Positions 1 through 35,162 of a stretch of 35,162 bases of DNA are shown piece by piece. Every line of letters starts with the position of its first letter. Within the stretch, counting starts at the first letter, position 1. A program made the translations under genes and the position numbers. Origin of the DNA: Dehalococcoidia bacterium. GTDB lineage: Bacteria > Chloroflexota > Dehalococcoidia > Lucifugimonadales > Lucifugimonadaceae. The stretch is from the NCBI GenBank assembly GCA_009693115.1, contig SHXW01000024.1:1-35162 (forward strand), given 5' to 3'. A model generated the notes under the pieces. The model had not been told where the DNA came from. It made no database searches and saw nothing but the letters and a program-made list of their open reading frames with translations.

Positions 1-84
1 AACGAATCGGCCCGCGCCGTCGAGATCGCCTCCGATGTGTTTGACTTCTGCCGCCAGCGCATCGCCGAGTTGCCTTCGGCATGA
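1..84 (+). CDS. C-terminal fragment of an unidentified protein
   Basis: An open frame enters from the left edge and ends at TGA 82-84. The 27 visible residues run from NESARAVEIA to RIAELPSA and look like an amphipathic C-terminal helix. No family can be named from this tail. It lies on the same strand as the Ldh-family gene that follows 174 nt later, so it could belong to the same transcription unit, but that gap is large. Confidence 0.5.
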   Translation, partial: NESARAVEIASDVFDFCRQRIAELPSA

Positions 85-217
85 CCCGCCGCCGTCTCCC
101 AGGCGCCCACGCCGCCGTTCCGAACCCGTCGGGTGAGGAATATGGGCCGGTGGCTGGTCTGGTCGGCTCAAGCCACGCCACCGTGCTAGCATTGCGCCGC
201 TTTCAAGGAATGAAAAC

Positions 218-234
218 GGGCGCGCACCGCGCCC
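218..234 (+). promoter_or_regulatory. GC-rich hairpin ahead of the Ldh-family gene
   Basis: GGGCGCG (218-224) and CGCGCCC (228-234) are perfect arms around a 3-nt loop, ending 24 nt before the start codon and just upstream of the AGGAG at 243-247. It could be a leader hairpin or an operator. In sequence this rich in G and C it may also be chance. The rest of 85-258 shows no convincing promoter. Confidence 0.25.
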
Positions 235-258
235 ATCTCAGCAGGAGCTCTCTTAAAC

Positions 259-1359
259 ATGCTTGAACGATTTCAGGTGCCCCAGGAAGACCGCGTCTAT
301 GTGCAGGAGCCGAAGGCCCGGCAGGCAACCGAGAAGGTCTTTTTGAAGATGGGCCTCTCCAAGGCCGACGCCGCCCTTTCCGCGGACGTTCTTATATACG
401 CCGACATTAATGGCGTGGACACCCACGGCGTCTCAAACATGCTCCGCATGTATGTCCAGGCGTACAACAAGGGCGAGCAGAACCCCCGGCCCAGGTGGAA
501 GGTCACGCACGACTTCGGTGCGACAGCCACCATAGACGGCGATAACGGCCTCGGCCTCCACCTTGCCCCGAAGGCAATGGATCTGGCAATCGAAAAGGCC
601 GACAAGTACGGCGTCGGTTCGACGTGCCTCCTGAACGCCGGGCACATCGGCGCCCTCGGCTACTTCGCCCGGCAGGCAGCAGCGAAGAACATGGTCGGCA
701 TGGTGATGAACGGCGGCGGCGGCTTCGCCATGCTGCCCACATACGGCGCAGAGCCTCGCTTCGGCACCAACCCCTTCGCCTGGGCCGCTCCTGCCAGAAA
801 ACAGCCCGACTTCTGCCTGGACGTTGCCACAACACAGGTGGCCGGCAACAAGATCCGCCTGCTCCAGCGCATGGACCACCCCCTGCTCCCCGGCTGGCTC
901 GCCCGCCCGGACGGATCGCCCATCATGCAGGAGGAGAAGGTCCCGGAGGAGGACATCCGCAGCGAACAGAGGCACTGGTACATGCTGCCCTTCGGTGGCA
1001 CACGCGAGAACGGCTCACACAAGGGTTATGGTCTCGCCTGCGTCGTGGACATCATGGGCCCGATCATGTCTGGCAATGGGCCGGGGTTCATCACGAACAA
1101 GGCGGGGTCGAACTTCACGGCATGGAAGATTTCCGCATTCACCGACCTGGAAAAGTTCAAAGATGACATGGACGCCTTCCTGGACGGCCTTGCGAAGACG
1201 AAGCCAGCGCCCGGCCACGACCGCGTGTTCTATGCGGGCCTGCCCGAGCACGAAGAGCGCCTGAAACGCCTGAAAGAGGGCATCCCGTACCACAAGGAAG
1301 TCATCGACTGGTTCCACACCATCTCGAACGAGTTGAACCTGGGGATCAAGCTGCCCTAG
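259..1359 (+). CDS. Ldh family oxidoreductase (LDH2/MDH2-type NAD(P)-dependent dehydrogenase)
   Basis: This 366-residue cytosolic dehydrogenase belongs to the LDH2/MDH2 family, which reduces 2-oxoacids or oxidises 2-hydroxyacids (malate, lactate, ureidoglycolate, 2,3-diketogulonate types) with NAD(P)H. Visible motifs are the N-terminal DTHGVSN (54-60) with its catalytic-type His, the NAGHIGALGYF segment (126-136), GTNPFAWAAP (169-178), and the nucleotide-binding KGYGLA (255-260). Length is normal for the family, with a slightly long C-terminus (to 366). ATG 259 is preceded by AGGAG at 243-247 with an 11-nt spacer. The substrate cannot be read from sequence; the neighbouring sugar-oxidation genes make a sugar-derived 2-keto acid plausible. 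Confidence 0.9.
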   Translation: MLERFQVPQEDRVYVQEPKARQATEKVFLKMGLSKADAALSADVLIYADINGVDTHGVSNMLRMYVQAYNKGEQNPRPRWKVTHDFGATATIDGDNGLGLHLAPKAMDLAIEKADKYGVGSTCLLNAGHIGALGYFARQAAAKNMVGMVMNGGGGFAMLPTYGAEPRFGTNPFAWAAPARKQPDFCLDVATTQVAGNKIRLLQRMDHPLLPGWLARPDGSPIMQEEKVPEEDIRSEQRHWYMLPFGGTRENGSHKGYGLACVVDIMGPIMSGNGPGFITNKAGSNFTAWKISAFTDLEKFKDDMDAFLDGLAKTKPAPGHDRVFYAGLPEHEERLKRLKEGIPYHKEVIDWFHTISNELNLGIKLP

Positions 1360-1365
1360 CCAGTT

Positions 1366-1385
1366 CTCTTCCCATCAGGAGAGGG
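1366..1385. repeat. Degenerate member of the CCCTCTCCC-type palindromic repeat
   Basis: CTCTTCCC (1366-1373) and GGAGAGGG (1378-1385) form an imperfect inverted repeat just after the Ldh-family stop codon. It resembles the better copies at 17,672, 19,903 and 34,884. It may also act as a weak terminator. Confidence 0.35.
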
Positions 1386-1500
1386 TTCATGTGCGGGCAT
1401 CCTCAACAACGCCGGTAGTCCCGCACCCGTTCACCCGGGTTCCAGCGCGCCGGGAAGGGACCTGACATTCTGACGATAGCCAGCAATGCTGGAGCGGCGT

Positions 1501-1530
1501 CAGATCCCCCGGCTTCGCTCGGGATGAGGG
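1501..1530. repeat. Dispersed repeat, family B (GATCC..GGCTTCGCTCGGGATGA type)
   Basis: The stretch contains GATCCCCC followed by GGCTTCGCTCGGGATGA. It resembles intergenic copies at 5,383, 16,452, 17,651 and 22,355, all of which share a GAT.CTTCG..CTCAGRATGAC core. It lies between the convergent Ldh-family and MDR genes. Confidence 0.45.
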
Positions 1531-1558
1531 TGTTGCCTGCCTGTGGGCCATCGCAACC

Positions 1559-2614
1559 CTATGCGTTCACGACGACGCGTATCGCGTTCGATGTGCGCTT
1601 ATCCTCCGCCGCGGCGAAGGCTTCTGAAATGCGTTCGAGAGGGAAGTGGTGCGTGATGATTGGCTCCGGCTGAACTCGGCCGTCCGCCACAAGCCCCATC
1701 GCCGTCGCGTATTCGGATACACCCTTCCAGTTCGACAGGCTGTTCGACCACCTGACCGTCAGTTCCCGTGTCATCGCCATGCTCGCGTCGATGGCCTGCG
1801 GCTGGTTGAACACGCCCATGACGCTCGCCGTACCGCCACGGCGCGCCAGCGACATCGCCACTCCCAGCACCTGCTCGCTCCCGCCTACGGTTTCGACCAC
1901 CACGTCTGCGCCCTCCCCGCCCGTCAGCTTCATAACTGCCTGCGCCGGGTCGGCCTCTCTCGCCACGACCACATCGTCTGCGGCACCGCAGCGCACTGCC
2001 ACGTCCAGTGGATGGCGTCGCGTGCCCACCATGATGACCCGCTTCGCGCCCCACGCCTTCGCCACCTGCCCAAGAGTCAGTGCGATGGCCCCTGCGCCGA
2101 CGATAGCGAGTGTCTCGTTCCCGCCAACGGGCGTGCGGCCAAGCGTATGCACGGCACATGCGTAACAGTCGAGCAGCACCGCGGCATCGAACGAAACGTG
2201 GTCGGGGAGCGGGTGGACATTGGTGGCCTTGCAGACGTCGTACTCAGAGAAGCCGTGGCTGGCATGCAGGTGGCCCCCTGCCATCCCACGGTCCGCGCAG
2301 AGCTGCGACTGGCCCTCAGTGCAGTGGCGGCACTTTCCACAGCCGATCAGGTGCTCTCCCTCGATGCCGACCCTCTGCCCCACTTTGAGACTGGTCACGC
2401 CATGCCCCAGCGCAGCGATCTCACCGCCGAGTTCATGGCCCTGTTCCCACGGCGGTGTGAACCGCGCCTGCCGGTTGCCGCGGTAGTTGTGGAGGTCCGA
2501 TCCGCAGACGCCCCCCGCCTTGATCTTGACGAGGACCTCGCCCGGCCCCGGCGTGGGCGTCGGGATGTCCTCGACCCTTATGTCCTTGCCGCCGTAAAAC
2601 CGTGCCGCTTTCAT
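1559..2614 (-). CDS. Zinc-dependent alcohol/polyol dehydrogenase (MDR superfamily)
   Basis: This 351-residue medium-chain dehydrogenase oxidises an alcohol or sugar hydroxyl with NAD(P)+. Catalytic zinc ligands are visible as C37 (GVCGSD) and H60-E61 (GHE). The structural zinc loop is GCGKCRHCTEGQSQLC, with Cys 92, 95, 98 and 106. The Rossmann motif is GAGAIA (173-178). The frame is open 14 codons further upstream, but ATG at 2614 is preferred: the protein then begins MKAARFYGG, typical of the family, and an AAGGGA ribosome site sits about 9 nt ahead. It lies last in the minus-strand block, 192 nt after the MFS gene. The family resembles sorbitol, threonine and L-idonate-type dehydrogenases; the substrate is not determinable. 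Confidence 0.9.
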   Translation of the reverse strand: MKAARFYGGKDIRVEDIPTPTPGPGEVLVKIKAGGVCGSDLHNYRGNRQARFTPPWEQGHELGGEIAALGHGVTSLKVGQRVGIEGEHLIGCGKCRHCTEGQSQLCADRGMAGGHLHASHGFSEYDVCKATNVHPLPDHVSFDAAVLLDCYACAVHTLGRTPVGGNETLAIVGAGAIALTLGQVAKAWGAKRVIMVGTRRHPLDVAVRCGAADDVVVAREADPAQAVMKLTGGEGADVVVETVGGSEQVLGVAMSLARRGGTASVMGVFNQPQAIDASMAMTRELTVRWSNSLSNWKGVSEYATAMGLVADGRVQPEPIITHHFPLERISEAFAAAEDKRTSNAIRVVVNA

Positions 2615-2806
2615 GGTCGCTATCCCTTCAACTGGGTTGACGCATGGAGATGTCACATCAAACCGCCGTCTGGACTATGTCACTTCCGAGTCCTCCCAGT
2701 GTGCCGGGAGCTGAACGAATGTGTTCGCCGCCGTTGACAACTGGCTCTGATGGTGGTGCCGCGCCCGGATGGCACCCGGCAGAAAAAGAGGATCGGGGAC
2801 GGTCTG

Positions 2807-4120
2807 CTAATGAGTCGCAGCGGCCTGGCGCTTCACCGCGGGGACGACGAATGCCAGCAGCGCGCCCGATGCCGACAGGCCCACAGCGAACCACACGACG
2901 CCGTGGAACCCGGCCGACTGGTTGATCGCCCCGGCTATAAGAGGCGCGACCGCCCCTATGGCCGATCCCCCTGCGAACAGCAGGGCGGTCGAAGTGCCCT
3001 CGGACCCTTTCTCGGTGGCGTCCATGGCCGCCGCCGCTATGATCGGCATCACCGCGAACAGGACAATGCCCAGCAAGCCGAGCGCCACTGCCAGCCCCGC
3101 ACCTTCGTCCGCCCAGAGGAAAGTGAACATCAGCGCGGTGCCTATGCTCATGGCGGTGACAATCACAGGCCTCCGGCCAATCCTGTCCGATAGCCGCCCC
3201 ATGAAGGGTGTCGAGGCGATTCCCGCCACAGTGAGCAGCGCAATGTGGGCGCCCTGGGCCTGCTTGCTATACCCGAGCACGTCATTCATGTAAATGACGA
3301 GGAAGACAACGAACGATGAGTGTGCCGCTCCACGCAGCGCGTGCACGCCCGTCATGCCCAGCACCCGCCCGTTACGCGCCAGCCGCGCCGAGGTCCTGAC
3401 GTACTGTCTGAGGCTGATCCGTTTCTCCGCCACGGCACCCTTGCCCATGAGCGCCATCACTGTCACGGATGTCACCGCGGCCGGTACGACGACGATGAAT
3501 GCGACCACTCTCCAACTGAGGCCCGACCATTCGATGGCCCAGAAGCTGAGACCGCCGAGTAGCAGGCCCGTGACCACGGGCGAGATCGTGTCGCCCGCCT
3601 GCGCGCCCGTCAGGTGCATGGCCACAGCCAGGCCGCGCTTTTCCGGGTAGCGCGTGGCGAGGGATGCTATGGCCGGCGAGTGCCACCAACTGGCTCCCGT
3701 GGCCATGACCGCCCCGGCCAGCACGATCATCCAATACGACTGCGAAACAGCGATCAGAAAGTAGCCGGTGGCAACGGACAACATGCTCAACGTAAGCATG
3801 AGCGCCACGCGGCGGCGGAACATGTCTGTCAATATGCCCGCCGGGACGTTGGTGACCCCGGAGGCTATCTGTTGCGCTGCGAAGATTCCACCCACGGCCA
3901 CATCGCTCAGAGCAAACGCTGCCCGCACCTCCGGCATGAGGATCAGCCATGCGTTCTGACAGAAGTGCTTTACGCCATGGCCTGCCGCGAGCCCCCACAT
4001 CAGTCGCGACGAGACTCGCCCGCCCGACGTCATCGGGAGTCCGGGGGCGTCGGCGCGTCCTTGCGCCCCCGCCGACGCCAGGGTGGTTGCCCCGGTTGTG
4101 CTCTGAGAGCTATCTGGCAT
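2807..4120 (-). CDS. MFS transporter
   Basis: This 437-residue inner-membrane carrier of the major facilitator superfamily has about 12 predicted hydrophobic segments in two halves. A loop motif MGRLSDRIGRRP (about 307-318) marks the second half and AGILTDMFRRR (94-104) the first, both variants of MFS motif A. The first ~40 residues are polar (Ser/Thr/Ala/Gly) and precede the first membrane segment; an internal Met (residue 30) is an alternative start, since no strong ribosome site precedes ATG 4120. It starts only 20 nt after the lactonase stop, so the two are probably co-transcribed. Import of a sugar acid or lactone is the natural inference from that pairing. Confidence 0.88.
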   Translation of the reverse strand: MPDSSQSTTGATTLASAGAQGRADAPGLPMTSGGRVSSRLMWGLAAGHGVKHFCQNAWLILMPEVRAAFALSDVAVGGIFAAQQIASGVTNVPAGILTDMFRRRVALMLTLSMLSVATGYFLIAVSQSYWMIVLAGAVMATGASWWHSPAIASLATRYPEKRGLAVAMHLTGAQAGDTISPVVTGLLLGGLSFWAIEWSGLSWRVVAFIVVVPAAVTSVTVMALMGKGAVAEKRISLRQYVRTSARLARNGRVLGMTGVHALRGAAHSSFVVFLVIYMNDVLGYSKQAQGAHIALLTVAGIASTPFMGRLSDRIGRRPVIVTAMSIGTALMFTFLWADEGAGLAVALGLLGIVLFAVMPIIAAAAMDATEKGSEGTSTALLFAGGSAIGAVAPLIAGAINQSAGFHGVVWFAVGLSASGALLAFVVPAVKRQAAATH

Positions 4121-4140
4121 TTTTGCTCAGGTCTTGCACC

Positions 4141-5232
4141 CTAGCGCTCCGAAAGGAACTCCAGACAGACGGGCATCGGGACAGCGGTAACCGCGCCCGA
4201 GGCGTGTAACCTGCCGGTCGCCTGGTCAATGCGGAACGTGACGATGGAGTCCGAGTCCTGGTTCGCGGCCAGGAGCCACTGACCCGTCGGGTCTATGGCA
4301 AAGTTGCGTGGCGTCTTACCGTTCGTGGGCTCGTTACCAAGCGAGGTCAGCCGCCCGGTCGCCTGGTCAACCGAGAACATGGCGATCGAGTGGTGCCCCC
4401 GGTTCGACCCATACAACCACAGCCCGTTCGGGTGTACGTGGACGTCAGCGGTCGTGTTTGACCCCGCCCAGCCGGCAGGAAGAGTGGGCACGGTCTGTAT
4501 CTCCGTCAGCGCGCCCGTGGTCTGGTTGTAATTGAACGCCGTGACGGTGTTGCCGAGTTCATTTATGACATAGGCATAGCGGCCGTTCGGGTGGAAATCA
4601 AAGTGGCGCGGGCCTGCGCCAGGAGCTGTCTTTACGGCGCCCCCCCGCGACAGTTTGCCCGCCCCGGCGTCCAGTTTGTAAGTTATGACCTCGTCCCGGC
4701 CCAGGTCGGCGATGAATACAAACTTGTTGTCCGGAGACAGTGTGGCGGAGTGAGCGTGGGCCCGGTCCTGCCGCTTCGGGTCAACCTTCGCAGGGCCATC
4801 GTGCTGGTGGAAGTCCGAGGCCGCGCCGAGCGACCCATCGTCCTTCACCGGCAGGACTGTGACCGCGCCGCCGTGATAGTTCGCCACGATCAGGTTGCGT
4901 CCGGTGAGGTCAACGACAAGGTGACACGGACCCGCGCTCCTGGTCGGCTGCGTATTCAGCTGTGTGAGCACGCCTTTAGATCTGTCTATGGCGTACGCCG
5001 TCACCGCACCGCCCGAGGTGTTGTCCTTCTCCGCGATCTCAGCGCAGGCGTATAGGAACCGCGCGTTGGGGTGTATCGCCAGAAAAGACGGGTTGACCAC
5101 GCCCGAGGCCTCGCCCACAGCGGTCAGCGTACCCATCACAGAGTCAAATCGATGGATATAGATGCCCTTGCTCTTGCTCGGCGGGCGTGTGTATGTCCCT
5201 GTGAACACCCAGTACGACTTGGAGACGGTCAT
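4141..5232 (-). CDS. Lactonase family protein (7-bladed beta-propeller, 6-phosphogluconolactonase-like)
   Basis: This 363-residue protein belongs to the YbhE/Pgl-type propeller lactonases. Repeated blade signatures are visible, such as HPNARFLYA, SPDNKFVFIADLGRD, HPNGRYAYVINE, HPNGLWLYGSNRG and DPTGQWLLAANQDSD, spaced about 50 residues apart around the whole chain. Such enzymes hydrolyse sugar lactones; family members also act on carboxymuconolactone-type substrates. ATG 5232 is chosen over an upstream in-frame ATG (5277) because GAAGGAGT lies immediately ahead of it and the protein then begins MTVSKSYWVFTGTYT, the usual N-terminus. No signal peptide is seen, so it is cytosolic. It heads a likely two-gene operon with the MFS gene. 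Confidence 0.9.
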   Translation of the reverse strand: MTVSKSYWVFTGTYTRPPSKSKGIYIHRFDSVMGTLTAVGEASGVVNPSFLAIHPNARFLYACAEIAEKDNTSGGAVTAYAIDRSKGVLTQLNTQPTRSAGPCHLVVDLTGRNLIVANYHGGAVTVLPVKDDGSLGAASDFHQHDGPAKVDPKRQDRAHAHSATLSPDNKFVFIADLGRDEVITYKLDAGAGKLSRGGAVKTAPGAGPRHFDFHPNGRYAYVINELGNTVTAFNYNQTTGALTEIQTVPTLPAGWAGSNTTADVHVHPNGLWLYGSNRGHHSIAMFSVDQATGRLTSLGNEPTNGKTPRNFAIDPTGQWLLAANQDSDSIVTFRIDQATGRLHASGAVTAVPMPVCLEFLSER

Positions 5233-5342
5233 CGCTGACTCCTTCGACCAATCCACAGATGGGTCAGATGAGCACACACAGGGTTGAGATTATTGGCCAG
5301 CCGGGTCGTTTCGCTGCATCTGGTTTTATCACCCCGAGTAAT

Positions 5343-5396
5343 AGAGAGGGATCTGGCACGGGGCCAATCGTACGCCACCGCCCCAGATCCCTCTCT
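5343..5396. repeat. Long inverted repeat (14-bp perfect arms) overlapping a family B repeat
   Basis: AGAGAGGGATCTGG (5343-5356) is matched by CCAGATCCCTCTCT (5383-5396) across 26 nt. The right arm runs into a family B repeat (CTGCGCTCAGGTTCGGAATGACC, to about 5421). The structure lies in the 263-nt gap between the Gfo/Idh stop and the lactonase start, both on the minus strand. It could terminate the first transcript or be a mobile palindromic unit. No T-run follows on either strand. Confidence 0.6.
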
Positions 5397-5495
5397 TCTC
5401 TGCGCTCAGGTTCGGAATGACCAGCCTGTCGAAGGCCGTAATCAAAACCTATTCGTCTATTTCTTTGCCATCTGCGAAAACGTTCGTTCTTCGCC

Positions 5496-6557
5496 CTACT
5501 TCTTGATGATCACTTCGCGTCCGGTTTCCTGGGACGTCTCTGAAGCCTCCAGGATTTCCATCACATTGCGGCCGTGCATCTGCGGCACAGGCGTGTCGGC
5601 ATCGCCGCGACGCAGGGAGTCCACGAAGGCCTGCACCTCGTCCACGAGGCTGTTGTCGTTGTTATCGCAGGGGATTTCCTTCCAGGTGCCCTGAGGCGTA
5701 TCGCCGATCCAGACTCCGGTCGCCTGGCCCTGCCCGCGCCCGTAAGCGATGCGCATACGAACCATGCCCTTCGTCAGGAAATAGTCAGCTCCGTATTCGG
5801 TCGCACCCTTGTCCCAGGCAAAGCGCGCCAGCGTGGCCGCAATACCGGACTTGAAGCGGAGAAAGAGCATGCCCGTGTCGTCGCAGGGCAGTTCAGGGTG
5901 TGTGATCGAACCCACCTTTGCCGAGACGCTGTAGACATCGTTCCCAGCTATCCACAACGTGCGGTCGAGCTGGTGCGTCCCATCCATCTGGCCCATCCCG
6001 CCGCCCAACTTGCGGTCCAGCATCCACTTGGGACGGGTCTCGGGCTGATAGGGCTTGTGCCAGTAGTCATAAACCATGACCAGGTTGCCGAGGTCACCGG
6101 AGTCTATTACCGCCTTCGCCTTCGCCACAGCCGGATAGTAGCGCTGCGTGTGAGCAGTCATGAGTTTCACGCCGGCCTTCTTCGCCGCGGCCAGCATCTC
6201 ATCGCACTCGGCCAGTGTGACGGCCATCGGCTTTTCGATGTAAATGTGTTTCCCGGCCTTCGCCGCGTCTATTGCCGCCTTCTTGTGCAGCCAGTGCGGC
6301 AGCGTGCCGATGATGAAGTCAACCTCCGGCATGGCGAGGGCCTCTTTATAATCAGCCACGAACTCGATGCCCGGGTGCTTCTTCTTCAGGGGCGCTACCT
6401 GTTCTTCACGTGGCTCCGCGACCACGACGACCTCCGCGCCCTTGATCTTGTTTACAACGTCTATGTAACTGCCACCGATCCGCCCCGTGCCAAGCACGGC
6501 GACGCCGAGGGTCCTGGTGGTCTTGCCTGATGACTTTGCTGGTGTCTTTCCTGTCAC
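5496..6557 (-). CDS. Gfo/Idh/MocA family oxidoreductase
   Basis: This is a sugar or inositol dehydrogenase-type protein of 353 residues with an N-terminal Rossmann fold, VAVLGTGRIGG (19-29), the EKPMAVT motif (108-114) whose Lys is catalytic in the family, and a C-terminal domain with GGGMGQMDGTHQLD, the family's active-site His region. It would oxidise or reduce a pyranose or inositol hydroxyl with NAD(P). The frame opens at ATG 6614, but GTG 6557 is preferred because AGGAG (complement of 6567-6571) sits 9 nt ahead and it removes a poorly conserved leader. The ATG remains possible. It ends KKK-rich (EVIIKK). Its position upstream of lactonase and MFS fits oxidation of a sugar to a lactone that the next gene opens. 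Confidence 0.88.
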   Translation of the reverse strand: MTGKTPAKSSGKTTRTLGVAVLGTGRIGGSYIDVVNKIKGAEVVVVAEPREEQVAPLKKKHPGIEFVADYKEALAMPEVDFIIGTLPHWLHKKAAIDAAKAGKHIYIEKPMAVTLAECDEMLAAAKKAGVKLMTAHTQRYYPAVAKAKAVIDSGDLGNLVMVYDYWHKPYQPETRPKWMLDRKLGGGMGQMDGTHQLDRTLWIAGNDVYSVSAKVGSITHPELPCDDTGMLFLRFKSGIAATLARFAWDKGATEYGADYFLTKGMVRMRIAYGRGQGQATGVWIGDTPQGTWKEIPCDNNDNSLVDEVQAFVDSLRRGDADTPVPQMHGRNVMEILEASETSQETGREVIIKK

Positions 6558-6695
6558 CGTTTTATGCTCCTGCTTTAGTAAGCCCTTCACATTGGGAAGG
6601 GTGGTATGGGCCATGTTTGAGGGCCGGTGTCAATTGCCGCCCGCGTAAGCAGATCAGCAGGTCATTGTAAACCTGAGCCTGTCAGGGAGGCGTAA

Positions 6696-7280
6696 TTGTC
6701 AGTCAAAGCTGAGCTACGCACGGTTGTCTATCTCCTCCGTCATGCTGAGAGCGCACCCGACCACCGCGTCCCGGAGATGGACCGGCCACTGAGCGCAAGA
6801 GGCCGCCAGCAAGCTTTGGACCTGGTGCCTGCGCTGTCGCTCCTGGGCATTGAGTACGTCTGGTCGAGCCCATACCCGCGCGCCATCAACACTGCGCGGC
6901 CCTTTGCGCACGCCCATGGTCTCAAGATCAGCCTGCATCTGGATCTGCGGGAAAGGAAGCTGGCCGGGAAGCCCGTGTCAGACTTCCGGGCGTTGTTGCT
7001 GAAGACATGGGAGGACTTCCAACTCGCAGTCCCCGGCGGAGAGTCCAGTTCGGAGTGTCAGGCCCGTGTCAGGCGGGCAGTGGATGAACTGGCAGCAGGG
7101 CACACTGGCTCGACTCTGCTGCTCGCGTCGCACGGGAACGCGCTTGCCCTGTACCTGAACAGCATCGATTCATCGTTCGGCTTCGACGGCTGGGCGGCGA
7201 TGAAGAAACCGGACATGTTCAGGGTTGTAGTTTCGGGCGGCGCACACTCCTGGGACAGAATGTGGAACTGCAACACGTAG
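6696..7280 (+). CDS. Histidine phosphatase family protein
   Basis: This 194-residue cytosolic phosphatase of the phosphoglycerate mutase/SixA superfamily has the phosphohistidine motif LLRHAES (13-19, R15-H16), PLSARGRQQA (31-40), SSPYPRA with R62, an acidic residue in LRERKLAG (about E87) and the second catalytic His in ASHGN (H146). It has RHAE rather than RHGE, as is common in SixA/CobC-like members. The start is TTG 6696, supported by GGGAGG at 6685-6690 with a 5-nt spacer; no better ATG exists before the motif. It is divergent from the Gfo/Idh gene and shares a short intergenic region with it. Substrate unknown. Confidence 0.88.
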   Translation: MSVKAELRTVVYLLRHAESAPDHRVPEMDRPLSARGRQQALDLVPALSLLGIEYVWSSPYPRAINTARPFAHAHGLKISLHLDLRERKLAGKPVSDFRALLLKTWEDFQLAVPGGESSSECQARVRRAVDELAAGHTGSTLLLASHGNALALYLNSIDSSFGFDGWAAMKKPDMFRVVVSGGAHSWDRMWNCNT

Positions 7281-7306
7281 GCGCCCCGCAATTGCAGGCC
7301 GCCGCT

Positions 7307-7990
7307 CTATAGTCCGAGCAGCGGCCCGAGTTCCGTCACGCTTTCGATGACAACATCCGGGCGTGGCGCATCAAAGTCATATGTGCGCCCCATATGCATC
7401 CATGCCGTCTTCATTCCCACGCCGTGTGCGCCCTTGATATCGGTGTACGGGTTGTCCCCCACGAAAAGGATCTGCGAGTACGGGGTCCCGTTCAGGCCTA
7501 GCAACCGCACGGCCTCGTGATAGATGACAGCGTCGGGCTTTTCGGCACCGAATATCTTCGACGCCAGGACAAACGGGATGACCTCCGTAAGGCCGACCTT
7601 TTCGACCTTTCTGAACTGGTAGCTGTCACCGTTCGTGACGACGCCCCAGGGGGTTCTTGCCTTGTTCAGAGCGGCCAGAAACCCTTTCACACCGGGCAGC
7701 GGGGCCATGCCCTCGACGATCTTTTCGAAGTAATAGCGGCGGTGCGTTTCCGGGTCGCTCTTCACACCCGGCCAGCGGTGCATGATCGCGACTATCGCGG
7801 CACGGGGGTCTGTGGCGTTATTGGGCGATAGCGACCAGAAGAAGTCCCATGCCTCTGCCCACGAGGTGTTCTGATTGATGCCCGGCTGTTCTTCGTAAAA
7901 CCGCCGGTAGGCATATTCGTACGCTGACCGCCGATCCACAAGCGTGTCATCCAGATCAAACAGGGCCGCTTTAAGTCTTGGAGCGCTCAA
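7307..7990 (-). CDS. HAD family hydrolase
   Basis: This haloacid dehalogenase-superfamily phosphatase of about 227 residues has motif I FDLDDTL (nucleophile Asp and the +2 Asp near residues 12 and 14), motif II VVTNGDS, a Lys in FGAEKPD (motif III), and motif IV FVGDNPYTDIKGA. A helical cap lies between motifs I and II, as in the subfamily I enzymes. The TTG at 7990 overlaps the stop of the upstream dehydratase gene (TTGA), giving translational coupling and a normal N-terminus (MSAPRLKAALFDLDD). A GTG at 8023 is an alternative that would overlap by 37 nt. Coupling suggests it dephosphorylates a metabolite in the same pathway, which is inference. Confidence 0.87.
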   Translation of the reverse strand: MSAPRLKAALFDLDDTLVDRRSAYEYAYRRFYEEQPGINQNTSWAEAWDFFWSLSPNNATDPRAAIVAIMHRWPGVKSDPETHRRYYFEKIVEGMAPLPGVKGFLAALNKARTPWGVVTNGDSYQFRKVEKVGLTEVIPFVLASKIFGAEKPDAVIYHEAVRLLGLNGTPYSQILFVGDNPYTDIKGAHGVGMKTAWMHMGRTYDFDAPRPDVVIESVTELGPLLGL

Positions 7991-9114
7991 ACGTCTTCGG
8001 GCGAGCCGTCGAGCGCGTTCCACGAGCCCTGGCCACGCTTCGTCAGGTCTTCGTACGGGCGTGAGGCAATCACATCCTCATCCAGGTCCACACCGAGGCC
8101 GGGCTTCGTCGGCAGTTCGAAATAACCGTCCTTGATCTTCAACGGAGGCCTCTGCACCTTGTCATGCCATGGCATGTCCCGCGCCGTCTCCAGAATCTGA
8201 AAGTTCGGCGCAACAGCGCACACATGCACACTCGCCGCCACGGCTATCGGCCCATTCGGATCGTGCGGCGAAAACTTGATGTGCTCCATCTCCGCCATCG
8301 CTGCGATCCGCCTGATCTCAGAGATGCCGCCGCAGTGCACGATGTCCGGCTGTATCACATCAACAAGCTGGCGGTGCAGCAGGTCGCGGAAGCCCCAGCG
8401 AAAGTACATTCGCTCGCCTGTGGCGATGTCCATGCCCAGGCCGGCGTCCCGCACCAGGGCAAACTCGTCTATGTTTTCCGGCGGCACCGGCTCTTCAAAA
8501 AAGAGCAGGCCGAACTCTTCGACCGCTTTCATCTGCCGGATGGCAAGCGAAGGCCGCGACCTCCCATGGTTGTCGATCATGATGTCCACTTCGGGGCCTA
8601 CGGACTCTCGCATCGCCTTGATCTTCTCGTGCAGCGCTCCCGGCACGTCCTTTTCGCGGAAGCTGTTCGTAGTTGTGATCCACCCACCCGTCTTGAAGGC
8701 CGTGAAGCCCTGGTCCACCAGTTCCTTCGACCCCCTCAGATCCTCGGCGTGCGTGTAGGCGCGGACTCGGTCTCGGACGGCCCCCCCGAGCAGCTTGTAG
8801 ATGGGCTGGCCGTACACCTTGCCCGTGATGTCCCAGAGCGCGATGTCTATTGCCGAGATGGCCGAGCCCATCACCGCACCGGCCTTCCAGAACTTGTGCC
8901 GGTACATGATCTGCCACAGGAACTCGATGCGTGTGGGGTCCCTGCCCTCGATGAGCGGCACTAGGTGGTGGATGCCTTGTTCGACGGCCTTCTCGTGCCC
9001 TTCGAGCGTGCCCTCGCCCCAGCCGTGAACCCCCTCATCCGTTTCCACCTTGACGAAGAGCCAGTTCCGACGCACGCCGTGCATGATGAACGTCTTGACG
9101 CCTGTGATCTTCAC
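7987..9114 (-). CDS. Mandelate racemase/muconate lactonizing enzyme family dehydratase (galactonate dehydratase-like)
   Basis: This 375-residue enolase-superfamily enzyme has a capping domain (1-120) and a TIM barrel. Magnesium ligands fit D181 (IDNHGR), E207 (FFEEP) and E234 (TGER). H183 in DNHGR, H284 in SPHDPNGPI and E309 in ILET match the catalytic residues of the D-galactonate dehydratase group, which removes water from an aldonate to give a 2-keto-3-deoxy acid. ATG 9114 begins MKITGVKTFI, standard for the family. Its stop overlaps the HAD gene start by 4 nt, and the LLM gene lies 160 nt upstream on the same strand. The exact aldonate is not readable. Confidence 0.9.
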   Translation of the reverse strand: MKITGVKTFIMHGVRRNWLFVKVETDEGVHGWGEGTLEGHEKAVEQGIHHLVPLIEGRDPTRIEFLWQIMYRHKFWKAGAVMGSAISAIDIALWDITGKVYGQPIYKLLGGAVRDRVRAYTHAEDLRGSKELVDQGFTAFKTGGWITTTNSFREKDVPGALHEKIKAMRESVGPEVDIMIDNHGRSRPSLAIRQMKAVEEFGLLFFEEPVPPENIDEFALVRDAGLGMDIATGERMYFRWGFRDLLHRQLVDVIQPDIVHCGGISEIRRIAAMAEMEHIKFSPHDPNGPIAVAASVHVCAVAPNFQILETARDMPWHDKVQRPPLKIKDGYFELPTKPGLGVDLDEDVIASRPYEDLTKRGQGSWNALDGSPEDV

Positions 9115-9274
9115 TTCTGCGTTTCCTCAATCCGGCACAAAGGTGATGTGCTGTGCCTGATGCCTTGAACGGCCCCGAGGCAGCGGCATTGTAGCCGCGC
9201 CTCCAGATAGGTGACCCCTGGGCGCATACCCATGGTGGTGGAGAAACCTCCAACAGTATTGAAAGGGTCTGGCT

Positions 9275-10216
9275 TTACACCTTCGGGATCACCTCGTCTG
9301 CGAACAGGCGCATGGACTCCCGCTCCTCCTGCCATGGGAATACCGTCATGAACTGCGTCACGCCCAGGTCCGTATAGCGTTTGAGCAGTTCCACGACGCC
9401 CGCCGGCGTGCCAATGAACGTCCGCGCCCGCTTGGCCCGGTATTGATCCGGCGACATATTTTCACGCGCCGCTACGCGCGTCAGGCGCGCCAGCACGTCT
9501 ACGCCGTTACGTCCGACGACAAACGACATGAAGTGTGTCTTGCGTATGCGGTTAAAGTCCGTCCCCACTTCCTGGCACGCCTTTTCCAGGCCCGAAAGCG
9601 TCTCTGCATATGCCTTAGGGTCGGGGGAGCCGCCCATATTCACAGCATCAGCGTAGCGGGCCATCACACGCAGCATCCGAGGCTTTGAACCCCCGATAAG
9701 CACGGGCGGGTGCGGTTTCTGTGTGGGTTTGGGCGCTGCGACGGCCGCCTCAACGCGGTAATACTTGCCCCGGAACGTGGTCACCGGTTGCGTCCAGAGC
9801 GACTTGATGATCTGTACGCCCTCGATGAACCTGTCCACGCGCTCGCCGGGCGTGGGGAAGTCGTACCCGTACGCGGCGTACTCGATGTCCTTCCAGCCCG
9901 CGCCGGTGCCAAACTCAAGCCTCCCCTTCGACACCATGTCCACAGTGGCAGCCATCTTCGCAAGCAGCGCAGGGTTCCGGTACGCCATACAGCTTACGAG
10001 CGACCCCAGCCGCAGATCCTTGACCTCCACGGCCAGCGCGGAGAGCAGCGTCCAGCACTCAAGGCAGTTGATGTCCCTGGCCGAATTATCGAGCAGGAAG
10101 TGGTCGGACACCCAGAGGGATGTGTAGCCGTGGCCGCGGCACTCGTGGGCGAGCGCGGCCACTTGATCAAACGTGAACCCGAACTGCGGCTCGATTTGAA
10201 GTCCAAACTGTGCCAT
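9275..10216 (-). CDS. LLM class flavin/F420-dependent oxidoreductase
   Basis: This 313-residue bacterial-luciferase-like TIM-barrel enzyme has an N-terminus, MAQFGLQIEPQFGF, a TSLWVSDHF segment and the GRLEFGTGAGWKDIEYAAYG region, which are typical of the F420-dependent LLM subgroup; VLIGGSKPRMLRV marks the C-terminal half. These enzymes transfer hydride between coenzyme F420 (or FMN) and an organic substrate. ATG 10216 has GGGAGG 5 nt upstream. Such genes are numerous in SAR202-type and actinobacterial genomes. F420 use is inferred from subgroup similarity and would imply that the organism makes F420; no cofactor gene is in the window. Confidence 0.88.
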   Translation of the reverse strand: MAQFGLQIEPQFGFTFDQVAALAHECRGHGYTSLWVSDHFLLDNSARDINCLECWTLLSALAVEVKDLRLGSLVSCMAYRNPALLAKMAATVDMVSKGRLEFGTGAGWKDIEYAAYGYDFPTPGERVDRFIEGVQIIKSLWTQPVTTFRGKYYRVEAAVAAPKPTQKPHPPVLIGGSKPRMLRVMARYADAVNMGGSPDPKAYAETLSGLEKACQEVGTDFNRIRKTHFMSFVVGRNGVDVLARLTRVAARENMSPDQYRAKRARTFIGTPAGVVELLKRYTDLGVTQFMTVFPWQEERESMRLFADEVIPKV

Positions 10217-10362
10217 GTGCGCCTCCCGTCTGTATGGACGACCACCTGCCGCAAAGACTACCCCTTCGCCAGCCAGAACATGCGCCGCAGAGTATGCTTG
10301 TTCGCTCTATGATAGGTACTATTTCATCACCGGGCTCTCGTGCTGGCCGTTTCAGACAGCAC

Positions 10363-10860
10363 ATGCGCAACCCCAACTGGCTGACGGTCACGGCAATGGT
10401 CCTGCTGGTTCTTGCCATTCCACTCGCAGTGTTTGGCCCGGGGGTCATCCATAGCGCCTCAGTGGGACTGGACCAGATCAAGGAGCGGAAAGCTCACCCG
10501 CCCATCGCTTCAGCCCCGGGCACGTGGATCAGCCCGTGGCTCCGGAATCAGGCAACCCGCATGATGAACGCTGTCGAGCCTACAGACTGGCGCGCCGTGA
10601 GTTTCCAGACCGGCCCGTGTCACCCCGGCAACCTCGAGCAACTCCCGCAGGAAAAATGGTCAACATCGATCGTGATCGCCTGCGGGCGCATGAACGACAT
10701 CCAACTGCGTTACGCAGGTGACTGCGCCGCCACTGGCGAGTGCGTCATACCCTCCAAGGCGAAGGAGGAGTTGCAGGCCGTGACCGACTATCTAATAGCC
10801 GAGTTCGCTGATTCCGGCCTGGTCGTCCCCTACAAGGTTGAAGAGCAGCCAGCGAAATAG
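10363..10860 (+). CDS. Hypothetical membrane-anchored protein with four cysteines
   Basis: I do not recognise this family. From ATG 10363 the protein is 165 residues: a short basic N-terminus, one hydrophobic segment (about 7-26, LTVTAMVLLVLAIPLAVFG), then a polar domain likely outside the membrane. Cys 86, 107, 121 and 127 lie only in that domain and could form two disulfides. The start is uncertain: the frame stays open to 10210, with other ATGs (for example 10309), and none has a clear ribosome site. ATG 10363 puts the membrane segment at the N-terminus. It is divergent from the LLM gene and convergent with the GGT-family gene. Confidence 0.6.
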   Translation: MRNPNWLTVTAMVLLVLAIPLAVFGPGVIHSASVGLDQIKERKAHPPIASAPGTWISPWLRNQATRMMNAVEPTDWRAVSFQTGPCHPGNLEQLPQEKWSTSIVIACGRMNDIQLRYAGDCAATGECVIPSKAKEELQAVTDYLIAEFADSGLVVPYKVEEQPAK

Positions 10861-10896
10861 CAGGGACCTGTCAGGGCGCGCAGGGAAGATCGCGTG

Positions 10897-12699
10897 CTAC
10901 CAAACAAGGGCCTGACCATCGCGGCGGGGGTCGCCTGCGGCCATGAGAGCGCCGGACTCGGGGTGCACCTGTATCGCCCCTTCGGATCCCGGCCCGGCCC
11001 ACGGCGCGATGGCCTGCACGGGGTGGCCTTTGTGCTGCAGATCCTTCAGAGCGGCAGCCCCCACACGGTTTTCAACCTCAAGAGCGTTGCGTTCGGCGTG
11101 CGGGAAACCCGAGCCTGTCCGGCCCTGATAGTGCGTCCAGCGCGCGGCGTGCAGCGCCTCGGAGACGTTGAAGCCGTGATCGAAGACGGCGGAGATGACC
11201 TGCAGGTTTGATTGCACCTGCGTGTCCGCGCCGGGCGTGCCACAGACAAGCTCCAACGCTCCACCCTCCTCTGCCGGGCCCGAGAACGCCATTACAGGGT
11301 TCATGGTGTGGCGCACGCGCTGGCCGGGCGTCAGCCGGTCTATGTGATCCGGGTCGAGGTGCCAGTAGGTCATGCGGTTGTTGAGGAGGATGCCCGTCCG
11401 CCCGGCGACGATGCCTGAGCCGTATGCCATCTGGATGCTTTGCAGTTCGCCGACAGCGTTGCCCCAACGGTCCACTACGCAGAAGTGCGTGGTGTCTGAC
11501 TCCTTCGAACCGACCTTCTGTTTGCGCTTATAAGGCCCCGCCTTCTCGCCAGGGCGCATGAGGCCGGTCTGAGGCGTGTAGTACGTCTTGGATTTGTCAG
11601 GCCCGCGGCGCATGTATTGCCATGGGTCGCCCTCGGCCACGGCCGCGGCGGCGCGATCCTTCTTGATCAACTTCGCCCGCTGGGCGGCGTACTCCTTCGA
11701 GAGAAGTCCCTCAACAGGCACATCAACGTGGTCAGGATCCGCCAGGTACGCCTCGCGGTCTGCGAATGCCAGCCTCTTGGCCTCGACGAGCAGGTGCAGG
11801 CTCTCCGGGGTGTTGTGGCCCAGAGTAGCGATGTCAAACCGTTCGACCATGCCAAGCATTTGCAGGAGCACGTGGCCGGACGAGTTGGGCGGAGCTTCAT
11901 AGACGGTACGCCCGCGGTAGGTGGTGGAGATGGGCGCCTGCCACTGCATCTTGTGGCGCTTGAAGTCTTCAAGCGTCAGGATGCCGCCGTTCTTCTGGGA
12001 GAATTGCACGATGTCGCGGGCGATCTCGCCTTCATAGAAGGCGTCGCGTCCCTGTTCCGCTATTACGCGGTATGTGTGCGCCAGTGAGGGGTTGCGGCGG
12101 ACCTCGCCCGGCAGGAGAGGCTGGCCCTTTGGAGCAAAAATCTTCGCCGAGTCAGGAAAGGTATTGAGAAATGGGTGTGGAGCCGCGAGTTGGTGGGAGT
12201 AGTAGGAGACCGGGACGCCTTCCTCGGACAGTTCGATGGCCGGCCCCAGACATTCGAGCAGGCTCAGCGTGCCGTAACGTGCGTGCACGGCGAGCAGAGC
12301 GTCAACGATGCCGGGGACGGAGACGGACATCATGCCGTAGCTGGGGATGCCGTCTTTGTAGCGCTCCGGCGTAGCGGCGAGGGGGGCCGCGCCCGTGCCG
12401 TTGGCCACTTCAATAACCGGGCCTTTGCCCGCCCCGCTGCGTCGCCCGTTTTTGGGAGGGGCGCCATGCTTCATATAGACCATCACGAAGCCGTCGCCGC
12501 CGATGGTTGAACCGGCCGGTTCTGCGACGCCCAGTGCAAAGGCGACGGCCACAGCTGCATCAACTGCGTTGCCGCCTTTGTGGAGGATCTTCATTCCGGC
12601 CATGGCCGCGAGCGGGTGGTTCGCCACGACGGCGCCCATGGCGCCCATGCGGACAGGCGTATAAGCCTCAGACTTGACGCCGTGGGGTGAGTGATCCAC
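10897..12699 (-). CDS. Gamma-glutamyltransferase family protein (Ntn hydrolase)
   Basis: This is a roughly 600-residue member of the self-cleaving GGT family. The nucleophile is the first Thr of DTTHFCVVD (about residue 403), where autocleavage would yield large (~402) and small (~198) subunits, a normal split. The N-terminus has VVANHPLAAMAGMKILHKGGNAVDAAVA and GGDGF, conserved in the family. The canonical small-subunit substrate motifs (N-D/E-x-M-D-D-F and the SSM oxyanion motif) are replaced by NNRMTYWHLD and RHTMNPVM, so true glutathione chemistry is doubtful. GTG 12699 is chosen, with GAGG 8 nt upstream; the frame is open 66 codons further but that stretch runs into the neighbouring gene. 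No clear signal peptide with this start. Confidence 0.85.
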   Translation of the reverse strand: MDHSPHGVKSEAYTPVRMGAMGAVVANHPLAAMAGMKILHKGGNAVDAAVAVAFALGVAEPAGSTIGGDGFVMVYMKHGAPPKNGRRSGAGKGPVIEVANGTGAAPLAATPERYKDGIPSYGMMSVSVPGIVDALLAVHARYGTLSLLECLGPAIELSEEGVPVSYYSHQLAAPHPFLNTFPDSAKIFAPKGQPLLPGEVRRNPSLAHTYRVIAEQGRDAFYEGEIARDIVQFSQKNGGILTLEDFKRHKMQWQAPISTTYRGRTVYEAPPNSSGHVLLQMLGMVERFDIATLGHNTPESLHLLVEAKRLAFADREAYLADPDHVDVPVEGLLSKEYAAQRAKLIKKDRAAAAVAEGDPWQYMRRGPDKSKTYYTPQTGLMRPGEKAGPYKRKQKVGSKESDTTHFCVVDRWGNAVGELQSIQMAYGSGIVAGRTGILLNNRMTYWHLDPDHIDRLTPGQRVRHTMNPVMAFSGPAEEGGALELVCGTPGADTQVQSNLQVISAVFDHGFNVSEALHAARWTHYQGRTGSGFPHAERNALEVENRVGAAALKDLQHKGHPVQAIAPWAGPGSEGAIQVHPESGALMAAGDPRRDGQALVW

Positions 12700-12770
12700 T
12701 TGGTTCGCCTCGCAAATCGCTGATCCCGGCCCGGAGAAACGGGCGCAGTGTAACAACACGTCGGCCCCAC

Positions 12771-13322
12771 TCACCACGGCGTGAGAGTGCGCCAGAGGAC
12801 ACCCCAGAATTCCAAAAAGGTATATTCGTCGAACCATTTGCCCAGATGTAGGGCATATTCTTGGAACTCCTTCGCCGCCGTGAGGACGAGCAGCCAAATG
12901 ACGGCCCGGCGCAATGTGATCTTATATTGCGGCTTGAACTGGTCACGGGCGACCACGAATAGGAACCAGAACTCAAAGACGTTCGGAAAGGCGAGAAGCA
13001 CGGCGCGGGCCTGCGTCATTTCAAAAATGATATCCCCGGCGATGCGGAACATGAACAGCCCGATCGCAACCCGCCTGGTCAGCCCAGTCCACCTCAGAGC
13101 CACAATCAGGAACGTGGCCATGTAGGCCAGGTCGAGCCACTTGTCGAAGGACTGGTAATCGGGGACGCCACCGAGATCGAGCACGTTCATCCAGAACAGG
13201 TCAGAGAGGTCCACCAATATGACGGCGAGCGCGCCCCAGAAGGGCCACCGCAGCACGGGCAACGACCCGGCGATGCGCATGAGGGCGATGATGACCTGTT
13301 CAGCGGTCAAGGCAGGGACCAT
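12771..13322 (-). CDS. Hypothetical polytopic membrane protein
   Basis: From ATG 13322 this is a 183-residue protein rich in Phe, Trp and Leu with about five hydrophobic stretches (roughly 25-45, 63-80, 84-102, 110-126 and 138-152) separated by short charged loops. I recognise no catalytic motif. An acidic/aromatic C-terminus (KEFQEYALHLGKWFDEYTFLEFWGVL) is notable. The frame extends 32 codons further upstream but those residues are Arg/Cys-rich and look non-coding. It precedes the GGT-family gene by 72 nt on the same strand and may be co-transcribed with it. Function unknown. Confidence 0.6.
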   Translation of the reverse strand: MVPALTAEQVIIALMRIAGSLPVLRWPFWGALAVILVDLSDLFWMNVLDLGGVPDYQSFDKWLDLAYMATFLIVALRWTGLTRRVAIGLFMFRIAGDIIFEMTQARAVLLAFPNVFEFWFLFVVARDQFKPQYKITLRRAVIWLLVLTAAKEFQEYALHLGKWFDEYTFLEFWGVLWRTLTPW

Positions 13323-13653
13323 CCACAGCTGACACAGACGCCATCCTGAGCATGGCGAGAGGCGCACACAGAGGCGTGTCTGATTGGACAACGCCCGTTG
13401 CGAGCGACGCTGGAACACTCGTGTCCGCCAGCTTGCCGAGATAAGATCCCTGTGTCTGAGTCATCCGCGGGTTTTCCAGACGTTTTCGGGCCGGGGCAGG
13501 CTACTTCACAAATTGCACGCGCAATGTCTTCCGTGGCTATAATCCCCCGGTCGCTCGCTGTTTTCGTGTGACAGGCGCCATCAGACTACGCTTCAACCTC
13601 GCGGTCCGGCCCTCACTCATTCGAGAGAGGGACATGATCCTGGAGGATGTTTC
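13323..13653 (+). other. Intergenic region between divergent genes
   Basis: These 331 nt separate the minus-strand membrane protein from the plus-strand aldo/keto reductase. Apart from the promoter candidate at 13,513-13,543 and a GGAGG ribosome site at 13,641-13,645 I see no gene, strong hairpin or dispersed repeat. A few weak direct similarities (GAGAGGCGCACACAGAGGCG near 13,360) are not convincing. Confidence 0.5.
13513..13543 (+). promoter_or_regulatory. Candidate sigma-70-type promoter for the aldo/keto reductase
   Basis: A perfect TATAAT (13,538-13,543) is preceded by TTGCAC (13,513-13,518) with a 19-nt spacer, longer than the optimal 17. Transcription would begin near 13,550, giving a leader of about 100 nt before ATG 13,654. 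It is the best promoter-like match I found in the window. Confidence 0.45.
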
Positions 13654-14595
13654 ATGCTCTACCGTCACCTCGGCAACTCCGGACTTGAAGTCTCCGAGGT
13701 CGGCATGGGCACGAACAACTTCGGCGGCAGGATGAACTACCGCCAGACGCAGGCGGTAGTCAACGCCGCTCTCGACCTCGGCATCAACCTGTTCGACACT
13801 GCAGATATTTATTCAATGGGCGTGTCGGAGCGGTATATCGGCCGTGCACTTGCCAGCGGCCTGCGCCACAAGGCGGTCGTCGCAACCAAGTTCGGCATGA
13901 AATGGGCGGATGGCCCGCATGGTGTGGGCGGCTCGCGCAAGCGGGTGACTGACGGAGTCGAGGGAAGCCTGACCCGCCTCCAGACCGACTACATTGACCT
14001 TTTCCAAATACACCGGTGGGACCCGTACACGCCCATTGAGGAGACGCTGCGCGCGCTTGATGACCTCGTGCGGGCGGGCAAGGTGCGCTACATCGGGTGC
14101 TCAAACTTCACCGGGTGGCAGATCGTGGAGGCAGCGTGGACTGCGAAGGTGGGCGGCCTGACGCCGTTCATCAGCGCTCAGCCAGAGTATTCCCTCATGG
14201 TGCGGGACATAGAGGCCGAGGTGATGCCTGCGTGCGAAAAGTACGGCCTGGGCATCCTCCCCTACTTCCCGCTGGCGATGGGGTTCCTGACAGGCAAGTA
14301 CAAGCGCGGCACACCGCCGCCTGCGGATACCCGACTGGGCAAGCAGCCCGCCGCGGCGCAGCGCAGGTTGACGAATGAGGCCTTCGACAAGATCGAAAGG
14401 CTGGAGAAGTTCTGCGAGGAGCGGGGCCACGTCGTGCAGGAGCTTGCATTCGCATGGCTGCTCGCGCGGAAAGCTGTGTCGTCTGTGATCGCAGGGGCCA
14501 GCACACCCGATCAGGTAGCGCTGAACGCAAAAGCGTCGGACTGGCGCCTGACAGGGGATGATATGAAGGCTGTCGAGGCCGCGCTGAAAGGGTAG
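13654..14595 (+). CDS. Aldo/keto reductase
   Basis: This 313-residue NADPH-dependent TIM-barrel reductase has the catalytic tetrad D48 and Y53 (FDTADIYSMG), K79 (VVATKFG) and H120 (DLFQIHRWD). NADPH-site segments SVIAGASTPDQVALNA lie near the C-terminus. It belongs to the YajO/GSP69-like group that reduces aldehydes, ketones or sugar-derived carbonyls. ATG 13,654 follows GGAGG with an 8-nt spacer. Glycerol kinase follows after 141 nt on the same strand; a glyceraldehyde-to-glycerol reduction feeding that kinase is possible but is only inference from adjacency. Confidence 0.92.
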   Translation: MLYRHLGNSGLEVSEVGMGTNNFGGRMNYRQTQAVVNAALDLGINLFDTADIYSMGVSERYIGRALASGLRHKAVVATKFGMKWADGPHGVGGSRKRVTDGVEGSLTRLQTDYIDLFQIHRWDPYTPIEETLRALDDLVRAGKVRYIGCSNFTGWQIVEAAWTAKVGGLTPFISAQPEYSLMVRDIEAEVMPACEKYGLGILPYFPLAMGFLTGKYKRGTPPPADTRLGKQPAAAQRRLTNEAFDKIERLEKFCEERGHVVQELAFAWLLARKAVSSVIAGASTPDQVALNAKASDWRLTGDDMKAVEAALKG

Positions 14596-14736
14596 CGCGC
14601 CATTCCCTTCCCATCGGTGGGTGAGCGTCGATCAGGGGCCACAAACATAGGTGCCCCACTGCGGCCGTTGACCATTCCTCCGCGCTGAGGGCAGGCAACC
14701 AGGGATGTGCACCGGGACGCATCAGTGTGACTGCCA

Positions 14737-16428
14737 ATGACACACATCCTCGCCATAGACCAGGGCACCACGTCCACGCGGGCCATAGTGTTCGATGCTC
14801 AGGACGCGCGGCCCATCGCGTCGGCGCAGATTGAGCTGAAGCAGCACTTCCCGCAGCCGGGTTGGGTCGAACACGACCCGATCGCGATCGTCAACGCTGC
14901 GGTATCAGTCGCCAGGCAGGCCGTCGAACGGGCCGGGCTGCACATGCGGGACATCGCTTGCATGGGAATCACGAACCAGCGCGAGACGACTGTCGTATGG
15001 GAGCGGGCGACGGGCCGACCTGTGGCGAATGCGATTGTCTGGCAGTGCCGCCGCACCGCCGAGGTGTGCCGCAACCTCGAGGATGCCGGGCACGGCCCGG
15101 ATATCCGCTCGCGCACGGGGCTGGTGCTGGACGCCTATTTTTCTGCGACGAAGTTGCGCTGGCTGCTTGATCATGTGCCCGACGGCCAGAAACGGGCCGC
15201 AGATGGAGAATTGTGCTTCGGCACGGTGGACTCGTGGCTGCTGTTCCGTCTGACGATGCGGGGGGCCTTCGGCCCTGTTGCCCGGCCTGAGCATATGGCG
15301 GGGCCCGCCTCCCGCGCATCCAGCGGGATCCTTCGACCGGCTCAAAGCGCCCACGCCATTCACGCCACGGATTCGACAAACGCGTCGCGCACCATGCTGT
15401 TGAACCTGCACGACCTGCGCTGGGATCCGGATCTGTTGTCGCTTTTCGACATACCGGAGGTCATGCTGCCCGATGTGCTGCCGTGCGCTGCGGACTTTGG
15501 CGTGACTGCGCCTGAGGTCCTAGGCGCAGAGGTGCCCGTCACTGGGATCGCAGGCGACCAGCACGCCGCGCTTTACGGTGAAGCCTGTTTCGAACCGGGC
15601 ATGGTGAAGTGCACTTATGGGACGGGTGCGTTTGTGCTGTCAGTGACCGGCGCGAAGCCGCCGGTCTCGTCCGCTGCGGCTCGTCGCACTGAGCCAGGTC
15701 CCGACCGTGAAAGCAGCGGGTCACTGTCCATGTCCTCACCCTCTCCCGCAGGGAGAGGAGACGGCCACGCAGACCACGGCCTAATCGCCACGCTGGGGTG
15801 GGAGGCGGGGCGCAAGAGGGCTTACGCGTTGGAAGGCAGCGTGTTCATAACGGGCGCGGCGGTGCAGTGGCTGCGCGATGGCCTGTGCATCATCAACAGT
15901 TCATCGGAGGCGAGCGCGCTCGCGGACTCCATCGAGGACAATGCCGGTGTCTATTTCGTTCCTGCCTTTGTGGGGCTGGGCGCGCCACATTGGGACGCAT
16001 CTGCCCGCGGCACGGTCACGGGCCTGACGCGAGGCTCGACACGCGCACACATCGCACGCGCCGCGCTGGAGGCGGCTGCGTATCAGGTGCGGGATGTGGT
16101 CGCCGCGATGGACGCAGCAGCCCGTCGCATGACGTCGTCGCAGCCCCTGCGCGTTGACGGAGGGCAGACTGCAAGCGAGTTCTTGATGCAGTTTCAGGCA
16201 GACATCCTGGGCCGACCCGTTGAAGTATCGGCAGTTCCAGAGGCGAGCGCGCTGGGGGCGGCATTCCTTGCAGGACGGGGCGCAGCCATATGGCGGAGCG
16301 AGAAAGAGGTGGCTGGACTGTGGCAGTCGGCGCACCGCTATGAGCCACAGATGACGGAGTCGCGCCGTCAGACGCTGATTGCCGGCTGGAACGATGCAGT
16401 GAGACGGACGCGGCTGCTCGCGACCTAG
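14737..16428 (+). CDS. glpK: Glycerol kinase with two in-frame insertions
   Basis: This FGGY-family kinase phosphorylates glycerol to sn-glycerol 3-phosphate with ATP. Diagnostic stretches are AIDQGTTSTRAIVFD (6-20), GWVEHDP (42-48), GITNQRETTVVW (77-88), the glycerol-site TDSTNASRTM (211-220), AGDQHAALYG (272-281), KCTYGTGAF (291-299), and the ATP-site VDGGQTASEFLMQ (473-485). At 563 residues it is about 65 longer than usual (~495-500). The excess lies in two places: residues about 174-203, between LFRLT and HATDSTNAS, and about 308-347, between VTGAKP and LIATLGWE. Both insertions are Pro/Ser/Arg/Gly-rich, lie in surface loops of the fold, and contain dispersed-repeat DNA. The core motifs are intact, so activity is likely. 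No clear ribosome site precedes ATG 14,737. Confidence 0.93.
   Translation: MTHILAIDQGTTSTRAIVFDAQDARPIASAQIELKQHFPQPGWVEHDPIAIVNAAVSVARQAVERAGLHMRDIACMGITNQRETTVVWERATGRPVANAIVWQCRRTAEVCRNLEDAGHGPDIRSRTGLVLDAYFSATKLRWLLDHVPDGQKRAADGELCFGTVDSWLLFRLTMRGAFGPVARPEHMAGPASRASSGILRPAQSAHAIHATDSTNASRTMLLNLHDLRWDPDLLSLFDIPEVMLPDVLPCAADFGVTAPEVLGAEVPVTGIAGDQHAALYGEACFEPGMVKCTYGTGAFVLSVTGAKPPVSSAAARRTEPGPDRESSGSLSMSSPSPAGRGDGHADHGLIATLGWEAGRKRAYALEGSVFITGAAVQWLRDGLCIINSSSEASALADSIEDNAGVYFVPAFVGLGAPHWDASARGTVTGLTRGSTRAHIARAALEAAAYQVRDVVAAMDAAARRMTSSQPLRVDGGQTASEFLMQFQADILGRPVEVSAVPEASALGAAFLAGRGAAIWRSEKEVAGLWQSAHRYEPQMTESRRQTLIAGWNDAVRRTRLLAT
15327..15347 (+). repeat. Family B repeat-like sequence inside glpK (insertion 1)
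   Basis: GATCCTTCGACCGGCTCAAAG lies within the extra segment of glpK at about 15,256-15,345. It matches the core of the intergenic family B repeats (GAT.CTTCG..GCTCAG). The reading frame passes through it without a stop, encoding about ILRPAQS. Confidence 0.55.
15740..15758 (+). repeat. Family A palindromic repeat inside glpK (insertion 2)
   Basis: CCTCTCCC (15,740-15,747) and GGGAGAGG (15,751-15,758) form perfect 8-bp arms around GCA, preceded by TCCTCA. This is the same unit as the intergenic copies at 19,903 and 34,884. It lies within the second extra segment of glpK (about 15,658-15,777) and is translated as SPSPAGRGD. Confidence 0.7.
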
Positions 16429-16451
16429 GCGGCGGTGACTGGTTCATTGAG

Positions 16452-16491
16452 CTAGATTCTTCGGCCCGAACTGCCGGATCTCAGAATGACA
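16452..16491. repeat. Dispersed repeat, family B
   Basis: CTAGATTCTTCGG at the left and CTCAGAATGACA at the right enclose about 15 nt. The same boundaries, with a shorter interior, recur at 17,651-17,672. It lies between glpK and the UxuA-like gene. Confidence 0.6.
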
Positions 16492-16590
16492 GTGCGCGAC
16501 GGTGTTATCCTTCCGCCCTGCATTGAGAGTGTTTTATTCGGTCGCGCGTTCTGGCGTGACCCATGTGATGCAGTTCAGGAGTGATTTCGC

Positions 16591-17589
16591 ATGTACGTCG
16601 GCACACAGGTAGCGGCCCGGGACGACTCTGACTACAAGGTTTGGTCGCAGCTTGGACTGAAGCACATCTGTGGTTACCCGCCTGGAAAGTGGACCGAATG
16701 GTCGCGTCAGGTGCTCGAAAAGTACCGGGAGCACGTTGAGTCGTTCGGCATAACACTCGACATGGTGACGCTGCCCCTCAACTCATCGCCCATCGACAAA
16801 CAGAAGGCGGGCGGTGAGGCTTACAACATCATGCTGGGCAAATCCCCGGAGCGTGATCACGAGATCGAGAAGATCAATAAGTTGCTTGAGAACTGCGCGC
16901 AGGCAGGGATCCCCTCGGTCAAGTACAACATGAACATCATCGGCATCCCGCGTACGAAGGACACGGAGGGACGCGGCGGCTCCCGCAACTCGACATTCCG
17001 CTGGGCCGAGGCGGACCAGAATGCGAAGCCGACCCTGGCAGGGGTCGTGGACGTCGAGACGAACTGGGAGCGCATCGAGTATTTCCTGGGCAAGGTGGTC
17101 CCGGTGGCGACGCAGAACAAGGTGCGTCTGGCCTGCCACCCGCATGACCCATACACGCCCCCGGGGTACATGGGCGTGACGCGCGTGCTGGGCACGGTGG
17201 ACGGCCTGAAGAAGTTCGTGCAGATGCACGAGTCGCCGTATCACGGTCTGAACTTCTGCCAGGGCACGGTGTCTGAGATGCTGGACTCGCCGGGCGAGGA
17301 GATCTATGACGTGATCCGCTGGTTCGGGTCACGCGGCAAGATATTCAACGTGCATTTCCGAAATATCCGCGGCAAGAAGCTGGACTTCGTCGAGGTGTTC
17401 CCGGACGAGGGGTCAGTGGACATGCTGAAGGCGGCAATGGCGTACCGCGAGACAGGCTACAAGTACATGCTCATGCCGGACCACGTGCCGCACATCGACG
17501 GCAAGGACCCGCAGGGCGTCGCCTTCGGCTATTGCTACGGGTACATCACCGCGCTGCTGCAGGGGGTTGGCGAGCCTCTCGGACAGTAG
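16591..17589 (+). CDS. UxuA-type mannonate dehydratase family protein
   Basis: This 332-residue protein of the metal-dependent TIM-barrel mannonate dehydratase family would dehydrate D-mannonate (or a related aldonate) to 2-keto-3-deoxygluconate. Visible motifs are HPHDP (183-187), GLNFCQGT (219-226, with the family's Cys), VHFRNI (254-259) and a C-terminal DHVP (297-300), which together supply the expected metal ligands. It is somewhat shorter than E. coli UxuA (~394). ATG 16,591 has AGGAG 9 nt upstream. It is unrelated in sequence to the enolase-fold ManD-type gene at 20,014. A diverged substrate range is possible. Confidence 0.85.
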   Translation: MYVGTQVAARDDSDYKVWSQLGLKHICGYPPGKWTEWSRQVLEKYREHVESFGITLDMVTLPLNSSPIDKQKAGGEAYNIMLGKSPERDHEIEKINKLLENCAQAGIPSVKYNMNIIGIPRTKDTEGRGGSRNSTFRWAEADQNAKPTLAGVVDVETNWERIEYFLGKVVPVATQNKVRLACHPHDPYTPPGYMGVTRVLGTVDGLKKFVQMHESPYHGLNFCQGTVSEMLDSPGEEIYDVIRWFGSRGKIFNVHFRNIRGKKLDFVEVFPDEGSVDMLKAAMAYRETGYKYMLMPDHVPHIDGKDPQGVAFGYCYGYITALLQGVGEPLGQ

Positions 17590-17650
17590 AAGTACCGCTC
17601 TTCCCGGCGCGCCCCCTGGGGTGGGGGCCGAAGCCTCGAAAAGAGGTTCC

Positions 17651-17672
17651 CTAGATTTCGTTCAGAATGACA
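17651..17672. repeat. Dispersed repeat, family B (short form)
   Basis: CTAGATTTCG directly followed by TTCAGAATGACA. It shares both ends with the copy at 16,452 but lacks the interior, and runs directly into the palindrome at 17,672. Confidence 0.55.
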
Positions 17673-17705
17673 TGCGCCCCTCCCCCTTGCGGGAGAGGGG
17701 CGCAT
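17672..17705. terminator. Strong hairpin between convergent genes (family A palindrome)
   Basis: ATGCGCCCCTC (17,672-17,682) pairs with GAGGGGCGCAT (17,695-17,705), with further CCC/GGG pairing inside. It lies between the UxuA-like gene (+) and the VOC gene (-), so it could terminate both transcripts. There is no T-run, and its core resembles the family A repeat, so it may be a repeat rather than a dedicated terminator. Confidence 0.5.
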
Positions 17706-17752
17706 GAGAGGTCACGGGGTCTTTCGCGACGCCCGGGATGACCGCGGTACGG

Positions 17753-18160
17753 TCACTTCTTCGGCTGTTGGATGAGTTCGACGCGGACATCGCCGGGGCA
17801 GGCGAGGAACGCGATGGCGCGGCCGTCGCCCAGGCGGATGGGGCCTTCCTTCAGCACCGCGCCGAGGCCGGTCAGGCGCTTTATGTCAACGTCAATGTCA
17901 ACAGAGTCGAACCCGAAATGCTCGAGGCCGTAATGGGCATCGGCGTCGGCCTTGTTGAGGTGTTCCTTTTTGCCATCTGTCACGCGCTCTGACGAGATGT
18001 TGATCTGGACGCCGTTCTCGGACTTCGTGATGACAAAGGTGTCACCAAAGGGGCGTACGGTTTCCGAGACGATCGTGAAGTTGAAGGCCTTCTGAAACCA
18101 CTGTGCGGCCTTCTTGGGGTCGGCGTACTTCAGGTGGATGTGGTTGACGTTGTAGGGCAT
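17753..18160 (-). CDS. VOC family (glyoxalase/bleomycin resistance-fold) protein
   Basis: This 135-residue protein of the vicinal oxygen chelate superfamily has two beta-alpha-beta-beta-beta modules: NHIHLKYADPKKAAQWFQKAF at the N-terminus, with His ligand candidates at 7/9, and a second module beginning LEHFGFDSVDIDVDIKRL and closing with DVRVELIQQP, whose Glu is a typical metal ligand. Members include glyoxalase I, dioxygenases and epimerases; the specific reaction cannot be told. A GGAGAGG stretch precedes ATG 18,160. It is the last of three minus-strand genes with the cyclotransferase and MDR genes. Confidence 0.87.
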   Translation of the reverse strand: MPYNVNHIHLKYADPKKAAQWFQKAFNFTIVSETVRPFGDTFVITKSENGVQINISSERVTDGKKEHLNKADADAHYGLEHFGFDSVDIDVDIKRLTGLGAVLKEGPIRLGDGRAIAFLACPGDVRVELIQQPKK

Positions 18161-18277
18161 CTGGTCTGACCTCTCCTCGGGTGTCCATGTGAGCGTGCTT
18201 ATACAAGGGCAATTCGCTTAAGGACTTGCGAGCCGAAGATAGCCGCGACGGGCCTGCGGCGTCAACATCTACCGCAT

Positions 18278-18763
18278 TCAACGCAGCATCGGATGATCGA
18301 GTGGAAGGCCCCAATGCCGATACCCGTCCCTGATACACCTGACGTAATCCTTCGGAGGCGCCTCATACCTGTCATACCGCCTGCGCCAGTAGAACATGAC
18401 GGTTGCCGGGGTTCCATCAAATGACGCCGAGAAATACGCCTTGTCGTAGCCCTGCTCCCCTTTGGGGAAACCTTCGTATATGTCCAAGTTTTCCTCGTCG
18501 GCGACAGAAAGGCGATACACCGCACCCCGGACTACACACCCCTCTGCCGGCTCCACATCAGCGTACTTGCGAAACACGAGCCGGAATTCGGGCAAGGTGC
18601 ATACGCCCATCTGCTTTGAATCAGGACAGCGTTCTTTCATCTGACCTGTATGGAGGTTCGAACCGTAAGCAAAGTAGTAAGGCGTCCCGGCGACGGGCCG
18701 GTCGACATTGGTGCGGATCACATTGATGGCCTGGATGGCCTGATCTTGAGGTTGTCCCATCAT
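18278..18763 (-). CDS. Gamma-glutamylcyclotransferase family protein (AIG2-like)
   Basis: This protein of about 161 residues has the family's substrate loop YFAYGSNL (30-37) and the catalytic-type Glu in DIYEGFP (E97), with AVYRLS and YWRRRYDRY completing the fold. Relatives convert gamma-glutamyl amines or dipeptides to 5-oxoproline plus free amine. The first ~28 residues, before the conserved core, are not conserved-looking. Two adjacent ATGs (18,763 and 18,760) follow GTGAGGG; that ribosome site is supplied by the family A repeat lying between this gene and the upstream MDR gene. Whether it works with the GGT-family gene at 10,897 is untested. Confidence 0.85.
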   Translation of the reverse strand: MMGQPQDQAIQAINVIRTNVDRPVAGTPYYFAYGSNLHTGQMKERCPDSKQMGVCTLPEFRLVFRKYADVEPAEGCVVRGAVYRLSVADEENLDIYEGFPKGEQGYDKAYFSASFDGTPATVMFYWRRRYDRYEAPPKDYVRCIRDGYRHWGLPLDHPMLR

Positions 18764-18794
18764 GCCCTCACTCTCGCCCCCTCCCGGTGGGGGC
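18764..18794. repeat. Family A palindromic repeat filling an intergenic gap
   Basis: GCCCTCACTCTC is followed by GCCCCC (18,776-18,781), a 7-nt loop and GGGGGC (18,789-18,794). It fills nearly the whole 36-nt gap between the MDR stop (18,800) and the cyclotransferase start (18,763). Read on the minus strand, its edge GTGAGGG serves as the ribosome site of the downstream gene. Confidence 0.55.
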
Positions 18795-18799
18795 TTTTG

Positions 18800-19801
18800 T
18801 CAACCGTTCGGCTTGACGGCGAGCTTGATGCCCCTGCCCTCCCCAGAGTCCTTGATCGCGTCGTAAACGCGGTCGAGCGGATAGCTGGCCGAGATCACAC
18901 CTTTCAAATCAAGCTTCGCTATCTCATGCACCGTGCTTGCAAAGGCATTGCCGCGGCCGAACGCTCCCAGCAGGCGCACCTCCTTGTAGTGCAGGTCATA
19001 CAGGTCATAGGGCAGCGTCGTGCCCTTGTTGGACACGCCGATCAACAGCACCTGACCGCGCGGCCGGACAAGTTCAATCGCCTTCCCGACGAGTTGCGGC
19101 TTGCCGACCACCTCGACAGCGATGTGCGCGCCATGGCCGCCTGTCGCCTGCTTTACAACCTCTCCTATGTCGTCTTTGGTGGGGTCGTTCAGGATGTCTG
19201 CCCCGAACTGCCTGGCGAAGTCACGGCGCGCCGCCACTGGCTCCGAGGAGATGACAGTCTTGACGCCGCGGGACTTGAGCGCGGCTATGGTGAACAGGCC
19301 CATGATGCCCGCGCCGATGACCACGGCGACGGCGTCTTTCTGTATCTCGAGGAAACCCACGCCGCTGTAGCAGCAGGATGCGGGTTCTGTGAGCGCGCCC
19401 ATTTCTAGCGGCATGCCGTCGGGCATCTTGTGCGCCGACTGGTCAGGCACGAGCGAAAACCCGGCGAAAGCCCCTGTTGACCGCTCCGCCTTCTCACACC
19501 GGCTCCAGTTCCACTCGCGGCAGTTGTGACACTGGCCGCAGTGGCTCGAAATGTCGCACGACACATGCTCGCCGATGCGGCTCTTCGCGACGCCCTGCCC
19601 TGTTGCGACCACGGTGCCGCCAAACTCGTGGCCGAGTATCTGCGGCGGCTTGGCCGGGAACAGGCCCTGCGTGATGTGCACGTCAGTCCCGCATACTCCG
19701 ACTGTGTCCACCTTGACGACGACCTGCCCCGGTCCGGGCGTCGGGTCGGGGCGCTGCTCGATCGTGAACTTCGGCCCGCCCTGCCATACGGCGACTTTCA
19801 T
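18800..19801 (-). CDS. Zinc-dependent alcohol dehydrogenase (MDR superfamily), second copy
   Basis: This 333-residue medium-chain dehydrogenase has catalytic zinc residues C37 (GVCGTD) and H58-E59 (GHEF), structural zinc Cys 88, 91, 94 and 102 (HCGQCHNCREWNWSRC), and the Rossmann motif IGAGIMG (162-168). It is close in type to threonine, sorbitol or galactitol dehydrogenases but clearly distinct from the copy at 1559. ATG 19,801 is chosen because AAGGAG lies 7 nt ahead; the frame is open 24 codons upstream. A TATACT on the minus strand (complement of 19,837-19,842) could be a -10 box, without a good -35. It heads a probable operon with the cyclotransferase and VOC genes. Confidence 0.9.
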   Translation of the reverse strand: MKVAVWQGGPKFTIEQRPDPTPGPGQVVVKVDTVGVCGTDVHITQGLFPAKPPQILGHEFGGTVVATGQGVAKSRIGEHVSCDISSHCGQCHNCREWNWSRCEKAERSTGAFAGFSLVPDQSAHKMPDGMPLEMGALTEPASCCYSGVGFLEIQKDAVAVVIGAGIMGLFTIAALKSRGVKTVISSEPVAARRDFARQFGADILNDPTKDDIGEVVKQATGGHGAHIAVEVVGKPQLVGKAIELVRPRGQVLLIGVSNKGTTLPYDLYDLHYKEVRLLGAFGRGNAFASTVHEIAKLDLKGVISASYPLDRVYDAIKDSGEGRGIKLAVKPNG

Positions 19802-19902
19802 CTCAAGCTCCTTGTCATATCCATTACAGGCTGGGGAGTATAGACCGTCGGACGGCACATGGCCGTAATACAATCGCTGGCACGCCTTTTCGCTTGTAAG
19901 CC

Positions 19903-19937
19903 CCCTCTCCCAGCGGGAGAGGGTTTCAGGGTGAGGG
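19903..19937. repeat. Family A palindromic repeat (best copy with conserved flank)
   Basis: CCCTCTCCC (19,903-19,911) and GGGAGAGGG (19,915-19,923) are perfect 9-bp arms around AGC, followed by TTTCAGGGTGAGGG. Read in reverse, this is CCCTCACCCTGAAA then the palindrome, which is the same layout as the copy inside glpK. It lies in the divergent region between the MDR and ManD-type genes. Confidence 0.75.
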
Positions 19938-19969
19938 CATCTGCGGCGACACAGAGTCTTTCACCCGCA

Positions 19970-19990
19970 CCCTGGCCCTTTTCGCCAGGG
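19970..19990 (+). promoter_or_regulatory. Hairpin in the leader of the ManD-type gene
   Basis: CCCTGGC (19,970-19,976) and GCCAGGG (19,984-19,990) flank a T-rich 7-nt loop, 23 nt before ATG 20,014. It may be a further degenerate palindromic repeat or an operator. No promoter is evident nearby. Confidence 0.3.
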
Positions 19991-20013
19991 AAGGGAAATC
20001 AAGAGGACATCAC

Positions 20014-21318
20014 ATGAGCAACGTCAAGATCCGTGACATCCGCGTCATCTTCACAGAGCCGGACGGCATCCGCCTCGTGATCGTGAAGGTGGAGACAACC
20101 GAGCCGGGTCTCTACGGAGTCGGCTGCGCCACGTTCACGCAACGCCCAACACCAGTGAAGGCGGCCATCGAGGACTATCTCAAGCCCTTCCTCTTAGGCA
20201 AAAGCGTGGATGACATCGAGGACATCTGGCAGTCGTCGTATGTTTCGTCTTACTGGCGCAATTCGGGCGTGTTGAACAACGCCATGTCCGGCGTGGATGA
20301 GGCGCTGTGGGACATCAAGGGCAAGATGGCAGGCATGCCCGTGTACGACCTGCTCGGCGGCAAGGCGCGCGAAGCTGCGCCCGTGTACGTCCACTCCTCG
20401 GGCTCCTCGCCTCAGGAAGTTGGCGACAAGATGGAGGCCTTCATGGAAAAGGGCTTCCACCACATCCGGGTGCAGGTGGACACGCCGGGCTACTCGACAT
20501 ACGGCTCGCATAGCGGCAAGGCGAAGACGGCACAGGCGAAGTCAAAGAAGGAACAGGTCTCGAATGGGCCTATCCCGATCACGACCTGGCTGCGCGACTA
20601 CGACCCTGCGAAACTCTATGCACACCCGGGCGGCGTATTCGAACCGAAGCCATACATGAGGTCAGCGCTGGACCTGTTCGAGCACATACGAGGCCGCTTC
20701 GGATACGGCGTGGAAATCCTGCACGATGTCCATGAGCGCATCCCGCCCATCCTCGGGGTCTGGTTCGCAAAGGAAGTCGAGAAGTACCAACTGTTCTTCC
20801 TGGAGGACCTCTTCTCGCCGGAGGACAACGAGTATTTCCGGCTGGTGCGCCAGCAATGCTCGACGCCGATCTCCATGGGCGAGCTTTGGAACTCGCCTCA
20901 CGAGGTGGTCCCGATGATCAAGGACCGCCTGATCGACTTCATCCGCATCCACATCTCTCAGATGGGCGGCATCACTCCCTGCCGGAAGATCGCGGCGATG
21001 GGCGAGCTGTTCAACGTGCGCACCGCGTGGCACGGCCCGGGCGACACTTCGCCCGTAGGGCACGCGGCAAACCTGATGCTGGACCTGAACTGCACCAACT
21101 TCGGCATCCAAGAGGCGGCTCTCTTCGGCGACCGGACGAAGGAAGTCTTCCCTGGCAGCCCGGAGGTCCACGACGGCTGCATGTGGCCCAACGGCAAGCC
21201 CGGCCTGGGCATAGACATCGACGAGAAGCTGGCGGCGAAGTACCCGTTCCGGGAGCGGGCCTTCGGCGGCGCCTGGGACACGGTGCGCCGCGCAGATGGC
21301 ACGGTCGTGAAGCCGTAA
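20014..21318 (+). CDS. Enolase-superfamily D-mannonate dehydratase-like protein (ManD/RspA type)
   Basis: This 434-residue mandelate-racemase-type enzyme carries ManD-group hallmarks: R152 in HHIRVQ, D238 and H240 in LHDVHER, E264 in FFLEDLFSPED, E290 in MGELW, H340 in AWHGPGD and E367 in IQEA. Between about 157 and 215 lies the long loop characteristic of the group (YSTYGSHSGK onward). Characterised relatives dehydrate D-mannonate and/or D-gluconate to 2-keto-3-deoxygluconate with widely varying efficiency. ATG 20,014 follows AAGAGGA. It stands alone on the plus strand and ends at a strong hairpin. With the UxuA-like gene 2.4 kb upstream, the window holds two unrelated candidate solutions to the same reaction. 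Confidence 0.9.
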   Translation: MSNVKIRDIRVIFTEPDGIRLVIVKVETTEPGLYGVGCATFTQRPTPVKAAIEDYLKPFLLGKSVDDIEDIWQSSYVSSYWRNSGVLNNAMSGVDEALWDIKGKMAGMPVYDLLGGKAREAAPVYVHSSGSSPQEVGDKMEAFMEKGFHHIRVQVDTPGYSTYGSHSGKAKTAQAKSKKEQVSNGPIPITTWLRDYDPAKLYAHPGGVFEPKPYMRSALDLFEHIRGRFGYGVEILHDVHERIPPILGVWFAKEVEKYQLFFLEDLFSPEDNEYFRLVRQQCSTPISMGELWNSPHEVVPMIKDRLIDFIRIHISQMGGITPCRKIAAMGELFNVRTAWHGPGDTSPVGHAANLMLDLNCTNFGIQEAALFGDRTKEVFPGSPEVHDGCMWPNGKPGLGIDIDEKLAAKYPFRERAFGGAWDTVRRADGTVVKP

Positions 21319-21331
21319 ATCCGGGTCTGGG

Positions 21332-21364
21332 CAGGCCTCGGCACAACTGTCATGCCGAGGCCTG
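21332..21364. terminator. Bidirectional terminator-like hairpin
   Basis: CAGGCCTCGGCA (21,332-21,343) and TGCCGAGGCCTG (21,353-21,364) are perfect 12-bp arms around a 9-nt loop, between the convergent ManD-type and FmdB genes. No T-run follows on either strand, so if it terminates transcription it is not a classical intrinsic terminator. Confidence 0.6.
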
Positions 21365-21381
21365 TCACAGCTTCGCGCGGA

Positions 21382-21633
21382 TCAGTTCACTGGACCGCAA
21401 GCACCGCCACCACAACAGCCACCACCCGAAGGACTGCTGGCAGGGCCGGAGTCCGCCGACTTGCGCTCCCCTGAAGATGCGCCACCCCTGACCGAGGAGG
21501 CAAACACAGACAGGATGCGCGACGACGGTTTGCCGCAGCTGGGGCATTCCGCCGTCTTGTTCGAAACCTCCATTGGCCGGAGCAATTCGAAGTCCCGGCT
21601 GCAGGGCCTGCACTTGTACTCATAGAGGGGCAT
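21382..21633 (-). CDS. FmdB family zinc ribbon protein with a Cys-rich tail
   Basis: This 83-residue protein begins MPLYEYKC, as FmdB regulatory proteins do, with Cys pairs 8/11 and 30/33 forming the zinc ribbon. After it comes a Ser/Gly-rich linker and a tail GGGCCGGGACG with three more Cys (73, 74, 79). Relatives were first noted beside formamidase and amidase genes and are often called putative regulators; the biochemical role is unclear. ATG 21,633 follows AGGAGAG at a 7-nt spacer. It lies 114 nt after apt on the same strand. The tail resembles those of other short FmdB-type proteins and may bind metal. Confidence 0.85.
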   Translation of the reverse strand: MPLYEYKCRPCSRDFELLRPMEVSNKTAECPSCGKPSSRILSVFASSVRGGASSGERKSADSGPASSPSGGGCCGGGACGPVN

Positions 21634-21747
21634 TAGTTCGCTCTCCTGGCACGCAGCGCACCGTTTGCCATGCTGACTGGCAGCAGTGTCCTATGTGCGG
21701 GTGTGCCTCCGCAAAGTCTATCTTCGGCCCGCCCCTGCGCGCCAGAG

Positions 21748-22260
21748 TCAGTAGCGCACCAGCGAAAACACATCTGCCGGGGCGAACAACTTACTTCCAC
21801 CGAGCGCTGCCAGTTCAACGACGAAGGTGTACGTTGCGACCGTCGCGCCTAGCTGCGCCACGAGGCGTCCGGCAGCCGCCGCTGTGCCCCCGGTGGCAAG
21901 AAGGTCGTCAACAACGGCGACGCGCTGCCCCGGCTTGAGGGCATCCAGCTTCACCTCAATGCGGGCCGATCCATATTCGAGGGCATAGTCCACGCCGATA
22001 ACCTCCGGCGGCAGTTTTCCCGCCTTACGTATCGGAATCACAGGCAGGCCGAGCTTCACTCCCACGGGCGCGCCGAACAGGAAGCCACGGGCGTCTATGC
22101 AGCAAACAGCGTCCACCCGGCGGGCCTTGATGTGCGCGGCGAGGCTGTCCACCGCGTACCGCATGGCGGGCGGGTGGGCCAGCAAAGGCGTCAAGTCGCG
22201 GAAGAGGATGCCGGGTTTTGGGTAGTCAGGGACATCGCGGACCCATTTCTTAAGATCCAA
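21748..22260 (-). CDS. apt: Adenine phosphoribosyltransferase
   Basis: This 170-residue purine-salvage enzyme converts adenine plus PRPP to AMP in the cytosol. Signatures are DYPKPGILFRDLTPLL (12-27), the ARGF segment (57-60), RKAGKLP (79-84), EYGSA (95-99) and the PRPP-binding VAVVDDLLATGGTA (114-127). Length is standard. The start is TTG 22,260, directly after GGAGGGAGAG; no ATG or GTG in frame gives the conserved N-terminus. Another purine gene, purK, is at the far end of the window but is not linked. Confidence 0.95.
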   Translation of the reverse strand: MDLKKWVRDVPDYPKPGILFRDLTPLLAHPPAMRYAVDSLAAHIKARRVDAVCCIDARGFLFGAPVGVKLGLPVIPIRKAGKLPPEVIGVDYALEYGSARIEVKLDALKPGQRVAVVDDLLATGGTAAAAGRLVAQLGATVATYTFVVELAALGGSKLFAPADVFSLVRY

Positions 22261-22298
22261 TTCTCTCCCTCCGTTCGCGTGTCAGACACATAAGGCGC

Positions 22299-22344
22299 CC
22301 CTGCCGTCCGGAGTGTCCCAAAGTTACACGACGCGACGGCAGGG
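22299..22344. repeat. Inverted repeat between apt and the YceI gene
   Basis: CCCTGCCGTC (22,299-22,308) and GACGGCAGGG (22,335-22,344) are perfect 10-bp arms across 26 nt. On the minus strand it lies after the YceI gene and before apt. It may be a terminator for YceI or an apt leader structure; no T-run is present. Confidence 0.4.
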
Positions 22345-22354
22345 TTCGGGCCGG

Positions 22355-22380
22355 GATACTTCGCTGTGCTCAGGATGACA
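22355..22380. repeat. Dispersed repeat, family B
   Basis: GATACTTCGC, TGTG, then CTCAGGATGACA. It has the same core as the copies at 5,383, 16,452 and 17,651. It sits immediately beside the inverted repeat at 22,299, as the 5,383 copy does with its own inverted repeat. Confidence 0.6.
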
Positions 22381-22455
22381 TGGCCGGACGGGGCCCCCTG
22401 GCAGCGCTCGGGACGAGCAGGCACACGATGTCGCAACGAGTTGCAGCGCGGCGGT

Positions 22456-23355
22456 TCAACCCCGGACAATAGTGACAATGAAGTCCAACTCAAGCCTGAT
22501 GTCGTCCTCCACGCTCAAGACGACGAACACCCTGGGCACGCCCATGCCGAAGTCGCCGAACTTGAACCGCGTCTTCGCTGTACCCGTCGCCTTATCAGCG
22601 TCCAGCAATGCCGTCACTTCCCACGTCACCGGCTTCGTCTGACCGTGGACCGTCAGATCCCCCGTTAGCTTGAAATTCACCTGACCCGACACCGGGAGCG
22701 GCCACGGCAGGCCCTCCACGCCCGTCGGGACGATCTTCACTTCGGGGTATCTCGCCGTCTCAAGCGAGTTAGTCCGCAGGTAGTTGTCGCGCCTTGACTC
22801 GTCGCTTTTCAGAGTCGTCGTCTTAACCGTGATGGACGAGCCTGGTTGCACGGCCCCGTCCGGACCGAAAATGATCGCGCCGGAAACATCGGGCGTTTCG
22901 CCAATGGCGTCGTTCGGCAAACTCCTGCCCGCTAGCTGTTCCTTCACCAGGTAGCGGGCCTTCGTCCCGGTCGAGATCGCGATGCCAGCGCCTCCTGCGG
23001 GGACCGACGCCCCCGCGGTCGCGGTCGCCAGCACCCGCGTCGACGTTGGAGCCGGCGCAGGGACCTGAGTGGGGGCGGCCGCGGGAGAAGATGACGCCGA
23101 AGGTGATGACGGCGCTACGGTCGCTGAGGCGGTCGCGCCGGCCTGAACGGGCGTCGCTGTAGCCAGCACGGCCGTTGTGGGCATAGGCGCGGCGGTGCTT
23201 ATCGCGGCAGTAGCGGACGACGGCGCGGCGGTAGTCGTTGGCTGGGGCGGCTGCGAGTCGCCTCCACATGCCGCTGTGACGGCCAGCATTACGGCGATGG
23301 CGGCAATCAAAAACGCTGTGGCGCGGCGACGCGTCAGGGTCATCGTCTGCTGCAT
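22456..23355 (-). CDS. YceI family lipoprotein
   Basis: This 299-residue exported protein has a basic start, a hydrophobic core and a lipobox LAVTAAC with C30 as the lipidation site. Residues about 31-125 are a low-complexity Ala/Thr/Pro/Ser linker. The C-terminal part (about 128-299) is a YceI-type lipocalin-like barrel, recognisable by GAVQPGSSITVKTTTLKSDE, RDNYLRTNSLETARYPEVKI and the GDLTVHGQTKPVTWEV segment. YceI proteins bind isoprenoid or other lipophilic ligands in the periplasm or at the cell surface. The start is not certain: ATG 23,355 and ATG 23,343 both give the signal peptide. It lies between apt and the PanE-like gene on the same strand. Confidence 0.88.
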   Translation of the reverse strand: MQQTMTLTRRRATAFLIAAIAVMLAVTAACGGDSQPPQPTTTAAPSSATAAISTAAPMPTTAVLATATPVQAGATASATVAPSSPSASSSPAAAPTQVPAPAPTSTRVLATATAGASVPAGGAGIAISTGTKARYLVKEQLAGRSLPNDAIGETPDVSGAIIFGPDGAVQPGSSITVKTTTLKSDESRRDNYLRTNSLETARYPEVKIVPTGVEGLPWPLPVSGQVNFKLTGDLTVHGQTKPVTWEVTALLDADKATGTAKTRFKFGDFGMGVPRVFVVLSVEDDIRLELDFIVTIVRG

Positions 23356-23435
23356 CTCATCCGGCGGGTCGCGATGGGTTGACCCCCAGTCCCGCGGGTC
23401 GAGGGTACAGGCCGATTCTTGCGGGAATGTTAACG

Positions 23436-24470
23436 CTACCGTGGCAGCATCTTCACGAGCGGTTTGATGTTGTCAGGGTCTGCTTTGAACCCGACGCCGA
23501 GGTCTGTCACGAGCTTCGTGATGGCATCCGAGAAGGGCGTCTTCACGCCTGCCTTGCGCCCCTGAGCGGCAACGTAGCCGTTCAGGTACTCGATCTCCGT
23601 CCTGCGCCCCTTCAACACGTCCTGCCCGAACGACGGCCTGCCGCCCGCGGTACGTTGCGCGGTTTCTAGGAGCTTCAGTTCCACCTGTTCAACATTCCGG
23701 CCTTCTGCTGCGTCTATGATCTCAGCAGGCGCGATGCCCATCACCGGGTCCGTCTTGTACCCGAGGGCCTTCGCCACGCGCGCCGTCTCTGCGCCGAGCT
23801 GGATGCCGATGCGCCGCAGTTCAGGAATGGTGCGCGTCTCGGCAGACCCGTGCCCGGTCAGACCTGCCACTGCATTCGCCATGCAGTTCACCATGAGTTT
23901 TGACCACCTGTGCCCCATCAGGTTTGTGGTGACGTGCGTCTCCGCCACACCAGACCAGATCTTCGCCAGTTCCTGCGCCCGAGCCGAGTTGGAGCCGTCA
24001 AGCTCGCCGATCTCGAAACCATACGCGTTGCGGTCGGTGCGCTGGACGTGAGCCGGCTCGTACATCCCGGCACCGATCGTGACCACGCAACCCACCTCCC
24101 TTTCACGGCCCACAATGGCGGCGATGCGTTCGTCGTTGATGCCGTTCTGGGCGGAAATGAAAGCCCCTTCCGGCTTCACGTAACCCTTGATCAGGTGCGT
24201 GGCCCAATCGGTGTCGTATGACTTCACGGCGACAACCGCGTAATCGAAGGGGTCCGTGACGGACTGCAATTCGTGGATGTGCAGCGCTCTGACCTTCGCC
24301 ACCTTCACTCCGTCCGGCCACGTCATCTTGAGGCCGTGCTTTTTCATGGCCTCAACGTGTTCCGGCCACTGGTCTATCAGGGTCACGTCCTGTCCTGCGA
24401 GGGTGAGCATCCCGCCGATGTTGCCACCGATGGCGCCGGCCCCGATGATCCCGATGCGTCTCTCTGCCAT
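23436..24470 (-). CDS. Ketopantoate reductase family protein (ApbA/PanE-like)
   Basis: This 344-residue NADP-dependent dehydrogenase has the N-terminal nucleotide motif IGAGAIGGNIGG (9-20) and FDYAVVAVKSYDT with the family's catalytic-type Lys. The C-terminal helical domain includes HRWSKLMVNCMANAVAGLTG. Genuine PanE makes pantoate for coenzyme A. At 344 residues, and in a genome rich in paralogous dehydrogenases, a different 2-oxoacid or 2-hydroxyacid substrate is equally possible. GGAGG lies just ahead of ATG 24,470. The flanking genes give no pantothenate context. Confidence 0.87.
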   Translation of the reverse strand: MAERRIGIIGAGAIGGNIGGMLTLAGQDVTLIDQWPEHVEAMKKHGLKMTWPDGVKVAKVRALHIHELQSVTDPFDYAVVAVKSYDTDWATHLIKGYVKPEGAFISAQNGINDERIAAIVGREREVGCVVTIGAGMYEPAHVQRTDRNAYGFEIGELDGSNSARAQELAKIWSGVAETHVTTNLMGHRWSKLMVNCMANAVAGLTGHGSAETRTIPELRRIGIQLGAETARVAKALGYKTDPVMGIAPAEIIDAAEGRNVEQVELKLLETAQRTAGGRPSFGQDVLKGRRTEIEYLNGYVAAQGRKAGVKTPFSDAITKLVTDLGVGFKADPDNIKPLVKMLPR

Positions 24471-24534
24471 GAACGTCCTCCGCTGTTGAATGTCCTGTGC
24501 GCAGGGGATTATCTCAGGCGTTCCCTCCGGGCGG

Positions 24535-25677
24535 TTATGAAGTCCCGCTCCGGTCGAGTGTGAGGTCCACTGTGACGAGGGTGAAGCCTGAAAACGGGTC
24601 GCCCCTTACGAGGCGCACCTGAACCCTTGTCCCGGGTTGGTTTTTACGGAGGAATTCTGCCATGTCCGCCGCCGTCCGTATGCGCGTGTCGTTCATGCCC
24701 ACGATGATGTCGTCCACCCGGATGCCCGCCGAACCGGCATTCGACTTGGGGTCCACGCTTTCTATCGCAAAGCCGTCCGAGACGGGGAGCCTGAGCACGA
24801 TGGCCATCGCCCGGGTGATGTCCGACCCGAAGGCCCCAAGATAACCGGACGGCGGAGGCGGTCCCAGGGCAAGGAGTCTCGCCGCCGTCTCTTTGACGGC
24901 GTTGATGTTCATGGCGAAACCTATGCCCGCGCCGCCGGAGATGCGGACCGTGTTTATGCCGATGACCTCGCCCTTCATACTGACCAGCGGCCCGCCGGAA
25001 TTGCCCTCGTTGATGGCGGCGTCCGTCTGGATCAGGCCTGTAAGCTCCTGCCCTGCCTGCACAGAGATGGCCCTGTCGAGCGCGCTCACGACGCCCTTTG
25101 AGACTGTCGGCCCGCCGGGGAGGCCCAGCGCATGGCCTATGGCGATCACGTCTTCACCCACCTCCAGCCTGCTGGAGTCTCCGAGAGTGGCCGGGTGCAG
25201 GCCGGCCTTGTCCACCGCTATGACCGCCAGGTCTTTGGCCGGGTCCTCCTGGAAAAGGGAGCCCTTCACAACTGACCCGTCTGAGAAAGACACCTGGATG
25301 CTGTGCGCGCCGTTTACAACGTGCCAGTTCGTCAGGATGTGACCCCCTGCGTTATACACAACACCGGTACCGACCGCCTTGCCGCCTGCCTTCAGCACTG
25401 CGATCTGCACGACCGAAGGCCTGAGCAATTCGACGGCCTGCGGGGCCGTGAGATTTCCAGTTGTGCCTGCGCCGGATACCGGGACGGGCGGCGGCGGAAC
25501 CATGGTTGCTGTGGGCACTGGTTGCTGCGCGGTGGCCGTGGGAGAGGGTTGAGGTTCAACCACGGCAGATGGAGCAGGCGCGGCCGGTTGCGAGCGACAG
25601 GCGGTTGCCAGCACCAGCCCGGCGACGACGAAGGCCGCGAATAGCCTTGTTGCGCTCTGATGATGTAGGAGTGTCAT
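24535..25677 (-). CDS. HtrA/DegP-like serine protease, lipoprotein form (S1C family, PDZ domain)
   Basis: This 380-residue envelope protease has a signal peptide with lipobox LVLATAC (Cys 27), then a Pro/Thr-rich linker to about 75. The trypsin-like domain holds the triad H119 (NWHVV), D149 (KDLAVIAVD) and S227 (INEGNSGGP). A single C-terminal PDZ domain (from about 275) shows IESVDPKSNAGSAGIRVDDIIVGMNDTRI. It would degrade or refold misfolded proteins outside the membrane. ATG 25,677 is preferred over the upstream open frame because it starts the signal peptide exactly. It is divergent from the ABC transporter operon. Confidence 0.92.
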   Translation of the reverse strand: MTLLHHQSATRLFAAFVVAGLVLATACRSQPAAPAPSAVVEPQPSPTATAQQPVPTATMVPPPPVPVSGAGTTGNLTAPQAVELLRPSVVQIAVLKAGGKAVGTGVVYNAGGHILTNWHVVNGAHSIQVSFSDGSVVKGSLFQEDPAKDLAVIAVDKAGLHPATLGDSSRLEVGEDVIAIGHALGLPGGPTVSKGVVSALDRAISVQAGQELTGLIQTDAAINEGNSGGPLVSMKGEVIGINTVRISGGAGIGFAMNINAVKETAARLLALGPPPPSGYLGAFGSDITRAMAIVLRLPVSDGFAIESVDPKSNAGSAGIRVDDIIVGMNDTRIRTAADMAEFLRKNQPGTRVQVRLVRGDPFSGFTLVTVDLTLDRSGTS

Positions 25678-26157
25678 TGGCGCTCTCTCAATCTTCCCCC
25701 GAGCCAGATCACGAGCAACAACGCAGGCGGCCGGATCACCGGCAAGTCCAGACCGTATCACTGCGGCACCATGAAGGTATCCCGGACTCCTCTGCTTCGC
25801 GTGCCATCCGAGCGCGACCAGGTCTGGGTGGGAGTTCATGAGTGCGGGTTGAAGGTTGAACCGCCCCATGGCTTTCCCATCACCGAACCTTTCCCATGGG
25901 GACAGCGATGCGAACAGAGCCGGAGAATGTTCGCAAGGGTAACGGGCCGGAACACCCTGTGCCTTTGTGCGCGGACTGACGTGGCGGGATATTCTTAGAC
26001 GTTTTCGGCGGCCGGGCCGTCACATTTCCTTGAACTTCGTTGCCTACGCTACGTTTCCGCGCCCGCGGACACAAGCCTGAATTGCAGGAGACCTATCAGG
26101 CGCCGGGACGCGGGCGGGCCCCATTCGCCGGACTGCGGCGATACTGCGAGTAGATCA
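25678..26157 (+). other. Intergenic region between the HtrA gene and the ABC operon
   Basis: About 480-530 nt between divergent genes. Reading frames here give no protein-like sequence. The only structure I see is an 8-bp inverted repeat, CCCCATGG (25,864-25,871) and CCATGGGG (25,894-25,901), which could be an operator. Candidate promoter boxes (TTGAAC near 26,031; TATTCT near 25,991) lack good partners. Confidence 0.4.
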
Positions 26158-26205
26158 CTGGGTCTTGTCAGGTTCATATACCGGCGCAGCCGCGGGGACA
26201 GGCGG

Positions 26206-29200
26206 TTGCTGTTTGGCGCGTTCGCCGGAATCCTGATCGCCGCGGTCGTGGTCGCAGCGTCGCCGATCTATCTGCGTTCGCTCGAAAAGGTGGGAGTGGC
26301 TGACTCCCTTGATGGAATGGGGCTTTACAACCCCAACATCCAGGTCACAACACACTGGATACCCCTTGACCGCACAGATTTTGAGGCCGCCGACAGCGCA
26401 GTGTCTCGCCTGCGGCTGCAGTACATTCCGGATCTTGTGCGGTCAAAAGAGACGCTGATCAAGTCCACCAGCTTCTTCTGGGCGGAGGCGGGCGGGCGGA
26501 TGCAGACCGATCCGCTGGCTTCGGAACTCTGGTTTCTGAGCATGTCGTCAAACGAGGCGCATGTCCGCTACGTGGAGGGTCAACCTCCCTCTTCGCGCAT
26601 AGAGCAGGCCACCGACGGGGCCATCGTCATCGAGGCGTCCCTTCCGGCAGTTCGCGCGCGTCAGGTGAACCTGCAGGTTGGCGACATGCTGGATGCCCTC
26701 CCCGGAGCAAGCCGTCACGGCCTGGTCAGGGTCCGCATCTCGGGCGTGTTCGAGGTCAATGACTTCAACGAGGAGTACTGGCTCGGCCTCGGCGAGGTCC
26801 TGCTGCTGCCATCTCCCTTCAGAGAAGGGCAGGAAATGCCTGTCCTGCTGATAGTCCAGGAGGCTCCGGCTCTGGACGGGGTGGGATCCGTCACGGCGGG
26901 CCTGCCCGGTGCGTACTGGTGGTGGACCTACGTGCGCCGGGACGTGCTGAAGGAGATGCCGGTCAGCGACATCATCTCGACCGTGGACACCTTCGAAGAA
27001 CGGCTGGAAAAGACGATCACCCAGCCCAACCTGATCAGCGGCCTGGAGCCGACGTTCCGTGAGCTTCAGCGCAAGCTTCTATTCGCCCGCATCCCCATGT
27101 TCCTGCTGGCCGCGCTCGCCGTATCCGCGGTGGCCTACTACCTGTTTCTGGTCGCCGGGTTGCTGGCGCGCAAAAGAGAGCCGGACACGGTGATGCTCCG
27201 CAGCCGCGGGCTGAGCGTGCTGCAGGTCGTGCGGCTTTACGCCGTCGAGTCTGTCGTGTTGATAGGCGTCCCCGTGTTGGTCGCCCCTGTCATAGCCGTC
27301 GCTCTGGTATCGCAACTCGGTCGCCTGCCTGTGTACGCGCCTGTAACGGCGGGGGGGGCATTGCCCGTCGAACTGACATGGAAGGCGTGGGGGTGGGCGG
27401 TCGCGGCGGGCCTCACCTCCTTCATAGTGATGCTTGTGCCGGTGCTATCGTCCAGCAGGCGGGGCGTGATCCAGCAGAAGATGGACCTGGCCCGGCCGGA
27501 CAGGCCCCCAGTCTTCCAGCGCTATTACATAGACGCGCTGCTGTTGGGCCTGGGCGGGCTGCTGTGGTGGGAGCTCCGGTCAAAGGGCACCGTGGCAGGC
27601 ACGGGGTCTGAGGGCCAGGACACATTCGACCCCACGCTGTTGTTCGCGCCGGCATTTTTTCTGGTGGCGGTCGCCATCGTCTTCCTCAGGCTCTTCCCGC
27701 TTGCCGCGAGGTTGTCGTCATGGGTGGCCGCGAGAGTGGGCTCGGCATGGGTGGCTGTGGGATTCTGGAGACTTGGGAGGAGCCCCTACTGGTACGCATG
27801 GCCGGTCCTGCTCCTTGTGCTGGCGACAGGGCTGGCGGTCATAGCAGGCACACTCGCATCCACGCTGGAACGCAGTGATAGCGAGCAGTCTGAGTACCAG
27901 GTCGGCGGCGATATCCGCATCACCCCCGGGGTAAGGACCGTAATTGAGACCGGCCCGATGGAAGCGCTCAAGCAGGTCCCAGGTGTGGAGATCGTCGCAG
28001 CCGCGCTGAGACAGCGCGGGGTGTACGGGACCACCTCCGCCGGCCCGGGCTTCACAATGCTGGCCGTGGATATCGAGAAGTACCCGAACATCGGCTATTT
28101 CCGTAATGACTTCGCGGAAACCCCGATTGAGGGATTGCTTTCGAGGCTCGAATTACACCTGAAGACGGATCCGGCGAACCTGCCGCAGGGGACGACGGAG
28201 ATAGGCGCATGGGTGCGGACAGAGCCTGCCGTTCATGACCAGTTCCTCTGGATGGTGCTGCGCGATGCGACCGGGCGCACAAGCACCGTGACGCTCGGCC
28301 CGACCGCAGACAGGTGGCAGTACCAGGCCAGCAGTGTCCCGCCAGAGCTGATTGAGCCGGTGGAGATCGTATCCATTCAGACGTTCGAACAGGCCGGACC
28401 AGACGGAGGCCACCCGACCGTCCTTTTCATTGATGACGTACAGGCCGTGAGGGGCGCTGCGACAGAGGGCCCGCGCGTGCAGATAGTGCTTGACTTCGAG
28501 GAGCCCGGCAATTGGGCCGGGCTGCCCACCTCGGACGGGATGGACACAACGTACGGGCTGGCCGGGGAGGCGGGGCAGGGAGTGGCGGTGACCGGGTCTG
28601 CGCCGGGCCGCACCGTGGGGCGTATAGCGATGGGCCGCGGCACGGACGGCGGCATCCGCGGCATATATCGCGCGGCCACCGCCGCACCCATCCCGGTCCT
28701 CGCCAACCCCCGGTTCATGCAGGCGACGAATGCGCGCATGGGGGAGCCATTCGTCATGGCCATGGGAGGAGGTTTCATCCCCGCGGTGATCGTGGGCACG
28801 GTCTCGTACTTCCCAACGCTTGACCCCTCCAGCGAACCTTTCCTGATAGCGGATGTGAAGACCGTGCTCGAGTTCCTGGAATTGCGCGGCCTCGCCAGCC
28901 ACCACCCCAATGAACTCTTCGCGAGCGTTGCCGGAGGAAGCCTGGACGCAGCAGGCCGCGCCGCCGTGCGCCGCATGTTCCCTGGCGGGGAAGTCACGGA
29001 CAGGGGCGCCCTGGTGTTTGACTCGCTTGTGGATCCGCTCTCCGTGGCGGGCTGGAGGGGCATGGGTGTGGTGACCGTGGGAATCGGCGCCCTGGCAGCG
29101 GTGCTCGGCTACCTGACGTACCTGTCAGCCCACCACAAGCGGACGCAGGTAGATGCTGCGTACATGCGCTCGCTCGGCCTGTCGACCGGTTCTTATCTGC

Positions 29201-29472
29201 GGCTCGTGCTGGTTGAACACTCCCTGATAGGGGTCATGGGCATCGGGCTTGGGATCGTTTCGGGACTTGTCGTGAGTGGCTTTGCCGTGAGCTCGATCGC
29301 CCATACGGCTACCGGGCGCGAGCTGGTCCCACCGTTCATCTTGCAAACCAACTGGGTGCCGGTATCACTGCTGCTCGGAGCGGTCGTGACAACCGTCGCT
29401 GTCTCCCTGGTGGCCATACTCCGGTCTTATGAGCGCGCCCCTATCCACGAGCTTGTGAGGTCCCCGGAATGA
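26206..29472 (+). CDS. FtsX/MacB-type ABC transporter permease 1
   Basis: This is an inner-membrane permease of at least 1088 residues with two FtsX-like halves. A first membrane segment (about 4-22) leads to a large external domain, then membrane segments near 295-320, 343-370, 393-415, 438-456, 479-500 and 530-553, a second external domain (about 555-945), and three final segments (950-975, 1000-1030, 1052-1075). The second external domain contains FIDDVQAVRG and LDFEEPGNW, resembling a beta-sandwich ligand-binding module. TTG 26,206 is the first ordinary start codon, but the upstream in-frame codons from CTG 26,158 encode an Arg-rich pre-membrane stretch (VRFIYRRSRGDRR) that looks genuine. 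The C-terminal ATGA overlaps a 16-codon frame. With two permeases and two ATPases, it likely exports or remodels an envelope substrate. Confidence 0.85.
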   Translation: MLFGAFAGILIAAVVVAASPIYLRSLEKVGVADSLDGMGLYNPNIQVTTHWIPLDRTDFEAADSAVSRLRLQYIPDLVRSKETLIKSTSFFWAEAGGRMQTDPLASELWFLSMSSNEAHVRYVEGQPPSSRIEQATDGAIVIEASLPAVRARQVNLQVGDMLDALPGASRHGLVRVRISGVFEVNDFNEEYWLGLGEVLLLPSPFREGQEMPVLLIVQEAPALDGVGSVTAGLPGAYWWWTYVRRDVLKEMPVSDIISTVDTFEERLEKTITQPNLISGLEPTFRELQRKLLFARIPMFLLAALAVSAVAYYLFLVAGLLARKREPDTVMLRSRGLSVLQVVRLYAVESVVLIGVPVLVAPVIAVALVSQLGRLPVYAPVTAGGALPVELTWKAWGWAVAAGLTSFIVMLVPVLSSSRRGVIQQKMDLARPDRPPVFQRYYIDALLLGLGGLLWWELRSKGTVAGTGSEGQDTFDPTLLFAPAFFLVAVAIVFLRLFPLAARLSSWVAARVGSAWVAVGFWRLGRSPYWYAWPVLLLVLATGLAVIAGTLASTLERSDSEQSEYQVGGDIRITPGVRTVIETGPMEALKQVPGVEIVAAALRQRGVYGTTSAGPGFTMLAVDIEKYPNIGYFRNDFAETPIEGLLSRLELHLKTDPANLPQGTTEIGAWVRTEPAVHDQFLWMVLRDATGRTSTVTLGPTADRWQYQASSVPPELIEPVEIVSIQTFEQAGPDGGHPTVLFIDDVQAVRGAATEGPRVQIVLDFEEPGNWAGLPTSDGMDTTYGLAGEAGQGVAVTGSAPGRTVGRIAMGRGTDGGIRGIYRAATAAPIPVLANPRFMQATNARMGEPFVMAMGGGFIPAVIVGTVSYFPTLDPSSEPFLIADVKTVLEFLELRGLASHHPNELFASVAGGSLDAAGRAAVRRMFPGGEVTDRGALVFDSLVDPLSVAGWRGMGVVTVGIGALAAVLGYLTYLSAHHKRTQVDAAYMRSLGLSTGSYLRLVLVEHSLIGVMGIGLGIVSGLVVSGFAVSSIAHTATGRELVPPFILQTNWVPVSLLLGAVVTTVAVSLVAILRSYERAPIHELVRSPE

Positions 29473-29519
29473 AGTCACAGACGGCTCACACGAAGCCCGT
29501 CGGGCCGGGTGGACGATGA
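29469..29519 (+). CDS. 16-codon linker open frame bridging the two permease genes
   Basis: ATG 29,469 overlaps the stop of permease 1 (ATGA at 29,469-29,472). The frame encodes MKSQTAHTKPVGPGGR and stops at TGA 29,517-29,519, which overlaps the ATG of permease 2 (ATGA at 29,516-29,519). The tiny frame fits the 43-nt gap exactly at both ends. A peptide product is not implied; it may serve to carry terminating ribosomes to the next start. It could be coincidence. Confidence 0.35.
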   Translation: MKSQTAHTKPVGPGGR

Positions 29520-32500
29520 CATCCTCGCTGCCAATGATCCTGAAGCGGACAACCGCTCACTGGAAGCTGCTCTCTGCGGTCGTGGTCGGCGTTGTGCTCG
29601 CTGTGACCGTCATGTCCAGTTCGGTGGTCTTTTTCGAGTCCCTGCGTGACCTCGCGCTCAGGCGCACACTGGCCGTCCCCACGCCTACGCAGCTTGATGT
29701 CCTAGTAGAGGCCAGTGACACGCCCGCATCTCGCGCCAAGCACCGCGAGCTGGAACAGAAGATGGATGAGACCGTCGTCGGCAGGCTGAGCCCCTTCCTG
29801 AACGGCGTGTACCTGGGCGTCAAGTCCTGGACCTTTTTCGTTGACCTGCCGCCGCCCGTCGTCCCGGCCAGCCAGTGTTCTTGCCGCACGGCACGCGGCA
29901 CGATGACGAATCCGGACGGCAGCCCGCTCATGGTGGAGTGCGACTGCCGCCGCGCCGCGTTTTACAGCATCCCGGATGTTGAAAAGCGCGTGACCATCCT
30001 TGAGGGCCGGCTACCCGTGGCCACCACAGGCCTGCCGCCCCAGGGCGAGACCCTGAAGATCGAAGTGGCCTTCGATAAGGCCTCTGCGGATTCAAAGGGC
30101 CTGTCCGTGGGCAGTATTTACCCGGTGACGTCTTACTGGGAAGACAAGCACGCCCGCGCAGAAGCGGTCATTGTGGGCACCTACGAGCGTAGCGAACCGG
30201 ACCACCCGGTCTGGCGTATATACGACGACTCTTTCGGTACGCGCGGCACTTCTCTCGACTTTGCGTTCTTTGTCGTGCCGGAAGACTCCATCCTCGGTGG
30301 TCTGGGGTCCTACTTCCCCGCGATGGGCGCCAACTGGGCGTGGCTCATAGACACCAACCCTGACGCCATCCACGCCGTGGACACGGCGCGGATACAGTCC
30401 ACCATCCGCGTCACCCAGAACGAGCTCAAGGCCGTGGTGGACGGCTTCATGATGGAGACGGAGCTGCCGGACACGCTGGCAGCTTTCGAAGAGAACCTGT
30501 TCTTTAACCGGCTGCCCATGTTCATAGTGCTCATATTAATCGTGCTGGTAGTGCTGTACTACGTGACGGCGCTGGCGATGCTGCTGGTGGACGCTCAGAA
30601 GGCAGAGGTTGCGCTGCTGAGGAGCAGGGGCGCTACATCGTTTCAGATCCTGGCCGTATTCATTTTCGAGGCCGCGCTTATATCGGGTCTCGGCGTGCTA
30701 CTCGGGCCGGTGCTATCTCTCGGAGCGGTGAGCCTGATCGGAGCCCTGCCGCCGTTCCATGAGTTGAACAACGGTTCCCTCCTGCCTGTCCAGTTCACTG
30801 CCGGAGTGGCGAAGCTGGCGCTGATAGGCGGCGGGCTGGCCCTCCTTGCCCTCCTCATCCCTGCCATAAGGGCTTCGAGAATGGGAATCCTGCGCGAAAA
30901 GCGGTCCCGCACGCGGCCCAACCGGCTGGCCCTTCTCCAGCGCTACTACCTGGACTTGGGCTTTCTAGGGCTGGCTGTCTTCATGTTCTGGCAGCTATCC
31001 AAGCAAGGGTCCTTCGTGGGGGTTCAGCTGTTCGGAGAGCGCACTGTTGACCGGCTGATCCTGGCAGCGCCGGCAGTGTTCATGGTCGCAGCAGGCGTCG
31101 TGCTGCTGCGCGTCTTTCCCCTTGTGATGGACCTGCTGGCCCGGCTCCTTTCGATGCGGCTCTTCAGCCACATCGCGCCGTCGTCAGTGGTGCTTGGACT
31201 CTGGCAGATGGCCCGCAACCCGGGCCACCACGCCCGGCTGTCGCTCCTGCTCATTTTGACGGCGGGGCTCGGAGTATTCGCTGCGAGCTTTGCCGGAACA
31301 CTGGAGCGCGGCTCGAAGGAGCGTGCACTCTACGATTCCGGCGCTGACATACGGGCCGTCTCGATCTCCACAGCGGTGGGCGGACAGAGCTACTCGCCAG
31401 CCTCGACCATACGCAGCGTCCCGGGCGTGGCGGCCTCAACTTCCATCTACAGGGAGCGGGCAGCCCTGACGGCGCGAGGCGAGTATGAGGCGTTCACCGT
31501 CATTGGCGTCTCCCCTGATGACTTCCCAGCCGTGGGCTTCTTCCGGGATGACTTCGCCGACCGGCCGCTGCCGGAGATGCTCAACCTGATCCGCTCGCCT
31601 GAACAGGGCGGCATACTCCTGCCGGAGAATACGCGCTGGCTCAGCATCATGGTCAAGCCCGTTGTGCGCCAGCAGAACACAGTGCTGGCGGCGCGCCTGA
31701 GCGACAGCAATGGCCGCTTCTACACACTCCATCTCGGCGACCTCAGGCCGGTCTCGGTGGACACCCAGCGCTTCAACTGTGCGTCGGGTGACCCTGAAGA
31801 TCCGCCCGAGTGGTGCCGTGTGGGCGCAAGCGTATTCCCGGGTCCGCAGCCTGGGTTCGGGTCCCTTGTGCCCAACCCACCCCTGCGCCTGCACTCCATA
31901 GGAGTCACAGTGGTGCGCGGCGGCAGCGACCTCCGCCCGGGGGCGATAGACATAGATGACATAACCGTCTTCACGGGGAGCGGAGCCGAATCGGTCATGA
32001 TCGAGGGCTTCGAGACGCCAGCCTCACTGGACCGTTGGAGGCGCGTGTTCAGCGGGACCAATTCTCTCGGGGATGCCTTCAACCTTGCACCGGGCGCCCT
32101 AGGCGTTGCGCGCTTCCGCTGGACCCAGGGCTATCTCAGGGAGTTCCGCGGCCTCGTAGCGGGCAGGGAGGACAGCCCGGTGCCGGTGCTGGCCAACTCC
32201 GCCTTCATGTCAAGATACTCTGTGCGTTTGGGGGAACCTGTCCCGGTGGCGGTGGCCTCCGTCCGCATGGACTTCACCGTGGTGGGGACGATGGACTACT
32301 TCCCGACCGTTGACCCCAACGAGGCACCTTTTGTGATCGCAGATGTCGCCGCGTTGCATGCCAGGCTCAACTCTGACCGGCTCTTCCAGGAGCGTCAGCC
32401 AACGGAGTACTGGATCAGCACAGACTCTGGCAGGGCGTACGGCATGTTGGACCCGGCCGTTGAAGTGCCAGACCGCGACCCGACCGGCCCCTCGCTCGAC

Positions 32501-33019
32501 CGCGCTCTCGGCGCGGTGCGCGTGCGTTACATCCAGGTGTCAGACCGCGCTGAGGCTTTGAATGACGCTGCGATAGACCCGCTCGTGGCAGCGGGGTGGA
32601 AGGCGCTGCTCGGCATCGCCTTCTCCACGGTACTGATCGTCAGCGCCATAGGCTTCGTGATTCATACGCGCGTGTCATTCCAGAACCGGCGAGCTGAGTT
32701 CGCCCTGCTCAGGACGATCGGTCTGTCGATGCGGCAGCTCATCACCCTGGTGGTGCTGGAGCAGGTGATCGTGATTGGGGTGGCAGTCGCGCTCGGGATA
32801 GTGATGGGCTCACAGCTGGGCATCACGATAATGCCGTACCTTGCGAACTCGGGCGAGGGTGTGCGCCTGGTGCCGCCCATGCTCGTGCAGATCAACTGGG
32901 CCGGCTTCGCCACCACATTCGGCATGTTGACGGCCGTGTTCACCGTAGTCCTGGCCGCGATACTCTTATCTGTTTACACCATGTCCATCCACCGTGTGAT
33001 GAGAATGGGCGAGGGGTAG
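29516..33019 (+). CDS. FtsX/MacB-type ABC transporter permease 2
   Basis: This 1167-residue paralogue of permease 1 shares its order of segments and whole stretches such as VLANSAFMSRYSVRLGEP and MDYFPTVDPNEAPFVIADV against VLANPRFMQATNARMGEP and VSYFPTLDPSSEPFLIADV. Membrane segments lie near 18-40, 333-358, 380-410, 430-452, 478-492, 513-535, 575-595, 1028-1050, 1078-1105 and 1128-1152. The first external domain holds two CxC motifs, C121/C123 and C142/C144, and the second a further pair, C755 and C767; permease 1 lacks these. IDIDDITVF followed by IEGFETPASLDRW suggests a beta-sandwich binding module. The two proteins probably form a heterodimeric channel, as FtsX-type transporters act as dimers. 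Confidence 0.87.
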   Translation: MTSSLPMILKRTTAHWKLLSAVVVGVVLAVTVMSSSVVFFESLRDLALRRTLAVPTPTQLDVLVEASDTPASRAKHRELEQKMDETVVGRLSPFLNGVYLGVKSWTFFVDLPPPVVPASQCSCRTARGTMTNPDGSPLMVECDCRRAAFYSIPDVEKRVTILEGRLPVATTGLPPQGETLKIEVAFDKASADSKGLSVGSIYPVTSYWEDKHARAEAVIVGTYERSEPDHPVWRIYDDSFGTRGTSLDFAFFVVPEDSILGGLGSYFPAMGANWAWLIDTNPDAIHAVDTARIQSTIRVTQNELKAVVDGFMMETELPDTLAAFEENLFFNRLPMFIVLILIVLVVLYYVTALAMLLVDAQKAEVALLRSRGATSFQILAVFIFEAALISGLGVLLGPVLSLGAVSLIGALPPFHELNNGSLLPVQFTAGVAKLALIGGGLALLALLIPAIRASRMGILREKRSRTRPNRLALLQRYYLDLGFLGLAVFMFWQLSKQGSFVGVQLFGERTVDRLILAAPAVFMVAAGVVLLRVFPLVMDLLARLLSMRLFSHIAPSSVVLGLWQMARNPGHHARLSLLLILTAGLGVFAASFAGTLERGSKERALYDSGADIRAVSISTAVGGQSYSPASTIRSVPGVAASTSIYRERAALTARGEYEAFTVIGVSPDDFPAVGFFRDDFADRPLPEMLNLIRSPEQGGILLPENTRWLSIMVKPVVRQQNTVLAARLSDSNGRFYTLHLGDLRPVSVDTQRFNCASGDPEDPPEWCRVGASVFPGPQPGFGSLVPNPPLRLHSIGVTVVRGGSDLRPGAIDIDDITVFTGSGAESVMIEGFETPASLDRWRRVFSGTNSLGDAFNLAPGALGVARFRWTQGYLREFRGLVAGREDSPVPVLANSAFMSRYSVRLGEPVPVAVASVRMDFTVVGTMDYFPTVDPNEAPFVIADVAALHARLNSDRLFQERQPTEYWISTDSGRAYGMLDPAVEVPDRDPTGPSLDRALGAVRVRYIQVSDRAEALNDAAIDPLVAAGWKALLGIAFSTVLIVSAIGFVIHTRVSFQNRRAEFALLRTIGLSMRQLITLVVLEQVIVIGVAVALGIVMGSQLGITIMPYLANSGEGVRLVPPMLVQINWAGFATTFGMLTAVFTVVLAAILLSVYTMSIHRVMRMGEG

Positions 33020-33021
33020 CC

Positions 33022-33129
33022 ATGAAGCTGTCTGGAAGTTACGGACTCATTTACCGGTTGGCGCCCTCACTCCCGCCTGCACCATCAGGGCAGCCCGGCG
33101 GGAGCCGGAGTTTCGGGGTGGCCGCATGA
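33022..33129 (+). CDS. 35-codon open frame between permease 2 and ATPase 1
   Basis: ATG 33,022 lies 2 nt after the permease 2 stop (TAG 33,017-33,019), with GAGGGG just ahead as ribosome site. The frame runs 35 codons (MKLSGSYGLIYRL then a Pro/Ser/Gly-rich remainder) and stops at TGA 33,127-33,129, overlapping the ATG of ATPase 1 as ATGA. It could be a real small protein, a translational relay, or the remnant N-terminus of a lost third permease: SYGLIYRL recalls LVRFIYRR just ahead of permease 1. No homology can be tested here. Confidence 0.4.
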   Translation: MKLSGSYGLIYRLAPSLPPAPSGQPGGSRSFGVAA

Positions 33130-34037
33130 CACTCCGTGACGGCATGGCGCGGGAGTTGCTGGAGGAGGCCCCGCCGTACATCGTGTGCAGCGGCCTCTTC
33201 AAGATCTACAAGGTGGCTGACCTTGAGGTCGTGGCGCTGCGCGGCCTTGAACTGAACGTCAGGCCCGGTGAGATCATAGCCATCGTCGGCGCGTCCGGGT
33301 CGGGCAAGTCCACTCTGCTCAACATTCTGGCCGGGTACGACACGCCCTCCGCGGGCACAGTGCGCGTGGGTGAATATGACCTGCTGAACATGACGAACCG
33401 CGAAGTGGTTGATTACCGGCGCCGGGAGGTGGGTTTCATCTGGCAGGAGACCTCCCGCAACCTGTTCCCGTACCTGACCGCCCTCGAGAATGTGGAACTC
33501 CCCATGGTCCTGACCGGCCTCCCTCCGAAGGCGCGCAGACAGCGGTCCGAGGAACTCCTTTCGCTCGTCGGGCTTTCACAGCGGATGCATCACACACAGG
33601 CGGAACTTTCGGGTGGGGAGCAGCAGCGGGTGTCCATCGCCGTCGCCCTGGCCAACAAGCCTCCGCTTCTCCTCGCAGACGAGCCGACCGGAGAACTGGA
33701 TGACGAGACGAGCGCGGCGGTGCTGGACCTGCTCAACCGCGTGAACCGGGACCTGGCCACGACGATCGTGGTGGTGACGCACGACCCGGCCATCGCCTCG
33801 AGCGTGGGCCGGGCGATCGCGATACGTGACGGCAAGACGAGCACGGAAACGTTGCGCCGGGTCTCCTTCGAGAAGCGCATCGGCGGGCAGGCGGAGGACG
33901 TGGAGGAGTTTCTGCTGGTGGACTCCAGTGGTTCCGTGCAGATACCCCGGAACATCCTGGACAAGCTGGCCATAGGCCGGCGTGTGCGCGTGGCGGAGAC
34001 GGACGGCAAGGTAACACTGGAGTCAGGCGGCGAATGA
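33126..34037 (+). CDS. ABC transporter ATP-binding protein 1 with AbrB/SpoVT-like C-terminal extension
   Basis: This 303-residue MacB/LolD-type ATPase has Walker A GASGSGKS (55-62), Q-loop Gln 107, signature LSGGE (161-165), Walker [11 protein letters not shown] (181-190) and switch His 219 (THD). Beyond about 245 it has an extension not needed for the ATPase fold; residues 262-298 (FLLVDSSGSVQIPRNILDKL, then GRRVRVAETDGKVTL) resemble a swapped-hairpin AbrB/SpoVT segment. A regulatory or dimerising role is inference. Its start overlaps the 35-codon frame and its stop overlaps ATPase 2 (both ATGA). Confidence 0.92.
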   Translation: MTLRDGMARELLEEAPPYIVCSGLFKIYKVADLEVVALRGLELNVRPGEIIAIVGASGSGKSTLLNILAGYDTPSAGTVRVGEYDLLNMTNREVVDYRRREVGFIWQETSRNLFPYLTALENVELPMVLTGLPPKARRQRSEELLSLVGLSQRMHHTQAELSGGEQQRVSIAVALANKPPLLLADEPTGELDDETSAAVLDLLNRVNRDLATTIVVVTHDPAIASSVGRAIAIRDGKTSTETLRRVSFEKRIGGQAEDVEEFLLVDSSGSVQIPRNILDKLAIGRRVRVAETDGKVTLESGGE

Positions 34038-34858
34038 TTCAGAACCCTTATGACCGCATCAAGCAGCGACTGGCACGCGACGGCGCCTCAGTGGAACGTC
34101 CCGCCGGGTCGCCCATCATTGAGGCAGCGCACATCAGCCGTGAATACCGCATTGGCAGTGATGTGGTGCACGCCGTCCAGAACGTGGACCTGAAGGTTGG
34201 GCGTGGCCGGTTCATCACACTTGTGGGACGTTCAGGCTCTGGCAAGACCACGCTGATGAACCTTCTCGCAGGGCTTGACCACCCGACGTCAGGCCAGGTG
34301 TTTTTCGAAGGCCGGGACATGGCGGCGTTCTCCGAAAAGGAGTTCATCGAACTGCGTCGCAGACGCATCGGAGTCGTGTTCCAGGGCTTTGCGCTGCTGC
34401 CTCTACTCTCCGCCTATGAAAACGTAGAGCTGCCCCTGCGCATCTCCGGCGTGAGCGCACGGGAGCGCAGCGACCGCACACGCGAAGTGCTTGAGATGGT
34501 GGGCCTGGCCCGTCGCGCCAAGCACCGCCCTTTTGAACTTTCAGGCGGCGAACAGCAGCGCGTGTCCATCGCCCGCGCCGTGGCAATGCGCCCGGACGTC
34601 ATCCTCGCTGATGAACCCACGGGCGAGCTTGACTCGGTGAACGCGGGCGCCATCTTCGGACTGTTCCGCCAGATGGTGGCTACGCGCGATATGACGATCG
34701 TCGCCACGACTCACGACCGCACACTGCTTGACATGGCGGATGAGATCTACGAAATCCACGATGGGTCGCTGTCCATGCGCCAGAGCGGCCGCTCAGCTCA
34801 GCCATCGGCGCCCACGGACACCACCCGCTTCCGCCGCCCCGCCCCTGCGACTCAATAA
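34034..34858 (+). CDS. ABC transporter ATP-binding protein 2
   Basis: This 274-residue MacB/LolD-type ATPase has Walker A GRSGSGKT (65-72), Q117 ([13 protein letters not shown]), signature LSGGE (169-173), Walker [12 protein letters not shown] (190-200) and switch His 227 (TTHD). It lacks the AbrB-like tail of ATPase 1; its last ~25 residues are Ser/Pro/Thr-rich. The ATG shares four bases with the stop of ATPase 1 (34,034-34,037), so translation is coupled, which fits a heterodimeric ATPase serving the two different permeases. It is the last gene of the operon. Confidence 0.93.
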
Positions 34859-34883
34859 GGGCGCCCCTCTCCCCACTAGCAGA

Positions 34884-34906
34884 CCCTCTCCCTGCAAGGG
34901 AGAGGG
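34884..34906. repeat. Family A palindromic repeat
   Basis: CCCTCTCCC (34,884-34,892) and GGGAGAGGG (34,898-34,906) are perfect 9-bp arms around TGCAA, followed by CTCGGGTGTGGG. It lies just after the ABC operon. Confidence 0.7.
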
Positions 34907-34945
34907 CTCGGGTGTGGGTCGCGAGCCCTTCACCATCCACACGCC

Positions 34946-34980
34946 CTGGGCTTGTCGCAAAGCCCAGCCCGCGCGTTTTT
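34946..34980 (+). terminator. Candidate intrinsic terminator of the ABC operon
   Basis: CTGGGCTT (34,946-34,953) and AAGCCCAG (34,960-34,967) form an 8-bp stem with a 6-nt loop, followed after 8 nt by TTTTT (34,976-34,980). It is placed between the ABC operon and the convergent purK. The gap before the T-run is longer than in textbook terminators. Confidence 0.5.
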
Positions 34981-34999
34981 CAAGTAACTGCGGCTCCGC

Positions 35000-35162
35000 C
35001 TACAACGTCCGCTTGAACCGCTGGCGCGCTTCAAGCGCGCGGGCGAGCGCCAGGTCAGGGGCCACCGCCACCGCTGTCAGATGACCCATCTTGCGGCCGG
35101 GTCGCGCCTCCGTCTTGCCGTATACGTGCAGGCTCACTCCGGGGACGTTCAGGGCAGCGGCA
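35000..35162 (-). CDS. purK: C-terminal part of N5-carboxyaminoimidazole ribonucleotide synthase
   Basis: The last 53 codons of a minus-strand gene end at the stop complementary to 35,000-35,002; the gene continues beyond the window. The visible segment, VSLHVYGKTEARPGRKMGHLTAVA, is the characteristic C-terminal motif of the ATP-grasp enzyme PurK, which carboxylates AIR with bicarbonate and ATP in purine synthesis. The final residues are RFKRTL. Confidence 0.88.
   Translation of the reverse strand, partial: AAALNVPGVSLHVYGKTEARPGRKMGHLTAVAVAPDLALARALEARQRFKRTL

Follow-up and report, generated by a model that had tools for sequence, protein, structure and literature searches.

An in-frame PIT/TM-type palindromic repeat within a predicted surface loop of glycerol kinase in an uncultured SAR202-type Chloroflexota

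How did a glycerol kinase gene of an uncultured bacterium come to carry a palindromic repeat within its reading frame, and is that repeat part of a family scattered through the genome? The locus lies in a window of 35,162 nucleotides (the whole stretch of DNA analyzed, contig C20) from the genome of an uncultured SAR202-type Chloroflexota (Dehalococcoidia), a draft of 2.02 Mb in 40 contigs, 95.6% complete. An earlier note on this DNA described a palindromic repeat translated inside glycerol kinase and likened it to the palindromic elements of Rickettsia.

The open reading frame at positions 14,737–16,428 (plus strand) was assigned to glpK on both the family model and the conserved residues. 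Its product scored 642 bits against TIGR01311 (cut-off 590), retrieved glycerol kinases in the PDB search and matched them in fold; no other match of this level was found in the host genome. The nearest glycerol kinases among named genomes were those of uncultured Dehalococcoidia and SAR202 bacteria. The frame is open across 563 amino acids and the invariant residues are retained, in line with the earlier claim that frame and catalytic motifs were kept.

Two in-frame inserts, delimited by alignments, codon usage and pLDDT, interrupt this protein. Insert 1 (15,256–15,360, plus strand) adds approximately 33 residues between FRLT and IHATD, and insert 2 (15,652–15,777, plus strand) approximately 35 residues between VTGAKP and LIATLGWE. 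Both sizes were taken from the alignment with the archaeal enzyme 2zf5, in which 43 residues at the insert-2 loop face 8 (+35); the roughly 40 extra residues first reported at this place are real, and number about 35 by this measure. The insert-2 stretch is KPPVSSAAARRTEPGPDRESSGSLSMSSPSPAGRGDGHADHG, at a place where most relatives have about 4–10 residues. The alignment check proposed in the earlier note showed both inserts to be missing from 23 of 23 aligned relatives. Three glycerol kinases of genus g10 (L099, L100 and L101) had an unrelated, shorter extension of 15–17 residues at the insert-2 loop, which indicates that this loop tolerates a change of length without the repeat.

The codon-usage score was negative just in the two inserts (-0.17 and -0.20), whose codon usage resembles that of non-coding DNA, and normal in the remainder of glpK. 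An AlphaFold model built on a 32-sequence alignment reached a mean pLDDT of 86.5, with values below 50 solely at residues 180–204 and 314–345, i.e., in the two inserts, and its fold matched solved glycerol kinases with a TM score of about 0.8. On the simplest reading, the enzyme would be functional and carry two disordered loops at its surface. Translation of the loop and its retention in the protein are suggested by the open frame together with the fold.

Insert 2 contains the exact palindrome CCTCTCCC-GCA-GGGAGAGG at 15,740–15,758, precisely where the 8-bp arms had been placed before. The palindrome belongs to a longer repeat unit (15,730–15,759), which, taking 5'-CCCTCTCCC...GGGTGAGGGC-3' as the orientation of the unit, lies on the minus strand and has a shortened third arm. 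Oriented copies follow the scheme CCCTCTCCC-N3/5-GGGAGAGGG-N3-GGGTGAGGGC-AT, and on the minus strand the copy within glycerol kinase has the sequence CCTCTCCC-TGC-GGGAGAGG-GTGAGGACAT. Its first two arms are perfect over 8 bases, and the third, displaced by about 6 bases, is degenerate, approximately 6 bases of the unit being absent ahead of it. The hexamer TCCTCA, regarded earlier as a shared lead-in preceding the palindrome, is not a separate element shared by the copies and would belong to the degenerate third arm of the minus-strand unit; the unit itself does recur at 19,903 and 34,884, as had been stated. The copy at 19,903–19,938 (plus strand) is intergenic with the third arm GGGTGAGGGC, and that at 34,884–34,919 (plus strand) is of a subtype with a 5-base loop (CCCTCTCCCTGCAAGGGAGAGGGCTCGGGTGTGGGT). 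The window also holds a degenerate copy, GCCCCTCCCCCTTGCGGGAGAGGG, at 17,676–17,699 (plus strand), and a partial one at 18,764–18,785 (minus strand) comprising the second and third arms only, with 2 mismatches. A 2-mismatch site at 12,102, within another gene, was near the chance level and was set aside.

The repeat is dispersed far beyond the window. With up to 3 mismatches, the window gave 7 palindrome matches vs. 0.2 expected by chance, and a genome-wide search returned 133 sites for the pattern CCTCTCCCNNNGGGAGAGG (up to 2 mismatches) compared with 3 for the reversed control. The pattern CTCTCCC-N0-10-GGGAGAG was found at 64 exact sites in the whole genome and at none in the control. A sample of about 466 kb, chosen around repeats, contained 132 unique copies with up to 2 arm mismatches, vs. 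0–7 when the arms were permuted, and the sampled sequence included 47 full three-arm copies (CCCTCTCCC / GGGAGAGGG / GGGTGAGGG) with short loops. Two subtypes were distinguished in the genome sample, one with a 3-base loop and a GGGTGAGGGC-AT tail, the other with a 5-base loop and a GGGTGYGGGT-CGCG tail. The occurrence of the repeat in relatives was patchy, with approximately 60–75 copies in some genomes and none in many; in the relatives rich in the repeat, none of 19 sampled copies lay inside an ORF. Judged by sequence against Table 1 of PMC4666352, the dispersed repeat has all three arms of the PIT/TM intrastrand-triplex motif and is a form of this known motif.

Insert 1 contains a different repeat, F2 (CCTTCGACNNGCTCAGG, 15,330–15,346, plus strand), located by pattern search with 1 mismatch to the searched pattern. 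Searched on both strands with up to 2 mismatches, F2 gave 117 sites vs. 29 in the control, and it was also present inside LysRS, HyuB, GcvT and an AMP ligase. The window also holds, at 22,369–22,391 and 24,310–24,332, an inverted pair of 23 bases (CTCAGGATGACATGGCCGGACGG), possibly a further part of the F2 family.

Glycerol kinase is not the only conserved gene with such repeats. The in-gene counts, made with a simple codon-usage test on about 466 kb of the host genome chosen around repeats, placed 8 of the 132 sampled PIT copies (glycerol kinase included) well within coding ORFs under a strict test, and 0–1 in the controls. Most copies in the host genome lie between genes, as would be expected if those inside genes were usually purged by selection. 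Inserts coincide with PIT repeats in frame in CarA (24 residues more than the E. coli homologue), ArgH (28 more than the Thermus homologue) and a racemase-family enzyme (27 extra). In LysRS, an insert of 12–15 residues falls exactly at an F2 repeat and is missing from 19 relatives and from the aligned PDB homologue. In the same LysRS (L135, G000:C4:45717-47417), an N-terminal linker also contains some 30 inserted residues, TSDKLPLPTPAGQDLGERMAPAASKGAETAARPQGERAPEGHS, that 19 relatives lack.

Looser scans detected repeats in AddA (two), PolA, HyuA and the linker of a HAD protein, and those of AceE and PolA lie within long linkers, for which PDB alignments gave no exact insert size. Repeat-bearing in-frame inserts are likely in PolA, AddA (two), AceE, HyuA/HyuB, GcvT, an MFS protein and the HAD protein. 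DNA polymerase I (L204) and the AddA-type nuclease (L007), the latter with two copies in frame, echo the DNA-repair bias of REPs described in PMC3733652. IleRS (L213), a candidate outside the confirmed set, has PSHDGRGD in a linker. In the AMP-ligase ORF L161 (G000:C4:36146), the C-terminus and the stop codon come from a PIT copy (ARQFPSPAGRGSG*), and an inverted F2 pair lies in frame (PEFVEGPTALGRGPSAGSGR). Copies at the predicted N-termini of further ORFs (L192, L200, L202, L205, L210, L228 and others) were excluded, as they have a low codon score and probably lie ahead of the true start.

The CarA linker varies in length across the family with unrelated sequences, being long in several relatives that have no repeat at this place, and CarA of the relative G002 (L272) carries F2 in frame (PEPVEGGKAGHSWLRQAQPS) at residue 259, in the same linker as the host PIT repeat. 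This site therefore tolerates changes of length, with repeats as one of their sources.

The repeat family, the open frame, the insertion relative to homologues and the normal predicted fold are established, and we infer that the repeat, or DNA bearing it, was inserted and did not grow in place. The explanation that we favor, and hold to be likely, is that insert 2 is a lineage-specific, in-frame translated stretch with a PIT/TM copy in a surface loop, neutral or selfish, and one case of a wider pattern in the genome involving two or more repeat families. According to this explanation, a PIT-bearing stretch would have entered glpK in frame in this lineage and would occupy a surface hairpin loop, where the added length would leave the fold undisturbed; insert 2 would for that reason have survived selection, as a disordered loop rich in Pro, Ser, Gly and Arg. 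Two or more dispersed, mostly intergenic families would likewise have settled in frame in conserved proteins, within loops and in the linkers between domains. The inserted DNA is probably neutral or selfish, and tolerated. Weighing against the favored explanation are the small part of the insert that is repeat, the lack of a clear target-site duplication and of a Y1/RAYT match, the lengthening of the CarA linker and of the g10 glycerol kinase loop in relatives with no repeat there, and the finding that all 19 copies sampled in repeat-rich relatives lay outside ORFs.

How the stretch entered is less clear-cut. The repeat covers just about 30 of the approximately 105 inserted bases, so that insert 2 is more than the element alone; the earlier description of a translated repeat stands for the in-frame dispersed unit and not for the insert as a whole. 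The rest of insert 2 (approximately 15,652–15,729) has no recognisable repeat. In a whole-genome DNA search for its source, the single match, of 34 bases, fell at the repeat, and a word-7 local BLAST with insert 2 gave scattered single matches alone outside it. Target-site duplications, which the earlier note had proposed to look for, showed no clear excess over permuted flanks in 47 oriented copies, although old copies could have lost one. No match to the Y1/RAYT transposase (PF01797) was obtained in the host genome, at 95.6% completeness, and 2 of the 40 genomes searched have one. No empty-site allele was seen among the compared genomes, which include none of the same genus. With no target-site duplication, transposase or empty site, and with most of the insert lacking a source, insertion of the unit and capture of intergenic DNA are both possible routes.

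The second route is a strong contender, to which we give a little under an even chance. Illegitimate recombination or a replication error would have copied a PIT-containing piece of intergenic DNA into the gene, with the repeat as a passenger or as a break-prone trigger. The small share of the repeat in the insert and the missing target-site duplication favor such a capture, as do the non-coding-like codon usage of the whole insert, the lengthening of relatives' loops by unrelated sequence and the association of the PIT motif with locally unstable DNA in E. coli (PMC4666352). It is opposed by the non-repeat part having no source elsewhere in the genome, by LysRS and GcvT, in which the added residues hardly exceed the repeat itself, and by the recurrence of two different repeat families in such inserts. 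Capture concerns only the route of entry and leaves the favored explanation otherwise intact.

The inserts might instead be functional, i.e., loops selected to regulate or localize the enzymes. Their presence in several conserved enzymes, the repeated hits to the same CarA linker in different genera and the recurrence of DNA-repair proteins (PolA, AddA), as in PMC3733652, would fit this idea, which we nevertheless regard as improbable. PIT copies in ORFs are read in several frames, and with two repeat families involved there is no single conserved peptide; copies on both strands, the predicted disorder of the loops and their absence, in the alignments, from the relatives' glycerol kinases and LysRS point the same way. 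It is more improbable again that glpK is a pseudogene or that the repeat is a misjoin of the metagenome assembly. The genome is a draft in 40 contigs, assemblies fail at repeats and genus g1 has no second genome, but a frame of 563 residues open despite two inserts, the retained invariant residues, the normal predicted fold and the same in-frame pattern in several unrelated genes all argue against an artifact or a decayed gene. Least probable of all is that the palindrome arose by chance in a low-complexity loop of the usual kind and is unconnected to the dispersed repeat, for although high-G+C linkers rich in Pro, Gly, Ser and Arg hold similar words, permuted arms gave 0–7 sites vs. 132 (in ORFs, 0–1 vs. 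8) and the third arm (GTGAGGACAT) is recognisable next to the palindrome.

The favored explanation, a tolerated insertion of repeat-bearing DNA, can be extended, although we consider the extension rather doubtful: the dispersed, predicted triplex-forming repeats, or DNA bearing them, might be an active source of new protein loops in this SAR202 lineage, entering many essential proteins in frame, with two unrelated repeat families doing so. If so, repeat-driven loop insertion would be a general means by which proteins of these bacteria change in length. As natural experiments, the inserts make it possible to gauge the amount of added sequence that LysRS, CarA, ArgH and other essential enzymes can bear, and to ask whether new protein segments arise from non-B DNA repeats; they are also a warning that loops of this kind in proteins from metagenomes may derive from repeats.

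Among known systems, the PIT/TM motif is the closest. In E. coli MG1655 it (TMECO) has 23 of 23 copies between genes, and it occurs in many copies per genome with no transposase known (PMC4666352). The host repeat shares its CCCTCTCCC-loop-GGGAGAGGG-3 nt-GGGTGAGGGC architecture, sequence and high copy number; loops of 3 or 5 bases and the GGGTGYGGGT-CGCG subtype are seen in the host and, unlike in E. coli, some copies are in frame within conserved genes. The intergenic location is the reported habit in E. coli and lies outside the sequence definition of the motif, so in-gene copies are compatible with membership. PMC10969869 summarizes the Rickettsia palindromic elements as in-frame insertions of approximately 100–150 bp in unrelated conserved genes, encoding a conserved peptide in proteins presumed functional. 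The parallel drawn in the earlier note holds for palindromic repeats in frame in several unrelated conserved genes, and fails for a new palindromic element, the host repeat being a member of the known PIT/TM family; at about 30–36 bp, read in several frames and unrelated in sequence, it differs from the Rickettsia elements in size and in having no conserved peptide. A MITE is likewise a poor match, as no clear target-site duplication accompanies the repeat.

Outside Rickettsia, in-frame palindromic repeats have been described in O. terrae, Thauera, Xanthomonas and others (PMC3733652). The intragenic GTAG/CGTC REPs of that study, otherwise mostly intergenic, occur in genes including those for DNA polymerase I, UvrD/Rep helicase, RecBCD and tRNA synthetases. 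The PIT copies here are similarly short, palindromic, in frame within genes and mostly intergenic otherwise, whereas the PIT unit has neither a GTAG nor a CGTC tag and its host, a Dehalococcoidia/SAR202-type Chloroflexota, has no RAYT. Our literature search, with most subscription journals outside its reach, returned no report of in-frame PIT/TM repeats or of the phenomenon in Chloroflexota. Protein-coding palindromic repeats are thus extended to uncultured SAR202-type Chloroflexota and to a family described as intergenic. The novelty claimed for this locus lies in the repeat family and the host group; the concept of in-frame palindromic repeats was already known beyond Rickettsia (PMC3733652).

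Follow-up and report, generated by a model that had tools for sequence, protein, structure and literature searches.

Organization of the transporter operon

The window analysed here is a 35,162-nucleotide stretch (contig SHXW01000024.1, positions 1 to 35,162, forward strand) of a Dehalococcoidia bacterium whose genome (GCA_009693115.1) comprises 2.0 Mb in 40 contigs. The nearest named relatives are SAR202-cluster Chloroflexota, including Candidatus Lucifugimonas marina CP046147 (genus g12). Two genes for FtsX-like permeases are followed by two genes for ABC ATPases, and the genes that flank the frame described below probably encode subunits of one transporter. Our search of the literature on SAR202 FtsX operons found nothing useful. 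The features of the locus are:

26158..29472, + strand: permease 1, FtsX-like (PF02687), about 1100 aa, start proposed at CTG 26158
29469..29472, + strand: ATGA in which the TGA stop of permease 1 and the ATG of mini-frame 1 overlap, read from the sequence
29469..29519, + strand: mini-frame 1, 16 codons (MKSQTAHTKPVGPGGR, then stop), occupying a 43-nt gap, found in this genome only
29474..29514, + strand: RNA hairpin predicted at -18 kcal/mol, in which part of the permease 2 ribosome-binding site is paired
29507..29512, + strand: Shine-Dalgarno-like GGGTGG within mini-frame 1, 5' of the permease 2 ATG
29516..29519, + strand: ATGA in which the TGA of mini-frame 1 and the ATG of permease 2 overlap, read from the sequence
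29516..33019, + strand: permease 2, FtsX-like (PF02687), 1167 aa
33022..33129, + strand: mini-frame 2, 35 codons (MKLSGSYGLIYRLAPSLPPAPSGQPGGSRSFGVAA, then stop), ending in an ATGA with ATPase 1
33115..33121, + strand: Shine-Dalgarno-like GGGGTGG within mini-frame 2, 5' of the ATPase 1 ATG
33126..34037, + strand: ABC ATPase 1 (PF00005)
34034..34858, + strand: ABC ATPase 2 (PF00005), with ATGA 34034-34037 in common with ATPase 1

From permease 1 to ATPase 2 all steps are overlaps except one: mini-frame 2 begins 2 nt past the stop of permease 2 (33017-33019). The ATG of ATPase 1 is at 33126.

In the permease 1 reading frame of the window, TTG 26206 is the earliest ATG, GTG or TTG, and conserved N-terminal residues lie further upstream. 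At the place aligned to 26158 (26158-26160 in the window), 23 SAR202 relatives with a clear permease 1 have CTG and 2 more have GTG; in 15 of the 23, the stretch from the in-frame stop upstream to this CTG offers no ATG, GTG or TTG. The alignment points to a conserved CTG start of permease 1. A conserved non-canonical start codon is unusual in a bacterial operon. The start context is CTGA in the relatives, so that a frame ending in TGA overlaps the permease 1 start there, and CTGG in the window.

Mini-frame 1 at the permease 1/permease 2 junction

Permease 1 stops at TGA 29470-29472, and the A just before it completes the first ATGA. Mini-frame 1 stops at TGA 29517-29519, and the ATG of permease 2 occupies 29516-29518. 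A preliminary description of the locus had reported a 16-codon frame that fills the 43-nt gap exactly, with ATGA overlaps at both ends, and the sequence confirms this. The start at 29516 is backed by the relatives, whose permease 2 starts lie 9-10 residues before a conserved KRT/RRT motif (9 residues before KRT in the window); ATG 29534 is an alternative in-frame start. Both ends of mini-frame 1 have the geometry of termination-reinitiation (a stop/start overlap of -4 or -1 nt, or a distance within ~20 nt), and in both mini-frames of the window the downstream ribosome-binding site is embedded in the frame, as in a bridging leader.

The GGGTGG site matches the 16S tail (GGATCACCTCCTTT / GGATCACCTCC) in part only. 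The predicted hairpin is not significant against shuffled sequences, either for the gap (z -1.6) or for 106 nt of the junction (z +0.3). Neither a promoter nor a terminator was found within the permease 1/permease 2 gap. The codon use of mini-frame 1 is not gene-like, being worse than that of 95% of same-length gene segments. None of 53 relatives has a frame homologous to its peptide, which also has no second copy in the genome.

The same junction in relatives

We compared 53 distinct junctions with both permeases from the family and the order; the window's genus is represented by one genome. The gaps between permease 1 and permease 2 are -4 (19 cases), -1 (2), +1 (10), +3 (11), +4 (1), +7 (2), +8 (2), +10 (4), +12 (1) and +18 nt (1). 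All 53 relatives therefore keep the two genes within coupling distance, and the 43-nt gap of the window is an outlier. None of the 53 has a mini-frame linking the two permeases, under either the strict or the loose rule given below. In the alignment, the end of the window's permease 1 coincides with that in g2, g10 and g11. In a tree of permease 2 the window adjoins a g2 species with a gap of +7, with long branches on both.

Relatives with an intact operon but a gap of another phase, or with stops inside the frame, had been named in the preliminary description as a sign that the fit is accidental. Relatives with other gaps and phases are what the comparison yields, but they do not discriminate between the readings, because a bridge would be superfluous for genes spaced by -4 to +18 nt.

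A bridging frame at the permease 2/ATPase 1 junction

The sister genus examined was the Candidatus Lucifugimonas genus (g12), with 18 species. Under a loose rule, a bridging frame has its start at or next to the stop of permease 2 and its end at or next to the ATPase start; under a strict rule, 4-nt or 1-nt overlaps are required at both frame ends. The permease 2/ATPase 1 gap is bridged in 17 of the 18 species by the loose rule and in 14 by strict overlaps. Gap lengths of 31, 40, 46, 49 and 85 nt occur, all 1 mod 3; in Ca. Lucifugimonas marina JH1073 the gap measures 46 nt and holds a frame of 17 codons. Two sister species of the genus have a gap of 32 nt and keep the bridge, with TAA directly before the ATG. 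Over 269 codons the bridging frame has three stop hits (one internal and two terminal TAA), compared with 14 in the neighbouring frame and 34 in the third, the last count being inflated by the fixed ribosome-binding site. After removal of 15 nt with this site, 12 of 12 similarity clusters are stop-free (P about 0.003-0.004 by shuffling, for a signal found post hoc among a handful of junctions and genera).

The bridge peptides of g12 vary widely (LINNSSNRGDAK, MISFLMNRGGE and LIDMASTNQFQVKGESK among them), so it is the frame and not the peptide that looks constrained. At this junction 17 of the 18 species thus show a frame kept while peptide and length change. Ribosome-binding sites of the AGGGGTGA type lie inside the bridging frames of relatives. 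Bridges of four or five codons (MIAQ, MICP, MTFL and MIALF) are present in four g9 species, and three of five g11 species are bridged at this junction.

As controls, the same rule was applied to a homoserine dehydrogenase/PLP-enzyme junction in the same g12 species, where it scored 1 of 19, and to a second control junction, with 0 of 7. A third control, a TldD/TldE-type pair, gave 11 of 19 by the loose rule and 5 of 19 by strict overlaps, which makes the loose rule weak on its own. The case for the permease 2/ATPase 1 bridge is made by phase, stops and overlaps together. The TldD/TldE-type gap of the Lucifugimonas genus (loci L311-L329) measures 45-66 nt; its bridging frames have their end fixed on a TTGA start and begin at varying positions (-4, 0, +2, +3, +5, +7 and +8). 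These frames are either chance occurrences or a second bridged pair.

Frequency of fitting frames

Applied to 760 kb (38%) of this genome, a simple gene caller yielded 160 same-strand gaps of 8-150 nt. The null model re-paired stop contexts, gap interiors and start contexts at random; the resulting counts are approximate because the start codons are the gene caller's choice. Strict double-ATGA fits number three in the ~160 gaps of this genome, mini-frame 1 included, against 0.75 expected (P 0.03 when this ascertained case is counted), and three against 1.88 expected in 305 gaps of eight relatives. Fits by any overlap number 9 against 4.6 expected in this genome and 11 against 9.5 in the relatives. 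Of 19 gaps in this genome that measure 25-65 nt, 6 would fit once both ends are ATGA. A double-ATGA fit is thus uncommon, at about 1% of gaps, yet unremarkable when a whole window is scanned, and the exact fit at 29469-29519 is only weakly above chance. A genome-wide excess of bridging frames as a general rule was considered and set aside, the counts against expectation being unconvincing both in this genome and in the relatives.

The two other double-ATGA mini-frames of this genome have 20 and 21 codons and occupy gaps of 55 and 58 nt. They lie in stretches L068 (4253-6333) and L146 (12011-13857, minus strand), flanked in one case by a lyase-like and a citrate-synthase-like gene, in the other by an oxidoreductase-like and an epimerase-like gene, names that come from the look of the sequence only.

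Discussion

In three E. coli gene pairs, gaps of about 38 nt lowered reinitiation by 80-100%, and where stop and start do not overlap, a distance near 40 nt all but eliminates it (PMC10666635). A gap of 43 nt would therefore be expected to uncouple permease 1 from permease 2. In the same work the last 15 nt of the upstream gene were enough for coupling, so a 16-codon bridge would be long enough to restore it. We infer that the coupling which the 43-nt gap would break could be restored by the 16-codon frame with its two overlaps.

We favour, with a probability of roughly 0.52, a model in which mini-frame 1 serves as a bridge for the passage of ribosomes in a translationally coupled transporter operon. 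Judged from its sequence, it is probably a natural translational-coupling bridge of a known kind. A fraction of the ribosomes that finish permease 1 would restart on the overlapping ATG at 29469, read the 16 codons of mini-frame 1, terminate at 29517-29519 and initiate permease 2 on the common ATG. We speculate that the passing ribosomes open local RNA structure over the GGGTGG site; this is a suggestion only, because the site matches 16S only in part and the hairpin does not exceed chance expectation. The peptide would be irrelevant in this model, and what counts would be an open frame with its two ends. The junction after permease 2 appears to use the same principle, with the frame there conserved in the sister genus.

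Several known systems are close to this model. Both ends of mini-frame 1 carry the -4 nt overlap that is commonest in ATGA termination-reinitiation coupling (PMC6728339, PMC10666635); known cases join two full genes directly, whereas here a 16-codon frame, known from sequence, stands between them. The two-codon minigene of axe-txe (PMC8708949) is likewise a mini-ORF 5' of an operon gene and raises that gene's translation; in contrast to mini-frame 1, it is served by a Shine-Dalgarno site of its own and does not overlap the start, from which its end is 15 nt away.

Synthetic bicistronic leaders carry a ribosome-binding site of their own, unlike mini-frame 1, whose ribosomes would come from the preceding large gene. 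In other respects, ribosome-delivering short ORFs and synthetic bicistronic leader cistrons (PMC12548453, PMC13255528, PMC6302717) have the same layout: a short leader frame, the downstream ribosome-binding site inside it, and a stop located on or adjoining the next start.

The chief competitor is a chance fit, in which the 43 nt are a normal intercistronic spacer, initiation of permease 2 relies on its GGGTGG site without help from upstream and the frame has no role. We consider this nearly as likely as the bridge, to which we give slightly better than even odds. The base rate of double-ATGA fits, near 1% of gaps and including unrelated gene pairs of the same genome, speaks for chance, as do the counts against expectation in this genome (3 against 0.75 in 160 gaps) and in relatives (3 against 1.88), the 6 of 19 gaps of 25-65 nt that would fit given ATGA ends, the poor codon use of a frame found in one genome only, and the plausible ribosome-binding site that permease 2 has of its own. 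What chance leaves unexplained is that all relatives hold this junction within coupling distance and that the next junction of the operon shows a selection-like keeping of the bridging frame in the sister genus. The idea that mini-frame 1 is a stepping stone between the permeases, put forward in the preliminary description, therefore stands in part: it is strengthened by the 53 of 53 relatives within coupling distance and by a bridge at the next junction that the sister genus keeps as a frame, and weakened by the absence of mini-frame 1 from all 53 relatives and by a fit within reach of chance. The accompanying proposal that the two permeases are made in fixed ratio found no support.

Two other origins are far less probable. 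One is that the ancestor had an ATGA overlap here, which was duplicated when a short mobile element, akin to mycobacterial interspersed repetitive units, landed in it. The insert is indeed flanked by ATGA on both sides, a direct -4 overlap is found at the junction in 19 of the 53 relatives, and the architecture, a short frame at -4 nt spacing to the next gene, fits the description of these units in PMC12548453 (which cites Supply 1997). Those units are repeated mobile elements, whereas the 66-bp stretch here is single-copy in the genome (best other match E 0.12), which makes mini-frame 1 an improbable member of such a family. Moreover, the groups whose permease 1 ends as in the window (g2, g10 and g11) have gaps of +3 to +10 nt and not -4. 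We regard as similarly improbable that mini-frame 1 is the gene for a small protein with a function of its own, or what decay has left of a copied permease 2 start region. Its TGAAG...GCTCAC..GAAGC resembles, in the same codon register, the DNA for the permease 2 motif KRTTAHWK, but a score this high is reached by 4-11% of unrelated 47-mers from the window, and we rejected a duplication of the start region as the origin of the frame since the resemblance is not beyond chance. A small-protein role is unlikely for a peptide that occurs in none of the 53 relatives and has codon use that is not gene-like.

Returning to the bridge, a wider reading is tentative and, in our judgement, considerably less secure than that for mini-frame 1: SAR202-type Chloroflexota may join the genes for their giant FtsX-type transporter subunits end to end by peptide-independent bridging mini-frames wherever a gap is too long for direct coupling. 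Reinitiating ribosomes would then be relayed from the CTG-started permease 1 to the ATPases, and selection would act on frame and ends only. The set of 18 species at the permease 2/ATPase 1 junction makes the bridge idea directly testable. On the usual view, coupling requires genes that overlap or lie very close together. A natural frame maintained solely as a bridge would, if true, show a way for coupling to persist as gaps lengthen; it would be invisible to annotation and would represent a natural counterpart of the synthetic bicistronic leader.
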